Below are positions 1-63,505 of a DNA stretch of 63,505 nt, piece by piece. Location: positions 1 through 63,505 of the forward strand of contig JAJZKM010000003.1 in assembly GCA_021804085.1 (NCBI GenBank), given 5' to 3'. Within the stretch, counting starts at the first letter, position 1, and each line of letters opens with the position of its first letter. Position numbers and translations under genes: made by a program. The DNA is from a bacterium. GTDB taxonomy: Bacteria; Patescibacteriota; Saccharimonadia; Saccharimonadales; UBA4665. The notes under the pieces were generated by a model. It ran no database searches, was not told where the DNA came from, and worked only from the letters and a program-made list of their open reading frames with translations.

Positions 1-181
1 GGTTATTTTCTAAGATTAAGTTACGGTTGCCGTCTACTACACCTTGCTTTAACCAACCGTAAATAGTTCTAGTGTTAACATTATATTTTTCTGCTGCTAT
101 AGTTGCTCTCATGCCATTATTTCTAACATTATCTAGTATCTCAGTCTTAATACTAGGATCAATTGGAACAACTGCTCCCAT
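1..181 (-). CDS. Transposase-like helix-turn-helix protein, 5' part only (runs off the window)
   Basis: Translating the complement from the ATG at 181 gives an open frame of 60 codons that continues past base 1; it is absent from the ORF track because it has no stop inside the window. It starts MGAVVPIDPSIKTEIL and contains a helix-turn-helix pattern (AAEKYNVNTRTIYGWLKQG) like the OrfA/Tnp_1 DNA-binding part of IS3-type transposases or a resolvase HTH. It is divergent from the transposase fragment at 224-637, so the two are unlikely to be one intact IS3 element, in which orfA and orfB share a strand. Function is inferred from the HTH pattern alone. Confidence 0.5.
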   Translation of the reverse strand, partial: MGAVVPIDPSIKTEILDNVRNNGMRATIAAEKYNVNTRTIYGWLKQGVVDGNRNLILENN

Positions 182-223
182 GTTTAAAATTCCTCCCAAA
201 CTTACTAACTTAATTGTACCTTT

Positions 224-637
224 GTGCTAGCACAATGTGTCCAGTATATTGGTAGCCTGACACTACGCCATAGCTCTGAGCTGACGCACGAAGCTTTGCT
301 CGATGCCCTGAGCAAACACCCCAGTCCTGCAATATTACATAGTGACCAAGGCAGTGAGTACCTAAGCTACAAACACCAGGAGCTCTGTGACAAGATGGAG
401 ATTCAACTCAGTGCCAGTAACAAGGCTAGTCCTTGGCAGAATGGTTTCATGGAACGTTGGTTTGGTGGCTTTAAACGGGAGATGGGCAACCTTACTCAAC
501 ATCAAGATATATCCCAACTACACGAAGCCATTGTCATGCAGATTTACTACTACAACCACCGACGCATTCACAATGCTTTAGGCATGAGCCCAGCGGCTTA
601 CGCCGCTACGCTCCAAGCGAGACAAACTGTTCGCTAA
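224..637 (+). pseudogene. IS3-family transposase OrfB, C-terminal remnant
   Basis: The 137 residues match the second half of an IS3-family integrase core (rve). The second catalytic Asp lies in HSDQGSEY and the Glu in PWQNGFMERWFGGFKREM, followed by the family ending YYNHRRIHNALGMSPAAYA. The N-terminal half with the first catalytic Asp is missing, and an in-frame stop lies just upstream (206-208), so it cannot be active. The GTG start in the track is only the first start-like codon after the break. Base composition is richer in G+C than the flanks, consistent with a recent arrival followed by decay. Confidence 0.85.
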
Positions 638-660
638 AAGGGGAGGTTGACAAGCCCCTT
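638..660. terminator. Hairpin directly after the transposase remnant
   Basis: AAGGGG and CCCCTT form a perfect 6-bp stem around an 11-nt loop immediately after the stop codon. There is no T-run behind it, so it may be a weak terminator or part of an old insertion-sequence end. Confidence 0.35.
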
Positions 661-840
661 AGGTTCACTATTATTGAATTTTCAGTAAACATATAATTTT
701 TACTCCTGAAAGGTGCTAATTTTCGAAGTTTTAAATTTTGATAAACCTAAAGTAACGATCTATAACGTCAGCTAGTATATGTATGTTGTGCTGTTTCGGT
801 TCTGTTTAGCTAGCTCTCCTAATAATGTTATTATATGAGC

Positions 841-1149
841 ATGGATTCATGTAACTGCTGCACACCAAACTCTGAAACCACCAAGCAGATTGAGAAGCTT
901 GGCCCTTTAATGAAGGTTATAGGCGAGGATAGTCGTCTTAGAATACTTTGCGCATTGCAGTGTAGCGACCACTGCGTCTGCGAACTAGAGGAGCACACCA
1001 AGTTATCACAAAGCCTTATATCTCATCATCTAAAAGACTTAAAGACTACTAATATGGTTAGTGATGCTAAAAAAGGCCAGAAAGTATATTACTCTCTGAC
1101 CGATTTTGGCAGTAATGTTATGAAGTCGTTGCTGACTATAAAAGCCTAG
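841..1149 (+). CDS. ArsR/SmtB-family metal-responsive repressor
   Basis: A winged-helix regulator of about 102 aa. The sequence runs through DSRLRILCALQ, then DHCVCEL, the CVC metal(loid) thiolate motif at the start of the recognition region in ArsR/CadC-type sensors, then the DNA-reading helix LSQSLISHHLKDLK and the beta wing KKGQKVYYSLTD. An N-terminal CNCC adds possible ligands. The track starts at 835, but a -10-like TATTAT occupies 829-834, which puts the transcript start at about 841, exactly at the second ATG; I take that as the start (leaderless). The gene converges on the small Cys-rich gene at 1160-1336, whose promoter carries a matching operator. The metal sensed is not predictable; As(III), Cd(II) or similar soft ions fit the thiolates. 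Confidence 0.88.
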   Translation: MDSCNCCTPNSETTKQIEKLGPLMKVIGEDSRLRILCALQCSDHCVCELEEHTKLSQSLISHHLKDLKTTNMVSDAKKGQKVYYSLTDFGSNVMKSLLTIKA

Positions 1150-1159
1150 TATTTAGAAC

Positions 1160-1336
1160 TTATTTATCTAGTTCCTCAAGAACTTCTTTTAACTCTTTTT
1201 CTAACCGATCTTTACGAGCTTCTAGGCTCTCGGAAGACTTAGAGCAAGAAAGACCACACTTACTGCAACAATCACATGGTTTCTTTTCAGCTTTCTTATC
1301 TTCGCAACTACATGGCTTTTTATCTAATGATTGCAT
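1160..1336 (-). CDS. Cysteine-rich 58-aa protein, putative metal binder (not in ORF track)
   Basis: The frame from ATG at 1336 to TAA at 1160 encodes 58 residues with seven cysteines in two clusters (CSCE and CDCCSKCGLSC), followed by a charged helical tail (SLEARKDRLEKELKEVLEEL) that looks like a short coiled coil. A Shine-Dalgarno-like TGAGGA lies 7 nt before the ATG, and a near-consensus promoter overlapped by an ArsR-type operator lies upstream. This resembles a metallothionein-like or metal-chaperone micro-protein, but I recognise no named family. Too short for the 60-aa track cut-off. Coding status is supported by SD, promoter and composition; metal binding is inference from the Cys clusters. 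Confidence 0.72.
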   Translation of the reverse strand: MQSLDKKPCSCEDKKAEKKPCDCCSKCGLSCSKSSESLEARKDRLEKELKEVLEELDK

Positions 1337-1371
1337 GATTATTCCTCATTTATCAATACTAATATTAAACA

Positions 1372-1415
1372 TGAACGCACATTCATATATTAATCACCGG
1401 CTTTTTGTTTGTCAA
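1372..1415 (-). promoter_or_regulatory. Sigma-70-type promoter with ArsR-type operator for the Cys-rich gene
   Basis: On the minus strand TTGACA (1415-1410) and TAATAT (1392-1387) are separated by exactly 17 bp. Immediately downstream, over the expected +1, lies TGAA-N6-TTCA (1385-1372), the core of SmtB/ArsR operators. The arrangement would let the repressor encoded at 841-1149 block initiation until it binds metal. Confidence 0.75.
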
Positions 1416-1459
1416 GGACGATCAATTCGTTCTTGGATTTGAAAGGGTAAAATGTAGAA

Positions 1460-1612
1460 ATGGTAGAAAAACAGCTTTTCCAATGTTAGGTGTGTTGTTT
1501 GCGCTATGAAAACGAAGACATAGCAAAGAAGTGTGAAGCGTATTGCATAGAGCACAATGGTTGTAGTTTAGATATTACGAAACTTTCAGTGGAACGGATA
1601 ATCAGTTCTTAA
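1460..1612 (+). pseudogene. Second cysteine-rich small ORF, interrupted by an in-frame TAG
   Basis: ATG at 1460 opens MVEKQLFQC, then TAG at 1487-1489, then the same frame continues from GTG (1490) for 40 codons: VCCLRYENEDIAKKCEAYC, then a tail ending at TAA 1612. Read through, it would be a 50-aa protein with a Cys cluster (C-x-VCC) and CEAYC. The length and Cys spacing look like a real small protein damaged by one point mutation, or one that now starts at GTG 1490. I recall similar short Cys proteins from CPR genomes but cannot name a family. Confidence 0.4.
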
Positions 1613-1709
1613 AATCTGATTCCAGTAAATTATTTCAATTAGTAATTTCCTTATAAATTGAACCTTTTAGGATCACCATTTTCCACATCTGTTTGTTATG
1701 ATGTACTAA

Positions 1710-2273
1710 GTGGAAAACCTTCTATTTATACTGATATTTTTATTTGGTTCTGCTTCGTATGTAGTTGGCTTGAAAGAAATGTTTTCGGGCAAGTATGCCC
1801 CCAATGTATTCAGCAGAATAGTATGGCTTATATTAGCTATAATAAGTTTTGCCTCCCTTGTCCTTAGTCACAGCACTTCAGCGTCGGTATTATTGGCGGC
1901 CATATTTCTGCTAGGCAATGCCTTGATATGCATAACGAGTATTTGGAAAGGTTCAAAAAGATGGGGGAAGCTAGAATACATTTGTTTAGGAATTTTAATC
2001 ATAAGTGGTTTAGTGTGGGTGATTTTTAAGGCACCACTAATAAGCTTAACCATTGGTCTATTTGCACATTTCATCGGGGCTGCTCCAACCTATAGTCGAG
2101 TACTGTTTAACCCTAAAAGTGAAAGTATTGGGTTTTGGTCATTATTCTTTATTGCTAGCATATTTAGTATTATTGCTAGCTTGGGACAACCTATTAAGCT
2201 AATAATATTTCCAATCTACTTTACGTTTTTCGATGGCAGTATGACATTATTAACTATACGAAAATGGGTTTAA
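1710..2273 (+). CDS. Integral membrane protein, unknown function
   Basis: 187 residues with about six hydrophobic segments separated by short loops, typical of a small polytopic membrane protein; no charged catalytic motif stands out. The C-terminal half contains FAHFIGAAPTYSRVLFNPKSES, a loop flanked by helices. The start is GTG at 1710 by the track; no clear ribosome-binding site precedes it, so the start is uncertain. It stands alone, with a terminator-like double hairpin behind it. I do not recognise the family. Confidence 0.65.
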   Translation: MENLLFILIFLFGSASYVVGLKEMFSGKYAPNVFSRIVWLILAIISFASLVLSHSTSASVLLAAIFLLGNALICITSIWKGSKRWGKLEYICLGILIISGLVWVIFKAPLISLTIGLFAHFIGAAPTYSRVLFNPKSESIGFWSLFFIASIFSIIASLGQPIKLIIFPIYFTFFDGSMTLLTIRKWV

Positions 2274-2414
2274 TCCTCATCACTCAAAAACTAATAGGGC
2301 TTAATACTCTCACTGCATTGACTATTTACCACATAGCCATCAGTTCTCGCTTTATATGATTACAGTTCGTTCCTACTAAGCTCACCATAGTAAAGTTAGA
2401 ACTTGTTGTAACGT

Positions 2415-2476
2415 TTGGTTTTATCCTTAGTGATAACCAATTACTATCTGTTAGATAGTTCGATTTCTTTTTTGTT
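2415..2476 (+). terminator. Tandem hairpins with T-run between membrane gene and NUDIX gene
   Basis: Two consecutive stems: a bulged hairpin at 2415-2440 (TTGG..CCAA outer arms) and a perfect 7-bp stem ACTATCT-GTT-AGATAGT at 2443-2459, followed by a T-rich stretch (TCGATTTCTTTTTT). This fits an intrinsic terminator. The promoter of the next gene starts right behind it. Confidence 0.55.
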
Positions 2477-2487
2477 ATTATTTAGGG

Positions 2488-2943
2488 ATGAGTAATTTCT
2501 CTGAAACTGATTTCAGACAGCAAGCTCTCAAAGACGGTATTACTCACATTTCAACTGGCGTTGCTGTCTTAAGAGACAAGAAGATTCTTCTGGTTCGAAG
2601 AACTAAGAATGATTTTCTTGGCGGTGTTTATGAGCTTCCTGGCGGCGGTGTTAATGAGGGTGAATCGATAGAAGATGCCGCTTTTCGTGAGGTTCGAGAA
2701 GAAACTGGTCTTATGCCAGTGCAAATAGTAGCAATTTATGAAGGTTTTGATTACTACACAGATAAAAAACCTAAGGTTAGACAGGTTAACTTTGTCGTTA
2801 AGGTTGAACCTGGCGATGTTGTTCTAAGTGAAGAGCATGATAATTTCACTTGGGTGGACTCTAACAGCATGCAAAGACTAAATATGACAAATAGTATGAT
2901 CAAGTGTGTTACCGAAGCGCTGGCAATAGCTGATTCCATCTGA
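2488..2943 (+). CDS. NUDIX hydrolase
   Basis: 151 aa. The Nudix box GX5EX7REUXEEXGU is complete: it begins GGGVNEGES and ends REVREETGL, at about residues 52-75, so the metal and pyrophosphate site should be functional. The fold starts with the usual strand TGVAVLRDKKILLVRR. NUDIX enzymes split nucleoside diphosphates linked to other groups; the substrate (damaged NTP, ADP-sugar, Ap4A) cannot be read from the sequence. A -10-like TATTAT at 2476-2481 leaves only 6 nt before the ATG, so the transcript probably starts at the start codon. Confidence 0.9.
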   Translation: MSNFSETDFRQQALKDGITHISTGVAVLRDKKILLVRRTKNDFLGGVYELPGGGVNEGESIEDAAFREVREETGLMPVQIVAIYEGFDYYTDKKPKVRQVNFVVKVEPGDVVLSEEHDNFTWVDSNSMQRLNMTNSMIKCVTEALAIADSI

Positions 2944-3093
2944 TAATTTCGTTTGTATTTTGGCTATAACCCTGTCGTCCCATGATCACCATCTCAACCT
3001 ACAGATCGAAAATGCTTCTAAGTTTAGAAATTTGTCAGGGGCGCTCTTTTTGCCTGTTTGGTGCATATAAACTATCTTTGGTATTATTAGTTT

Positions 3094-3726
3094 GTGAAGA
3101 TTACTAAATATGCACACTCTTGTATTTTGATTGAAACAGACGAACGAGTTGGTTTGTTTGACCCGGGCAACTATTCTTGGGATTTATTCAATATTGATAA
3201 TCTAAATCGGCTAGATGATATTCTGATAACACATGAGCATGCCGACCATATGTACCTTCCTTTTGTAAAAGCTCTTACTGAAAAGTTCCCTGATGCACAT
3301 ATTACCACCACGGAATCGGCTGCAAATATCTTAAGAGAGGCTGGAATAGTCAATGTTGCATTTGAAAATAATCAGTATGTAACATTATTTTCAGCTGATC
3401 ATGAGTCGATGGAGCCACTTTCTAGTGTGCCACTTACGAACAAGGGCATACATTATTTAGATGTTTTCACAAGCCCGGGTGATAGCCATCATTTTTCAGA
3501 GACCAAAAAAATTCTGGCCTTGCCCGTAACAGCACCATGGGGAACAACAGCCAGAGCAGCAGAAATTATAGAGGAACTAAAGCCTGAGTACGTAATACCC
3601 ATTCATGATTGGCTTTGGCGAGATGATGTATGCCAAAGATTTTACGAGATTATGTCAAATTTCTGTAATAAACAAGGCGTAAAATTCCTGCAACCGATTA
3701 ATGGACAAAGTATAGACATTCAATAA
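3094..3726 (+). CDS. Metallo-beta-lactamase-fold hydrolase
   Basis: 210 aa. The Zn-binding HxHxDH signature appears as THEHADHMYLP at about residue 47, preceded by the strand GLFDPGNYSW; later histidines (ADHE, HDW) can supply the remaining ligands. The fold resembles the single-domain Zn-dependent hydrolases of the UlaG/YycJ-like group, whose substrates are varied. The start is GTG at 3094 with TATTAT at 3082-3087, again predicting a leaderless mRNA. It stands alone between a NUDIX gene and ackA. Substrate unknown. Confidence 0.85.
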   Translation: MKITKYAHSCILIETDERVGLFDPGNYSWDLFNIDNLNRLDDILITHEHADHMYLPFVKALTEKFPDAHITTTESAANILREAGIVNVAFENNQYVTLFSADHESMEPLSSVPLTNKGIHYLDVFTSPGDSHHFSETKKILALPVTAPWGTTARAAEIIEELKPEYVIPIHDWLWRDDVCQRFYEIMSNFCNKQGVKFLQPINGQSIDIQ

Positions 3727-4005
3727 CCGGCGTTATAGTTGAAGCTCAGGACTTGCAATAATTTGCTCCTTCAGATGACTTCACTAATTCTCTTATAAAT
3801 CGAAGAGCTAAGGGTAACCATTTCGCATAGGAGGTTTCTTTACGGCACACGCAATGATATCGATTGGTTAATTGTGGCGCTCAAGGTTATCTCATGCGGA
3901 GTGTGCGCCAAATATGAGGTAGAATCTTAAATCGGTTTTTTTATGGGTATTTAAAAATATAGTTCCGGTGTCTGGGACAGAGAGTGTAGAATAAACATAA
4001 GTACT

Positions 4006-5217
4006 ATGGAAACAATGAATAGTGGTGATAGATACATTCTAACGGTTAATGCCGGGTCATCGAGCATTAAGCTTGCGTTGTTTGTTAAGGATGATATTAC
4101 TCAAAAAGTGCTTGTAGCATCCGTGGAAAACATAGGTCAGTCATCGGCAAAGATGGTAACATTCGATGGCACAAAGCCCATTGACGCAGATAACCATTCG
4201 GACGCTACCAAGCTACTGACAGAGTGGCTAACTTCGCAAATTGCCGCTAATTCTATTGTCGCTGTTGGTCACCGCATTGTGCATGGTGGGCAGTTTTATC
4301 ATGAAACCTTAGCATTCTCTGACGAGGTATTGACTAATTTGCGAAAGCTTGTGGCCCTTGACTCTGAGCATCTGTCGATTGAGCTGGAATTGGTTACAGT
4401 TTTTGGAGAGTTATTGCCACGGGCGCAGCAAGTTCTCTGCTTTGATACGGCTTTTCATCATAATCTACCGACACGTTCTAGGTTGTTGCCAATCCCGCGC
4501 CATTTTGAGGCGAAAGGTTTCCGCCGGTACGGTTTTCATGGTCTGTCGTATGCCTACATTCTAGAAGAGCTGCGGCGTGTTGAGGGCGAAGTAGCGGCGA
4601 ATGGTAAAGTTATTATTGCTCACTTGGGAAGTGGCGCGAGCTTAGCTGCTCTCCAAAACGGCAAGCCAATTGACACGACGATGAGCATGACGCCTGCATC
4701 GGGTATTTCGATGAGCACCCGCTCCGGTGATCTCGATCCAGGATTGGGACTATACCTTGCAAACACCGAAGGCTATAACGCTGAACGCTTTAATCGCATG
4801 GTTAATTTCGAGTCGGGCTTGCTCGGTGTGTCCGAAACGACCGCCGATATGAAAAAACTACTTGAAATTGAGACTGATGATGGGCGCGCGAAAGACGCAG
4901 TAGATATATTTTGCTATCAAACTAAAAAAAGTATTGGCAGTTTTGTCGCAGCATTAGGCGGCTTGAATACTCTGGTCTTTACTGGTGGCATGGGTGAGAA
5001 CGCTCCAAAGATCAGGGCTAGGATATGCGAAAGACTGGAGTTTTTTGGTGTTATTATTGATGATGGGCGCAATCAGCAAGGCGACCGTCTTATATCGGCG
5101 GATGGTAGCCAGGTTGGCGTGCACGTTATTCATACCGACGAAGCAATAACTATTGCGCGCGAAACAGCTGAGCTTATAAAAAAGGATCAGGGGGTGGCTT
5201 ATGAATCCAATCAATGA
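4006..5217 (+). CDS. ackA: Acetate kinase
   Basis: 403 aa, the normal family length. It converts acetyl phosphate and ADP to acetate and ATP. The N-terminal phosphate loop [16 protein letters not shown], the HRIVHGG signature with its catalytic region, [10 protein letters not shown], the [10 protein letters not shown] motif and the C-terminal [13 protein letters not shown]-binding motif are all present. It overlaps xfp by 17 bp, so both are translated from one mRNA, and the product of phosphoketolase (acetyl phosphate) is its substrate. A TAGAAT -10 box at 3987-3992 leaves a leader of only a few bases. Codons are richer in G+C than in most of the window. Confidence 0.97.
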
Positions 5218-7576
5218 AAATCAACTAGACGAAAAAACACTAAATAATATTGACGCCTATTGGCGAGCAGCCAATTATTTATCCGTCGGTCAAATATATC
5301 TATGTGATAACCCGCTTCTTAAAGAGCCATTAAAATTAGAGCATGTTAAAAAATTACTGCTTGGACATTGGGGAACAACACCCGGCCAGAACTTCATTTA
5401 CGCACATCTGAACCGCATTATTAAGCAGTATGACCTCAATATGGTCTATATTTCTGGGCCTGGTCACGGTGGCCCGGCGCTTGTTGGTAATGTATACCTT
5501 GAGGGTACGTTTAGCGAATATTATCCTACGGTTACTCAAAATGAAGCCGGTCTTAAAAAACTATTCCAACTATTTTCATTTCCTGGTGGTTTATCCAGCC
5601 ATGTGTCACCGCAGGTGCCCGGTTCAATGCACGAAGGTGGCGAGCTTGGCTACTCACTCAGTCATGCCTTTGGCGCGATTTTAGATAATCCCGATCTTAT
5701 AACGGCTTGCGTTGTTGGTGACGGTGAGGCTGAAACTGGGCCGCTCGCAACTGCCTGGCATTCTAACAAGTTCATAAATCCAAAAACAGACGGTGCGGTT
5801 TTGCCGATATTACACCTCAACGGCTACAAGATTAGCAATCCTACCATCCTGGCTCGCATTGAACGGGATGAGCTGGAGCAATTATTTCGAGGCTACGGTT
5901 GGACGCCTTACTTTGTGGAAGGGGATGATCCCATGCAGATGCACCGGCTTATGGCTACGAAGCTCGATGAAGTCGTACAAGAGATCAAGAGAATCCAAAG
6001 TAATGCGCGTGATAACAATGATACTACCCGACCGCGGTGGCCTATGATCGTGCTCAATTCACCCAAAGGCTGGACGGGACCGAAAATGATAGGTGGCAAA
6101 CAGATTGAGAACAACTTCCTTTCGCATCAGGTGCCACTGGCCGTAGATGTTGATCATCCCGATAACGTAGTGGTGCTCGAAGAATGGCTTAAAAGCTACA
6201 GACCCGAAGAATTATTTACCGAATATGGAGCCTTATTGCCAGAGCTTGCTGCGCTTGCGCCATCGGGCGCGCACCGCATGGGTGCAAACCCTCATGCTAA
6301 TGGCGGTGGCCTGATGCGAGAGCTTGACTTGCCAGACTTTCGGGATTACGCCGTTACTATAGAGCAGAGGGGCGTCAGTAACGAGGGCAATGTGCATGCG
6401 CTTGGCCCTTATCTGCGCGACGTTATAAAGCAAAATCAGGCTCAGCATAATTTTAGAATATTCGGTCCAGACGAACTTATCTCTAACAGACTAGAAACAG
6501 TTTTTGAGGCAACAGACCGGCAATGGTCAGCCCGAATAAAATCAACTGACGAAAATCTGGCAATAAGTGGTGCCGTTTTAGACTCTATGCTCAGCGAGCA
6601 CCAGGCGGAAGGCTGGCTAGAAGGTTACTTGCTTACAGGCAGGCATGGCATACTCCACAGCTACGAAGCGTTTATCCGTATCGTAGACTCTATGGTCAAC
6701 CAACATGCCAAATGGATTAAGATGTCCAATGAATTACCCTGGAGACATGCCATACCATCGCTCAATTATCTATTAACATCGCACGTCTGGCGACAGGACC
6801 ATAACGGCTTTACGCACCAGGATCCAGGTTTTATTGATCATCTGCTCAACAAGAAAGCCACGGTGATACGTATTTACTTGCCCCCGGACGCAAACACGTT
6901 GCTGTCAACGATTGATCACTGCCTAAAGAGTCGTAATTACATTAATCTCACGATCACCGGCAAGCATAATAGTCCACAATGGCTATCTATGGATGAAGCG
7001 ATTGAGCATTGCACTAAAGGAGTGAATGTATGGGATTGGGCAAGCAATGACGATGGCGACGAGCCTGATGTAGTTATGGCTTGCGCTGGTGATGTTCCTA
7101 CGTTGGAAACCTTGGCGGCAGTATCAATTCTTAGGGAGCACTTACCAGATCTGAAAGTTCGTGTCGTGAATGTTGTTGACCTTATGCGACTGGAGTCTGA
7201 TACTGAGCACCCACATGGATTAAGCGATCCTGAGTATGACGCCTTGTTTACAAGGAATAAACAGATCATTTTTGCGTTTCATGGCTATCCTTGGGTTGTT
7301 CACCGGTTAACCTACCGCCGTACTAATCGCAATCTTCATGTACGGGGGTATAAAGAAGAAGGGACGATTACGACTGCGTTTGATATGACCGTAAAGAACA
7401 ACATGGATCGTTTTGACCTAGTATTGGATGTGATTGATCGTTTAGGCCTAACTGGAGATAAGGCTTTACAACTGAAACAACTAATGCAAGATAAGCTCAT
7501 TGAACATGAAGAGTACATAAAAATCCACGGCATAGATATTCCGGAAGTCCGCGATTGGCAATGGGTGTCGCTATAG
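5201..7576 (+). CDS. xfp: Xylulose-5-phosphate/fructose-6-phosphate phosphoketolase
   Basis: 791 aa, full length. This thiamine-diphosphate enzyme cleaves xylulose 5-phosphate (or fructose 6-phosphate) to acetyl phosphate plus glyceraldehyde 3-phosphate (or erythrose 4-phosphate). Family hallmarks are present: [10 protein letters not shown] at the N terminus, [42 protein letters not shown] (the ThDP/Mg motif) and the C-terminal [13 protein letters not shown]. It follows ackA with a 17-bp overlap, giving a two-gene route from pentose or hexose phosphate to acetate with one ATP. The glyceraldehyde 3-phosphate can feed the pgk/pyk genes found later in the window. Confidence 0.97.
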
Positions 7577-7722
7577 CTTTACAGTAAGCCACAATGGCTA
7601 ACCGGACTTTGGTCAGTAAATCTATCTGAGTGGAGGGCATGTCCTTACAAAATATATGCGTTGCCGTTATGACTTAGCCTCAGAAATCAGTGAGAAATAC
7701 GGAGGTACTCATTAAACATCTG

Positions 7723-7748
7723 TTAGAAGCATGTTATAGAGCTTCTAA
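7723..7748. terminator. Hairpin between convergent xfp and the transporter gene
   Basis: TTAGAAGC and GCTTCTAA form a perfect 8-bp stem with a 10-nt loop, located between two genes that point towards each other. A run of T follows about 20 bases later on the plus strand. It may serve as a two-way terminator. Confidence 0.45.
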
Positions 7749-7786
7749 ACTAATCTTGAACCTAGTTTTTTCAAAAGATCATATTC

Positions 7787-8620
7787 TTATGATGTAGTAT
7801 TTTCATCCAGACTTATTGCAATAGTTCCTGCGATTGCTAGGGCCAATCCTATACTAACTAATGGCCACAAACCTAGCCTTGGACGGTCACCGAGAAAAAA
7901 GATCCCTAGAATTATCGGAACTATAGTTTCGAAAGCGACCACGATGGCATTTATAGAACTTGCTAAATGTCTCTGAAGAGCAACTGTTAGGATTAATAAT
8001 CCGAGGACACCATATACTATAATTGCCCATAGAAGAGGTTGATCGATGACCTTCCAGTAAGGATGTCCCCATTTTAGCAATCGTCCAGCAATTGCCGTAA
8101 AACCAAATGCTACACCACTAATTCCTGCCAGCGAAAAAGTAGATAATTTATTATCTATGTGTGTAAGAATTTGTCCTAAAACAGCGATCAAAAATGGTCC
8201 AAGTATAACTATCCATCTAAAAAGAGTATTGACTGCATGGGCTTTTTCGGGTGAAGCACTTATTCCAAGCATGATAAGTCCCCCAAAAACCATAACCATA
8301 GGATAGTATAGATTGTGTTTTGGTTTCCTGTGTCTCAAGGTGGCGTCCACTACTACGGCTATTATGACGCTGAGGGCGATTATTGGTTGAACTATAAATA
8401 ATGGAAGTATATGGACAGCTATAAGTGTTAGAAACCATCCAGTAAGGTCGAGAACAACTCCAATGACATATGGCCAGTCATGCAAAAGGCTAATTAAAAA
8501 GTTAATTCTTAATTTATTTTCTTTGCTTTTCTTATCGGCACTGATTTTCTCTAAGCAGATCGCAATACCATTGGATATAGCTGCTCCACAAGCTGCCAAA
8601 ATTGCCAGAATATAAATCAT
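7787..8620 (-). CDS. DMT-superfamily (EamA-like) membrane transporter
   Basis: 277 aa with about ten hydrophobic helices in two similar halves, the layout of drug/metabolite transporters. The N-terminal half includes LAACGAAISNGIAICLEK and a loop rich in Lys; the second half ends FETIVPIILGIFFLGDRPR...GLALAIAGTIAI, the typical EamA C-terminal pattern. The substrate cannot be predicted. It is the only well-supported protein gene on the minus strand in the central part of the window and has its own short promoter region shared with yihY. Confidence 0.8.
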   Translation of the reverse strand: MIYILAILAACGAAISNGIAICLEKISADKKSKENKLRINFLISLLHDWPYVIGVVLDLTGWFLTLIAVHILPLFIVQPIIALSVIIAVVVDATLRHRKPKHNLYYPMVMVFGGLIMLGISASPEKAHAVNTLFRWIVILGPFLIAVLGQILTHIDNKLSTFSLAGISGVAFGFTAIAGRLLKWGHPYWKVIDQPLLWAIIVYGVLGLLILTVALQRHLASSINAIVVAFETIVPIILGIFFLGDRPRLGLWPLVSIGLALAIAGTIAISLDENTTS

Positions 8621-8960
8621 ATCTCTACTGTAATATACGATGATCTATTTTAATAATAGATTGAATAGAGGTTGGGTAATTTGGCGTATCTGTTAATGGC
8701 TATAGGTATTAATAAAGTCCATGCAAACATTATTAAGCAAGATCAGAACTTAAGATTGTCAGCATACAGCAGAAAGTATGTATTAATTAATACTTTAATT
8801 GTTTGATTAATGTGTAACTCTTACTCTGTGATGCTAATATGTTCTTGAGCCGGTTGGCATTTATAAAAAATCAATCTGTAAAATTTAAAAAGGAGTTGAA
8901 GATAGATATAATTTATAAAGTTTATGAGTATATTGAGCGGTTTCAGAACATACCATTAAG
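8621..8960. other. Divergent intergenic region
   Basis: 340 bp between the transporter gene (minus) and the yihY-like gene (plus). It is very AT-rich and holds two self-complementary stretches, TCTATttTAATAATAGA near the start and AAAGTATGTATTAATTAATACTTT near 8772-8795. Near the end, TATAAT at about 8909 could be a -10 box, and a 22-codon TTG frame behind AAAAAGGAG ends in the ATGA of the next start; I do not regard that as proven. No RNA family recognised. Confidence 0.4.
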
Positions 8961-9953
8961 ATGAGTCAATCAAATATCCATCGAGCGCAAAAAATATCAT
9001 TGAAGAGTACAAAAAAAGCTCTGGTTAAATTGAGTGTGCGAATTGATAACATACAACAAAATAATAAATTTCTGAGCTTTCTTTACGCACTTCAAAAAAA
9101 ATATAGTCAAGATCAAGCCGGAAATTTAGGTGCGTTGATTACCTATTACGGGTTACTAACTTTTTTCCCTCTCTTAAGCGCGGTATTGTCGATTACTCAA
9201 CTCTCAGTTTTGCATAGTGCTCATTTAAAATCTAAAGTATTACTCGCTCTTAATAATTATCTACCAATTATTGGACACCAACTACAAACGACTGTCCACG
9301 CAGAACAAAAGGCCGGTGTCGCATTAGTTGTTTCGGTAGTTATTGTGCTTTATGGTTCACGAGGTGCAGTCAATGCATTGCAGATGGCGTTAAACAATAT
9401 TTGGCATATACCCAAAGCAATGCGTGTCGGTTTCCCAAAAAATATTATTAGTTCACTAGTCATACTGTTGGCAATTGGTGGGGGTTTGATTATTACTGGT
9501 TTACTTTCTTCTTATGTTGTTGCCCATACAGACTCTTTCTATGTTCGTATCTTGGCATTTATTAGTAGTTTATTAATTACGTTCATAGTATTGATGTTTG
9601 TGTTTAAGCTAAGTATTTCTAAGTATGGACGATTTAAAGAATTTATATACGGCTCAATTTTTGCCGCATTCATATTGCAAATTATTCAATTGTTGGGCGG
9701 ATTGATCGTTGTTCACGAGTTTAAGCATCTTAGCTCATTTTATGGAAGTTTAGCTCTGGTCTTTATATTACTGTTCTGGATTTATTTACAGATCAGGGTT
9801 GTTTTGTATGCCGCGGAAATAAATACAATTATTAAATTTAAACTTTCACCACGAAGTTTAAGCGGTCTTCAACTTACTGCGGCCGATCGTAGAATAAATA
9901 AAGCGGCATATGAATCTGAAGTTTTCCAAAGTTCAAAGAATTTGAAAATTTAA
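8961..9953 (+). CDS. YihY/BrkB-family inner-membrane protein
   Basis: 330 aa. The conserved opening of the family (GALITYYGLLTFFPLLSAVLSI) appears at about residue 55, followed by VVIVLYGSRGAVNALQMALNNIWHIP and four to five further helices; FWIYLQIRVVLYAAEIN is the usual last helix. The family (formerly annotated ribonuclease BN, UPF0761) has no settled biochemical role; a role in envelope transport or division is proposed for some members. The first 50 residues are basic and probably cytoplasmic. ATG start overlaps the stop of a dubious 22-codon upstream frame. Confidence 0.92.
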   Translation: MSQSNIHRAQKISLKSTKKALVKLSVRIDNIQQNNKFLSFLYALQKKYSQDQAGNLGALITYYGLLTFFPLLSAVLSITQLSVLHSAHLKSKVLLALNNYLPIIGHQLQTTVHAEQKAGVALVVSVVIVLYGSRGAVNALQMALNNIWHIPKAMRVGFPKNIISSLVILLAIGGGLIITGLLSSYVVAHTDSFYVRILAFISSLLITFIVLMFVFKLSISKYGRFKEFIYGSIFAAFILQIIQLLGGLIVVHEFKHLSSFYGSLALVFILLFWIYLQIRVVLYAAEINTIIKFKLSPRSLSGLQLTAADRRINKAAYESEVFQSSKNLKI

Positions 9954-10010
9954 ATTCTGACCTATAAGGCGATATATAGTCGAATTAATACAAATTTAAT
10001 CTTACTATCA

Positions 10011-10022
10011 CTCGATATCGAG
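10011..10022. repeat. 12-bp perfect palindrome CTCGATATCGAG
   Basis: A perfect palindrome 58 bp after the yihY stop, followed by CTTTTG. It may be a minimal terminator stem (4-bp stem, 4-nt loop) or a protein site; evidence is weak either way. Confidence 0.3.
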
Positions 10023-10111
10023 CTTTTGCTTATGTGACCAAAAATAAGGTGATACAGGTATTTATATTATAAACAAATGGCCATAAAAAATTGCCATGTT
10101 GAATAAAACTA

Positions 10112-10142
10112 TTTTGCCGGTTAGGTAGGCAAAAAATATAAT
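10112..10142 (+). promoter_or_regulatory. Promoter of the T4SS-like operon with a dyad in its spacer
   Basis: TTGCCG (10114-10119) and TATAAT (10137-10142) are separated by 17 bp. A perfect inverted repeat TTTTGCC-N9-GGCAAAA (10112-10118 and 10128-10134) overlaps the -35 box and fills the spacer, an ideal position for a repressor. The first gene starts 34 bp downstream behind GGGGAAAG, a proper ribosome-binding site. Confidence 0.7.
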
Positions 10143-10176
10143 CCGGTTATTACATAAATTAACGGGGAAAGTTAAG

Positions 10177-10521
10177 ATGTTTAAAAAAATTATGTTTTCA
10201 GGGTACTCCCTACTGTTTATTATCATTACCTCATTGATAGTTCCCGGAACGGCTTGGGCGGTCACCAACGGCAATATTACCCAAGTAGAATCATTTATTA
10301 AAAGCATAATTACTGCTCTTACAGGAATTGCTGGCTTAGTAGCTACTGCCTTTTTTGTCATTGGAGGTTTTAAATATATAACAAGCTCTGGTAATCCCCA
10401 TAATCTTGAACACGCTAAGAGGACAATTGTTTTTTCTGCACTTGGACTGGCAATCGCGATAGGTGCATTTGTTTTAAGTAATATCGTGGCAAGCCTTGCG
10501 AGCTCTGCTTTTGGAGGTTAG
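10177..10521 (+). CDS. VirB2/TrbC-like pilin subunit of a type IV secretion-like system
   Basis: 114 aa. A signal peptide (MFKKIMFSGYSLLFIIITSLIVPGTAWA, probable cleavage after AWA) is followed by two hydrophobic helices separated by a short loop, ITSSGNPHNLEHAKR, the pattern of TrbC/VirB2 pilins. The second helix ends in a Gly-rich tail. A GGGGAAAG ribosome-binding site precedes the ATG. It is the first gene of the operon that continues with a TrbL/VirB6-like protein, a PrgI-like protein and VirB4-type ATPase parts, and abuts the next gene without a gap. Pilin-type assembly is inferred from family and context. Confidence 0.78.
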   Translation: MFKKIMFSGYSLLFIIITSLIVPGTAWAVTNGNITQVESFIKSIITALTGIAGLVATAFFVIGGFKYITSSGNPHNLEHAKRTIVFSALGLAIAIGAFVLSNIVASLASSAFGG

Positions 10522-11814
10522 ATGTCGCCCCAATTACGCTTATTTATTGATCCAGTAGTGTCTGCGATGGGCGGTTTAGCCGCAGTCGTTTGCACTTTTA
10601 TGTTGGTCTGGGCTGGAATTTCATACATCACCAGCTCTGGTAATCCTGAAAAGTTACAAAGTGCAAAAAAACTTATAGTTCGTTCACTGCTTGGATTGAC
10701 GATCGTTTTCGCAGCGTTATCTATCACACTGATTCTAGTTCATGCTTATTCAGAGTCTGGGGGATTAATCCAACATAAATTGCCGATACTTACTTCAATT
10801 AAACCTGTAAAAACTGGCGGTGGTTTGGTTGCTGTTTTGATTGACGCTATTACGGGCGTATTGAAAGATATAATCGAAACTATAGCGAAACCATTCATTC
10901 AAGCTTTGTCGTATTTTACGAAATCTACACCACTACTCACTCACTCTTCTAGTGTGATGCATTTATGGGTTATCACTACAGGCATTGCTGACGCTTTAAT
11001 GGTTTTAGTTATTGCCTTATTAGGGTTTCATGTTATGGGAGGAGAGCACCTAGGTTTGGGTCACGTAAGTCTATCTTCTCTTGTGCCAAGAATTTTAGCA
11101 GCTTTTGTGCTGATCAATACTTCAATTTATATACTCGATGGGACTATAGAATTATCTAATGCAATGATTACTGCGGTAAGAGCTGGGATCGGTAGTGTGA
11201 CCCCGTGGCAATCTCTTCTAGAAGTGATTGGAGGTGTTTCCGTCTACAGTTTGCCGGCACTTATAATCTTTGTTATATTTCTAGTTTTTACAGTTATTTT
11301 GCTCATTTATTATATCGGACGTATTGTTGTTCTTTATCTAGGTGCGATTTTATCGCCAATTGTCATAATACTGTGGTTACTGCCAAGTTTTCGAGATTTC
11401 GCAGAAAATGCTCTGAAAGCGTATATGGCAACCATTTTCGTACTATTTGTACATGTTATTATTCTTGCTCTGGCTGGATCTTTGTTTCTTGGAATATCTC
11501 AGGTTGGTGGAACACCGGACCCGTTAATGTCTCTATTGCTTGGTCTTGCTACCTTAATTGCTTTGATAAAAACCCAGGGAGTTTTAATGCAGCTTAATTA
11601 TGCAAGCATTGGACCCAGAACTGCTCGTCGTTTAGGGGGGAGTTTTGTTAATGGAGTTAGCTATCTTAGCCTTGGGGCTCGTTATGGGTATTCGCAAGCA
11701 GTAGCTCCAGTGGCATCTGTTGTGGGTGAGGGAGCCCGACGAATCATACCCGAATCTAAGCCCAAAACTTATGTGCCGACAGACAAAATTGACGTAAAAG
11801 GGGGTAAGTCATGA
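10522..11814 (+). CDS. TrbL/VirB6-like membrane protein with fused N-terminal pilin-like domain
   Basis: 430 aa. Residues 1-85 repeat the design of the preceding pilin gene: a hydrophobic helix, the loop ITSSGNPEKLQSAKKLIV, then a second helix. The remainder has about seven hydrophobic segments and a cytoplasmic basic tail after GPRTARRLGGSF, as in the VirB6/TrbL channel proteins of type IV secretion. It begins on the base after the pilin stop and overlaps the next gene by ATGA. The shared loop indicates that the two genes arose by duplication of the pilin-like unit, one copy being fused to the channel protein. Confidence 0.72.
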   Translation: MSPQLRLFIDPVVSAMGGLAAVVCTFMLVWAGISYITSSGNPEKLQSAKKLIVRSLLGLTIVFAALSITLILVHAYSESGGLIQHKLPILTSIKPVKTGGGLVAVLIDAITGVLKDIIETIAKPFIQALSYFTKSTPLLTHSSSVMHLWVITTGIADALMVLVIALLGFHVMGGEHLGLGHVSLSSLVPRILAAFVLINTSIYILDGTIELSNAMITAVRAGIGSVTPWQSLLEVIGGVSVYSLPALIIFVIFLVFTVILLIYYIGRIVVLYLGAILSPIVIILWLLPSFRDFAENALKAYMATIFVLFVHVIILALAGSLFLGISQVGGTPDPLMSLLLGLATLIALIKTQGVLMQLNYASIGPRTARRLGGSFVNGVSYLSLGARYGYSQAVAPVASVVGEGARRIIPESKPKTYVPTDKIDVKGGKS

Positions 11815-12308
11815 AAACTGCGATCATTCCTGCTGAAGTCACATCAATGGAAGATACTATCGCGGCAAATCTTAACTTAAGCCAGGTAATATTGCTAACG
11901 ATACCGATTTTTATTAATGTTTTTGTATTCGTGGTTTTACCACCCGAGATGCACCTAGATGCCTATAAGCTGATTATTAGCCTTATTCTGAGTTTACCCT
12001 TTTTTACTCTGGCAATTCGAATCAAACAAAGAATGGTGCTTAGCTGGGCGATACTTGCTTCAGGCTATATACTCCGTCCCCATAAATATCTATTAACTCA
12101 ACCTAACTTAGATCGTTGCACTTGTAATAATCAGATTAAATTAGATGTAATCAATGATTCAAAAATGGCTTTACCAATTTCAAGAACAAAAATTCAAGCC
12201 TTAAAACCTGCTGAGGTTGTTGTGGTTAAACGTTATCTTAATCACAAAGACGTCAAATATTTTACTAATAAAGAGGGCATATTAAATGCATATTTTGAAA
12301 CTAAATAA
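11811..12308 (+). CDS. PrgI/VirB3-like membrane protein of the T4SS-like operon
   Basis: 165 aa. An N-terminal strand (TAIIPAEVTSMEDTIAANLNLSQ) leads into two adjacent transmembrane helices and then a soluble tail with CTCNNQ. This matches the PrgI family, the Gram-positive counterpart of VirB3, which sits between the membrane channel and the VirB4 ATPase. Position next to the VirB4 genes supports the call. It overlaps both neighbours (4 bp upstream, 23 bp downstream), indicating coupled translation. Confidence 0.68.
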   Translation: MKTAIIPAEVTSMEDTIAANLNLSQVILLTIPIFINVFVFVVLPPEMHLDAYKLIISLILSLPFFTLAIRIKQRMVLSWAILASGYILRPHKYLLTQPNLDRCTCNNQIKLDVINDSKMALPISRTKIQALKPAEVVVVKRYLNHKDVKYFTNKEGILNAYFETK

Positions 12309-12909
12309 ACCAGGATCGGCAAAAGATCAGCTCAGTATTAAAAGTGTTCAAAATAATATACTTATGTTGCCGGGTAATCGATATCGTGCCGTGATCGAAA
12401 CATCAGCTGTAAATTTTGAACTTAAAAGTGACAGCGAACAAGATGCCCTGATCGAAACTTATCAAAGTTTTTTAAATGGTCTCAATAGCCCGTTTCAGAT
12501 AATAATACGAATTCGTGAAATTGACCTTGATAATTATCTTGAGGAAATGCATCAGAAAGCATTGCGCGAAAAAGAAAACATATATCGTTCACAGATAGAA
12601 AATTATGCTAAATTTGTTGCTGGTCTAGTAAACGTAAACAAAATATTAAGCCGGAGATTTTATGTAGTGATTCCGGTTGATATTTCTTCTCGGCAAGATG
12701 AAGATTTTGCTAGTGAGCAGCTAGCTCTTAAAGTTGAAATTATTTCTAGAGGATTAAAGCGTTTAGGAATGAATGTGCGGCAACTGGAAAGTCTGGAAAT
12801 ACTAGAATTATTCTATGGTTTCTATAATCCAGGGCAAGCCAAGGTTCAACCTTTAAGTGAAAAAGCTTTAAGTCTGATGCATATGGCTATTGTAAAGGAA
12901 AGACCATGA
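12286..12909 (+). CDS. VirB4 N-terminal-domain-like protein of the T4SS-like operon
   Basis: 207 aa, soluble, no transmembrane helix. The pattern RYRAVIETSAVNFELKSDSEQ, then IIIRIREIDLDNYLEEM and RFYVVIPVD resembles the N-terminal part of VirB4/TraC-type ATPases that contacts the membrane channel. Here it is a separate gene directly before the ATPase gene (ATGA overlap at 12906-12909), so the domain seems to be split off. The start ATG lies 9 nt behind AGAGG inside the end of the preceding gene. Confidence 0.65.
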   Translation: MHILKLNKPGSAKDQLSIKSVQNNILMLPGNRYRAVIETSAVNFELKSDSEQDALIETYQSFLNGLNSPFQIIIRIREIDLDNYLEEMHQKALREKENIYRSQIENYAKFVAGLVNVNKILSRRFYVVIPVDISSRQDEDFASEQLALKVEIISRGLKRLGMNVRQLESLEILELFYGFYNPGQAKVQPLSEKALSLMHMAIVKERP

Positions 12910-14615
12910 AGAAATCATTTGGGTTTATTGCTAAAAAGGAAGATCATAGCGTTTGTTTGGGGGAACAAGATCAGCTTAGTCTGATTAGCTATAGTGGTCT
13001 TGAGGAATATGGTGATCACATAAACATAGATGGAAATTATTTTAGGACTTTATTTATTTCCGGATATCCTTATGTAGCTCATTCTGGTTGGCTTGATGCG
13101 CTTATTAATTTCAACCATAATGCTGATATTTCTTTTCATGTTGAGGATGTAGCCTCATTGAACGCTCTGCCGAAGCTGCAACGAAAGATTACGGAACTGG
13201 AATCTACTAAACGGGCTATGATAAAAGTCGGTAAAATAGTTGGTTCGGAACTAACCGACCCGCTTGAATCGGCAATCCAGTTAAGAGATAAATTGCAACG
13301 TGGACAGGAAAAACTTTTTCAAGTTGCAATATACATAACCCTTAGATCAACTTCAGAATCAGAAATGAATCAACTTTCAAGATTGCTTGAGAACACCTTA
13401 GCGTCTAGATTGTTCTACATCAAGACAGCTCAACTACAACAAATTGATGCGCTTCAGTCAGTGTTGCCACGAGGTGAAGATAAACTTAGACAAAAAAGAA
13501 ACATGGATAGTAGTTCGGCTGCACTTTGTTTTCCGTTTATGTCATCTGAATTAGTTCAAGAGGGCGGTATTTTATATGGTGTTAATAAATCAAATAGCTC
13601 GTTAGTTATGCTTGATCGATTCAATCTTAATAATGCAAATAGTATTACCTTTGCTCAATCTGGTAGTGGAAAAAGTTATTCTAGTAAGGTAGAAATACTT
13701 CGTCAATTGATGAGCGGAACGGATGTGATTGTCATTGATCCAGAAAGAGAATATCAGAAATTGGCCGATTCGTTCGGGGGATCGATTATTGAGCTTTCTG
13801 CTCAGTCACAGCATCATATAAATCCTTTTGATTTGGGAATAACTAACCTGACGAGACGCTCATTGGCTGAGCACGCTGTTAATCTTACTGAAATTATTTC
13901 GTTATTGGTTGATGGCTTAAATACAAGAGAAACAGCAGTAACTGACAAGGCGATAATGGCAGTGTATTCTTCGATTTCGGACAGAGAAGTTACGCTACAA
14001 GATTTTTACGATTATCTTATTGATCATGGCGAATTAAAGTTGGCAGAACGACTAGACAAGTATATCAGTGGCTCACTATCGAGCGTGTTTAATACGGAGA
14101 CGGATATAGACTTAAACAATCGCTTGATAGTTTTTGATATTAAAGATTTACCAGATAGTTTAAGGCAGATCATGATGGTCATAGTAGCAAATTACGTTGA
14201 ACATCGGGTAAAGCAAGATCCAAAAAAGCGACTATTAGTTATTGATGAGGGTTGGATGCTTTTAGAGCACGAACAAAGTGCTCGATTTATTTCTGGGCTC
14301 GTTCGAAGAGCTAGGAAGTATTGGTTGGGGGTGTCAATTATTTCGCAACAAGCTAATGATTTTTTATCTAATGATTATGGAGTAGCTATTGTTTCGCAAA
14401 GTTCACTCAGAATATTAATGCGTCAGGATACAACTACTATTGCCGGTGTAGTACGTGAGTTTAAGCTAAGCGAGTATGAGCAAAGTTTCTTGTTAAGTTG
14501 TGATCGAGGTGAAGCGTTAATTATTGCTGATTTGAATCATGTGGCATTAAGCGTAGTCGCTTCGCCAGCTGAACACCCTTTAATAACAACTGATCCCAGC
14601 GAGGTCTTTGCTTGA
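12906..14615 (+). CDS. VirB4/TraE-type secretion ATPase
   Basis: 569 aa. The nucleotide site is intact: Walker A AQSGSGKSY at about residue 250, then VIVIDPEREY, and Walker B RLLVIDEGWML at about 443, followed by ARKYWLGVSIISQQANDF. This is the VirB4 family pattern (FtsK/HerA-like motor) that powers substrate export or pilus assembly in type IV secretion. The usual N-terminal region is partly supplied by the gene before it. No VirD4-type coupling ATPase, relaxase or mobilisation gene is visible nearby, so a role in DNA conjugation is not supported; export to a partner cell is a guess. Confidence 0.9.
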   Translation: MKKSFGFIAKKEDHSVCLGEQDQLSLISYSGLEEYGDHINIDGNYFRTLFISGYPYVAHSGWLDALINFNHNADISFHVEDVASLNALPKLQRKITELESTKRAMIKVGKIVGSELTDPLESAIQLRDKLQRGQEKLFQVAIYITLRSTSESEMNQLSRLLENTLASRLFYIKTAQLQQIDALQSVLPRGEDKLRQKRNMDSSSAALCFPFMSSELVQEGGILYGVNKSNSSLVMLDRFNLNNANSITFAQSGSGKSYSSKVEILRQLMSGTDVIVIDPEREYQKLADSFGGSIIELSAQSQHHINPFDLGITNLTRRSLAEHAVNLTEIISLLVDGLNTRETAVTDKAIMAVYSSISDREVTLQDFYDYLIDHGELKLAERLDKYISGSLSSVFNTETDIDLNNRLIVFDIKDLPDSLRQIMMVIVANYVEHRVKQDPKKRLLVIDEGWMLLEHEQSARFISGLVRRARKYWLGVSIISQQANDFLSNDYGVAIVSQSSLRILMRQDTTTIAGVVREFKLSEYEQSFLLSCDRGEALIIADLNHVALSVVASPAEHPLITTDPSEVFA

Positions 14616-14618
14616 TTC

Positions 14619-15098
14619 ATGTTTAAGATGTCGTTAATAGCTTTTGGTGTTACGGTTTTTGTTGTAATTATGCCTATTGTGGCTTTGTTCGAATCAACTA
14701 ATATTGCCGCATTAGGATCTGCTGCGATAAGTATTTTTACTTCGCCAAAAGTTACTTCTGATGAGTATGATTATGGAGAATGTACATACTGGGCAGCGTT
14801 ACGAAGAATAGAAATTGGTGAACCCATACCTAATACATGGGGAAATGCTATAACATGGGCAAAACGAGCAACTTCTGACGGATATATTGTTAATCATATT
14901 CCTACTTACGGAGCAATTATGCAGGATCCTAATGCTCCGGGCGGCCTGGGACACGTAGCGTTCGTTGAAAGCGTAAATCCACTTAGTGGATCATGGACAA
15001 TATCTGAAATGAATCGAGTAGGGTGGGATGAAATAGATTATCGAACACTATCTGCCACCTTGGCTGCATCGTACAACTTTATTCATCAAAAAACCTAA
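14619..15098 (+). CDS. Secreted CHAP-domain peptidoglycan amidase/endopeptidase
   Basis: 159 aa. An uncleaved or cleaved N-terminal hydrophobic helix (MSLIAFGVTVFVVIMPIVAL) is followed by a CHAP domain: nucleophile Cys in YGECTYWAALRR and His in GLGHVAFVESVNP, then ISEMNRVGWDEI. CHAP enzymes cut peptide bonds in peptidoglycan. It is the last gene of the T4SS-like operon, a place where such systems usually encode a wall-opening enzyme (VirB1 role). A paralogous CHAP domain occurs in the LysM protein at 44796-45938. Confidence 0.87.
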   Translation: MFKMSLIAFGVTVFVVIMPIVALFESTNIAALGSAAISIFTSPKVTSDEYDYGECTYWAALRRIEIGEPIPNTWGNAITWAKRATSDGYIVNHIPTYGAIMQDPNAPGGLGHVAFVESVNPLSGSWTISEMNRVGWDEIDYRTLSATLAASYNFIHQKT

Positions 15099-15151
15099 CA
15101 AAATAAATCTCTTTAATTTTTACATACATCACCATATACTAGAGTCAATAT

Positions 15152-16597
15152 ATGGTGGGAGATAAATCGCAAACAAAACAAAGCAATGGGGTTGCAAGTT
15201 GGGGCAGGCGTTCTAAAATCTTAGCTACCATAGGTCCTTCCACTGACTCTTATGAACTCATAAAACATCTTATTGCGTCTGGAGCTAACGGAATACGATT
15301 AAATTTTTCTCATGGGTCTTATGAAGAACGTAAGCGACAAATAAGATGGATTCGTAAGGCCGAGAAAGAACTTGGGCGTAATGTAGCAATTGTGCTTGAT
15401 TTGCAAGGACCTAAGATTCGCTTAGGTGATTTTGAAGGAGTTATCGAGGTTAAAAAAGGTCAAATCTTGGCCTTTGAGAAGGGGGCTGATTATGTTTCGA
15501 GCGGCCATATTCCAACACAATATGATCTGAGCCTGAAAGTTAAACGAGGAGAACGAATATTATTGCTTGATGGTAGGATTCAATGCGTGGTTACTACCGT
15601 GAAGGATGGGGTTGTATACGCTGAACTAATTAACAACGGCATACTCATAAAACGTAAAGGAATGAATGTTCCGGATACTGATTTTGGCGGAGACGTGATT
15701 ACTGACAAAGATTACGCTGATCTGATTTTTGGTTCAACGAACGATATTGACTACGTTGCCCTAAGTTTCGTTCAGTCGCCGGATGATATTAAACATCTTC
15801 GCAATCTAATGGCTGGGATGAATTTTTCGGCCAAAATAATTGCCAAGATAGAGACAAAGGCTGCCGTTGAAAATATAGAAGATATTGTTAAAGAATCAGA
15901 TGTAGTTATGGTGGCCAGAGGAGATCTAGCCGTAGAAACTACTCCAGAAAGTATACCAATCGTGCAACGTCGTATTATTGGGCTGGGTCAACTTTATGCT
16001 ACACCGACGATCGTGGCGACGCAGATGCTTATCAGTATGACTGAACAGCTGACTCCCTCTCGAGCGGAGGTTTCTGATGTAGCTACTGCTGTTCTTTTGG
16101 GCGCAGATTGTTTAATGCTTAGTGATGAAACTGCCAGCGGTTTATATCCTATCGAGGCCGTGAAAACTATGCGCGACATTATTTGTTATACCGAGACTCA
16201 TTCTCCTTGTGATGGAGGAGGCGATCATTACAACAAAGGACACTCGCTTCAATTAGCGATATCCGAAGCAATCATTAAACTTGCTCAGATAATTCAAGCC
16301 AAAGCAATTATCGCGGAAACTAAATCTGGAGCCACTGCTATAGGTGTTTCTGCGTGCAGAATTGATATACCACTGCTTGCCGTAACCAACGATCCTATAA
16401 CTGCCCGTCAGCTCTCATTGGTTTATGGAGTTGAGTCGTTCTTGAGGCCAGTAGATAAAAAAGCGGCTCTCAAACTAACTGATTTTTTAAGAGCGCAAGA
16501 AGTTTTCAATAAGGGGGATATTGTAGTTACAGTGTCTGGAAAGTATCCGGGAGTTGTTGGGACTACGGATACTATAAAGGTTAGGATGTTAAACTAA
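15152..16597 (+). CDS. pyk: Pyruvate kinase
   Basis: 481 aa. It makes pyruvate and ATP from phosphoenolpyruvate and ADP. Family motifs are clear: RRSKILATIGPSTDS at the start, RLNFSHGS, the catalytic IIAKIETKAAVENIEDI (active-site Lys and Glu), MVARGDLAVE and SDETASGLYPIEAV; the C-terminal domain is normal length. A -10-like TATACT at 15135-15140 ends 11 bp before the ATG, predicting a leader of about 5 nt. Its TAA shares an A with the pgk start (TAATG), so the glycolysis genes form one operon. Confidence 0.97.
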   Translation: MVGDKSQTKQSNGVASWGRRSKILATIGPSTDSYELIKHLIASGANGIRLNFSHGSYEERKRQIRWIRKAEKELGRNVAIVLDLQGPKIRLGDFEGVIEVKKGQILAFEKGADYVSSGHIPTQYDLSLKVKRGERILLLDGRIQCVVTTVKDGVVYAELINNGILIKRKGMNVPDTDFGGDVITDKDYADLIFGSTNDIDYVALSFVQSPDDIKHLRNLMAGMNFSAKIIAKIETKAAVENIEDIVKESDVVMVARGDLAVETTPESIPIVQRRIIGLGQLYATPTIVATQMLISMTEQLTPSRAEVSDVATAVLLGADCLMLSDETASGLYPIEAVKTMRDIICYTETHSPCDGGGDHYNKGHSLQLAISEAIIKLAQIIQAKAIIAETKSGATAIGVSACRIDIPLLAVTNDPITARQLSLVYGVESFLRPVDKKAALKLTDFLRAQEVFNKGDIVVTVSGKYPGVVGTTDTIKVRMLN

Positions 16598-17880
16598 TGT
16601 TTACCAAGAAGACTATCGAAGATATTGACTGTAATGGTAAGAATGTTTTAGTTCGGGTGGACTATAATGTGCCGTTAGTTAATCATCGCGTGGTTGATAC
16701 CTACAGGGTCAGGCAGTCACTACCGACAATTAAGTATCTTTTAGATCATAACGCTAAAATCATATTGATATCTCATCTTGGTAGGCCCAATGGACAGCCG
16801 GATGCAAGATTTTCTCTTGAACCAGTTGTTAATGTACTAAGTAAAATGATTGGGACTAAGGTTATATTTGCCGAGGATTGTATTGGTGAAGTAGTAAGAA
16901 AAAATGTCGATAAGCTTAAGCCGGGTGAAATTTTACTCTGCGAAAATCTGCGTTTTCATCCCGACGAAGAAAAGAACTCAATTGTTTTCGCCAAAGAATT
17001 AGCTAAGCCGGCTGATTTATTTGTCCAGGATGGTTTCGGAGTGGTTCATCGAGCACATGCCTCTACCTCCGCTATTACCCAATGCCTACCCTCAGTTGCC
17101 GGTTTTCTGGTAAAGAGAGAAGTAGATGCAATAACTGAAGTCATGGATAACTCTAAACGTCCTTTGATGGCAATTATTGGGGGTGCGAAAATTGGGGACA
17201 AGCTAGATCTTATTAAAAGGTTTATAAGCTTATCAGATGTAGTTGCATTGGGAGGAGCTATGGCAAATACTTTTGCTTTAGCGCAAGGACATAAGGTTGG
17301 CAATAGTTTAGTTGATCGGGAAGAGTTGCCCCTGGCAAAAGATATTATTCGACTAGCGGAAAAAGAAGCTGCCAAGCGGCCTTTTGTTTTCACGATCCCC
17401 TATGATGTGGTTGTTGCTAAAGATGCGTCTTCAAAATCTAAAACGCGTATTGTTGATTGGGGAACTCATGTAGTAGCAGATATTGAACACTATCCACTTC
17501 GAGTCCCCGATTCAAGTTCAGTCGTCGGGGCTCAAGAAATGATTCTTGATATTGGTCCGTTTAGTGGTTCTTTTATTGCCGGAAGTATGCAATTAGTTAA
17601 CACCGTAGTTTGGAACGGTACAATGGGAGTTACAGAAGTAGAGGCCTTACTTGGCCCGATAGGACCGTTTGCCCACGGTACTGAGTTAATTATTGATGCT
17701 TTATTAGGGCAATTTGGACATCGTCCTTATAGTCTGATTGGCGGTGGAGATACTGTAGGTTATATTGAAAACAGAGGGCTTGTCGAGCAGTTTGATCATG
17801 TGTCAACTGGAGGTGGTGCAAGTTTGGAGTTGATGGCGGGTAGAAAACTGCCCGGCGTGGAAGCGCTGCAAGATAAATAA
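16597..17880 (+). CDS. pgk: Phosphoglycerate kinase
   Basis: 427 aa. It transfers phosphate from 1,3-bisphosphoglycerate to ADP. N-terminal substrate motif VLVRVDYNVPL, LISHLGRPNG, ENLRFHPDEEKN, and the C-terminal nucleotide part with GGAKIGDKLDLI and GGGDTVGYIE followed by VSTGGGASLELMAG are all present. It is slightly longer than the usual 390-400 aa, with extra residues in the second half (a segment around ADIEHYPLRVPDSSS). Translationally coupled to pyk and followed 21 bp later by tpiA. Confidence 0.97.
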   Translation: MFTKKTIEDIDCNGKNVLVRVDYNVPLVNHRVVDTYRVRQSLPTIKYLLDHNAKIILISHLGRPNGQPDARFSLEPVVNVLSKMIGTKVIFAEDCIGEVVRKNVDKLKPGEILLCENLRFHPDEEKNSIVFAKELAKPADLFVQDGFGVVHRAHASTSAITQCLPSVAGFLVKREVDAITEVMDNSKRPLMAIIGGAKIGDKLDLIKRFISLSDVVALGGAMANTFALAQGHKVGNSLVDREELPLAKDIIRLAEKEAAKRPFVFTIPYDVVVAKDASSKSKTRIVDWGTHVVADIEHYPLRVPDSSSVVGAQEMILDIGPFSGSFIAGSMQLVNTVVWNGTMGVTEVEALLGPIGPFAHGTELIIDALLGQFGHRPYSLIGGGDTVGYIENRGLVEQFDHVSTGGGASLELMAGRKLPGVEALQDK

Positions 17881-17901
17881 GGTACAATAGGGATAATCGT
17901 T

Positions 17902-18699
17902 ATGAAACATTCAAAGTTGGTTGTAGCAAACTGGAAAATGTATCTTAACATACATGAATCTAGTCTATTAGTTCAAAGATTAGATAAAAAAATTCATTTG
18001 CATCGCAATGTAGAAGTTGTTTTAGCGCCAAATTTCCTTTCACTTTATTCCATAAATCAGGAAATCGATAAACGGAAATTTCGATTGGCTGCACAGGATG
18101 GATTCTTTGTTGACGAGGGTGCGTATACCGGCTCGGTATCGTTTAGTCAGATGCGCCAACTGATCGATTATTCCATTATTGGTCATTCGGAAAGACGTCG
18201 TTATTTTAATGAAGGTCTTGGTGAAGTTAGGGATAAGGTGGCAGCAGCAGTACGCAATCAAATTATACCTATATTGTGTGTTGGCGAAACCAAAAAGGAG
18301 CGAGCCCTAAAAGAAACTAAACAGGTTCTGCACGATCAGATAGTTACCGCTCTTAGCAATCTTACCAGTCAAGATGTACTAAATTTAGTTATTGCCTATG
18401 AGCCAGTTTGGGCAATTGGTTCTACAGAACCGGCAACACCAAGCATTATAGAGGAGGCGGTTAGTTGGATACGTTATCAAATACGAGAACTTTATGGCTC
18501 GGAAGCTGAAGAATCAGTAAGAGTTATTTACGGCGGTAGCGATGAGCCTGAATATGTTAATGCGATCATGAAAGTGCCTGGAGTCGATGGTTTACTGGTT
18601 GGCAGGGCTTCTCTTAACTATGAGCATTTCAGCGATATTATTTCTAGAGTGCATTTGGTCGCACTTAGCCAGGAAAACACCAAGGCGGAAGATAGTTAA
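17902..18699 (+). CDS. tpiA: Triosephosphate isomerase
   Basis: 265 aa. It interconverts dihydroxyacetone phosphate and glyceraldehyde 3-phosphate. The substrate loop VVANWKMYL, catalytic His in IIGHSERRRYF, the catalytic Glu in VIAYEPVWAIGS, and YGGSDEPEYVN and GLLVGRASLN phosphate-binding loops are present. A possible internal promoter or RBS (TACAATAGGGATAA) lies in the 21-bp gap after pgk. The stop codon overlaps the next start by one base. Confidence 0.97.
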   Translation: MKHSKLVVANWKMYLNIHESSLLVQRLDKKIHLHRNVEVVLAPNFLSLYSINQEIDKRKFRLAAQDGFFVDEGAYTGSVSFSQMRQLIDYSIIGHSERRRYFNEGLGEVRDKVAAAVRNQIIPILCVGETKKERALKETKQVLHDQIVTALSNLTSQDVLNLVIAYEPVWAIGSTEPATPSIIEEAVSWIRYQIRELYGSEAEESVRVIYGGSDEPEYVNAIMKVPGVDGLLVGRASLNYEHFSDIISRVHLVALSQENTKAEDS

Positions 18700-19322
18700 T
18701 GGCAGAAAACAACTCAGCTAAAATAGAACCTGAACAAAAGTCTTCTGACAACACCTCTCCGCCAATTATAGTAAATAGTGGTCAATTGATGAAAGATCAC
18801 GCCCTAGATGTTGATGGTGAATCTAGCAATGACACTGCGGATACGAAGCCTCTTGCTCAACATGAAATGAGAATTGAACCGATAAGTAGTGCCGAAGAAC
18901 TTAAGGCTGAACCTAAGCCTGAGCAAGCAAAATCTGAGACTGAATCAACTGGCAATGATTCTAACAAGAATAGCGTGATCGAAACTCAAGTTGAAGATCA
19001 AAAAGAGGTCTCGCAGCCGAACAATGTTAATGTTGTCAAGAAACCTTCGGTTAACAGTGAAGTTTCTGATACACAAGACCAAAAGCAAACGGAAATGGAA
19101 ACCTTAGAACGGCTCGATAAAGTAGTCGGTATGGTAAATACTAAAATGTATTTTTTACCAATCAATCTTGAACAGAAACGACGAAATGCCAGGCTAATTA
19201 TTATCGGTTTTGTTTTTATTTTAGTTTTAATTGTTGTATGGGTGGATTTTACTCTTGATGCTGGATTAATTCATACTGGCTTCCATATTCCGCATACACA
19301 TTTCTTTGAACTTAACCAATAA
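18699..19322 (+). CDS. Acidic, single-pass membrane protein of unknown function
   Basis: 207 aa. The first 150 residues are low-complexity and rich in Glu, Ser, Lys, Asn and Gln, hence probably disordered. One hydrophobic helix (IIIGFVFILVLIVVWVDFTL) follows at about residues 165-185, then a short tail with several His (HTGFHIPHTHFFELN). The gene is coupled to tpiA by TAATG. Topology (large N-terminal part inside or outside) and function are unknown; I do not recognise a family. Confidence 0.7.
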   Translation: MAENNSAKIEPEQKSSDNTSPPIIVNSGQLMKDHALDVDGESSNDTADTKPLAQHEMRIEPISSAEELKAEPKPEQAKSETESTGNDSNKNSVIETQVEDQKEVSQPNNVNVVKKPSVNSEVSDTQDQKQTEMETLERLDKVVGMVNTKMYFLPINLEQKRRNARLIIIGFVFILVLIVVWVDFTLDAGLIHTGFHIPHTHFFELNQ

Positions 19323-19342
19323 GACCTTACAATTAATTATCT

Positions 19343-21499
19343 ATGGAGCCAAAACAAAATGAATCAACTATAGACGGAAATATCCTTCAAGGTCTAAACG
19401 ATGAGCAAATTAAAGCAGTTTTAACTACCGAGGGACCATTACTTATTCAGGCAGGCGCTGGTAGTGGTAAAACAAAAACCCTAACCCATCGCATAGCCTA
19501 TATTTTGCATAAACAGCTTGCTCTTCCCGAAGGAATATTGGCGGTGACATTTACCAATAAGGCTGCGCAAGAGATGCGCAGTCGTATTGCTGCTATTTTA
19601 GGTGTCAAATCACCTAATCGGTCATTTATGCCCTATATGGGCACTTTCCATTCAGTCTGTGTGCGTTTATTGAGAATCGATGCTGATAGTGTGGGTATTC
19701 CTAAAACTTTTGTAATTTTCGATGAATCCGATCGTCTTGCGGCAGTGAAAAGAGCTGCGCGTAAGATTATGCTTGACGAAAAAGCTTTTCCTTTGCGGAC
19801 GATAGCTAATCTGATTTCATCAGCCAAAAATGAAATGATTGGCCCAGAAGAATATGGTTCTACGACCACCAGTCCTATCGCTCATGAAGCGGCTAGAATT
19901 TATCCACTTTACGTACAGGAATTAAGGAATGCTGGTGGTCTCGACTTCGATGATTTAATAAATGAAACAGTAAGGATGTTCAGTACTCGCCCGGAAATTC
20001 GCAAAAAATGGCGAGATAAATTTAGCTATATCATGGTTGATGAGTATCAGGATACCAACGCCGCGCAATATCAACTGGTAAAGTTATTAACTAATGAGCA
20101 GCACAACTTGACAGTTATTGGTGATGATTGGCAGTCTATATATTCCTGGCGAGGCGCCGATTACCGAAATATTTTAAATTTTGAACGTGACTATCCCGAT
20201 ACTAAAATCATAAAATTAGAGCAAAATTATCGATCGACAAAAAATATACTTAATGCCGGACAGGCGATTATTACAAAGGCACAAGAAAGGAGTGACAAGA
20301 AACTTTGGACTGAAGCCGAGGAAGGTTTACCTGTACAAGTTTTACATATTAGAGATGAACGAGCAGAAGCAGAAGCTGTGTGTATGCGAATTCATGCTGC
20401 AGTTAGTGCGGGACTGCGTAATTACCGTGATTTTGCGGTGCTATATAGAACCAACGCTCAGAGTAGAGCTGTAGAGGAGGCGTTCATTCGTTTTGGCTTA
20501 CCGTATAAGGTGGTAGGAGGAGTCAGATTTTATGATCGCAAAGAAATAAAAGATATTGTGGCTTACCTTAGGCTTATTTTTCAGCCGGCAGATAAAATTA
20601 GTTTTGAACGAATTGTTAATACTCCCTCTAGAGGTATCGGTGCCGCGAGCTTGACTAGATTTATGTATTGGCAAGAACAAGCTAATTTACCATTAATCGA
20701 AGCCCTTATTTCAAGTGGAGATTGTCCGGGATTAACTGCACGAGCCGTAACGGGCTTACGTTCGCTTGGAGACATAATATCTAGCTTTATTCAGTTAAGT
20801 GCCAAAACCAACACAGTTGGTTTAATTGATTCTCTTATCTCAAGGCTTAATTACTTGGATTATCTTAGCGATGGTACCCCTCAGGGGGAGGCTAGGCAAG
20901 AAAATGTAAAGGAGCTTCTTAGTGTAGCAAGAGAATATGACAACTATGCTTTAGCAGACTTTCTCGAGGAAGTTACATTGGTCAGTGATCTTGATTCGCT
21001 AGATATAAATTCGGATGCGGTAACTATGATGACGCTTCATTCGGCCAAGGGTTTGGAGTTTCCGGTAGTATTCATAACCGGCATGGAGGAATCTCTGTTT
21101 CCTCATTCACGAGCAATATATTCCCAGAAGGAATTAGAAGAAGAACGCCGTTTAGCATATGTAGGTATAACTCGAGCGAGACAAGAGTTGTACCTGTTGG
21201 CTGCTGCATCACGTATGTTGTATGGCGGGGTCCAGCATAATCCTCCTAGTCGTTTTTTGAATGAAATTGACTCTATGGTAGGAAATGAGATTATTGGAGA
21301 AAGTTCAACCATTAAACCGATTAGTGCTCCAAATGAATTGCACTATTTACCCGATCTGGTAGAGGGTGACGGAGTTAGGCATCCTCAGTTTGGTGAGGGG
21401 ACTGTTCTTGATATTAATGGGGATTTGGCGACAATTTATTTCAAAGGCAAGGGCAGTAAAAAGTTGGATATTGGGTTTGCGCCACTATCTAAGCTGTAG
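19343..21499 (+). CDS. uvrD: UvrD/PcrA-type superfamily I DNA helicase
   Basis: 718 aa. Helicase motifs are in order: GLNDEQIKAV (Q motif), IQAGAGSGKTKTL (I), VTFTNKAAQEM (Ia), IMVDEYQDTN (II), VIGDDWQSIYSWRGAD (III), LEQNYRSTKNIL (IV), MTLHSAKGLEFPVVFITG (V) and RRLAYVGITRA (VI). The protein unwinds DNA 3' to 5' in excision and mismatch repair and fits with uvrA and uvrC in this window. A -10-like TACAAT at 19328-19333 lies 9 bp before the ATG, so the mRNA should be leaderless. The C terminus ends in a Tudor-like FGEGTVLDINGDLATIYF segment, normal for the family. Confidence 0.96.
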   Translation: MEPKQNESTIDGNILQGLNDEQIKAVLTTEGPLLIQAGAGSGKTKTLTHRIAYILHKQLALPEGILAVTFTNKAAQEMRSRIAAILGVKSPNRSFMPYMGTFHSVCVRLLRIDADSVGIPKTFVIFDESDRLAAVKRAARKIMLDEKAFPLRTIANLISSAKNEMIGPEEYGSTTTSPIAHEAARIYPLYVQELRNAGGLDFDDLINETVRMFSTRPEIRKKWRDKFSYIMVDEYQDTNAAQYQLVKLLTNEQHNLTVIGDDWQSIYSWRGADYRNILNFERDYPDTKIIKLEQNYRSTKNILNAGQAIITKAQERSDKKLWTEAEEGLPVQVLHIRDERAEAEAVCMRIHAAVSAGLRNYRDFAVLYRTNAQSRAVEEAFIRFGLPYKVVGGVRFYDRKEIKDIVAYLRLIFQPADKISFERIVNTPSRGIGAASLTRFMYWQEQANLPLIEALISSGDCPGLTARAVTGLRSLGDIISSFIQLSAKTNTVGLIDSLISRLNYLDYLSDGTPQGEARQENVKELLSVAREYDNYALADFLEEVTLVSDLDSLDINSDAVTMMTLHSAKGLEFPVVFITGMEESLFPHSRAIYSQKELEEERRLAYVGITRARQELYLLAAASRMLYGGVQHNPPSRFLNEIDSMVGNEIIGESSTIKPISAPNELHYLPDLVEGDGVRHPQFGEGTVLDINGDLATIYFKGKGSKKLDIGFAPLSKL

Positions 21500-21629
21500 C
21501 ATTCTAACAATTGCCAATGATACAATTAAGAATTAGTTGCTGTGTCTAATTAATTATTTGGAAGAAAAGTAACTATTACACATCTAGTATATGATCGATA
21601 GCGATATTATCAAAGAAACCAGATAGTCT

Positions 21630-22901
21630 ATGCGTAAAAGACTCTACCTCTATCTGCGAAGACTTAGACGAAAAGTAAATCGTCATCTTAAAGTAGCGAA
21701 AAAAGCTAGCAAACATCCTTTTGCGATACCGACCTATGTTTTTAGTGGTCTTTTGGTGCTTACTCTGGGGGGACTGTTAATTTTTAAACCTAATCACCCA
21801 GGCAACGCTCCAGTTACAAAGGTTGTTATTATTAGCCATGACAATGTCAAACAGATAGTTCCTTCAATTGAGCCAACGGTTGGAAAATTACTTGCAAAGC
21901 TTAATATTGTGCTGCGTACGGGTGATGTTGTTCAGCCAAGCCTTAATACTGTGATTAATCAGGATGATTTTCGCATAAACATATATCGTGCCGTGCCTGT
22001 AGAAATAATTGAAAATGGTGTTAAAAAGTTTACTTTTAGCGCCGCTGTAACTCCAAGAGCAATTGTTGAACAGGCGGGCATAAAATTATATCCTCAAGAT
22101 TACGTATACAAGATACCGACAGCAAATTTTTTAACCGAGAATGCGATAGGTGAGCGAGTGGTTGTAGTTCCAGCCGTACCTATCAATCTTAATCTTTATG
22201 GTAGCCCAGTACAAATAAGAACTCATGCTACCACCGTGGCTAATTTAATAAAGGAAGAACATATTAACATAACCTCAGACAATCAAATTATTCCGTCTCT
22301 TTCGACGCCTATAACGCCAAATATGCAAATTTTTATTGTACGTCCAGGCGAAAAGCTTCAATCAATTACCCAATCAATACCGATGCCAATTGAGACTATT
22401 TATGACAATTCGCTATCTTATGGTACCAATGCTATACAGCAGCAAGGATCGTCCGGACAAGAGGTTGTGACCTATAAACTTCAAATAAATAATGGAATTG
22501 TAGTAGGGCGTACGCCGATCCAAACCATTGTTAGCATTCCGCCAGTGACAGAAATAGTTCTTGAAGGAATTAACTTGTCTGGAATTCAGGGTGACATGGC
22601 TCTGGCTGGGATAGCGCCTCAGGATTATGGTTATGCTAGTTACATTATTAGTCATGAATCTGGTTGGTGCCCCACTAAGGCGCAAGGAGAAACATATTGT
22701 CCAGCTGTGCCGGATAATCCAATGACTAGTGGAGGTTATGGACTGTGTCAGGCTACGCCAGGCTATTTGATGGCCGCGGATGGGAGTGATTGGGAGACGA
22801 ATCCGATTACTCAGCTTAGGTGGTGCTCGTGGCATGCCGAAAGTCGTTATGGTGGCTGGCAAAACGCTTATGATTTCTGGGTTCAAAATAGATGGTGGTA
22901 A
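21630..22901 (+). CDS. RpfB-like secreted wall enzyme: DUF348 repeats, G5 domain, lysozyme-like domain
   Basis: 423 aa. A basic N terminus and one hydrophobic anchor (YVFSGLLVLTLGGLLIF) are followed by three DUF348 (YabE-type) units of about 60 residues beginning near TKVVIISHDNVKQIV, then a G5 domain (around EEVVTYKLQ-like VVTYKLQINNGIVVGRTPIQ), then a C-terminal lysozyme/transglycosylase-like domain with the probable catalytic Glu in IISHESGWCP and GGYGLCQATPG. Domain order matches actinobacterial resuscitation-promoting factor RpfB. Four Cys in the last domain suggest disulphides. It could remodel its own wall or cut that of a host; the choice cannot be made from sequence. Confidence 0.88.
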   Translation: MRKRLYLYLRRLRRKVNRHLKVAKKASKHPFAIPTYVFSGLLVLTLGGLLIFKPNHPGNAPVTKVVIISHDNVKQIVPSIEPTVGKLLAKLNIVLRTGDVVQPSLNTVINQDDFRINIYRAVPVEIIENGVKKFTFSAAVTPRAIVEQAGIKLYPQDYVYKIPTANFLTENAIGERVVVVPAVPINLNLYGSPVQIRTHATTVANLIKEEHINITSDNQIIPSLSTPITPNMQIFIVRPGEKLQSITQSIPMPIETIYDNSLSYGTNAIQQQGSSGQEVVTYKLQINNGIVVGRTPIQTIVSIPPVTEIVLEGINLSGIQGDMALAGIAPQDYGYASYIISHESGWCPTKAQGETYCPAVPDNPMTSGGYGLCQATPGYLMAADGSDWETNPITQLRWCSWHAESRYGGWQNAYDFWVQNRWW

Positions 22902-22908
22902 AAAAATA

Positions 22909-23694
22909 ATGGATTACGATGCTAAAAAAGAATTGGGTCAACACTGGCTAAACGACCCAGACGTATTAGCTTATATCGTTGATTTAGCTGAACTTAAGAA
23001 AAAAGATTTAGTTTTAGAAATTGGTCCAGGCAAAGGAAGTTTAACGAATTATTTAGCTCCTAAAGTAGCAAAAGTTATTGCTGTAGAAATCGATCCACAA
23101 CTAATGAAAGGATTAAAAGAAAAAGTCAAATCAAACGTTGAAATTATTAATCAGGATATACGTTATTTTAATTTTGATTCTTTGCCTGAAAATTACAAAG
23201 TAATTGCAAACATTCCTTATTATTTAACAAGTTTTTTGATTCGTTTGCTTTCGGAAGCTAACAATTCTCCAGAACGGTGCGTTTTAATGGTGCAAAAAGA
23301 AGTTGCAGAGAGGATATCAGAGGGTCCCGGAAAAATGTCAATCTTAAGCATAACTGCGCAGGTATATTGGCGAGTAAGTCTTGGAGCTGTGGTACCGGCT
23401 AAGCTTTTTAATCCACCCCCAAAAACTGACTCAATGTTGATACGTTTCGACAGATTAAGTCAGCCTTTAGTGCCGGATGACCTGAGAAAAGAGTTTTTTA
23501 GAACTTTAAGGATTGGTTTTTCGCAAAAACGAAAGCAATTAGTTAACTCAATTGCTAGCGGATATAGAGTCGAACGAAATGTAGCAGAAGAATTTTTAAA
23601 AAGCTCTGGGATTAGTCCTACGCAGAGACCACAACAGCTTAGCATTGATCAGTGGCTAAAGTTGACAGAGAATATAGTTAAAAAAACCCAATAA
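22909..23694 (+). CDS. rsmA: 16S rRNA dimethyladenosine transferase
   Basis: 262 aa from the ATG at 22909; the track start at 22780 would add a 43-residue tail inside the preceding gene, which the family lacks. It opens MDYDAKKELGQHWLND, the usual KsgA/RsmA opening, followed by the SAM loop LEIGPGKGSLT, the acidic VIAVEIDP, NQDI and the catalytic NIPYYLTS (N-I/L-P-Y). The enzyme dimethylates two adjacent adenines near the 3' end of 16S rRNA. It starts 7 bp after the RpfB-like gene. Confidence 0.95.
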   Translation: MDYDAKKELGQHWLNDPDVLAYIVDLAELKKKDLVLEIGPGKGSLTNYLAPKVAKVIAVEIDPQLMKGLKEKVKSNVEIINQDIRYFNFDSLPENYKVIANIPYYLTSFLIRLLSEANNSPERCVLMVQKEVAERISEGPGKMSILSITAQVYWRVSLGAVVPAKLFNPPPKTDSMLIRFDRLSQPLVPDDLRKEFFRTLRIGFSQKRKQLVNSIASGYRVERNVAEEFLKSSGISPTQRPQQLSIDQWLKLTENIVKKTQ

Positions 23695-23715
23695 ATTATG
23701 TTATTATAATAAAAC

Positions 23716-23736
23716 TGCAAACTATTATAGTTTGCA
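23716..23736. repeat. Perfect 10-bp dyad TGCAAACTAT-T-ATAGTTTGCA before ssrA
   Basis: An exact inverted repeat with a one-base centre between rsmA and the tmRNA gene. It overlaps possible -10 hexamers (TATTAT 23723-23728; a perfect TATAAT lies just upstream at 23705-23710). With a one-base loop it is a poor RNA hairpin, so a DNA-binding site for a dimeric regulator is the better reading. Confidence 0.6.
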
Positions 23737-23749
23737 AGAACAACGAAAA

Positions 23750-24146
23750 GGGGCTGAATTTAGCTCGACGTTGGATTTATAGATTGGATCCGCAGGTCGC
23801 TTGTCAGCGTTATAGGCAAAACATTTTAAGTGCAAACGCATTTAATCGCGTAGCCAGCACTGTACGGAATTTTTTCCGTGTGCCGACTTTCGCACCAGCT
23901 TTAGTTTAAACTAAAGCGGCGCCGGGCACGATGCCGGATAGAGCTCAATAGGCGTCTCATATATCTGGTTGCTGCAAGTCATCTGATTGTTTTTCTAGAT
24001 ACTTGCCTAAGACTTAAGAAAACTGCGATGGAGTAAGTTTGTCCTTTTAGATAGCACCGTCTAAGACATTTAAAAAGGACTAAACCTGTAGAAATTCAAT
24101 CACATTAAACTGACGGACCCGGTTGCAATTACCGGCAGCTCCACCA
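23750..24146 (+). ncRNA. ssrA: Transfer-messenger RNA (tmRNA)
   Basis: 397 nt. The ends form the tRNA-like part: 5' GGGGCTG pairs with CAGCTCC before A-CCA, preceded by a 5-bp T arm CCGGT/ACCGG with loop TGCAATT, and CTCGACG follows the 5' end as in other tmRNAs. The mRNA part begins at GCA 23832 (after TTTTAAGT) and reads ANAFNRVAS...FAPALV for 25 codons to TAA at 23907-23909. The stop lies in a perfect 20-bp palindrome GCTTTAGTTT/AAACTAAAGC (23898-23917), the tag-end helix. The CCA is encoded. The product rescues stalled ribosomes with SmpB. Odd points are the long tag, its ALV rather than AA end, and G instead of U at the second T-loop position. Confidence 0.95.
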
Positions 24147-24399
24147 AGTCTTATGCCTAATTATTATATATCATTTCGTAGATACTAGACCGAAGTGCAT
24201 CTCATTTATTGGCTACTACTTTAGTCTCGCGTAATACCTCCTCATACCCATAACTCTCTACCTAGAGGTGGGTTAGGGTTGTTAGAATAACTCAATAGAT
24301 AGTCCTTACGGTTTAGGACAGATGCTTTTTATGTTGCATAGACTGCAAGATAATGTAATTACTTGCAATAAACTCGAAAAAATGATATTAATATAATAT
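24147..24399. other. Spacer between ssrA and the GGDEF gene
   Basis: 253 bp without a credible ORF. It contains small stems (CTCTA-CC-TAGAG near 24257; TCCT..AGGA near 24303-24320) and ends in AT-rich GATATTAATATAATAT, which supplies -10 hexamers next to the start codon. I looked for a cyclic-di-GMP riboswitch ahead of the GGDEF gene and do not see its conserved core. Confidence 0.4.
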
Positions 24400-25257
24400 A
24401 TGGAACAGAAAGACTTCTTATTTCCTACCGCATCTAATAATGTTTATATGAATAATTATGAAAATAATTTCAATCTTTCTTTTTTGAAAATAGAAAGGGG
24501 ATTGAGTGAAGAAAATGCTAGTCTTAAAGAAGAAAATGCTAGTCTTAAAGAAGAAAATACTAAACTTAAAATTATCAATGCCGAGCTTGAGCGGTTGGCG
24601 ACATTAGATGGTCTTACTGGTTTATCCAACTATTCCGAAATCATTAAACAGGCCGAGAACTTTATTGCAGAATCAAAAACATTCGCGGTTGTCGTAATTG
24701 ATGTTAATAATTTTAAAAAGGTTAATGATACGCTTGGTCACGTAGAAGGCGATCGGCTACTTACGGAGATAGCAAGTGTTCTAAAGAAATGCTTTCGGGA
24801 AAATGATGTTGTTGGATATGGCTTAAATAATACTCCAGATAAATCAGATAATGATGTTGTTGAATTTAGTAACTCAAATGATATTCCAAACAAAACAGTT
24901 CTTGGACGTCAAGGAGGTGACGAATTTTGTATTTTAGTTTTGCTTGACCCTCGACCAGATAAAGAAAACACCAAAAATTATCAGGAAGAAAACGGTACAG
25001 AAATTGATCCAACAAAGTTAACAGATGTAATGAATAATATTTATGAACGACTAAATAGTAATTTTTTAATATCTTTAGAATCTTTGAATGAATCTTTGGA
25101 AAAAGAGCATGAACTAAAACATGAACTAAAAAAATATCCCGAGGATGTTAGTCTTGCGATAGGGTATTCTATTTACAATCAAGGCGATACGGTCGATGAA
25201 ATGTTTGAACGGGCAGACGATCTCATGTATAAAGACAAGCATAAACGCAAAAGTTAA
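24400..25257 (+). CDS. Diguanylate cyclase (GGDEF domain) with N-terminal coiled coil
   Basis: 285 aa. After about 40 residues comes a short coiled coil built from three 7-residue repeats (EENASLK), then a GGDEF domain starting LATLDGLTGLSNYSEI, with the substrate residues in VVIDVNNFKKVNDTLGHVEGDRLL and the catalytic loop GRQGGDEF intact. It would condense two GTP to cyclic di-GMP. Two insertions lengthen the domain: an Asn/Asp-rich stretch before GRQGGDEF and a charged helix near EKEHELKHELKKY. No sensor, EAL or PilZ protein is seen in the window. An RxxD inhibitory site is not obvious. Confidence 0.9.
   Translation: MEQKDFLFPTASNNVYMNNYENNFNLSFLKIERGLSEENASLKEENASLKEENTKLKIINAELERLATLDGLTGLSNYSEIIKQAENFIAESKTFAVVVIDVNNFKKVNDTLGHVEGDRLLTEIASVLKKCFRENDVVGYGLNNTPDKSDNDVVEFSNSNDIPNKTVLGRQGGDEFCILVLLDPRPDKENTKNYQEENGTEIDPTKLTDVMNNIYERLNSNFLISLESLNESLEKEHELKHELKKYPEDVSLAIGYSIYNQGDTVDEMFERADDLMYKDKHKRKS
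24508..24570 (+). repeat. Three 21-bp tandem repeats in the coiled-coil of the GGDEF gene
   Basis: GAAGAAAATGCTAGTCTTAA(A) occurs twice exactly (24508-24528, 24529-24549) and once with changes (24550-24570). Each unit adds one heptad, so slippage here would change coiled-coil length without a frameshift. Confidence 0.9.
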
Positions 25258-25303
25258 AATAGCGATTTAGTTTATTTGTTTGAAATAATCTTAATATAAG
25301 TGC

Positions 25304-25332
25304 TTGACCTTCAAACCTTTGGGGGCTAGGCT
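25304..25332 (+). promoter_or_regulatory. Promoter of the trehalase gene
   Basis: TTGACC (25304-25309) and TAGGCT (25327-25332) with 17 bp between them. The start of transcription expected about 7 bp later falls on or just before the start codons at 25338/25344. Confidence 0.6.
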
Positions 25333-25343
25333 AAAACTTGATA

Positions 25344-26609
25344 ATGTTCAGATTCGAAAAAGCAAAAACATATGTTAGTGGCGCACTGACAAAAAAGGAG
25401 CTTGGGTTAAGCGCGGTTGATGTTGCTGGAGCTAGAGAGTATATCCTGAATTATTGGCCTATTCTTATTCATACGCAGACAAAAGATGTAGGAAGTCTTA
25501 TCGGAGTCCCATATCCATATCTTGTTCCTTCTAGTGCTAAAGGTCATGAATTTGATTATGAGGAACTGTTTTATTGGGATAGTTATTTTATGGTTCAGGG
25601 TCTTTGGGATCAGAAGCACAAAGATCTGATTTCTGGGATAGCAGATGATTTAATATTTCTTTTTAATCGTTTTCATGTCATACCTAATTCATCTCAATAC
25701 TATATGACTAGTAGATCACAACCACCCTTTCTAACTTCACTATTGTTTGAAATTTATGAACATTACGACCTGGGGCAACAGTGGATCAATGAACGTATGA
25801 AAGTGGCAGAAGAGGAATATCATGTAGTTTGGATGGGGCAAAGAAAACCCAATGCGCGACAGGTTTATCGTGGTTTAAGTAGATACTACGACTATAACTA
25901 CTTAAATGATATTGCTGAAACTGAAAGTGGTTGGGATATGACAACGCGTTTTTATCGCAAAGCATTAAACTTCTTACCAGTTGATCTTAATGCATTGTTA
26001 TATAAGTATGAAACTGATTTTGCAAGACTTGCCGACATAAACGGTGATTCTCAAGAGTCCGAGAAATGGAAACTTTTGGCGAATCAACGACGTGATGTAA
26101 TGAATGAGTTGATGTGGGACAAGTCAAAAGGCCTTTATTTTGATTTTGATTATACTAAACGTAAACGTGGCTCTATTGCATCCCTAGCTAGCTATTATCC
26201 TATGTGGGCCGGAATGGTAAATGACCAACAAGCTGCACTGCTTGTTAAGTCTCTCAAGCGTTTCGAAAATAATGGCGGTTTATCGGCTACGGATTTTTCT
26301 TCTAGTCTGTTGTTTTCTCCTGTTCCTACACAATGGGATTATCCCAATGGATGGGCTCCTTTGCATTTTATTGTTATACAGGCGCTTGAACGATATGGAT
26401 ATCATAATGACGCTAAGAGATTAGCTAACAAATGGTTACGATGTAATCTTGATTGGTTTTTAAAGAATGGTGTTTTTTTGGAAAAATATAACGTAGTTAA
26501 TACGGATAAACCTCCAAAGAAAGGTCTTTATCCGTCACAAATCGGTTTTGGGTGGACTAATTCAATATTTGAGCGTTTTTGCAAAGACTATATTGATAGC
26601 TCGGTGTAA
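25344..26609 (+). CDS. Trehalase, glycoside hydrolase family 37
   Basis: About 421 aa. Family 37 signatures are present: EFDYEELFYWDSYFMVQGL, the catalytic acid in ETESGWDMTTRFY, QWDYPNGWAPLHFI, and the C-terminal base region FLEKYNVVN followed by QIGFGWTNSIF. It would hydrolyse trehalose to two glucose. There is no signal peptide, so it acts in the cytoplasm, on internal or imported trehalose; no trehalose transporter is visible. It is shorter than E. coli TreA/TreF (about 550 aa), lacking N-terminal sequence. The track begins at TTG 25338; ATG 25344 fits the predicted leaderless start better. Confidence 0.92.
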   Translation: MFRFEKAKTYVSGALTKKELGLSAVDVAGAREYILNYWPILIHTQTKDVGSLIGVPYPYLVPSSAKGHEFDYEELFYWDSYFMVQGLWDQKHKDLISGIADDLIFLFNRFHVIPNSSQYYMTSRSQPPFLTSLLFEIYEHYDLGQQWINERMKVAEEEYHVVWMGQRKPNARQVYRGLSRYYDYNYLNDIAETESGWDMTTRFYRKALNFLPVDLNALLYKYETDFARLADINGDSQESEKWKLLANQRRDVMNELMWDKSKGLYFDFDYTKRKRGSIASLASYYPMWAGMVNDQQAALLVKSLKRFENNGGLSATDFSSSLLFSPVPTQWDYPNGWAPLHFIVIQALERYGYHNDAKRLANKWLRCNLDWFLKNGVFLEKYNVVNTDKPPKKGLYPSQIGFGWTNSIFERFCKDYIDSSV

Positions 26610-26635
26610 TATATAAGTAAGGGATAATTTGAATA

Positions 26636-26712
26636 GGGGGTATAGCTCAGTTGGCTAGAGCGCAGCATTCACATTGCTGAGGCCCATGGTTCGAGTCCAT
26701 GTATCCCCACCA
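26636..26712 (+). tRNA. tRNA-Val (CAC)
   Basis: 77 nt. Acceptor GGGGGTA pairs with TATCCCC, D arm GCTC/GAGC, anticodon stem CAGCA/TGCTG with loop TTCACAT (anticodon CAC), T arm CATGG/CCATG with loop TTCGAGT, discriminator A and encoded CCA. Confidence 0.95.
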
Positions 26713-26743
26713 AGTAATTTTAATTCAAGTTAGCGAGATTTAA

Positions 26744-27165
26744 TTGAATACTGAAGTTTGTCCATTTTGTAGTAAAGATAAAAAAGTACTTAGGAGTAAT
26801 AAGACTGCTCAAGCAGTTCTCAGTAATCCACGTAAAGTACCAGGTCATTTTTTGGTCATGCCAAAACGTCATTTTGAACATCCTTGGGAACTGTCCACAG
26901 AGGAATTAAAGGATGTTTTTGAGCTAATTTTTTTATTGAACAGAAATTGGTAGATAAACTTGGTCAGGGAGTTGATTTGCGTCAGAATTACCGACCATAT
27001 ATTCCTGGCGGGGGAATTAAGCAAGACCATCTGTTGTTTCATGTTTATCCTAGATATAATAACGATTATCTTGAGCAGGTTTCGGAAAAGTACGAGGCTG
27101 ACTTATATACCGAATTGGATGAAAATGAATATAATCAGTTTGCTAAAATACTAAGTGATGAATAA
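26744..27165 (+). pseudogene. HIT-family protein split by a -1 frameshift
   Basis: Two track ORFs (26744-26953 and 26947-27165) form one HIT protein. The first carries CPFCSKDK and KVPGHFLVMPKRHFEHPWELS, the second VDLRQNYRPYIPGGGIKQDH and FHVYPRY. They join at seven T's (about 26928-26934), where the zero frame reads ATT TTT TTA; a slip of -1 gives an in-frame protein of about 140 aa. U UUU UUA is in the right phase for programmed slippage, but loss of one T from eight is equally possible. The triad reads HLLFHV instead of HxHxH, so the nucleophilic central His is Leu; loss of function is likely. Start is a TTG, 31 nt behind tRNA-Val. Confidence 0.75.
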
Positions 27166-27628
27166 AACTAGTTGTGGAATTTTGCTTTTTAAAATAGAAG
27201 ATGGGACTATTTTTGTGCTACTCGCTCATCCAGGCGGACCACTTTGGGAAAAGAAAGACTTTTGGACCATACCTAAAGGTGAGCAAGAAGCCGGAGAATC
27301 GGAAACAGATACATCACGACGGGAGTTTGAAGAAGAAACTGGTCTTAAAGTCCCTGAAGGAAAATTAGAGGACCTAGGATGTATTAGGCAATCATCAGAT
27401 AAAATAAATCATATATGGGCTATTCAGGGCAAACCGTCACTTAGCGATTTTGCAAGTAATAGCTTTAGTCTAGAGTGGCCTATTAAATCAGGTAAATTAC
27501 AGCTTTTTCCAGAAAACGATCGTATTGCTTGGTTTGACTTAGTGGAAGCCAGGAAAAAACTATTTAAGACCCAGAAAGGTTTTATTGATAAGCTAGAGTC
27601 TTTTTTGACTCCTGATCTGATAATATAA
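27155..27628 (+). CDS. NUDIX hydrolase
   Basis: 157 aa. It begins SCGILLFKIEDGTIFVLLAHPGG and carries a complete Nudix box starting GEQEAGES and ending RREFEEETGL at about residues 43-65; FWTIPKGE before the box is typical of diadenosine-polyphosphate-type or general NTP pyrophosphohydrolases. It overlaps the last codons of the broken HIT gene, so the two were probably expressed together; HIT and NUDIX enzymes both act on dinucleotides, which makes the pairing sensible. The track starts at GTG 27155; ATG at 27158 is an equally good start. Confidence 0.9.
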   Translation: MMNKTSCGILLFKIEDGTIFVLLAHPGGPLWEKKDFWTIPKGEQEAGESETDTSRREFEEETGLKVPEGKLEDLGCIRQSSDKINHIWAIQGKPSLSDFASNSFSLEWPIKSGKLQLFPENDRIAWFDLVEARKKLFKTQKGFIDKLESFLTPDLII

Positions 27629-27640
27629 TTAATATTTATA

Positions 27641-29077
27641 ATGAGAAAATATTACATTACTACCTCAATTGCGTATGCTAACGCAGAGCCTCATATAGGT
27701 TTTGCTATGGAACTTATTTATGCAGACGTGTTGGCTCGCTATCATCGTCAGCAAGGTGATGAAGTGATTTTTTCTACTGGAACTGATGAACATGGGGGAA
27801 AAATTGCGGAGAAAGCTAAGGAAAATAACAAGACTCCGACGCAATTCGTGAACGACATGTCACTACATTTTAGTGCTCTTGGTCGTGCTTTAAATGTTTC
27901 TAACAATCGTTTTATTCGTACAACAGATCAAGGTCATATTCAACGTAGTCAGAAAATATGGAGCTTACTCAGTAAAGACATCTACAAGGGTAAATATAGT
28001 GGTTGGTATTGTGAAGGTGAGGAGGCTTTCTTTAGCGATACAGAAGTGAAGGCTACTGGTGGTATATGTCCGACTCATAATCGTCCATATGAAAGAATTG
28101 AAGAAGAGAATTATTTTTTTCGCCTTTCTGCATATAATGACCGTATAAAAACAAATATTATGGATGATAGCTTCAAGATTCTCCCGTTATCCCGTAAGAA
28201 TGAGATTCTGTCTGTTATAGATCAAGGGCTTGAGGATATTTCGATCAGTAGGCCAAAGGACAAGATTAGCTGGGGAATAGAAATACCTAACGACCAAAAC
28301 CAAGTAATGTATGTATGGTTTGAGGCCTTAATGAATTACATTACTGTTCTAGGGTATCCTGAGCATGAAGATTTTAAGTCTTACTGGCCAGCTAATACGC
28401 AGGTTATTGGAAAAGATATTCTCAGGTTTCATGCAGCTATTTGGCCAGCAATTTTGTTTGCGCTAGATTTACAATTACCGGAAAAGTTATTCGTGCATGG
28501 ATTTGTTACTGCTGAAGGTAAAAAAATGAGCAAATCGATAGGTAATGTAGTTAATCCGAACGATGTAATAGCTAAGCATGGAGCTGATGCTTTACGTTAT
28601 TATTTGTTGCGTTATATTCCAAGTGGTGAGGATGGGGATTTTTCTTGGAACCGTTTTGAGGCTGCATATAACAATGAGTTGGCTGATGAGTTGGGTAATC
28701 TTGTACAACGTACTGCTGCTATGGTTGAGCGCTATTTGGACGGAAAACTAATTGATATTCCACCTCCAGAACATGATATTGCGGCCTATCTGGAAGCTCT
28801 TTCCAATTGTCGTTTCGATCGAGCCCTAGATAGCGTTTGGGAGCAAATTCGTGGCTTAAACCAATTCGTGGACGAGGAAAAACCTTGGGAAATAGCCAAA
28901 ACTAATGACAAGGAACATCTCAACGAGGTGTTAGCTTACTTAGTTAGTAGTATTAGAGAAGTGAGTTCGTTGCTTGCTCCTTTTATGCCGCAAACTTCGG
29001 AAAAAATTTCCTCAATTTTTGGGGGTGAAAAAGTTAAAGCGCAAGCAATTACTCTATTCCCCAAAGAACAAAAGTAA
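27641..29077 (+). CDS. metG: Methionyl-tRNA synthetase
   Basis: 478 aa. Class I signatures: HIGH appears as NAEPHIGFAMELI near the N terminus and KMSKS as GKKMSKSIGNVV. TTPIAYANAEPH-like opening, WYCEGEEAFFSDTE and the connective segment CPTHNRPYE are typical of the short bacterial form with a single remaining Zn-type loop. The C-terminal dimerisation (EMAP-like) domain is absent. The protein charges tRNA-Met. Its TAA shares an A with the tatD start (TAATG). Confidence 0.96.
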   Translation: MRKYYITTSIAYANAEPHIGFAMELIYADVLARYHRQQGDEVIFSTGTDEHGGKIAEKAKENNKTPTQFVNDMSLHFSALGRALNVSNNRFIRTTDQGHIQRSQKIWSLLSKDIYKGKYSGWYCEGEEAFFSDTEVKATGGICPTHNRPYERIEEENYFFRLSAYNDRIKTNIMDDSFKILPLSRKNEILSVIDQGLEDISISRPKDKISWGIEIPNDQNQVMYVWFEALMNYITVLGYPEHEDFKSYWPANTQVIGKDILRFHAAIWPAILFALDLQLPEKLFVHGFVTAEGKKMSKSIGNVVNPNDVIAKHGADALRYYLLRYIPSGEDGDFSWNRFEAAYNNELADELGNLVQRTAAMVERYLDGKLIDIPPPEHDIAAYLEALSNCRFDRALDSVWEQIRGLNQFVDEEKPWEIAKTNDKEHLNEVLAYLVSSIREVSSLLAPFMPQTSEKISSIFGGEKVKAQAITLFPKEQK

Positions 29078-29898
29078 TGAATGTAACTTTCACGGATACT
29101 CACTGTCATATTCAATCAATTGAGCTTGGCAATGAGGATGATCGAACTTATAAGTTATGGAATCGTGCGAGTTGGAGTATTCATGACGTAATCGAGAGAG
29201 CGAATACAGCAGGAGTAACTAAACTTGTTTGTGTTGGTTGTGATCTAGGAGATAGTGAGTTGGCTCTTAGGGTTGCAAATAACTACTCTAATTGTTTTGC
29301 CTCCATAGGTATACATCCACATGAAGCAGGCCGTCATAAATCTTTAAAGACTGCAAGAGAAGCCCTGCAAGATATGGCAGTTCAAAAAAAAGTAGTTTCG
29401 ATTGGCGAGTGTGGTCTAGATTATTTTTATAATATCTCTTTGCCGGAAGAACAAAAAGATCTTCTCAAAATGCAACTAGAAGTTGCTGTAGAATATGATT
29501 TACCAGTTATTTTTCATGTCAGAGAAGCATTTTATGATTTTTGGCCAATTTTTGATTATTACGGGAAAGGCAAAATACGTGGAGTTCTACATAGTTTCAC
29601 TGACTCTAAACAAATACTTTCATTAGCACTTGAAAGGGGTTTATTTATAGGTATAAACGGTATATCTACGTTTGCGAGAGATGAAAGAATGCAGTCGATG
29701 TATAGGTCAGTCCCGTTGGATAGAATCTTACTTGAAACAGATTCGCCATACTTGACACCAAATCCATATCGTGGTATGATAAATGAACCAAAACAGATAA
29801 TTACTATAGCAAAGCACTTGGTTGATTTGAGTGTTGGGGATATTAATGCTTTATCCGCAGCAACAGAACATAACGCTCGTACGCTTTTTGCGATATAA
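29077..29898 (+). CDS. tatD: TatD-family metal-dependent DNase
   Basis: 273 aa. The TatD motifs are in order: FTDTHCHIQS (metal His pair), FASIGIHPHEA, VSIGECGLDYFY (metal Glu), LPVIFHVREAF, GVLHSFTDS and the final LLETDSPYLTPNPYRG (metal Asp). TatD proteins are TIM-barrel 3'-5' exonucleases involved in repair and DNA turnover, and metG-tatD-rsmA order is common in bacteria; here rsmA is about 5 kb upstream. Coupled to metG by overlap. Confidence 0.95.
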   Translation: MNVTFTDTHCHIQSIELGNEDDRTYKLWNRASWSIHDVIERANTAGVTKLVCVGCDLGDSELALRVANNYSNCFASIGIHPHEAGRHKSLKTAREALQDMAVQKKVVSIGECGLDYFYNISLPEEQKDLLKMQLEVAVEYDLPVIFHVREAFYDFWPIFDYYGKGKIRGVLHSFTDSKQILSLALERGLFIGINGISTFARDERMQSMYRSVPLDRILLETDSPYLTPNPYRGMINEPKQIITIAKHLVDLSVGDINALSAATEHNARTLFAI

Positions 29899-29912
29899 TT
29901 AGAGATTGTGCT

Positions 29913-30221
29913 ATGAAATATATGGATATGAATGAAATATACAGGAAAGAAACTTCACCGATTCGTGACCGAATCGATAGAGTCAAAGTAGCTGTAAACT
30001 ATGCTACTGATGCAGCATATAAGGAGCTTCTAAAAAGAGGTATCAATCCTGAGGTAAAGGATGTGGTAAATCAACAAAAAGATATAGACAATAATTTCTC
30101 TGAACCTATAAAAACAGAACCTATAAAAACAGAATCTGCGCTTGATGGGTTAACAAAAGACAACATTGATGAAATTAGAAATTATATTGCTGGAATTCAT
30201 GATGACGAACAAGCAGCATAG
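29913..30221 (+). CDS. Small hypothetical protein
   Basis: 102 aa, charged and helical (SPIRDRIDRVKVAVNYATDAAYKELLKRG), with a short tandem repeat EPIKTEPIKTES produced by a 15-bp DNA duplication. No known family recognised. A TATAAT at 29894-29899 ends 13 bp before the first ATG, so it has its own promoter; ATGs at codons 1, 4 and 6 make the exact start uncertain. Confidence 0.6.
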   Translation: MKYMDMNEIYRKETSPIRDRIDRVKVAVNYATDAAYKELLKRGINPEVKDVVNQQKDIDNNFSEPIKTEPIKTESALDGLTKDNIDEIRNYIAGIHDDEQAA

Positions 30222-30251
30222 ATCAAAATTATTTAAATTGGAAGCTATCAA

Positions 30252-30626
30252 ATGATTATTGATCATATAAAAAAAGTCTTTTATCTTCCAGCCAAAGACG
30301 CTGATAGTGTTAAAGATATTATTCGTTATGAAGCCAAATTAGGAGGTGATCTGTTTGGCCCTGTTGCGCGGGGATCTAGACGAGAGTTTTTCTGGCTTGA
30401 TTCCAATACTTGGGTTTGGCATGAGGAATGGAAAGATGAAAGTGGAATTAAGCATCAAGTGACTACACGTTATCTAGTTTATGATAATGGCATATACAAA
30501 GCTCAGAGTAATTCAGAGCGTCTAATGTTGAGCGACGGGGAACTTATGAATTTTTATCAAGCGGTCAAACTTTATGGCACAAAGGTTGTTTCTTCTTTAG
30601 AGCAGCTATCCGCAAGACAAAGCTAG
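30252..30626 (+). CDS. Hypothetical protein, conserved-looking
   Basis: 124 aa, soluble, with many aromatic residues (REFFWLDSNTWVWHEEWKDESG) and alternating strands in the middle (KHQVTTRYLVYDNGIYKA), suggesting a small beta-rich fold. No motif that I can assign. It lies 31 bp after the small gene before it and 11 bp before the cysteine desulfurase gene, so probably in one transcript. Confidence 0.6.
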   Translation: MIIDHIKKVFYLPAKDADSVKDIIRYEAKLGGDLFGPVARGSRREFFWLDSNTWVWHEEWKDESGIKHQVTTRYLVYDNGIYKAQSNSERLMLSDGELMNFYQAVKLYGTKVVSSLEQLSARQS

Positions 30627-30636
30627 CACCAGTTCT

Positions 30637-31779
30637 ATGGATAGAAATGTATATCTAGATTATGCGGCAGCGACACCTATAGATGCTCGCGTTCTGGAAG
30701 CTATGCGTCCGTATTTTTCAGAATTGTTTTACAATCCGTCAGCCATTTATCTGGAGTCAAGAAAGATTAAAAAAGAACTTACCGTAGCGCGTGAAAAAGT
30801 TGCGTTTTGGTTGGGGGTAAAACCGGTTGAAATAGTATTTACTGCTGGTGGGAGTGAGGCTAATAATTTAGCTATAAAGGGAGTAATGGATTTATATCCC
30901 GAAGCTAAAGTATTGGTTTCGTCTATCGAACACGATTCGGTTCTTGAGCCTGCAAAGAATTACAAATACTGCATGGTTGAAGTTGATGGTGATGGCATTT
31001 TGGATCTAAGCGACCTAGAAAAAAAAATTGATTCCCAAACCGTTCTGGTTAGTGTGGCATATGCTAACAATGAGATTGGCACAATACAACCACTTAGGAG
31101 AATTGCGGCTTTAATCCAATCAGAAAGAAGGGAACGTCTAAAGAGAGGCATTACTTTACCGATTTTGTTTCACACTGATGCCTGCCAAGCTGGAAATTAT
31201 TTAGATTTACACGCTAGTCGACTTGGTCTTGATTTAATGAGCTTAAATGGTGGTAAACTTTATGGTCCCAAACAAAGTGGCTGTTTATTTGTTCGTACTG
31301 GGGTAAAGTTAAAACCGCAGATCGAAGGTGGTGGTCAAGAATATAATTTGCGTTCAGGAACTGAAAATGTAGCTGGTGCTATCGGATTTTCCACGGCACT
31401 TGATTTGGCTCAGAAAGAAAAAGATCAGGAAGCAATACGTTTACTCGAGCTTCGTCAGCTATATATTGCGTTATTAAAAAAACAGATTCCCGGTATTAGT
31501 ATTAACGGATCACTTAAGGCAAGGTTGCCGAATAATCTCAATGTATGTTTTGGTGGTCAAGATAACGAGTCACTCTTAATCAGGCTTGATCTAAAAGGTA
31601 TTATGGCTTCTGCCGGATCCGCTTGTAGTGCCGGTAAAATGCCTCCATCTCACGTGCTTTCGGCTATCGGATTAAGTACCAAAGAAATTAGGTCTTCGGT
31701 GCGTTTTTCCCTAGGTAGAGGCACGAATATTACTGACATTGAACGTTGTGTAGCCACGATCAAAGCATTAGTTGGTTAA
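30637..31779 (+). CDS. Cysteine desulfurase (IscS/NifS type)
   Basis: 380 aa. A PLP enzyme that takes sulfur from cysteine. Motifs: NVYLDYAAATPID, GGSEANNLAIKG, catalytic His in SIEHDSV, PLP Lys in SLNGGKLYGPKQSG, the loop with the active Cys in SAGSACSAGKMPPSHVL, and SVRFSLGRGT. No iscU or other Fe-S scaffold follows. The most evident client in this window is MnmA (36956-38008), which needs a desulfurase as sulfur donor for tRNA 2-thiouridine; Fe-S assembly is also possible. Confidence 0.94.
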   Translation: MDRNVYLDYAAATPIDARVLEAMRPYFSELFYNPSAIYLESRKIKKELTVAREKVAFWLGVKPVEIVFTAGGSEANNLAIKGVMDLYPEAKVLVSSIEHDSVLEPAKNYKYCMVEVDGDGILDLSDLEKKIDSQTVLVSVAYANNEIGTIQPLRRIAALIQSERRERLKRGITLPILFHTDACQAGNYLDLHASRLGLDLMSLNGGKLYGPKQSGCLFVRTGVKLKPQIEGGGQEYNLRSGTENVAGAIGFSTALDLAQKEKDQEAIRLLELRQLYIALLKKQIPGISINGSLKARLPNNLNVCFGGQDNESLLIRLDLKGIMASAGSACSAGKMPPSHVLSAIGLSTKEIRSSVRFSLGRGTNITDIERCVATIKALVG

Positions 31780-31810
31780 TGATCCGCATATGCTTTGCTA
31801 AGCATTAGTT

Positions 31811-31843
31811 TTAAGAGTATATTTAGATATAAATTAAGAGTAT
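31811..31843 (+). promoter_or_regulatory. Direct repeats TTAAGAGTAT upstream of the ATPase operon
   Basis: Two exact copies of TTAAGAGTAT at 31811-31820 and 31834-31843, start-to-start 23 bp (about two helical turns), in the 82-bp gap before atpF. They overlap AT-rich promoter-like sequence; a GGTGGGA ribosome-binding site follows at 31851. Confidence 0.45.
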
Positions 31844-31861
31844 TAAATATGGTGGGATAAA

Positions 31862-32482
31862 ATGACAATCTGGTGGTTAGCGGCAATCCTAGTAACACTT
31901 GGCTCTGGTGGTATTAGTTTAATTTGGTTGTTTGTAAAATTGGACAGATTAAAGGTTTCTGATGGCGAGTCGAGAAAACGGGTTCTTGATTCAGCTAATT
32001 CTGATGTAGAGCATATCTTTAATAATGAATTTCGTGAAGAATTACGTAATAGAGGTAGGTTGTACTTTGAGAAAATCATTGCCGAAAATGCAATGTTTCT
32101 TCAGCAAGATCTTCGTTTAACAACGAGTGATCTTAATGAGTATATGAAGAGAGAATTATTAAGCAAGTTGCGTGAAGAATTTTCTAAGTACGAGGAATCT
32201 ATAACTGACGCGAAACAGCTAGCAACCGAGTCGATAGAAAAGACAAAACAAACAATAGAGGATGAAAGGAAGCTACTAAGTGATAAGCTGACCGAAGAAA
32301 TTGAAGTTGAAAAAGAACGTATGGTTAAACGTTTTTCCGAAAATGCTGCTGATATTGTTAACCATTATGTGCTTGCTGCTATTGGCGAGCAGATCGATTT
32401 AAGTGATCAGTTGGATTTTATTATTAGCGAAATCGAGAATAATAAAAACGACATAATTGAGGACATTAAGCATGGTTCGTAA
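31862..32482 (+). CDS. atpF: F-type ATP synthase subunit b (stator)
   Basis: 206 aa. One N-terminal transmembrane helix (WWLAAILVTLGSGGISLIWLFV) is followed by a long charged helix (about residues 70-180, RELLSKLREEFSKYEESITDAKQL...) as in the b-subunit stalk. Sequence similarity of b subunits is low, so the call rests on architecture and on position directly before delta, alpha, gamma, beta and epsilon. The atpB (a) and atpE (c) genes that normally precede it are absent; the preceding gene is the cysteine desulfurase. GGTGGGA lies 5-6 nt before the ATG. Confidence 0.8.
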   Translation: MTIWWLAAILVTLGSGGISLIWLFVKLDRLKVSDGESRKRVLDSANSDVEHIFNNEFREELRNRGRLYFEKIIAENAMFLQQDLRLTTSDLNEYMKRELLSKLREEFSKYEESITDAKQLATESIEKTKQTIEDERKLLSDKLTEEIEVEKERMVKRFSENAADIVNHYVLAAIGEQIDLSDQLDFIISEIENNKNDIIEDIKHGS

Positions 32483-32978
32483 AGAAAATTTCCAGTTGCC
32501 TACGATAATTGTTGGTCGATCAGATGTCATGAAACTAAGACGTGACTTATTAGCAGCAGAAGATTATATTTCCCAAATTGAACTAAGGGGATCTAAGGCG
32601 TCCCTGAAACACCTGCCTAGGATATCGCAGAGATTGAGCGACTTTAATGACATTAACGGTGTTAATATAATGAATCGTGACGATCGAAACAGGTCACTGT
32701 TGTTTATTAATGAATTGTTAAAAAGCGCCCCAGAGTTACACATTAGTTTTGCCAGTGATCCCTCAAGTGCTTTTTTGCTTAAAATAATTATCTGGTTTAG
32801 AAATAACATCGACCCGTTGATTTTAGTAAATATCGGTCTTGAACCATCAATAGTTGCTGGGTGTACCTTGCGTAGCGCTAACAGATACTATGATTTTAGC
32901 TTGAGACACAACTTTGCTGCGCATAGGGATTTGTTAATTAACGGGCTCAAGGAACCTTTGGTTAATAACAAAGTATGA
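32472..32978 (+). CDS. atpH: F-type ATP synthase subunit delta
   Basis: 168 aa from ATG 32472 (the track's TTG at 32457 adds five residues). The N-terminal part is a divergent helical domain; the C-terminal part has the delta/OSCP pattern ILVNIGLEPSIVAGCTLRSANRYYDFSL. It joins the b stalk to the alpha3beta3 head. It overlaps atpF by 11 bp and atpA by ATGA, so translation is coupled. Confidence 0.75.
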   Translation: MVRKENFQLPTIIVGRSDVMKLRRDLLAAEDYISQIELRGSKASLKHLPRISQRLSDFNDINGVNIMNRDDRNRSLLFINELLKSAPELHISFASDPSSAFLLKIIIWFRNNIDPLILVNIGLEPSIVAGCTLRSANRYYDFSLRHNFAAHRDLLINGLKEPLVNNKV

Positions 32979-34395
32979 GCGACAATCGTCATTTTGATCA
33001 TTTAGTGGAAAAAGGTAACCCGATTGGCGAGATAGTCGCCTTGAACAGTTATCTAATCAAGATCAAGGGTATGCAGCCGGTAAATATTCGTTCATTAGTT
33101 ATGTTTGAAGATGGCAGCAAAGGTTATGTTCAAGACGTCCGCGAGGACCATGTAAATGTACTATATTTGGGCACCAATGAACTTAGTATTGGTATGCGTG
33201 CTACTGTGCAATACGATGATTTGGTTACCAAAGTCGGTAGAGAGTTTGTCGGCAGAGTAATAAATGTTTTTGGAGAGCCTTTAGATGGTAAGGGGCCAAT
33301 CGTAGCCGAGTCTGCTTGGCCGGTTTTTAACATTGCGCCTCCTCTTAATGAGCGTGAGGGTTTAAGTGAACTTTTGCCTACCGGGGTGACCGTTATTGAC
33401 ACAATGCTGCCACTTATTAAAGGTCAGCGATTGGCTATTCTGGGAGATAGCAAGCTTGGGAAAACTGCTCTGGCAGTTCAAATCGCAACTAACCAAAATG
33501 AAAATAGGGTTACAGTCTATGTCTTAATAGCTAAGAGAAGTACGGATATTAGTAGTCTAATAAAACGTCTAGAAGACTCAGGAGCAATTAAAAACTGCAT
33601 AGTAATAGTTTCAACTATCTTTGATTCGCTAATCGCTAGCTACCTAGCACCCTATATCGGTTGTTCTATGGGAGAATATCTTTGGCAGAAGACTGATCGT
33701 GATGTTTTGGTAATCTATGATGATTTGACTAGTCATGCTCATATCTATCGAGAAATATCTTTGCTTGGAAGAGTTAGCCCGGGGCGAGAATCTTACCCTG
33801 GAGATATGTTTTATGCGCATTCTTCTCTTTTAGAGCGCGCCGGAAAGCTTGCGTCTAATCACAAAACCCTTACTGCTCTACCAATAGTATTGGCTGACGG
33901 TGGAGATATCGCTGCATATCTCCCAACCAATATAATGTCAATAACAGACGGACAGTGGATTTTTGATTCGAAAGTCTTCAAGGATACTATGCGACCAGCG
34001 GTAAATGTTGGGCTTAGTGTTACACGTGTGGGTGGAGTTGGTCATAATACTAAACAAAAGCAACTTAATGCCGAAGCGATGAAGTTATTGGCGGATTATA
34101 GAGAAGCTCAAGAATTTGCTCATTTTGGTTCCGAGCTAGCTTTAGAATCGCAGAAAGCGCTCAACAAGGGTCGGATGTTTTATCAACTTATGAATCAGTC
34201 AAGTAATGAGCACTTTAGTGTAATTGCTCAAACCATGATGACTGACATAGTTTTGCATGCGCCAATGGACGTACCTCTTGATATTGTTACTATGAAAAAG
34301 AAAGTAAACGATATTGCGTCATCCGTTAAATCTGACACCGACTACACTAAGGCTATAGATCAACTGACTCGCTTGTGTCAGGTGGAGCTAAAGAA

Positions 34396-34399
<4 letters not shown>
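32975..34399 (+). CDS. atpA: F-type ATP synthase subunit alpha
   Basis: 474 aa, some 25-35 shorter than most alpha subunits. Non-catalytic nucleotide site GDSKLGKTAL (usual form GDRQTGKTA), then SYLAPYIGCSMGEY, VIYDDLTSHAHIYREISLL, SYPGDMFYAHSSLLERAGK and the arginine finger in VNVGLSVTRVGG are present. PTNIMSITDGQWIF is the family pattern. Alpha-specific short C terminus. It overlaps atpH and atpG by ATGA junctions. The enzyme may run as synthase or, in a fermenter, as a proton-pumping ATPase. Confidence 0.96.
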
Positions 34400-36547
<2,148 letters not shown>

Positions 36548-36548
<1 letters not shown>

Positions 36549-36814
36549 TGGCAGACGCAGTTAAAAGCGTTAAAACTCTTAAAGTGAAAGTAGCTTCTCC
36601 GTATATGATTTACTTTGATCAGCCAGCAATTTCTATTTCGGGGGTTAATAAAACTGGCCCTTTTGATGTTCTTGTCGGTCATCATAATTTTATAACTTTG
36701 CTCGAACCATGCGAATTGCTTATAAAGACCGAAACCGAGGAGAAAAGAATTCGTATTAATGGTGGTTTACTGCATGTCAAAGAAAATATCGCAAATGTTT
36801 TTCTAGATATATAG
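36548..36814 (+). CDS. atpC: F-type ATP synthase subunit epsilon (N-terminal domain only)
   Basis: 88 aa. It contains the beta-sandwich domain that binds gamma (LKVKVASPYMIYFDQPAISISG, FDVLVGHHNFITLL, RIRINGGLLHVKENIANVFLD). The C-terminal helical hairpin found in most bacterial epsilon subunits, which restrains ATP hydrolysis, is absent. Last gene of the operon. Confidence 0.88.
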
Positions 36815-36955
36815 CTTCTATTAATAACGATATAGATGATGTTTTATCCGATCAGTTCATAAAGATCTCTAAATTAATATTGGAACTTAATGTATGAATG
36901 AAAGCAAATATTTAGTCTAGTCAGAATTGCTTTATTTATCATAAAATAAAATAAT

Positions 36956-38008
36956 ATGTCTAAAAAAATTTTTGTAGGGATGTCTGGCGGCGTAGATAGT
37001 TCGCTTAGTGCAGCCTTGCTGCAGGAAGAAGGATATTCAGTTACCGGAGTTTACATGAAGAACTGGACTCGCAACTTGCCTGGGTTTGTTTGTTCCTGGG
37101 AAGATGATTTTAAAGATGCAAAAACTGTTGCTTTGCAGTTAGGAATTGATTTTAAGGTATTTGACTTTGAGTCTTCTTATCGTAAAAAAGTTGTTGATTA
37201 CATGCTGAACGCCTATGTTAGTGGCTTAACGCCGAATCCGGATATTGTTTGTAACCAAGAAATAAAATTTAAGCTGTTTCTTGATACTGCGATAGAGCAA
37301 GGAGCAGATTATATAGCTACAGGGCACTATGCACGTGTCCATGCCGGCCAACTATATACAGGCTTAGATGCATCTAAAGATCAAAGTTATTTTCTCTACC
37401 GGATTTCTGGTTCTGCCTTGAAGCGAACAATATTTCCCCTAGGTGAATTAAAGAAAAATCAAGTCAGAAAAGAGGCTCAAAAACGCGGACTAATTACCGC
37501 AGCTAAACCGGATAGCCAAGGTATATGCTTTGTTGGAGAAGTTGGTATAAAGCAGTTTCTTTTAAGCGAGCTTGGAAGTCAGCGTCCAGGGGAAATTATT
37601 GATCAGAAAGGTAAGATAATAGGTGAACATGATGGAGCATTGTTTTATACCATCGGCCAGCGTCATGGGCTAAATATTGGTGGTGGTTTACCATATTACG
37701 TTACACATAAGGACATGCAAGCTAACCAAATTTTTGTAACAACTGATTTAAATGATCCTTATTTGTGGAGTAAAAAAATAGAATTAAGAGATTTATCATG
37801 GATTGATGAGCCGCCCATTGCGGGTAAAAAATATGGTGTAAAATGTCGTTATAGATCAGATAATGTCGGTTGTATTATTTCTATAAAGAGGGACATAGCA
37901 TTCGTGGAATTTGACACTGAGGTTCGAGCTGTAAGCCCAGGCCAGTCAGCAGTTATTTACGAAAATGATAGGTTAATTGGAGGAGGAACTATCTCTAAGG
38001 CAGTATAA
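36956..38008 (+). CDS. mnmA: tRNA-specific 2-thiouridylase
   Basis: 350 aa. It adds sulfur to U34 of Lys, Glu and Gln tRNAs. PP-loop KIFVGMSGGVDSSLSAALL, VYMKNWTRN, the first catalytic Cys in NPDIVCNQEIKFK, ATGHYARV, KDQSYFLYR and the second catalytic Cys in DSQGICFVGE are present, with the C-terminal beta domain complete. Sulfur probably comes from the desulfurase at 30637. A -10-like TAAAAT at 36942-36947 lies 8 bp before the ATG (leaderless mRNA expected). Confidence 0.96.
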   Translation: MSKKIFVGMSGGVDSSLSAALLQEEGYSVTGVYMKNWTRNLPGFVCSWEDDFKDAKTVALQLGIDFKVFDFESSYRKKVVDYMLNAYVSGLTPNPDIVCNQEIKFKLFLDTAIEQGADYIATGHYARVHAGQLYTGLDASKDQSYFLYRISGSALKRTIFPLGELKKNQVRKEAQKRGLITAAKPDSQGICFVGEVGIKQFLLSELGSQRPGEIIDQKGKIIGEHDGALFYTIGQRHGLNIGGGLPYYVTHKDMQANQIFVTTDLNDPYLWSKKIELRDLSWIDEPPIAGKKYGVKCRYRSDNVGCIISIKRDIAFVEFDTEVRAVSPGQSAVIYENDRLIGGGTISKAV

Positions 38009-38029
38009 ACTGCTAGAATGTTTATGATT

Positions 38030-39916
38030 ATGACAGCACAAGAAATTCGAAGAGCCTATTTGGAGTTTTTAAGCGATAAGCAACACAAGATCATTCCACG
38101 AGCACAGTTAGTTCCAAAAGATGATCCGACGACACTTTTTACGGGAAGCGGCATGCAACCGCTTTTGCCTTATCTTCTAGGCCAAGATCATCCTAACGGC
38201 TCTCGTTTAGTTGATAGTCAGACTTGTCTTAGAGCTCAGGATATTGAGGAAGTTGGTGATAATCGACATACAACATTTTTTGAAATGCTTGGTAATTGGA
38301 GTTTAGGAGATTATTTTAAGCAAGAACAGATCAATTGGTTGTGGCAGTTTTTGACAGAAGTAATTGGGCTTGATCCAAAGAGAATATATGTCAGTTGCTA
38401 TAGTGGCAGCGAGACAGAAGGAATTGATAAAGACAAAGAAAGTGCGGAGATATGGAGTAGCATTTTTTCAGCTGCCGGTATTGAAGCGAAGCAAGTTGAA
38501 ATTGGATCTTGCGAAAACGGCTCTAAAATAGGAGAGCAAGGCGGAAGAATATTCTTTTATGAGGATAAAAATTGGTGGTCAAGATCTGGTAGTGCTAAAA
38601 CAATGCCCGATGGAGAGCCGGGTGGTCCTGATACTGAGTTATTTTATCTCTTCCCCAGCGTAAAACATACTTCGGATTACGGTGAAAAGTGTCATGTTAA
38701 TTGTGATTGTGGTCGATATATCGAGCTAGGTAATTGCGTTTTTATGGAGTACCTTAAGCAATCCAGAGGTTTTGTTAAATTACCAAGGAGAAACGTAGAT
38801 TACGGCGGGGGCCTGGAAAGAATTGCAGCAGCAGCAATTGACGATCCTGACGTATATTCAATTAGTCTTATGCGTCCAATTATTGACGTGATCGAAAGGC
38901 TGTCTAATAAGTCTTACGCCACCCACACTACAGCGATGAGGGTTATCACTGATCACGCACGGGCAGCTACGTTTCTAGCTGTAGATGGGGTAGTACCAAG
39001 CAACAAAGAACAAGGATATGTCATGCGGCGCTTGATTCGCCGCGCCATCAGATTCGCTTTTGAGCTTGGCATTGAACAGAATTTCATTGAAGAAGTTACA
39101 AATTCAGTAATCAGCATATATAAAGAGGATTATCCGGAAGTTGCGGAAAAGCATGACCAAATTATTGAGACATTAATCAAAGAAGAAAAAATATTTCGTC
39201 AAACTCTTAGGAAGGGACTTAAACAGATTGATCGTTTAGGTCGTAGTGGCACCTTAAGTGGTCAGGACATATTTACACTTTATGATACTTTTGGTTTTCC
39301 GTTGGAATTGAGTGTTGAAGAAGCTTTTAGTCGGGGATTAGAGCTTCATGACGATTGGAGAGATGAGTTTAATCAGTCAATGGCAGAACAGCGAGAGCGT
39401 TCCCATACTGCATCCAAAGGAGCTTTTAAGGGTGGACTTGGTGGCAGTGGTTTAATCCACAAGAAATATCACACTGCTACTCACTTACTCTATAAGGCAT
39501 TGCGTGAGACATTAGGGGACGGCGTTATTCAGCATGGCAGTAATATTACCGAGGAGCGTCTACGTTTCGACTTTAGTTATCCGAAAAAACTTTCCCCTGA
39601 ACAGATAAAAAAAATTGAAGATATAGTAAATATGCAAATATCTAATGATCTTAAGGTTAGTTGGGCGGAATATACTACCGATAAAGCTATAAATGAACTT
39701 GGTGCCTTAGGTGCTTTTGGAGATAGGTATGGTGATAGCGTTAAGGTTTATTCAATGACTGAAGAAGGTGCGAATAAGCCATATAGTCTTGAAGTCTGTG
39801 GTGGACCCCATGTCGACAGAACGTCAGAATTAGCCGAAGGAGGCAAGAGGTTTAAAATTATTAAAGAAGAGTCCTCTTCATCTGGTATTAGGCGTATTCG
39901 GGCTGTATTAGTTTAA
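38030..39916 (+). CDS. alaS: Alanyl-tRNA synthetase, short form
   Basis: 629 aa from ATG 38030 (MTAQEIRRAYLEFL); two earlier in-frame ATGs exist at 38018 and 38024, but the -10 box TAGAAT occupies 38014-38019. The class II core (HTTFFEMLGNWSLGDYFK, GGGLERIAA) and the editing domain with HTATHLL and CGGPH zinc ligands are complete. The protein ends soon after the editing domain (SSGIRRIRAVLV), lacking the C-terminal C-Ala/DHHA1 oligomerisation domain that brings the usual length to about 870. Confidence 0.95.
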   Translation: MTAQEIRRAYLEFLSDKQHKIIPRAQLVPKDDPTTLFTGSGMQPLLPYLLGQDHPNGSRLVDSQTCLRAQDIEEVGDNRHTTFFEMLGNWSLGDYFKQEQINWLWQFLTEVIGLDPKRIYVSCYSGSETEGIDKDKESAEIWSSIFSAAGIEAKQVEIGSCENGSKIGEQGGRIFFYEDKNWWSRSGSAKTMPDGEPGGPDTELFYLFPSVKHTSDYGEKCHVNCDCGRYIELGNCVFMEYLKQSRGFVKLPRRNVDYGGGLERIAAAAIDDPDVYSISLMRPIIDVIERLSNKSYATHTTAMRVITDHARAATFLAVDGVVPSNKEQGYVMRRLIRRAIRFAFELGIEQNFIEEVTNSVISIYKEDYPEVAEKHDQIIETLIKEEKIFRQTLRKGLKQIDRLGRSGTLSGQDIFTLYDTFGFPLELSVEEAFSRGLELHDDWRDEFNQSMAEQRERSHTASKGAFKGGLGGSGLIHKKYHTATHLLYKALRETLGDGVIQHGSNITEERLRFDFSYPKKLSPEQIKKIEDIVNMQISNDLKVSWAEYTTDKAINELGALGAFGDRYGDSVKVYSMTEEGANKPYSLEVCGGPHVDRTSELAEGGKRFKIIKEESSSSGIRRIRAVLV

Positions 39917-39981
39917 ACTTAAGAACTCGAATAATCTTTATATAGACGACCTAAAAGTAATGCTATACTAGAGAAGTAATT

Positions 39982-41319
39982 ATGCTTAATAAACTGAAAT
40001 TAGTTGGCTTAAATATGGCCAATAACGCATTATCTTCGTCCAAGGCCAAGATCAAACAAGTTCGGCAGCGTTCAACTAAAGGACCAGCATCGGATAATTT
40101 CATTGTGGCTTTGGATATTGGTACCGAATACGTTAAGGCATTAATCGGCGAGATCGGAGATAATGGAAACATTAGTATTATTGGCGTAGGCCGGCAACAT
40201 CAAGGCTTAAGTGACATGCAGGCCGGAGCGATATCAGATATTGCTGCAGTAGTTGAAAATTGTGACCGAGCACTTAGTGAGGCTGAATCTCAGGCAAAGG
40301 TTAGTGTGAGATCAGCAATTATTGGTATAGCCGGTGAATTAGTTAAGGGTACTACGATTACCGTCCGTGTAGTTAGGAAAACTGCAGACACTACTATCGA
40401 CATTGATGAGATGGAAAAGATTGTTCGGTTGGTTCAACAACGCGCTGAAGAAAAGGCTAAGCAGCAGTTAGCGTGGGAGCTTGGAGGCAAGGAAGTTGCG
40501 GTTCGTCTAGTTAATTCGGCTTTGGTTAGTCTCGAAATTGACGGCTATCCAGTTACCAATCCTATAGGTTTTCAGGGTAAAAATGTTATCGTTCAGCTTT
40601 ACACGGCTTTTGCGCCAATGATTCATATTGGTGCACTCGAAAAGACTGCCGAAGAACTGGACCTTGAGCTCTTGGCGGTTGCCGCAGAACCTTTCGCCGT
40701 AGCAAGGGCGGTTATTGGGGATAAACAAAACCAAAATCTTAGTGCTATTCTGATGGATGTTGGAGGTGGTACAACCGATATAGCCGTGATCGATGAAGGT
40801 GGAGTCCAGGGTACAAAGATGTTTGGTATTGGAGGGAGGGCCTATACTCGTTCTATTGAACGAGATATGGGCGTTAGTTTTGATCAGGCCGAAACTCTCA
40901 AGTTGGCGTATGGTGGAAATCAGCTTCCGCCACAAAAACGTCCATTAGTTGAATCAGCGTTAGATAAAACTGCCGATGTTTGGATTAATGGAATAGAGAT
41001 TGCTTTAGCTGAGTTTCCCTCACTTGACCATCTACCGAACAAAATGTTCCTTTGTGGTGGTGGTGCTAGCTTAGATCTTCTAATGGAGCGTTTAGAGGGA
41101 GAGGATTGGTATAAAACCCTTCCATTTACTAGACGGCCTACGGTGAGGCTCATTCAGCCGCATCAAGTCATTGGGATTAAAGATACGACTGGTAGGATTA
41201 CTGACCATACCTTCATCACTTCCATGGGATTACTCAGAGTGGGTTTGGACACACTCCAGCTTGGAGATAGCGAGGGCGGAAGTATTCGAGAGAAATTAGA
41301 CAGGATGCTGAGCGTATAG
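39982..41319 (+). CDS. ftsA: FtsA-like actin-fold cell-division protein
   Basis: 445 aa. Actin-fold nucleotide motifs: IVALDIGTEYVKALIGEI (phosphate 1), an SHS2-type domain in the first third, AILMDVGGGTTDIAVIDEGG (phosphate 2) and MFLCGGGASLDLLMERL (adenosine). This fits FtsA, which tethers FtsZ to the membrane; PilM is the alternative. A basic stretch at the N terminus (KAKIKQVRQRS) precedes the fold. No ftsZ follows, in contrast to many bacteria; the next gene is a large surface protein. -10 TATACT at 39964-39969, 12 bp before ATG. Confidence 0.87.
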   Translation: MLNKLKLVGLNMANNALSSSKAKIKQVRQRSTKGPASDNFIVALDIGTEYVKALIGEIGDNGNISIIGVGRQHQGLSDMQAGAISDIAAVVENCDRALSEAESQAKVSVRSAIIGIAGELVKGTTITVRVVRKTADTTIDIDEMEKIVRLVQQRAEEKAKQQLAWELGGKEVAVRLVNSALVSLEIDGYPVTNPIGFQGKNVIVQLYTAFAPMIHIGALEKTAEELDLELLAVAAEPFAVARAVIGDKQNQNLSAILMDVGGGTTDIAVIDEGGVQGTKMFGIGGRAYTRSIERDMGVSFDQAETLKLAYGGNQLPPQKRPLVESALDKTADVWINGIEIALAEFPSLDHLPNKMFLCGGGASLDLLMERLEGEDWYKTLPFTRRPTVRLIQPHQVIGIKDTTGRITDHTFITSMGLLRVGLDTLQLGDSEGGSIREKLDRMLSV

Positions 41320-41321
41320 AT

Positions 41322-43070
41322 ATGGCTGGAACCAAAGATATTGTATATGTAGATGTTGATGATGAAATTACTACTTTAATAGATAAAGTAAGACTTTCCA
41401 GTGGGAAGGTGGTTATTTTAGTTTTACCTAAGAAGGCTAGTATTCTCCAGTCGATCGTTAATATGAAACTACTTAAAAGATCTGCTGAGAAAGAAAAAAA
41501 GAATATTGTTCTGATAACTTCTGAATCGGGAATAATTTCGCTTGCAGGTGCTGTTGGACTGTATATTGCCGCAAACCTAAATGATGCACCCAGAATTCCT
41601 CCTGTACCCAATAAAGGGAGTTCTCTTCCTGATACTGTTGAAGAGGATTCGGAGTTAAATATGAGTGGTAACGAGGAAATTCCTGATCTTGCAAAGAACG
41701 TAAATTTGGCCACAAGTGTAGGTGCATTGACTGAACTTGCTAAATCTCAAGCTCAAAAACCAGACTCTGCCCTTGAGACCCTAGATCTTGACAATGATTC
41801 GCAAAATAAAACCGAAGCATCAGAAAGTCAAAAGAAATCAAAAGACAAAAACCTAAAAGTGCCTAATTTTGATCGTTTTCGCTTTTTATTGATTAGTTGT
41901 TTTGTGCTCTTAATAGTGATTATAGTATTAGTATTTTTTGCGTTCGAGGTGTGGCCACATGCATATATTAATGTTGATACCAATGCCAGCAACGTAAATA
42001 CTTCACTCAATATTTCCCTAGATACTCAGAGTCAATCAGTAAACATTACTGCCGGAGATATCCCTGCCCGTGAAGTTAGCCAACAGAAGACATTTAGTCA
42101 AACTGTAAATACTACGGGTCAAGCTAATCAAGGAAATAGCGCCACCGGAAGTGTTACTTTTAGTGGAGAGGATTGTCCAAACCCAAGCGATAATCTATAT
42201 GCATACAACGACAATAGTTTTGTTATACCTCAAGGGACTGGTCTAAGTTATAAAGGATTAACCTATATTACTGAGGCAGATACTACGATGACACCTAAAC
42301 AAGGATTTCAACAGCCTGGAAATTGTGTTGATTATGTTTCAACGTATACTAATGCTAACGGTTCAACACCTATCTCTGCCCAATCACCTGGATCAAACTA
42401 CAATACACCCAATAATGTAACATTTTCAGTATCCGGATATAGTGAATTTAGTGCTACAGGGTCTGCTAGTGGTGGGACCGACAACATTGTCAACATAGTT
42501 TCTCAGACTGATGTAAATAATGCAGTTTCAAAAATTAATTCCAATGACAGTAGTCTAATTGAACAAGCATTGAGTAATCAGTTGAAAGGGGAGGGTTTGT
42601 ACCCTATTGATGCTACATTCTCGGGCAGCAAACCGCAGATTAGTCCAAATCCATCCGTAGGAGCACAATCCAATACTGTATCTGTTACCGAGACCATTAC
42701 TTATACTATGTTTGGTGCCAGCATGAAGAATATTGATGCTGTTGTCGATTCTAATATAAGATCACAGACTAGTAGTAATCAAAACATTATTAATAACGGA
42801 ATTAACCAATCCGCGTTTAAGCAACAGGGTGTTAATGGATTAACTGATCAGGTGCTCATAACATCATTAGCCGAAGTTGGGCCTAATATTTCGGTTAGCA
42901 CGATAAAGAAGGAAGTAGCAGGTAAATCTCCGCAAGCAATTATTTCTGCCATAAAAAATAATCCAAATGTTACAAAAGTAAGTGTTCGGCTGAGTCCATT
43001 CTGGGTATCCTCGGCTCCTTCTAGTCTTTCTAAGATAACCGTAAAAATCGCCAAACCAACTAACCATTAG
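41322..43070 (+). CDS. Large membrane-anchored surface protein of unknown function
   Basis: 582 aa. Residues 1-95 form an alpha/beta domain (IVYVDVDDEITTLIDKVRLS, VVILVLPKKASILQSIVNM, IVLITSESG), followed by an acidic linker, one transmembrane helix (FLLISCFVLLIVIIVLVFFAFEVW, about residues 183-207) and a long Ser/Thr/Asn-rich outer part with a beta-rich repeat-like structure (NVNTSLNISLDTQSQSV...). The outer half resembles the baseplate-J-like proteins described in CPR genomes, but I am unsure. It starts 2 bp after ftsA, suggesting joint expression and perhaps a link to division or to surface structures. Confidence 0.7.
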   Translation: MAGTKDIVYVDVDDEITTLIDKVRLSSGKVVILVLPKKASILQSIVNMKLLKRSAEKEKKNIVLITSESGIISLAGAVGLYIAANLNDAPRIPPVPNKGSSLPDTVEEDSELNMSGNEEIPDLAKNVNLATSVGALTELAKSQAQKPDSALETLDLDNDSQNKTEASESQKKSKDKNLKVPNFDRFRFLLISCFVLLIVIIVLVFFAFEVWPHAYINVDTNASNVNTSLNISLDTQSQSVNITAGDIPAREVSQQKTFSQTVNTTGQANQGNSATGSVTFSGEDCPNPSDNLYAYNDNSFVIPQGTGLSYKGLTYITEADTTMTPKQGFQQPGNCVDYVSTYTNANGSTPISAQSPGSNYNTPNNVTFSVSGYSEFSATGSASGGTDNIVNIVSQTDVNNAVSKINSNDSSLIEQALSNQLKGEGLYPIDATFSGSKPQISPNPSVGAQSNTVSVTETITYTMFGASMKNIDAVVDSNIRSQTSSNQNIINNGINQSAFKQQGVNGLTDQVLITSLAEVGPNISVSTIKKEVAGKSPQAIISAIKNNPNVTKVSVRLSPFWVSSAPSSLSKITVKIAKPTNH

Positions 43071-43083
43071 AAATATATCAGCT

Positions 43084-43497
43084 ATGAATGACGTACGCAC
43101 AATACTGGGAATAGATATAGGGACTGTCAGGATTGGGGTTGCTAGATCGAGTTTCCCCGGTGGCATTCCCGCACCGTTGACAGTTTTGCATAACGACGAA
43201 GAACTGAGTGAAAAATTGGCACAATTAATTGCCGCAAATAATGTATCACTAATCGTAGCTGGAATACCGCGCTCTCTATCTGGAGATGATACTCCGCAAA
43301 CCAAATATACAAAGCAAATAATTGATAAGCTAAGACAGCAATTATCAATTAAGATTTACGAACAAGATGAGGCGGCGACTTCTTTGCATGCAGAAGTTGA
43401 ATTAAGAAACCGTAAAAAACCGTACTCTAAAGGTGATATTGATTCGCTGAGCGCAGTTTATATATTGGAAGATTTCATGAGAGATAATTTAAAATAA
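43084..43497 (+). CDS. ruvX: Putative pre-16S rRNA nuclease / Holliday junction resolvase YqgF
   Basis: 137 aa, standard length. RNase H-like fold with the first catalytic Asp in ILGIDIGTVRIGVARS, Glu/Asp region VSLIVAGIPRSLSGDDT, and the conserved EQDEAATSLHAE and KKPYSKGDIDSLSAVYILEDFM. Members process the 5' end of 16S rRNA; some were described as junction resolvases. It precedes mltG by 12 bp, a common gene pair. Confidence 0.92.
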   Translation: MNDVRTILGIDIGTVRIGVARSSFPGGIPAPLTVLHNDEELSEKLAQLIAANNVSLIVAGIPRSLSGDDTPQTKYTKQIIDKLRQQLSIKIYEQDEAATSLHAEVELRNRKKPYSKGDIDSLSAVYILEDFMRDNLK

Positions 43498-43509
43498 GAG
43501 GTGATCTAA

Positions 43510-44550
43510 TTGCATTTGAACTTAAAACGAATTCCGTTGAAGATTAGGATAATTTTTGTCTTGGGACTAATTATTTTTGTTAGTGCCATTATTGGTGTTA
43601 GGCAATATTATTTTGTGAACCTTAGGCCTGTTAGTACAAATACTAAAACTGTTATCTTTACTGTGCCAAGCGGTGCAACAATATCTCAGATTGGTAATTT
43701 ATTAAGTAAGGATTCTTTAATTCATTCGCCTTGGGTTTTCGAGTGGTATGTACATAGTGCTAATTTAACTAATAGTTTGGAGGCGGGTACTTTTGCACTT
43801 TCTCCTAGCGACAGTGTGCAGCAAATTGCAAGTATTGTTGCATCTGGGCACGTAGCCGAGGGAGTTGTTACTATCTTGCCTGGAAAAAATTTGAATCAGG
43901 TGACAAATACGTTTATAAATGATGGTTTTTCTCCCACATCTGTAAAACTAGCGTTAGATCCGTCAAATTATCTTGCCTTGCCGATCATTGCAGATAAACC
44001 AGCCAACGTAAATACACTTGAGGGATTGTTATATCCTGACTCATTCGACAAAACCTCAACAACCCTACCAAGTCAAATCTTGCGTGAATCATTGGTCGAA
44101 ATGGGCCAACACATAACGGCATCTATGCAAGCTGCTTTTGCGAGTGAAGGATTAAGTGTATATCAGGGTATTATTTTGGCTTCAATTGTTCAGCAAGAAG
44201 TATCAAAACCATCAGCTATGGCGCAGGCTGCCCAAGTATTTATCGCACGTCTAAAACAGGGTATGCCTCTAGGGTCAGATGTTACGGCTAATTATGGAGC
44301 TATAATAAATGGACATGCGCCTTCGTTAACATATGATTCACCGTATAATACTCTAATTCATACAGGGTTGCCGCCAACACCAATAGGAACAGTAAGTCAG
44401 GCATCATTAGTCGCGGTGGCTCATCCGGCAAATACACAGTGGCTGTATTTTGTAACTGGTGATAATGGAGTGACCTATTTTGAACAGACGCTTCAGCAAC
44501 ATAATGCTGACGTGGCGCAGTACTGTCATAAACTTTGTTCTCAACCCTAG
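43510..44550 (+). CDS. mltG: Endolytic peptidoglycan transglycosylase MltG
   Basis: 346 aa. One N-terminal transmembrane helix (IIFVLGLIIFVSAIIGV), a LysM-like part (TVPSGATISQIGNLLSKDSLI) and the YceG catalytic domain: LEGLLYPDSF, the catalytic Glu in ILASIVQQEVSK, MPLGSDVTANYG, SPYNTLIHTGLPPTPIG. It cuts growing glycan strands and sets their length. TTG start preceded by AGAGGTGAT, an unusually good ribosome-binding site for this window. Confidence 0.94.
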   Translation: MHLNLKRIPLKIRIIFVLGLIIFVSAIIGVRQYYFVNLRPVSTNTKTVIFTVPSGATISQIGNLLSKDSLIHSPWVFEWYVHSANLTNSLEAGTFALSPSDSVQQIASIVASGHVAEGVVTILPGKNLNQVTNTFINDGFSPTSVKLALDPSNYLALPIIADKPANVNTLEGLLYPDSFDKTSTTLPSQILRESLVEMGQHITASMQAAFASEGLSVYQGIILASIVQQEVSKPSAMAQAAQVFIARLKQGMPLGSDVTANYGAIINGHAPSLTYDSPYNTLIHTGLPPTPIGTVSQASLVAVAHPANTQWLYFVTGDNGVTYFEQTLQQHNADVAQYCHKLCSQP

Positions 44551-44795
44551 TACTTCTGATTTTACAAACTAGAGATTATATTCTAACGAATAGATCTTTG
44601 AGTATTTGCCATATAAATTGTTTTAATTATTAGTTGATTAGGACGCGTAGGTATTTTATTCGGATAATTTATATGTCTTAATACTAGAGCATAATATATT
44701 GTGCAATTCGCATATAATCTATTCAAATAGCTATTAGCTCTTGCGTTTATCTGCTAAAATTAATATGGGTATATTGTTACTTATTATCTATTAGC

Positions 44796-45938
44796 TTGAC
44801 TCTAGGGAGACGTTTTAATATCAGTAAGACATTCTTAAAAACTCTAGATACATCGCGATTTATTCACCTTGGACGCAAGCGGTCTGTTCTAAATTTCCGT
44901 GTTTTTCTACCAAGAATTAAAAGCAAGAATTTAGTAAATATTGCTTTATTAGTTGGCAATAGCGTACTCTTCATAGCCGTAATATCTTTTATAATATCCG
45001 CACCAAAAGAATCTGCAGGTAGCCAGCTCTCAGTGTTTACTGCTAACGATAATAGCGTTGTAAATCCATTAGATCAGTTATCATCCGCCACCATAGCTTT
45101 AACCGTAGCTAGGATGACCAATCTTCCAGAAGCAATAGCCATCAACAATCAAGCAGACAGTGAGCTGGCGTTGTTAAATATGGCTCCTGTTAATAATAGT
45201 GTTATTTCAAAGCCCCAAGTTGTAACTACTGACTATATATCTAATAAGGATATTAAAGTTTATGTCGTGCAGCCTGGAGACACTGTAACTTCTATAGCTG
45301 CAAAGTTCAACATAACTAGTAATAGTATTCTTTGGTCCAATAATATATCTGGCAATGAAATTACTCCTGGGGTGAAACTTCTAATTCCGCCTGTTAGTGG
45401 TATTGTATATACGGTTAAAGCTGGTGATACACCTGCCTCGTTGGCTCAAAAATATGGGTCTAACGAGTCATTGATAGTGGCCTATAACGATGCCGAAATA
45501 CATGGTATTTATCCTAATGAAAAAATTATAATACCCAATGGTACGCCACCGAACGCAGTACAACTTGCAAGCAATTCAGCAACTTATGGATGGGGCTTTG
45601 AGTCATCTTATGGATATAATGGTTATGATTTTGGCTATTGTACCTATTGGGTAGCTAAATTGCGAGCTGAGGCTGGTGATCCTTTGCCAACTGATCTCGG
45701 TAATGCTTCAACATGGGCGTATTATGCGGAGCAATTTGGAATTCCAGTGGGCACTACGCCAGAAGTTGGTGCTGCGGTGGTTATGTCAACTACTGCAGAT
45801 GGTGGCCAAGGTCATGTTGCTTATGTAGAAGCTGTAAATCCTAACGGTACTATAACGATTAGCGAAATGAATTATCTTGGTTGGGATATACCAGATACAC
45901 GTACTGTACCAAGTGCTGGATACACCTACATATATTAA
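44796..45938 (+). CDS. Secreted LysM-LysM-CHAP peptidoglycan hydrolase
   Basis: 380 aa. A transmembrane/signal helix (NIALLVGNSVLFIAVISFIISA, about residues 47-68) is followed by two LysM domains (VYVVQPGDTVTSIAAKFNIT and VYTVKAGDTPASLAQKYG), then a CHAP domain with Cys in FGYCTYWVAKLR and His in GQGHVAYVEAVNP. LysM binds glycan; CHAP cuts peptide stems. The last part is closely similar to the CHAP gene of the T4SS-like operon. No ATG exists in frame at the start; TTG 44796 is the best candidate, so the start is uncertain. Confidence 0.88.
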   Translation: MTLGRRFNISKTFLKTLDTSRFIHLGRKRSVLNFRVFLPRIKSKNLVNIALLVGNSVLFIAVISFIISAPKESAGSQLSVFTANDNSVVNPLDQLSSATIALTVARMTNLPEAIAINNQADSELALLNMAPVNNSVISKPQVVTTDYISNKDIKVYVVQPGDTVTSIAAKFNITSNSILWSNNISGNEITPGVKLLIPPVSGIVYTVKAGDTPASLAQKYGSNESLIVAYNDAEIHGIYPNEKIIIPNGTPPNAVQLASNSATYGWGFESSYGYNGYDFGYCTYWVAKLRAEAGDPLPTDLGNASTWAYYAEQFGIPVGTTPEVGAAVVMSTTADGGQGHVAYVEAVNPNGTITISEMNYLGWDIPDTRTVPSAGYTYIY

Positions 45939-45992
45939 TACAATTAATCCTATGTTAATTAAAGTTACTTTGAAAGAGGAAAAACTTAAATA

Positions 45993-47270
45993 ATGAATTT
46001 TATTGATCAAGCAAAAATTAGTATTTATGCTGGAAACGGCGGTGACGGTAAGGTTAGTTTTAGGCATGAAAAATCTAATTCACGGGGAGGCCCGGATGGC
46101 GGTGACGGAGGTGATGGCGGAAACGTAATATTTGAGGCTAGCAATAATGTTAGTAGCTTAAGCTATTTTCGTTACTCAAAAACGCTTCGTGCCGAATCTG
46201 GTCAACATGGATCTAGCAAAAGAATGCACGGTAAGAGTGGCAATGATCTTGTGGTAAAAGTTCCAGTTGGAACTGAAGCGCGTGATGAGAAAGGAATAGT
46301 CGTGGCCGATATGACAGAAATTGGCCAGACAGTAGTATTGGCAGTTGGTGGAAAGGGTGGTTTTGGCAACTCTCATTTCGTAAGCTCTAGGCGTCAAGCT
46401 CCGAATTTTGCCGAAAAAGGTGAACCTGGCGACTCTAAGGAAATAACATTAGAGCTGAAGATGTTAGCTGATATTGGTCTTGTTGGCCTACCCAATGCTG
46501 GTAAATCGACCTTAATAAGAGCTATTAGTAATGCAAAACCAAAAGTGGCTGACTATCCTTTTACCACACTTGAACCTTCGGTCGGAGTGGTTGACGTAGA
46601 CCAAAATACTAGCTTGCTGGTAGCGGACATTCCCGGGCTGATTGAAGGTGCGGCCGAAGGCAAAGGTTTGGGCCACGATTTCTTGCGACATATTGAAAGA
46701 ACAGCAATTATTATGCATGTCATAGATGCATATGACGAGGATGTTGCGAAGTCTTACGAAATAATTAGAAAAGAACTTAGAGCTTATTCGACACAATTGA
46801 TAAAACGTTCACAGATAGTAGTGCTTAATAAAACTGAATCGATGGACGAACAATCTAAAAAACAATTGGTGGCTGACTTGAAGAAAGTTGTTAAACCAAA
46901 GACAACGCCAATAGTAGCCATATCAGCTAAAAGTAAAGAAGGCATAAGAGATCTGGTATTTATTGCGAGCAAAACAAATATACGAGCACTTTCGGTCAAG
47001 TCAAAGAAAGAAAAACCTAAAATTCATGAATATACTTTAAATATAGCCGACTCAGCGTGGCAAATCAGCCAAATAGCACCAGATGCATTTAGGGTTGATG
47101 GCGCCCAGATTGAACGTTTTGCTATACGAACAAATTTTTCAAATGATCAAGCACAAGCACGCTTACTAGATATTCTACGTAAACGAGGAGTAATGCACGC
47201 ATTAGTAAGAGCCAACATTAAGCCAGGTGATGTTATAGACATAGCCGGAAAAGGCAAGATAACCTATTAA
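45993..47270 (+). CDS. obgE: Obg-family ribosome-associated GTPase
   Basis: 425 aa. The glycine-rich Obg fold opens FIDQAKISIYAGNGGDGKVSF; the GTPase domain has G1 GLPNAGKSTL, G2 YPFTTLEP, G3 VADIPGLIEGA, G4 VLNKTE and G5 SAKSKEG; a C-terminal OCT domain follows (AFRVDGAQIERFAIRTNF...DVIDIAGKGKITY). It acts in late 50S assembly and stress control. AAAGAGG lies about 14 nt before the ATG. The next gene starts on the base after its stop. Confidence 0.96.
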   Translation: MNFIDQAKISIYAGNGGDGKVSFRHEKSNSRGGPDGGDGGDGGNVIFEASNNVSSLSYFRYSKTLRAESGQHGSSKRMHGKSGNDLVVKVPVGTEARDEKGIVVADMTEIGQTVVLAVGGKGGFGNSHFVSSRRQAPNFAEKGEPGDSKEITLELKMLADIGLVGLPNAGKSTLIRAISNAKPKVADYPFTTLEPSVGVVDVDQNTSLLVADIPGLIEGAAEGKGLGHDFLRHIERTAIIMHVIDAYDEDVAKSYEIIRKELRAYSTQLIKRSQIVVLNKTESMDEQSKKQLVADLKKVVKPKTTPIVAISAKSKEGIRDLVFIASKTNIRALSVKSKKEKPKIHEYTLNIADSAWQISQIAPDAFRVDGAQIERFAIRTNFSNDQAQARLLDILRKRGVMHALVRANIKPGDVIDIAGKGKITY

Positions 47271-48719
47271 ATGAGTGAGAGTCTATTTTTCTATGATCTT
47301 GAAACCTCTGGTAAAGATCCATCTAAAGACCGAATTATGCAATTTGCAGGCCAGCGTACTGACACAGAACTTAAGCCCATAGGCGACCCCTTCAACGTCA
47401 TCATAAGATTAAACGAAGATGTATTGCCAGACCCTGAAGCAATATTAATTCATGGTATTACGCCACAGCAAACAATCTCAGATGGCATTAGTGAGGCTGA
47501 GTTTCTTGAGTTTTTTTACCAAAAAGTGGTTACCGATAATACTGTTTTCGTTGGTTTTAATAATATTAGTTTTGATGATGAATTTATTAGGTATATTAAT
47601 TACCGTAATTTATACGATCCTTATGCGTGGGCATATGAAAATGGTGCTTCTCGCTGGGACTTGATAGATGTAGTTAGAATGACGCGAGCATTAAGGCCAG
47701 AAGGTATTAATTGGCCCGTAGATGCGTTAGGTGTGAATACTAATAAACTAGCTTTACTTGCTGAAGCTAACTCTATTAAGCATGAATCTGCTCATGATGC
47801 GCTTTCAGATGTTCTAGCAACTATAGATGTGGCTCGACTAATAAAACAAAAGCAAACAAAACTTTATGACTATCTTTTTGGCATTAGAACTAAACAGAAA
47901 GCTGCTGAATTGGTTAATTCCGGACAGCCTTTTATCTACACCTCACCGCATCTTAACTTGGATTATCTTCATACCACTGTAGTGACCAAGGTTGCCGAGC
48001 ACACTAAATCTAGCAGCTATTTAGTTTATGATCTAAGGTATGATCCCAGTCCTTGGATAAAAATGGATATTCAGGAACTTGTCGACTCTTGGCGTTATGT
48101 ATCCCGCGAAGTCTCAGCTGATCCGCGTTTACCAGTAATAAATCTAAAACTGAATCGTTGTCCGGCTATAGCTCCGTATGGAGTCGTAAAAGATGCTGCT
48201 ACTCTACAGCGCTTAAGAATTGATCTTGATAAAATCAATTACAATAGTGGCGTACTTGAAAAAACTGATGGCTCATTTTCCGATAAATTACTTGCAGCTT
48301 TTGAAATATTAGATCAAGAGCGAAAACAAAAGTCGTCTGATAAGAGTGTTGATAGTCAATTATATGATGGATTTTATTCTGAACATGATCGTAGATTAAT
48401 CGGGAAGTTTCATCAAAACCCAGATTTATATAATATTCAAGAACTCAAAAATGATTTAGAAGATCCTAGACTTAGATCTTTATGTGATTTTTACGTAGCC
48501 CACAACAATAAAAAACAGTTAACCCAGGAAGAGCGAATTGCCTGGGATAAATATTTAAATCAACGACTTTTTAACGGTGGTGAGGCTAGCCTATTAGCGA
48601 GGTATTTTAAAAAAATTGAACAGTTGCTCCTTGAGCGAACGGATCCGTCCTCCAAGGTTTTGCTCGAAGATCTCAAGCTGTATGGGGAGTCCTTGATGCC
48701 CAGCTATATCGAAGAATAG
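47271..48719 (+). CDS. sbcB: Exodeoxyribonuclease I
   Basis: 482 aa. DEDD exonuclease: first acidic pair in FFYDLETSGKDP, the second Asp in FVGFNNISFDDEF and the final HDALSDVLATIDVARLI (DEDDh type). The SH3-like and C-terminal helical domains that wrap single-stranded DNA follow (NLKLNRCPAIAPYGV). It degrades single-stranded DNA 3' to 5' in repair and recombination. Immediately adjacent to obgE without a gap. Confidence 0.93.
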   Translation: MSESLFFYDLETSGKDPSKDRIMQFAGQRTDTELKPIGDPFNVIIRLNEDVLPDPEAILIHGITPQQTISDGISEAEFLEFFYQKVVTDNTVFVGFNNISFDDEFIRYINYRNLYDPYAWAYENGASRWDLIDVVRMTRALRPEGINWPVDALGVNTNKLALLAEANSIKHESAHDALSDVLATIDVARLIKQKQTKLYDYLFGIRTKQKAAELVNSGQPFIYTSPHLNLDYLHTTVVTKVAEHTKSSSYLVYDLRYDPSPWIKMDIQELVDSWRYVSREVSADPRLPVINLKLNRCPAIAPYGVVKDAATLQRLRIDLDKINYNSGVLEKTDGSFSDKLLAAFEILDQERKQKSSDKSVDSQLYDGFYSEHDRRLIGKFHQNPDLYNIQELKNDLEDPRLRSLCDFYVAHNNKKQLTQEERIAWDKYLNQRLFNGGEASLLARYFKKIEQLLLERTDPSSKVLLEDLKLYGESLMPSYIEE

Positions 48720-48890
48720 ACGTCGCCGTTTAGAAATTCTATATTTTTTTAATATATCTTGTACTTTTTGTTGGAAATTATTGCTAAAGTGATAAAAAAT
48801 CATAAAGGTAATTCCAAGCGCTAATATGCACCACATTCCAAAATTAATATTAGTTCCGATCATAATACTCAAAGATAGTAAGGCGTTCAC
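48594..48890 (-). CDS. Possible small membrane protein overlapping the sbcB 3' end
   Basis: 98 codons from GTG 48890 on the minus strand. The N-terminal part lies in non-coding DNA and looks protein-like: one transmembrane helix (MWCILALGITFMIFYHF) then a basic segment (QQKVQDILKKYRISKRRR). GGAGAG lies 8 nt before the GTG. The last 126 bp run antisense through sbcB, so that part may be fortuitous. It may be real, extended by loss of an original stop; support is limited. Confidence 0.35.
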   Translation of the reverse strand: MNALLSLSIMIGTNINFGMWCILALGITFMIFYHFSNNFQQKVQDILKKYRISKRRRLFFDIAGHQGLPIQLEIFEQNLGGRIRSLKEQLFNFFKIPR

Positions 48891-48978
48891 TGGATCTGCT
48901 CTCCCTTAGTAAAGATATAAGTGAAAATACCACAATATAGAAAAATAGTCAATATGATGTAAAAGATAATACTGGAGT

Positions 48979-49008
48979 TTGGAACAAAGTGATTTTTTCA
49001 GATATAAT
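48979..49008 (+). promoter_or_regulatory. Promoter of uvrA
   Basis: TTGGAA (48979-48984) and TATAAT (49003-49008), 18 bp apart. The -35 box coincides with the TTG that the ORF track uses as start, which rules that start out. The transcript should begin near 49015, giving a leader of about 27 nt. No LexA-type box seen. Confidence 0.65.
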
Positions 49009-49041
49009 AGACGGGTTTACATAAAGAGATTTCAATATATA

Positions 49042-51855
49042 ATGTCAGATTTTATTACGGTTCAAGGTGCGCGAGAGCATAATTTAAACAATGTTAGCGT
49101 TAAAATTCCTAGGAATAAATTAGTTGTTATAACTGGGCTATCTGGGTCAGGAAAGTCTTCGCTTGCTTTTGATACTATTTATGCTGAGGGCCAGCGTCGT
49201 TATGTCGAGAGCTTAAGTTCTTATGCAAGACAATTTCTTGGATTAATGGAAAAGCCAGACGTTGATCAAATTGATGGTTTAAGTCCAGCTATTTCAATAG
49301 ATCAAAAATCTACTAGTCGTAATCCTCGTTCGACGGTTGCTACAGTTACGGAAATATATGATTATTTACGATTGCTTTATGCACGGATTGGCGTACCGCA
49401 CTGTCCGATTGATGGCGTTGTAGTTGAGCGTCGAACTCCAGAAGGCATCATTGAACAGATATCTAAAGCCATTTTTGGTAAACGATCAATTATTTTGGCG
49501 CCTATTGTCGTGGATAAAAAAGGTGCCTTTGAACACATTCCTGAGCAATATAGTCGTGCTGGTTTTGCTAGAGCAAGAGTAGACGGAGTAATCTATGCCC
49601 TCGATGAATTTCCTGAATTAGATAAAAATATACGCCACAATATTGAAATTGTTGTTGATCGTTTAATACTAGACAATGAAAACAGAACGCGCTTGGTTCA
49701 GAGTGTCGAGCAGTCTTTAGATATAACTGGCGGGAATGTTTACGTACTTGACGCTGATAATGCTGAAATTACGACTTATAGTATGCGATATGCTTGCCCG
49801 AATCATCCAGAAGTGACGATACCTGAGCTGGAACCTAGAACTTTTAGTTTCAACTCGCCTCACGGAGCCTGTCCTGTTTGTACGGGCCTTGGCTCTAGGC
49901 TCGAAGTTGATCCTGCACTGGTAATACCAAATGGGCGGTTGACTATTGCCGAGGGGGCGATTCGTCCATACAACAGGATTAACGTAGATAATTGGTATAT
50001 GAAAAAACTTTCAATGGTTGCGGAACGCTATAATTTTTCGGTGCACGTTCCTACTGGAGAATTGACGGAAGACCAGTTGAAATTAATATTATATGGAACT
50101 GGAAATGAAAAATATCGTATTAGTATAAGTTCCGGTCGTAGTTTTGAGAGTACCTTTGAGGGAGTTATTCCTAATCTGGAACGTAGACACAAAGAAACCG
50201 ATAGTGAATTTATTCGTAAAGATATAGAGAGGTTTATGCAAGAGCGGCCTTGTCATAAATGTCACGGGCTAAGGTTAAAACCTGAAGTGTTGGCTATAAC
50301 TGTTAATAATGATTCAATAATGGATGTTTGCAATCTATCAATAACTGATGCTCTTGCTTGGATCAATAATCTGGAGCTTAACGCGAATGAAGCTCATATT
50401 GCAAATCTAATTATTAAGGAAATATCTGCTCGCCTAAAATTTCTTATTGATGTTGGACTGGATTACTTAACCTTACTTAGAAGCGCTACTACTCTTAGTG
50501 GGGGAGAAGCTCAACGTATTCGGCTGGCAACTCAGATTGGATCGGGCTTAATGGGAGTGCTATATGTGTTGGACGAACCAAGCATTGGTCTTCATCAACG
50601 AGACAATGCTCGTTTGATTGATACACTTAAGAGACTTCGAGATCTTGGAAATTCTGTTATCGTAGTGGAGCACGATGAAGAAACTATACGTTGTGCTGAT
50701 TATTTGTTAGATATAGGTCCGGGTGCCGGTATTCATGGTGGCGATGTAGTCGCCGAAGGTACTCCTGATCAGGTATCTGCAATGACAAGCAGGAGTATTA
50801 CTGCGCGCTACCTATCTGGGGAAATGAAAATTCTTGTACCCAAAAAACGTAGGCAAGGTAATGGTAAGACTCTCAAAATTTTGGGAGCTAGGGAAAATAA
50901 TCTTAAAAATGTTAATGTTACCATACCTCTTGGCTGTTTGGTTGTTGTTAGTGGCGTAAGTGGATCGGGAAAATCGAGTTTAATAAATGACATTTTAGCT
51001 AAGGAGCTTCTAGCTAGATTGAATAGAGCCAATACGGTACCCGGTAGACATGATGACATTGAAGGAATCTCCGAATTGGATAAGGCTATAATTATTGATC
51101 AAAGTCCTATAGGGCGTACGCCTAGATCTAACCCGGCAACATATACTGGATTATTTACGCCAATTAGGGAATTATTCGCCGGTGTTCCAGAGGCACGTCT
51201 AAGAGGATATAGTGCTGGGAGGTTTAGTTTTAATGTTCGGGGAGGAAGATGTGAAAATTGTCGAGGGGATGGAATTATAAAGATTGAGATGCATTTTTTA
51301 CCGGATGTATATATTCCCTGTGAGGTTTGTGAGGGAAAACGTTATAATCGCGAAGCTCTTGAGATACACTTCCTAGGGAAAGATATTAGCGAAGTTCTTG
51401 GCATGACTTGTGAACAGGCCTTAGATTTTTTTTCAAACATACCAGCAATTAGTAGAAAGCTACAAACATTGGTAGATGTAGGATTGGGCTATATTACTCT
51501 TGGGCAACCGGCAACTACGCTAAGTGGAGGAGAAGCCCAAAGAATTAAATTAGCTAGCGAGCTTAGCCGTCGGGCAACAGGTAGAACATTATATATTCTT
51601 GACGAGCCTACAACTGGTCTACATATTGCCGATGTTGAGAAATTGCTCGATATGATGCATGCATTAGTTAATGCCGGTAACAGTATGATTGTTATCGAGC
51701 ATAATCTTGATGTAATAAAAAATGCTGACTATCTGATTGATATGGGTCCTGAGGGTGGCGACGCTGGCGGAAACGTAATTGCATGCGGTACTCCTGAAAC
51801 AGTAGCCTCGAGTAAAGATAGTTATACCGGGGAATTTTTAAGAAAGATTATGTGA
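49042..51855 (+). CDS. uvrA: Excinuclease ABC subunit A
   Basis: 937 aa from ATG 49042 ([18 protein letters not shown], the family's normal opening); the track's 48979 start lies in the promoter. Two ABC ATPase modules: Walker [15 protein letters not shown] and [14 protein letters not shown], signature [10 protein letters not shown] twice, Walker [11 protein letters not shown] and [10 protein letters not shown]. Zn-binding Cys pairs [24 protein letters not shown] and [10 protein letters not shown] are present. It finds damaged DNA with UvrB; uvrC and uvrD are also in the window, uvrB is not. Confidence 0.97.
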
Positions 51856-51876
51856 TAGAATATTACTCTCTATTTC

Positions 51877-51885
51877 TGTTATAAT
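51877..51885 (+). promoter_or_regulatory. Extended -10 promoter of rplY
   Basis: TGT-TATAAT, an extended -10 element without a clear -35 box, 24 bp before the rplY start; AAAAAGGT serves as ribosome-binding site. Confidence 0.55.
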
Positions 51886-51909
51886 AGAATTTAACTAAAA
51901 AGGTATCTT

Positions 51910-52593
51910 ATGTCTCAGGATATAATTAATTTGGCTTTAGAGCCACGAACTATTACAGGTAAATCAGTAAAACATCTTAGGAATGCAGGAAAAATCCCGG
52001 CTGTTATTCATGATCATGGTCGTCCATCCATAGTGGTCGAGGTCGACGCTCTGGCGCTTAAGAAAGTATATAGCCAGGCCGGAAAACATCATCCACTAAA
52101 TATTACTGCTGACGGAAAAACATATACAGCAATGATTAAATCTGTAGAATTTGAGCCTAGACATAATCGGCTAAACCATGTTGTATTTAATGCTGTTTCT
52201 GCAGATCAAATGGTAGAGGCGGAAATTCCAATTGAGCCAAAGTATAGTGAGGGGAACGAGGCTTCACCTGCAGAAAAAGCTGGTCTAATTGTTTTGAATA
52301 ATATTGAAGTTGTAGAGGTTGAGGCTTTGCCAAAAGATCTGCCGGATGTAATTTACTACGATGCCGAAAAGCTTATTGAAGTCGGTGATCATATGTCGGT
52401 GGCGGATCTAATGACTCCACCAAAAGTCTCGATAAAAACTGAATCAAGTCAGGTTATAGCTACTGTATATGAGCCAAGCGCTCTTGCTGCTGCTAATGAT
52501 GCTGCAGGTGGCGGGGAAGAAGAAGTGTTAGTTGAAGATAGTGGATCCGAAGATACTAATGCACCAAATAAAGAATCCGGTAAGGAAGAGTAG
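51910..52593 (+). CDS. rplY: 50S ribosomal protein L25 / general stress protein Ctc
   Basis: 227 aa, the long (Ctc) form. The N-terminal 5S-rRNA-binding domain (LALEPRTITGKSVKHLRNAGKIPAVIH) is followed by the TL5 beta domain (IEVVEVEALPKDLPDVIYYDAEKLIEVGDHM) and an acidic tail of about 40 residues (GGGEEEVLVEDSGSEDTN). In CPR ribosomes this protein is often present in the long form. Has its own promoter. Confidence 0.94.
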   Translation: MSQDIINLALEPRTITGKSVKHLRNAGKIPAVIHDHGRPSIVVEVDALALKKVYSQAGKHHPLNITADGKTYTAMIKSVEFEPRHNRLNHVVFNAVSADQMVEAEIPIEPKYSEGNEASPAEKAGLIVLNNIEVVEVEALPKDLPDVIYYDAEKLIEVGDHMSVADLMTPPKVSIKTESSQVIATVYEPSALAAANDAAGGGEEEVLVEDSGSEDTNAPNKESGKEE

Positions 52594-52666
52594 ACTTTAG
52601 CCCTAAAGTTCCTAGTTAATATAAAGAAGCGTATACTATGATGTTGGTTTGTTAGGGTAATATAAC

Positions 52667-54193
52667 GTGACAGAAAAATCTTTCTTTACTTTCGAAGACG
52701 ACGAAGATGATGACTCTAAGAAGGATGAAAAACTTATTTCGTCAAGCAATGATTTGTTGCGGAAAGAACATTCCAAAGAAGAGGTTGCGGGCCAGACTTT
52801 GAAGTTGGTTCATTATTTTCTAGAGAAAGAGCAAAAGCAAGAGAATGATTTGGATCTTGAAAATTCTGAAATTCAGACTCTAGAAGATTTTGATAATGAA
52901 GAGAGTTATATCAATAAAGAGCTTGCAATAGATCATCTCAACGATCCTGTAGTAGACGGTCAAGTGCAGCCACAAGTAGAAGGTTTTCTTAACGAAGTTG
53001 TTTCAGGTGTAAGTCCCGAAGAAGCCTATGACAAGATGTTAAATGATAATCTTTATCAAAATAACATTGAAATAAGTAGTAAAGAAGCTGCTGGAAACGA
53101 AGGAAGAGAAGATATTCATCAGTTACTCGGACAAAATGATGAAGTATATGAGGAAAACCATACCGAACCTGATATAAAAACCATACCTCATAATCTTGGT
53201 TCTGATTCTGACACTCTAAAGGTGCCACATGATCGTGAACACATAGAACCAAAAAAAGAGGTAATACTACCAAAAAGATCTGAACAATCTTCAACTATTA
53301 ATAGACTTGCTGAATATATAATTACGGAGCAGCGTAAAACGAAGATTAGTAAAGCACGAGAAACCGAGCGAAAAAAACTTGGAAAAAAGATAAAGGCAAT
53401 GGAGCAAAATCTTACATTGAAAGAAAACACCTTACAGGAACTAGGTGAAAAACAAAAGAAAGAAAATAAGTTTTTGATCGAACAGGATAAATTAAATGCT
53501 AAAAAGGCTGATGTAGAACATTTAGCAGATTTTGTTATTGCAACAAATAAAGAGCGATCTCGATCAAAAATAAACTCAGAAAATATCCCCAGGCCTATAG
53601 AAACAAACATCTTCGAACAGGATAAATTAAATGCTAAAAAGGCTGATGTAGAACATTTAGCAGATTTTGTTATTGCAACAAATAAAGAGCGATCTCGATC
53701 AAAAATAAACTCAGATTCTGTTCATGTTCCAGATCCGATAAAGGTAATTGGACGAGATAAGTTATTGGAATTAAGTAAAGACATAACAGTAGAAGGTGCA
53801 TCTCTTAAGGATATGTATGAAAATCATCTTTTTGGAGAGGGTGCTTTAAGGCGTTTAGTCAGTGCGCATACTAAAGGAGAAGAGATTAGCACAATGGTAC
53901 GTAGAGAAGTCTTAGAGAGGCAAGTGGATTTTGAGCGTGACCCTATGATGCGTGATCGTGATTATTCTACGGTTGATTCAGAGAACTTATTATCCTCGAT
54001 AACTTCAGATAGAAAAGTCCAACAATCTACTGGGTTTCAATCTGATTCAATTAATAAAAGCGAAAATGAAAATCTAGTTACTCAACAGGATTTTGACGGC
54101 AAAAGCAAAACGGTAAAAGTACGTGCTCTTCCGACCTTAATGGTGGTGATCATAATTCTTATTATTGGGATAATTGTTTATGCTGCTGGATAA
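52667..54193 (+). CDS. Tail-anchored, coiled-coil acidic protein with internal repeat
   Basis: 508 aa, unknown function. Highly charged throughout: an acidic N-terminal third (FEDDEDDDSKKDEK), a Lys/Glu coiled coil (about 210-275), two nearly identical 45-residue units beginning EQDKLNAKKADVEHLADFV, a region ending with DRDYSTVDSE, and a C-terminal transmembrane helix (LPTLMVVIIILIIGIIVYAAG), so most of the protein faces the cytoplasm or is tail-anchored outward. GTG start behind TTAGGG. No family recognised. Confidence 0.75.
   Translation: MTEKSFFTFEDDEDDDSKKDEKLISSSNDLLRKEHSKEEVAGQTLKLVHYFLEKEQKQENDLDLENSEIQTLEDFDNEESYINKELAIDHLNDPVVDGQVQPQVEGFLNEVVSGVSPEEAYDKMLNDNLYQNNIEISSKEAAGNEGREDIHQLLGQNDEVYEENHTEPDIKTIPHNLGSDSDTLKVPHDREHIEPKKEVILPKRSEQSSTINRLAEYIITEQRKTKISKARETERKKLGKKIKAMEQNLTLKENTLQELGEKQKKENKFLIEQDKLNAKKADVEHLADFVIATNKERSRSKINSENIPRPIETNIFEQDKLNAKKADVEHLADFVIATNKERSRSKINSDSVHVPDPIKVIGRDKLLELSKDITVEGASLKDMYENHLFGEGALRRLVSAHTKGEEISTMVRREVLERQVDFERDPMMRDRDYSTVDSENLLSSITSDRKVQQSTGFQSDSINKSENENLVTQQDFDGKSKTVKVRALPTLMVVIIILIIGIIVYAAG
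53478..53715 (+). repeat. Two identical 103-bp direct repeats, period 135 bp
   Basis: 53478-53580 and 53613-53715 agree at all 103 positions that I compared, separated by 32 bp. The period is a multiple of three, so the reading frame is kept and 45 residues are duplicated. Perfect identity including third codon positions points to a very recent duplication or ongoing gene conversion. Confidence 0.95.
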
Positions 54194-54225
54194 AAATACG
54201 AAACTTTAGTTATAATTTCATGAAG

Positions 54226-55107
54226 ATGCAAAAGATAATTCTATATTACGTATTCACTCCTTTATCTGATCCTGTTGCCATAAAGCTTTGGCAGAATAGT
54301 TTGGCTCGGAGTTTAAGTCTGAAAGGGCGAATTATTGTTTCTAGACAAGGATTGAATGCGACGCTTGGTGGTGAGATGGGTAATCTCAAGACATATATTA
54401 AGGAGACTAAAAATTATCCATCTTTTAAAGGTGCAATATTCAAATGGAGTGATGGTGTAGCGGATGATTTTCCTCGCTTGAGCGTTAAATTACGCGACGA
54501 ACTAGTTAGTTTCAAATCGCCTAAGGATATTAATGTTACGGTAAACGGAATAATTGGTGGGGGTAAACGCATCCGACCGTCTGAACTTCATGATCTCATT
54601 AAAAATAATACTAACGATGTGGTATTTGTTGACGGTAGAAATAAGCAAGAAGCTGCGATAGGTAGGTTTAAAAATGCAGTTGTATTTGATGTAAATCATA
54701 CTAGGGATTTTTTGGAGGAGATAGATAAACCCAAGTATTCTTCTTTAAAAGAAAAAACAGTTGTTACGTATTGCACCGGGGGTATACGATGCGAGGTACT
54801 GAGTAAACTACTTATTGATGCTGGATATAAAGATGTTTATCAACTTGATGGTGGCATTATTACTTATCTTGACCAATACAAAGATCAAGGACTGTGGGAG
54901 GGTTCGTTGTATGTTTTTGATCGTCGTCAAAGCATAAAAGCTTCTCCTAACGCCAAAACGATCGGTATTTGTAGCTATTGCTCCGATCCTACAGAGCGCT
55001 ACATTAATTGTAGTAACAGTCAATGCAATGAGCTTATTTTGGCGTGTCAAAAATGCGCGCCTAAAAGTAGCGAATGTGTAAATTGCCTCACTACGTTAAA
55101 TCGTTGA
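54226..55107 (+). CDS. trhO: tRNA uridine-34 5-hydroxylase, rhodanese-type (TrhO/YceA)
   Basis: 293 aa. N-terminal ferredoxin-like domain (IILYYVFTPLSDP, IIVSRQGLNATLGG, FPRLSVKLRDELV), then a rhodanese domain with its active Cys in VVTYCTGGIRCE, and a C-terminal Cys-rich segment (CSYCSDP, CSNSQC, CQKCAP, CVNC) that probably binds zinc. Family members hydroxylate U34 of certain tRNAs using O2. Two ATGs (54220, 54226) follow TATAAT at 54211-54216; the second fits a leaderless transcript. Confidence 0.92.
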   Translation: MQKIILYYVFTPLSDPVAIKLWQNSLARSLSLKGRIIVSRQGLNATLGGEMGNLKTYIKETKNYPSFKGAIFKWSDGVADDFPRLSVKLRDELVSFKSPKDINVTVNGIIGGGKRIRPSELHDLIKNNTNDVVFVDGRNKQEAAIGRFKNAVVFDVNHTRDFLEEIDKPKYSSLKEKTVVTYCTGGIRCEVLSKLLIDAGYKDVYQLDGGIITYLDQYKDQGLWEGSLYVFDRRQSIKASPNAKTIGICSYCSDPTERYINCSNSQCNELILACQKCAPKSSECVNCLTTLNR

Positions 55108-55165
55108 AATAAAAAGCATTTTAATTCACTATAGATATGGGCGATGCGTGATTGCTGGACTGATT

Positions 55166-55281
55166 CTTAATGTTTATCTTGATGTCACCTCATTAGTGGT
55201 GTTGGTCAATGCGTAAACATAAGTATCGGTTTTATCATGTTGAACCTTTAGATGAAACCCTAAACTAGGGCTTTAGGTTCA
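55166..55281. ncRNA. Two structured hairpins in the trhO-uvrC gap (possible RNA element)
   Basis: A long broken hairpin at 55166-55223 pairs ATGTTTA with TAAACAT, TTGA with TCAA and CACC with GGTG around the loop TCATTAGT. A second one at 55241-55281 pairs TGAACCT with AGGTTCA and inside it CCCTA with TAGGG. Neither has a T-run. They could be a small RNA, a leader element of uvrC, or processing signals; I recognise no RNA family. Confidence 0.4.
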
Positions 55282-55338
55282 TAATAGATATGTTTTTGCC
55301 CTTAATTTTCTAGGCCTTAATCAAGATTGAAAGAAATA

Positions 55339-56838
55339 ATGATGGATAGAGAAATTGTTAAAAAATTATCGATTATTCCTATGGTGCCTGGGGTCTATTT
55401 TTTTAAAGACAGTAATGGTGAGATAATCTATATCGGTAAAGCGGCTAAACTTCGCAATCGAGTACGTCAGTACTTTCAGACAAGTCGTAAACGTGATCCA
55501 AAAACTTCAGCACTAATTCGAGAAATAGCCGATATTGAATGGCTAGAGGTAGAAACTGAACTTGACGCAATTTTTTTAGAGGCTGAACTTATTCGTCGAT
55601 ATTTGCCACGATACAATATTCTTTTAAGGGATGATAAAGCGCTAGCATACATTAGAATAAATTATGACAGCGATTATCCTACGGTTGACTTTACTAGGCG
55701 TCCTTTAGATGATGGGGCGCGTTATTTTGGTCCATATTCTTCGGTTAGTGCAATTCGTCAAGCGCTTAAATATTTACGTAAAGCCTTTCCTTACGCTACT
55801 AAAGTTCAACCAAATCAGAAACGTGCAAATTTACATTATCATCTTGGTCTAGACCCTGGTCTTGAAGATGGCAAAACATCCCTCGAAGATTATAGAGCTA
55901 ATCTAAGGAAGTTGATGGGCTATCTCAGTGGTAAGCGTGTAAGTATTATTAGTGAGCTCGAAAGAGACATGAAACGAGCTTCAAATAGTCAGGATTTTGA
56001 GAAAGCTGCTCACATTCGAGATCAATTGATGAGTTTAAGGTGTCTCACCGATCAAATCGGTTTTAGTGACAAGGAATTTGGAGATATTAGTAAAGAACCT
56101 GGACTGAGAGAATTGGCAAAACTTTTTAATTTAGTGAATTATCCACGTCGGATAGAAGGTTATGATATTAGTCACATGCAAGGAACCGATGTTGTGGCAA
56201 GCATGGTAGTATTCACAAATGGTGTGAGCAATAAAACTCAATACCGTAAGTTTAAGACCAAAAAAGAGATAAATAATGATTTTTTTAACATGCAGGAAAC
56301 CATCCGCCGTAGACTTAAACATTTGAAAGACTGGGGAGTGCCAGATCTAATATTGATTGATGGAGGAAAAGGTCAGCTCGACGCAGCGTTAAAGGCGCGA
56401 GAGGAGATACCTGAAGCCTCTAATATTCCTTTTATTGGACTAGCAAAAAGAGAGGAACAGATAGTAATTGAAAGTCAAAGAAGCAAAATTAAGTTAAATC
56501 ACAGCTTAATTCAGGAAATGCATGGGCATGCTGTATTATCCGAGCGTTTTATATTAATTACTTTGCCTAGAAATAGTAATGTAGTCAAGCTATTGCAAAG
56601 GGTCAGGGATGAAAGCCATCGTTTTGCAGTTAGTTATCATTCAACACTTAAAACGCACAGAATGACAGTGTCATCATTAGAAGATATCCCTGGAATTGGA
56701 CCACAGACCAGAAAACAACTTATTAAACGTTTTGGCTCGGTCAAAGGAATACTTGGAGCAAGTGAGGATGATTTGGTGGCAGAAATTGGACCTGCTCGGG
56801 CGAAGGTGGTTAAGTCTGGTCTAAATCTGATAAGCTAG
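55339..56838 (+). CDS. uvrC: Excinuclease ABC subunit C
   Basis: 499 aa from ATG 55339, about 100 shorter than typical UvrC. GIY-YIG nuclease domain: IPMVPGVYFFKDSNGEIIYIGKA with ALAYIRIN; UVR motif ERDMKRASNSQDFEKAAHIRDQL; RNase H-like endonuclease GYDISHMQGTDVVASMVVF and LILIDGGKGQLDAAL; C-terminal helix-hairpin-helix pair DIPGIGPQTRKQLIKRFGS. The missing length is in the middle (the usual Cys-rich insertion). It cuts both sides of a lesion. Confidence 0.95.
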   Translation: MMDREIVKKLSIIPMVPGVYFFKDSNGEIIYIGKAAKLRNRVRQYFQTSRKRDPKTSALIREIADIEWLEVETELDAIFLEAELIRRYLPRYNILLRDDKALAYIRINYDSDYPTVDFTRRPLDDGARYFGPYSSVSAIRQALKYLRKAFPYATKVQPNQKRANLHYHLGLDPGLEDGKTSLEDYRANLRKLMGYLSGKRVSIISELERDMKRASNSQDFEKAAHIRDQLMSLRCLTDQIGFSDKEFGDISKEPGLRELAKLFNLVNYPRRIEGYDISHMQGTDVVASMVVFTNGVSNKTQYRKFKTKKEINNDFFNMQETIRRRLKHLKDWGVPDLILIDGGKGQLDAALKAREEIPEASNIPFIGLAKREEQIVIESQRSKIKLNHSLIQEMHGHAVLSERFILITLPRNSNVVKLLQRVRDESHRFAVSYHSTLKTHRMTVSSLEDIPGIGPQTRKQLIKRFGSVKGILGASEDDLVAEIGPARAKVVKSGLNLIS

Positions 56839-56844
56839 AGTAGT

Positions 56845-58077
56845 ATGGTTTCACCAATTTTTACTCCTGATTTTTTTTCTAGCAATAGAGCTAAACTTAA
56901 GGCAATGATAACCCCAAACACGCCAGTTATTATTACCGCAAATGGTTTACTTCAGCGTGGCGCAGATAGCAGTTATCCGTTTTCTCAGGACTCAAATTTT
57001 TGGTATCTGAGTGGCATATCAGATCCAGATATAGTAATGGTAATTGATGCCGAAGGGAAAGAATTTCTGATTGTTCCCATAAGGGAAGGTTCTAGGGTGG
57101 TTTTTGATGGGCAGATTGATGTAGGGTCGCTCAGCGAAGTTTCAGGGATTACGGAGATCGTGAACGAGACTAGTGGCTGGAAACGATTGGACGCTATCCT
57201 CGAAAAAAACAAGAAACTGGCGACTCTAGCTGCGGCACCTCCGTTTATTGAGCAATTTGGCATATATTCCAACCCCTCTCGGGCACATTTACTAGATCGG
57301 CTCCGTCGTCACGTCAAGGATTTAGAAATTGAGGATATTCGGCCTCAGTTAGTTGATTTAAGAATGATCAAACAAAGTGTGGAGCTTGAGGCAATTAAAA
57401 CTGCTATTGATATTACTGTAGAAACACTTAAGGATGTTTTAAGCACTCCTTATGGAACTTATAATAATGAATATGAAATCGAAGCAGATATTACGCATGG
57501 TTTTCGACATCGGGGAGCGGATGGTCATGCTTTTGAACCGATAGTAGCTGGAGGAGTTAGAGCCTGTACGATGCATAATATTAATAATAATTTTAATCTT
57601 ACACGTGGTGAATTAGTTATTCTGGATGTTGGTTCTGCAGTTTCTGGTTATGCGAGTGATATTACTCGTGTGTACTCAACCGATAAGCCGACTACCCGCC
57701 AGAAAGAAGTGTTTAGGGCGGTTAAAGATACGCAGGAATACGCAATTAGTCTTCTTAAGCCCAGGGTGTCTTTACGTACATATGAACATCAAGTGACTAA
57801 ATTTATCGGCCGTAAGCTTAAAGAGTTAAAAATAATAGATAAAATAAACGAAAACAATATTCGTCGATATTTTCCTCATGCTACTTCACATTTTTTGGGA
57901 CTTAACGTACATGATGTCGGTAATTACATGAAACCGTTAAGAGAAGGTATGGTTATTACTGTTGAGCCCGGAATTTATATTCCTGAAGAAGGTATAGGCA
58001 TCAGGATTGAGGATGACATATTAATAACAAATGATGGAGCAAAAGTACTAAGTGCGAGCTTGCCGACTAAGCTTTAA
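56845..58077 (+). CDS. pepP: Xaa-Pro aminopeptidase (M24 family)
   Basis: 410 aa. N-terminal aminopeptidase P domain (NTPVIITANGLLQRGADSSYPFSQDSNFWYLSGI) and M24 pita-bread domain with all five metal ligands: Asp in VILDVGSAVSGYASDITRVY (two), His in SHFLGLNVHDVG, Glu in TVEPGIYIPEEG and IRIEDDIL. It removes the first residue of peptides with Pro in second place, suiting an organism that uses imported peptides. It follows uvrC by 6 bp. Confidence 0.94.
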   Translation: MVSPIFTPDFFSSNRAKLKAMITPNTPVIITANGLLQRGADSSYPFSQDSNFWYLSGISDPDIVMVIDAEGKEFLIVPIREGSRVVFDGQIDVGSLSEVSGITEIVNETSGWKRLDAILEKNKKLATLAAAPPFIEQFGIYSNPSRAHLLDRLRRHVKDLEIEDIRPQLVDLRMIKQSVELEAIKTAIDITVETLKDVLSTPYGTYNNEYEIEADITHGFRHRGADGHAFEPIVAGGVRACTMHNINNNFNLTRGELVILDVGSAVSGYASDITRVYSTDKPTTRQKEVFRAVKDTQEYAISLLKPRVSLRTYEHQVTKFIGRKLKELKIIDKINENNIRRYFPHATSHFLGLNVHDVGNYMKPLREGMVITVEPGIYIPEEGIGIRIEDDILITNDGAKVLSASLPTKL

Positions 58078-58094
58078 CTAAATACTGTAATACT

Positions 58095-58454
58095 ATGCGA
58101 AATCCTTTTGCCCGATTATGTATTCGTTGGTTTGTTTGTGTTCTTGGACTGTGGATTGCATCACGGGTGATCTCGACCGACATTCATTACGCAAGTCTCT
58201 ATGTAATCGTTGTAGCAGGGCTTATTCTGGCACTATTAAATGCAATAATTAAGCCATTTTTAGTTATTATATCTTTGCCGGCAATTCTGTTCAGTCTTGG
58301 TATTTTCATGATAATCATTAATGGTTTTATGGTTTTTATTGCTAGTTGGTTATATCATCCATTACATATAACAAATTTTTGGTCTGCTATATTTGCCGGT
58401 ATGGTGATTGGACTGGTAAACTATTTAGTAAGCAAAGTAATTGAGAAAGACTAA
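58095..58454 (+). CDS. Phage-holin-4-type membrane protein
   Basis: 119 aa with four transmembrane helices. The pattern NAIIKPFLVIISLPAILFSLGIFMIIINGFMVFIASWL is typical of the Phage_holin_4_2 (DUF360) family, common in bacteria outside phages and of unknown role. There is no phage gene nearby. It overlaps the track start of secG, but the likely secG start lies 7 bp downstream of its stop. Confidence 0.85.
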   Translation: MRNPFARLCIRWFVCVLGLWIASRVISTDIHYASLYVIVVAGLILALLNAIIKPFLVIISLPAILFSLGIFMIIINGFMVFIASWLYHPLHITNFWSAIFAGMVIGLVNYLVSKVIEKD

Positions 58455-58461
58455 GAGAATA

Positions 58462-58674
58462 ATGAGTATATATAATTACATAGCTTTCGGCGCAATGGTA
58501 TTAATGGTGATCTTGATTCTTGTGCAAACTAGAGGCGCTTCACTTGGGGCGGGTCTTGGTGGTGCGGGAGAGGTCAATACCACACGTCGAGGCACCGAAA
58601 AAACAATATTCCAATTGACCATAGTGTGTGCCTTAATTTTTTCCTTGGCCTTGTTGCTTAGCGCTATAGGCTAA
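58462..58674 (+). CDS. secG: Preprotein translocase subunit SecG
   Basis: 70 aa from ATG 58462 (the TTG at 58441 in the track would put basic residues in front). Two transmembrane helices flank the characteristic loop TRGASLGAGLGGAGE, with RGTEKTIFQLT before the second helix. It is an accessory part of the SecYEG channel. AAGAG lies upstream of the start. Confidence 0.92.
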   Translation: MSIYNYIAFGAMVLMVILILVQTRGASLGAGLGGAGEVNTTRRGTEKTIFQLTIVCALIFSLALLLSAIG

Positions 58675-58689
58675 ACTGAGGAAATCTGC

Positions 58690-60468
58690 ATGCAGCGGAG
58701 GAAACGATTCAAGCGCGTCATCTCGGGTAAAACAGCACAAGCTAGCCAATTGTATGAACAAATTGGCTTGAGTATAGAAGAGAATATATTTGGGCGTTTC
58801 CAACAAATAAAGGTTGTTAAACGTTTTGTTGGTGGTTGGGTATTATTTTGGTTTTTCCTTGCAGCCGTTACGGGTTTGCAACTTAGTAATTTATCGGCAT
58901 ATTTTCAAACTATCAAACCTATCCCCGGAGGTATATATAACGAAGGAATCCTAGGAACATTAACAAACGTTAATCCAATTTATGCTACTAGTGAAGTAGA
59001 TACCAGTCTTTCTAAACTTATTTTTGCGGGGCTTTTTTCCTATAATGATCAAAATAAATTAATTGATGACCTGGCTAGCGGATATACTATTTCGCCAAGC
59101 GGTAAGGTCTACACCATAAATTTACGCCCTGGGCTTCGGTGGCAGGATGGGCGTCCTTTAACTGCTGCTGATGTTGTGTATACGATTCAGACTATTCAGA
59201 ACCCCAATGCGCAGTCGCCACTGTATTCTAGTTGGTCGGGTGTTAATGTGAGTGAAATAAATCCAACTACGGTACGTTTTGTGCTTCCAAATCCATTGGC
59301 ATCTTTTATCTACAATTTAACCATTGGAATTATTCCAGAACATATTCTTTCCAAAATTGCTCCGTCTGATCTACGTGCCGCATTATTCAACACTGATCAT
59401 CCAGTAGGAGCTGGACCATTTTCATGGCATGCCATTGATGTTAGTGGTAATGCTCCCGAAAATGCTGAAGAACAAATAGCCTTAAAACCCTTTTCTGACT
59501 ATGCGTTAGGTAAACCAAAGCTTGGAGAATTTATTGTAGATGCATATGCAAACTCTACACAGTTGATTAATTCTTTTATTTCAGGTCAATTAAATGCTAT
59601 TGCTGGGCTGGATCAGGTACCCGCTGCAGTTAGACGCATGCCAGGAGTTCAAGTACATAGCTTTATTCTTACCGCGGGTGATTATGTTTTCTTTAAAACC
59701 CAAGGTGATATTTTAAGTGATTCAAGTATTCGTCAAGCATTAGTTTTGGGTTCTAACCCTTCTGCTATAATTTCGCAACTAGGATATTCAACAATTCCGG
59801 TCACTGAACCTATTCTTCTTGGTCAGTTGGCTTTTAACGCTAAATATAAACAAGTCACCAACCAACCAATCAAGGCGGATACCATACTGACAAATGATGG
59901 ATGGAATCTTGGGGTGGGCGGTTATCGTTATAAAAATTCTCAGCAACTTAGCTTTAATATGGTGATAACCGATACGCCGGAAAACCAACTAGTAGCCTCA
60001 TTACTTAAAAAACAATGGAAAAAAATAGGAGTTAATCTAGTCATAATTAGTGAGTCGGCTGCTACTTATACTACGACTATCCAGGACCATAACTATGATT
60101 CAACACTGGATGGGATATCTATAGGCATAGATCCAGATGTTTTTGTTTACTGGGATAGCTCTCAATACGATCCACGTTCGGGCGGACTCAATTTATCAGA
60201 GTTTGATGTTCAGTCTGCGGATCAGGCCCTAGAAGCCGGAAGAACACGTCTTACTCCTGCATTAAGAGTTTTAAAGTATCAACCATTTTTGAGTGACTGG
60301 CAAAAGGATGCTCCCGCTCTTGGGCTTTATCAGCCTAGGTCTATATATATTACTAAGGGTGCAGTTTATAACCTAAATAATCAACAAATTAATTCTCCTC
60401 AGGACCGGTATGATAATGTACAAAACTGGGAGATTGTGCGAGCAGGCGTAACAGATTCTAGGCCTTGA
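58690..60468 (+). CDS. Peptide ABC transporter substrate-binding protein (SBP family 5)
   Basis: 592 aa. A cytoplasmic N terminus of about 45 residues and a transmembrane anchor (VLFWFFLAAVTGLQLSNLSA) precede an SBP_bac_5 domain: EGILGTLTNVNPIYATSEVD, LIFAGLFSYND, YTINLRPGLRWQDGRPLTAADVVYTI, and AGPFSWHAIDV. These bind oligopeptides or similar ligands outside the cell. It is an unusual form, anchored by an internal helix rather than as a lipoprotein. Permease and ATPase genes are not in the window. GAGGAAA lies before the ATG. Confidence 0.92.
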   Translation: MQRRKRFKRVISGKTAQASQLYEQIGLSIEENIFGRFQQIKVVKRFVGGWVLFWFFLAAVTGLQLSNLSAYFQTIKPIPGGIYNEGILGTLTNVNPIYATSEVDTSLSKLIFAGLFSYNDQNKLIDDLASGYTISPSGKVYTINLRPGLRWQDGRPLTAADVVYTIQTIQNPNAQSPLYSSWSGVNVSEINPTTVRFVLPNPLASFIYNLTIGIIPEHILSKIAPSDLRAALFNTDHPVGAGPFSWHAIDVSGNAPENAEEQIALKPFSDYALGKPKLGEFIVDAYANSTQLINSFISGQLNAIAGLDQVPAAVRRMPGVQVHSFILTAGDYVFFKTQGDILSDSSIRQALVLGSNPSAIISQLGYSTIPVTEPILLGQLAFNAKYKQVTNQPIKADTILTNDGWNLGVGGYRYKNSQQLSFNMVITDTPENQLVASLLKKQWKKIGVNLVIISESAATYTTTIQDHNYDSTLDGISIGIDPDVFVYWDSSQYDPRSGGLNLSEFDVQSADQALEAGRTRLTPALRVLKYQPFLSDWQKDAPALGLYQPRSIYITKGAVYNLNNQQINSPQDRYDNVQNWEIVRAGVTDSRP

Positions 60469-60503
60469 GCTGATTAGTGAGTTTGCGCTACTATATTTAG
60501 TAA

Positions 60504-60590
60504 GCGGATATGGCGGAATGGTAGACGTGCTAGCTTCAGGAGCTAGTGGGCTTTATGCCCGTGGAGGTTCAAGTCCTCTTATCCGCACCA
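60504..60590 (+). tRNA. tRNA-Leu (CAG)
   Basis: 87 nt with the long variable arm of Leu tRNAs (GGGCTTTATGCCC). Acceptor GCGGATA/TATCCGC, anticodon stem CTAGC/GCTAG with loop TTCAGGA, T arm GGAGG-TTCAAGT-CCTCT, encoded CCA. Confidence 0.95.
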
Positions 60591-60869
60591 AGTTTATCTT
60601 TCCGTCCACGAATAGAAGCCAGCAGTGAGTTACCGGGGAATTTCTTAAAGGCATCTATATCTATTTACCAAGGATATCGGCTTTATACTGCAAACGAATT
60701 GTTCTAAATAATTCCAACAATTTTGCATAAAGAGTTATTGCAGAAGATTAATGAATATAAGAGTACTCTACATTAACTTTTGTTTTATAAGACTAAGGCG
60801 TTTTAGGTCTTATTGTGCTATTATCTATTCCTAGGATGGGTGTGAAAGTAAAAGTGGATCGAAACAGTC
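60591..60869. other. Spacer between tRNA-Leu and the dehydrogenase gene
   Basis: 279 bp, AT-rich, no credible ORF. TATTAT near 60822 and TAGGAT near 60832 are possible -10 boxes for the next gene. Confidence 0.35.
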
Positions 60870-62507
60870 ATGAATAAAGTTGCGCATTACCTTCAAGAGC
60901 ATATATCTGGTGAAGTAATGACCGGTAATGACGCCAGAAAATATTTTTCTACAGATAGTAGCATTTTCACCATAACTCCTAGTGTTATAGTTTATCCGAA
61001 AAATGAAAATGATGTCAGGAAGATTGCTCGTTTTACTTGGCAGCTAGCGGAGCGAGGTAGAACCATTCCCTTGACAGCAAGGGGGAGCGGAACTGACTTA
61101 ACTGGTGCGGCGATAGGTAGTGGGGTTCTTATAGTTTTCCCTTCACACTTAAACCAAGTTAAATATTATGATGCTAAAACAGAGCAAATAATTGCTGAAG
61201 TAGGAATTAATTTTGGTAAGCTTCAGCAGCTTCTTTTGTCATATGACCGTTTTATTCCTGCAGCTCCCGCTAGTATGGAATATTCAACTCTTGGTGGTGC
61301 GGTTGCAAACAATGCATCCAGTAAGTATTCATTGAAATACGGGGATATGAGGAAGTCTGTGCAAGGGCTTCGGGTGGTACTTTCGAATGGTGAAATTATT
61401 GAAACTAGGAAACTCAGTAAGAAAGAGTTGAATCGCAAACTCGGACTTTCAACTTTCGAAGGTGAAATTTATCGATCAATCGATACTCTATTAGAAGAAA
61501 AAAAGGATATAGTATCTAAATCTATTTTGAATGTTAGTAGAAATTCGTTTGGTTATAATTTATCAGACGTCAAAAACGATGATTCATCTTTCGATCTGAC
61601 ACCACTTTTGGTTGGCAGCCAAGGCAGCTTAGGCTTAATAACTGAAGTTACTATGGGAACTAGTCGATCTAGACCGATGACTACACTTTTGTCAGCATAT
61701 TTAAATAGTGCCGATGATCTACAGGCAACAGTGATTCAATTGCGTTCTCTTGATGAGATGCCTAGCGCAATAGAGGTAGTTGATGGATCGCTACTAGAAT
61801 CTGTTGCACAAGAAAATCCCAATTACTTGAAGGAAGTTATAGCATCACCTTTTCCTAAGTTTGTTTTGCTTGTGGAATTCGACACTGAAAACGAACATAA
61901 ACGACACAAACTAGTTAAGAAAGCTTCAAAAATTCTTAGCCAATACAGCAGTGATGTGGTCGTCGAAGAAGATAAAGAGCGTCAAAAAATAATATGGAAG
62001 GTAAGGGAAGCATCAGCACTTTACAGTGGACATAACCAAGGACAATTAAATCCTCTTCCTTTGATTGATGACGGAATTGTGCCACTGGACAAATTATCAG
62101 CTTTTATAAACGCCATTTATGATCAGTTCAATCGTGAACATTTGCAAGTTGCAATTTGGGGTCACGCTGGAGATGCCAATTTGCATGCACAGCCGTATCT
62201 TAATTTGGGACAAGTTGGAGACAGGCAAAAAGCGTTTAGGATGCTTGAAGACTACTGCCGTACCATTAAAGACCTCGGGGGATCATTAAGTGCCCAGTAT
62301 AATGATGGCCGTTTACGAGGATCTTATTTGAGTAAAATCTATCCAGAAGATGTATATCAGTTATTTGTTCAAGTAAAGAAAGTATTTGATCCCTATAACA
62401 TCCTGAATCCCGGCGTCAAGATTGGTGTCAGCAACGATGAGATAAAACCACAGCTTAGAAACGAATATAGTCTACAGCATATTTATGATCATTTACCATT
62501 ATCTTGA
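60870..62507 (+). CDS. FAD-binding oxidoreductase, GlcD/D-lactate dehydrogenase type
   Basis: 545 aa. N-terminal PCMH FAD-binding domain: VIVYPKNENDVRKI, TARGSGTDLTGAAIG (pyrophosphate loop), FIPAAPASMEYSTLGGAVANNASS; then the FAD-oxidase C domain with WGHAGDANLHAQPYLNLG, where the His pair binds metal/substrate. Such enzymes oxidise D-lactate, glycolate or related 2-hydroxy acids and pass electrons to quinone or a partner protein. No partner Fe-S subunit or respiratory chain gene is near, so the electron acceptor is unclear. Confidence 0.92.
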   Translation: MNKVAHYLQEHISGEVMTGNDARKYFSTDSSIFTITPSVIVYPKNENDVRKIARFTWQLAERGRTIPLTARGSGTDLTGAAIGSGVLIVFPSHLNQVKYYDAKTEQIIAEVGINFGKLQQLLLSYDRFIPAAPASMEYSTLGGAVANNASSKYSLKYGDMRKSVQGLRVVLSNGEIIETRKLSKKELNRKLGLSTFEGEIYRSIDTLLEEKKDIVSKSILNVSRNSFGYNLSDVKNDDSSFDLTPLLVGSQGSLGLITEVTMGTSRSRPMTTLLSAYLNSADDLQATVIQLRSLDEMPSAIEVVDGSLLESVAQENPNYLKEVIASPFPKFVLLVEFDTENEHKRHKLVKKASKILSQYSSDVVVEEDKERQKIIWKVREASALYSGHNQGQLNPLPLIDDGIVPLDKLSAFINAIYDQFNREHLQVAIWGHAGDANLHAQPYLNLGQVGDRQKAFRMLEDYCRTIKDLGGSLSAQYNDGRLRGSYLSKIYPEDVYQLFVQVKKVFDPYNILNPGVKIGVSNDEIKPQLRNEYSLQHIYDHLPLS

Positions 62508-62563
62508 AAGATTAGTCTAGGTACTATATCCTATAAAGGCTAATATAATTTTAGATCCTTTTA

Positions 62564-62649
62564 GCGCGAGTGCTGGAATGGTAGACAGGCCAGCTTGAGG
62601 TGCTGGTGTCCATTAGGACGTGGAGGTTCAAGTCCTCTCTCGCGCACCA
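62564..62649 (+). tRNA. tRNA-Leu (GAG)
   Basis: 86 nt. Acceptor GCGCGAG/CTCGCGC, anticodon stem CCAGC/GCTGG with loop TTGAGGT, long variable arm TGTCCATTAGGACG, T loop TTCAAGT, encoded CCA. One base separates it from the next tRNA. Confidence 0.95.
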
Positions 62650-62650
62650 A

Positions 62651-62727
62651 GGGCGCTTAGCTCAGCTGGCTAGAGCACCTCGTTTACACCGAGGGGGTCG
62701 GGGGTTCGAATCCCTCAGCGCCCACCA
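62651..62727 (+). tRNA. tRNA-Val (TAC)
   Basis: 77 nt. Acceptor GGGCGCT/AGCGCCC, D arm GCTC/GAGC, anticodon stem CCTCG/CGAGG with loop TTTACAC (anticodon TAC), T arm GGGGG-TTCGAAT-CCCTC, encoded CCA. Together with tRNA-Val(CAC) at 26636, valine is read by two isoacceptors here. Confidence 0.95.
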
Positions 62728-62769
62728 AAGTATCCGTATGAGAACCCTGCACCTTATTGGTGTCGTTCA

Positions 62770-62805
62770 ATTCGCCCATCGGGATGTCCCTGAGGGCGGA
62801 TTTTT
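62770..62805 (+). terminator. Intrinsic terminator of the tRNA-Leu/tRNA-Val pair
   Basis: ATTCGCCC (62770-62777) pairs with GGGCGGAT (62794-62801), with an inner GGG/CCC stem, directly followed by five T's. The best-formed terminator in the window. Confidence 0.85.
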
Positions 62806-63088
62806 CTATGCAAAGAGAGTGGTGAATTTTTGCTGGAATGAGACGTGAAAGAAAGCCGTCAAAGGGCTCGTTATAGTCAACTCAGACAGTTCGCTCTCAT
62901 GTCTCGGCCAATACTGATTGGCCTGCAAATATCACTTAATGTCAAGCTACCTTTTTGCCGAATAGCCTATCCATTCTAGACTTAGTTTTTTATAAGCTTA
63001 TGGCGTAAGCTCTATGTGACATTTTTAAGGCAGCATATGATTATTGTCGCAATTAGATAAATCGCTAGACAGTCAGTGCTAGCTAAAC
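62806..63088. other. Spacer with small hairpins
   Basis: No credible gene. It has two perfect short stems: GGCCAAT-ACTG-ATTGGCC (62906-62923) and AGCTTA-TGGCG-TAAGCT (62995-63011). Neither is followed by a T-run on the plus strand. The second may help end the minus-strand transcript from 63286, although the bases behind it in that direction are A-rich. Confidence 0.4.
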
Positions 63089-63286
63089 CTATTGTTTATT
63101 AGGGGGAAGTTTAGATCCAGCGACACCCAACAGTACCAATGCTGCGAGCAATAGTACCGCCATGGCCGCGAAACTCGCTGTCCTCCCCATTAGCGCCAAA
63201 GGAAGAGCCAATAGACTACAAGCCGCTCCGAGAAGCGCAAACATAACGGCAGGCTTGGAAGAAGATACTGATTGCTTTTTTGTCAT
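63089..63286 (-). CDS. Small two-helix membrane protein
   Basis: 65 aa. A short basic N terminus (MTKKQSVSSSK) is followed by two hydrophobic helices (PAVMFALLGAACSLLALPLAL and SFAAMAVLLLAALVLLGVAG) and a KLPPNKQ end. AAAGGATG lies 9-16 nt before the ATG, a good ribosome-binding site. Base use is richer in G+C than the neighbours. A large inverted repeat stands just upstream. No family recognised; a role in the membrane as a small regulatory or stress peptide is possible but unproven. Confidence 0.65.
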   Translation of the reverse strand: MTKKQSVSSSKPAVMFALLGAACSLLALPLALMGRTASFAAMAVLLLAALVLLGVAGSKLPPNKQ

Positions 63287-63308
63287 GATAGAACATCCTT
63301 TCTTGTAT

Positions 63309-63362
63309 TGTAAATGCTTATAGGGAGATAGAGTAATTTGTCTTCTTCCTATAAGATTTACA
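63309..63362. repeat. Inverted repeat with 15-bp arms upstream of the small membrane gene
   Basis: TGTAAAT-g-CTTATAGG (63309-63324) and CCTATAAG-ATTTACA (63348-63362) are complementary except for one bulged base, around a 23-nt loop. It lies 22 bp upstream of the start of the minus-strand gene at 63286, so it may act as a leader hairpin or a regulator site. Confidence 0.75.
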
Positions 63363-63505
63363 CTTTAATTTTATTAAAAGTTACATTTATCATACGATTC
63401 ACCCCTATGCATATATATTCAAAGTGTCGTACAAATAACTGACAGCTTGAGTATATATCATGTCGTGGTGAGTTTCATGATCTGTATTAGATTTAGAGTT
63501 TTTCG

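Follow-up and report, generated by a model that had tools for sequence, protein, structure and literature searches.

A convergent cassette of an ArsR/SmtB-type repressor and a small cysteine-rich peptide as a probable metal(loid)-buffering switch

Introduction

A 58-aa open reading frame rich in Cys lies beside an ArsR-type repressor gene in the stretch of bacterial DNA analysed here (63,505 nucleotides, referred to as the window). Is the frame a gene, and do the two make up a complete metal switch? Control of metallothioneins by SmtB-family repressors through 12-2-12 dyads is established (PMC8790569). The initial annotation of the window had proposed a minimal switch of this kind, in which a tiny metal-binding peptide is the only output, and had noted no efflux pump in the window.

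Genomes and sequence sets

The window is contig C8 of its source genome (652 kb, 26 contigs). Because this genome is 81% complete, gene absences from it are weak evidence. Homologues were compared across 149 related genomes; the family set held 93 genomes and the genus set 19. Four genomes carried the cassette described below: the window's own (G000), G007, G006 and G080, the last from another genus. The three named cassette records are MAGs, and so apparently is the genome that holds the window. Their isolate codes (TL1-5.bin107, FK5.bin11 and TL1-1.bin26) came from an ArsR search of genome contigs, which returned nothing beyond the three known cassettes. FK and TL are sample codes for the Fankou Pb/Zn mine and the Tongling pyrite mine (PMC7779479), and the fit of FK5 and TL1 to these codes suggests that the cassette MAGs came from the two mine sites.

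Results

The cysteine-rich open reading frame is a gene

The 58-aa frame is present as annotated (Table 1) and is a genuine gene. Homologues were found in three of the related genomes, G080 (72% identity, E 1e-21), G007 (67%, E 8e-21) and G006 (60%, E 2e-10), and the peptide occurred in 4 of the 93 family genomes. The gene was under purifying selection (NG86 dN 0.11-0.23, dS about 1 or saturated); substitutions were concentrated at third codon positions, second positions were seldom changed, and all length differences among homologues were multiples of three, i.e., in-frame indels. The start codon and ribosome site were kept in all four genomes. ATG-initiated frames of 40-90 aa with at least seven Cys were seen twice in the window, against 0.22 expected. 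The initial annotation had proposed looking for the peptide beside ArsR elsewhere, and this neighbourhood was found in all four genomes carrying either gene; the peptide and the close ArsR were present in the same four genomes and absent from all others of the 149 relatives. A lack of homologues and of a synonymous-site signal, which the initial annotation had named as counting against its proposal, was not what the comparison gave. A phylum sample of 380 genomes yielded the peptide in the window's own genome only, and searches of viral contigs and plasmids gave no match. Weak matches at L006-L013 and L086-L087 were rejected, those inspected being frames within other genes or frames with stops.

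All seven Cys noted initially were present in the window's peptide (7 of 58 residues, 12%), but only five of them (C9, C11, C21, C23 and C27; pattern CxC-N9-CDC-N3-C) were invariant in the alignment of the four homologues. CxC and CC motifs were both there; His, Phe, Trp, Tyr and a signal-like start were absent. The AF2 model placed a helix at residues 38-57 (pLDDT about 95) after a Cys head of low confidence. This helix comprised three conserved heptads (positions 38, 42, 45, 49, 52 and 56); all six positions were Leu or Ile in G006, and position 42 was Lys in the other homologues. No family model in Pfam, NCBIfam or PHROGs matched the peptide, the metallothionein models of Pfam and NCBIfam (PF02069 type) left it unmatched even at E 1-10, and a PDB profile search gave nothing but noise from coiled coils or antibodies (best E 0.04). 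A literature search found no paper describing such a Cys peptide in these bacteria.

Table 1. Features of the cassette and its flanks in window coordinates
Feature	Position	Strand	Details
IS3-family transposase remnant	224-637	+	Adjoins the cassette in the window
arsR -10 box, TATTAT	829-834	+	TATTAT or TATCAT in all four genomes
Second operator, ATGAGCATGGATTCAT	835-850	+	Overlaps arsR start codons, directly after the TATTAT box; kept in all four genomes
ArsR/SmtB-family repressor gene	835-1149	+	HTH_5, HTH_metalloreg; N-terminal CNCC and alpha-3 CVC
Terminator-like hairpin with T run	1075-1101	-	Antisense within arsR; candidate for the peptide transcript
Peptide gene, 58 aa, MQSLDKKPCSCEDKKAEKKPCDCCSKCGLSCSKSSESLEARKDRLEKELKEVLEELDK	1160-1336	-	Homologues, dN/dS, AF2 model
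Ribosome binding site, GAGGAA	1342-1347	-	Read from the sequence; GGAAAGG or AAAGGG in relatives
Peptide operator, ATGAATGTGCGTTCAT	1371-1386	-	ATGAA-N6-TTCAT; immediately follows the -10 box and covers the predicted +1; kept in all four genomes
Peptide -10 box, TAATAT	1387-1392	-	N17 spacer from TTGACA; promoter span 1415-1387
Peptide -35 box, TTGACA	1410-1415	-	Identical in all four genomes
Zinc-ribbon-like small gene remnant	1460-1612	+	Divergent from the peptide gene; a TAG at 1487-1489 interrupts the frame

The repressor has a putative thiolate metal site

The adjacent ArsR gene with its CVC motif, as initially annotated, scored above the cut-offs of both relevant profiles, with 55.9 bits for PF01022 (HTH_5; cut-off 22) and 79.8 for the metalloregulator model NF033788 (cut-off 55). 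It is convergent with the peptide gene, with 10 bp between them. C6, C8, C9, C47 and C49 were invariant among the four close homologues. The CVC motif aligned with that of CadC (PDB 1u2w; 32% identity over 77 aa), and the N-terminal Cys, which lie outside this BLAST alignment, are equivalent to those of CadC by position only. These residues point to an alpha-3N-type thiolate site made of Cys6/8/9 and Cys47/49. As summarised in PMC8790569, which cites Busenlehner et al. 2003, the alpha-3N site of CadC prefers Cd or Pb, and the likeness to CadC suggests Cd or Pb as the sensed ion.

Both genes carry an operator directly after the -10 box

The TTGACA-N17-TAATAT promoter, the dyad over the +1 and the SD sequence attributed to the peptide gene were all there (Table 1), the AGGA core of the last lying at 1346-1343 on the minus strand, 5-6 bases upstream of the ATG. 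The combined pattern TTGACA-N15-19-TAnnnT-operator occurred once in the window and in none of 60 dinucleotide shuffles. In G007 the peptide operator was a near-perfect longer palindrome (13 of 14 half-site pairs). The hairpin downstream had z scores of -6.4, -5.3 and -3.1 in three genomes and was absent in G006; it is likely the terminator of the peptide transcript.

The second operator lies at the start of arsR, which appears from this position to be autoregulated. A +1 seven bases past the TATTAT box would make the arsR message begin at ATG 841, and we infer a leaderless mRNA with its +1 near that base. ATG 841 is also the sole start shared by the four arsR copies, because codon 835 is CTG in G007, and it is probably the conserved start. 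The strict operator pattern was found at three places in the window's genome, namely the two cassette sites and C2:14808; the last was judged by eye to be ABC transporter coding sequence and was rejected as a further operator. Apart from the two cassette sites, non-coding DNA thus held no strict match, in keeping with the peptide as sole output. The regulatory anatomy drawn in the initial annotation is strongly supported; the annotation had missed the arsR operator, the mobility of the cassette and a broken zinc-ribbon gene beside it.

Relatives of the repressor keep the operator and change partners

ATGAA-N6-TTCAT or ATCAA-N6-TTGAT overlapped or preceded most arsR starts among ArsR relatives phylum-wide. 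At least 23 phylum loci matched all ten fixed operator bases, where a rough expectation is well under one. Within this ArsR clade, the operator at arsR is ancestral phylum-wide. The relatives were split by the two operator dialects at their arsR starts (L048-L076), and their recurrent N-terminus, M-N-M-x-S, is encoded by the ATGAA-N6-TTCAT operator sequence.

An ArsP_1 permease adjoined the ArsR relatives in 17 of 34 sampled loci (a motif-based label, confirmed by Pfam for L054), and thioredoxin-like MTH895/ArsE-family proteins were often present as well. Some of these thioredoxins had Cys-rich C-terminal tails (L054 1824-2120 and L073 1157-1447), that of L054 being DCCKDKDCDCNPGCC. A SLAC1-type channel was the partner in two genomes, G005 (confirmed by Pfam) and G009 (by motif). 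One operator with varied neighbours indicates that the lineage keeps its operator and changes its partner, and in the relatives the operator may control the ArsP, thioredoxin and SLAC1-type partners too. By analogy, the ArsP and ArsE neighbours suggest arsenic as the sensed ion.

Some of these neighbours would also suit a switch for thiol or sulfur stress, in which the ArsR Cys sense persulfide, sulfite or oxidants and the peptide buffers redox state or sulfane sulfur. ArsR relatives adjoin thioredoxin-like proteins and SLAC1-type channels, the repressor also matches TsoR- and BigR-type models below their cut-offs, and mine sediments, if they are the habitat, are sulfur-rich. However, the generic metalloregulator model alone passes its cut-off, CNCC plus CVC resembles the ligand arrangement of CadC, and the ArsP neighbours suggest a metal(loid) signal, so that we hold this alternative to be quite unlikely.

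The two operators bound a mobile cassette

Nucleotide homology of the window to the three other loci covered 824-1587, 829-1416 and 829-1391 (window coordinates). The part common to the four loci ran from operator to operator (about 824-1416, ~590 bases) and the flanks were unrelated, indicating a mobile cassette. It was present in 3 of the 19 genus genomes. The ArsR of G080, although from another genus, was 92% identical to that of the window, whereas the two other same-genus copies were 84 and 82% identical. The four peptide-linked ArsRs formed one clade in the ArsR tree (support 100/100), with the window, G080 and G007 joined apart from G006 (99/92). Lateral transfer of the cassette is the simplest reading of this pattern.

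The product of the broken zinc-ribbon-like gene follows the pattern FxCPxCGLxY...CEAYC...GCSLEITK, and an uninterrupted homologue adjoins the cassette in G080. In G007, a further relative of this gene (L077) immediately precedes an ArsP_1 permease gene, and a gene for a CsoR-like repressor lies nearby.

ArsP and P1B pumps are not tied to the cassette

The initial annotation had stated that no efflux pump is present. This stood for the window, where a search for ArsP_1 and P-type ATPases gave no match, but not for the rest of the genome, in which contig C7 carries a heavy-metal P1B ATPase that shows no N-terminal metal-binding domain. ArsP_1 (PF03773) was not found in G000, G006 and G080; the single ArsP_1 locus of G007 was unlinked to the cassette and lay beside a CsoR-like repressor. 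A tie of the cassette to an ArsP pump was rejected, as none was found in three of the four cassette genomes.

Small Cys carriers are known to serve pumps, and the peptide could be a metallochaperone that carries metal to a pump elsewhere, e.g., the C7 ATPase, which scores as a heavy-metal P1B pump, instead of storing it. We regard this as unlikely, because heavy-metal-type P-type ATPase matches were found in all 19 genus genomes (17 above the family cut-off) against three with the peptide, and the strict-pattern operator search found no operator at any pump gene. Occurring throughout the genus, the pump is not specific to cassette carriers; the genus-wide matches also indicate that the peptide is not the cell's sole metal protection.

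Discussion

The cassette is probably a two-gene metal(loid)-buffering switch that resembles SmtB/SmtA in its logic, with a peptide unrelated to SmtA. In the course of repressor binding, metal sensing, oligomerisation and sequestration that we infer, an ArsR dimer on the two near-identical operators, each directly after a -10 box, would block RNA polymerase at both genes. A thiophilic metal or As(III) entering the cell would bind the repressor, whereupon both promoters would open and the small cytosolic Cys peptide would be made. The five conserved Cys would bind metal, and the heptad tail would probably pair two or three copies of the peptide and so pool their thiolates. As free metal fell, the repressor would shut both promoters again. 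The peptide thus would probably mop up toxic metal. Its Cys count (five invariant) is low for a metallothionein and no metallothionein family matched it; these points, the small number of sequences (four) and the P1B ATPase elsewhere in the genome speak against a buffer. A bolder version, with a new class of metal-binding peptide whose coiled-coil tail brings several five-Cys heads together and which replaces the usual efflux pump in a ~590-bp mobile cassette, is tentative, and we rate its chances somewhat below even. On that version the cassette would rank with the smallest metal-tolerance units known that are self-contained and self-regulated.

The peptide co-occurs one-to-one with a single lineage of ArsR, and its short helical tail would suit contact with a protein. 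Both would also be expected if the peptide bound ArsR as a regulator or antirepressor and were not a bulk metal sink. Metal binding explains the conserved Cys pattern better, and no other ArsR target was seen for the peptide to release, making such a role very improbable.

The proposed switch has several features in common with SmtB-SmtA of Synechococcus and AzuR-NmtA of Anabaena (PMC8790569), namely an ArsR/SmtB repressor, a small Cys-rich output and an imperfect TGAA/TTCA-type inverted repeat in the promoter or close to it; the logic of a repressor-controlled small Cys protein is already known. Unlike in these systems, the peptide here lacks His and any detectable PF02069 homology, has fewer Cys and ends in a heptad tail. 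The two genes also converge, and the repressor belongs to the CVC (alpha-3N-like) type, whereas AzuR is of the alpha-5 type. CadC of the Staphylococcus plasmid pI258 shares the ArsR fold, the CVC of the alpha-3 region and N-terminal Cys, but is part of a cadmium efflux system according to its PDB molecule name, whereas the cassette has no linked pump. The ArsR-ArsP-ArsE modules of the same phylum (L048-L054) share the ArsR clade and the operator overlapping the arsR start; their neighbours are an ArsP permease and a thioredoxin-like protein in place of the free, convergent Cys peptide. The convergent, operator-bounded mobile layout appears to be new.

If the proposed switch is real, the undescribed peptide family would join the few known bacterial metallothionein types. 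Even ultra-small bacteria, with their reduced genomes, would then be seen to carry a whole metal switch that moves laterally and takes up fewer than 600 bases. The cassette is compact enough for testing whole and could act as a compact metal sensor. As one repressor lineage with one operator has different partners (ArsP permease, SLAC1-type channel, Cys peptide), its regulon should be predictable phylum-wide.

Other arrangements were observed among the ArsR relatives. The ArsR of G070 (L029 5261-5626, plus strand) had a Cys-rich tail of its own, STCSCQKCVCQNCAC, and the same operator at its start; a single protein here unites the sensor with a thiol tail. A fusion of DUF2703 and Thioredoxin_3 was found beside ArsR at L049 1812-2501 (by Pfam) and L050 783-1493 (by similarity), and it is possibly an undescribed metal(loid) or thiol protein.
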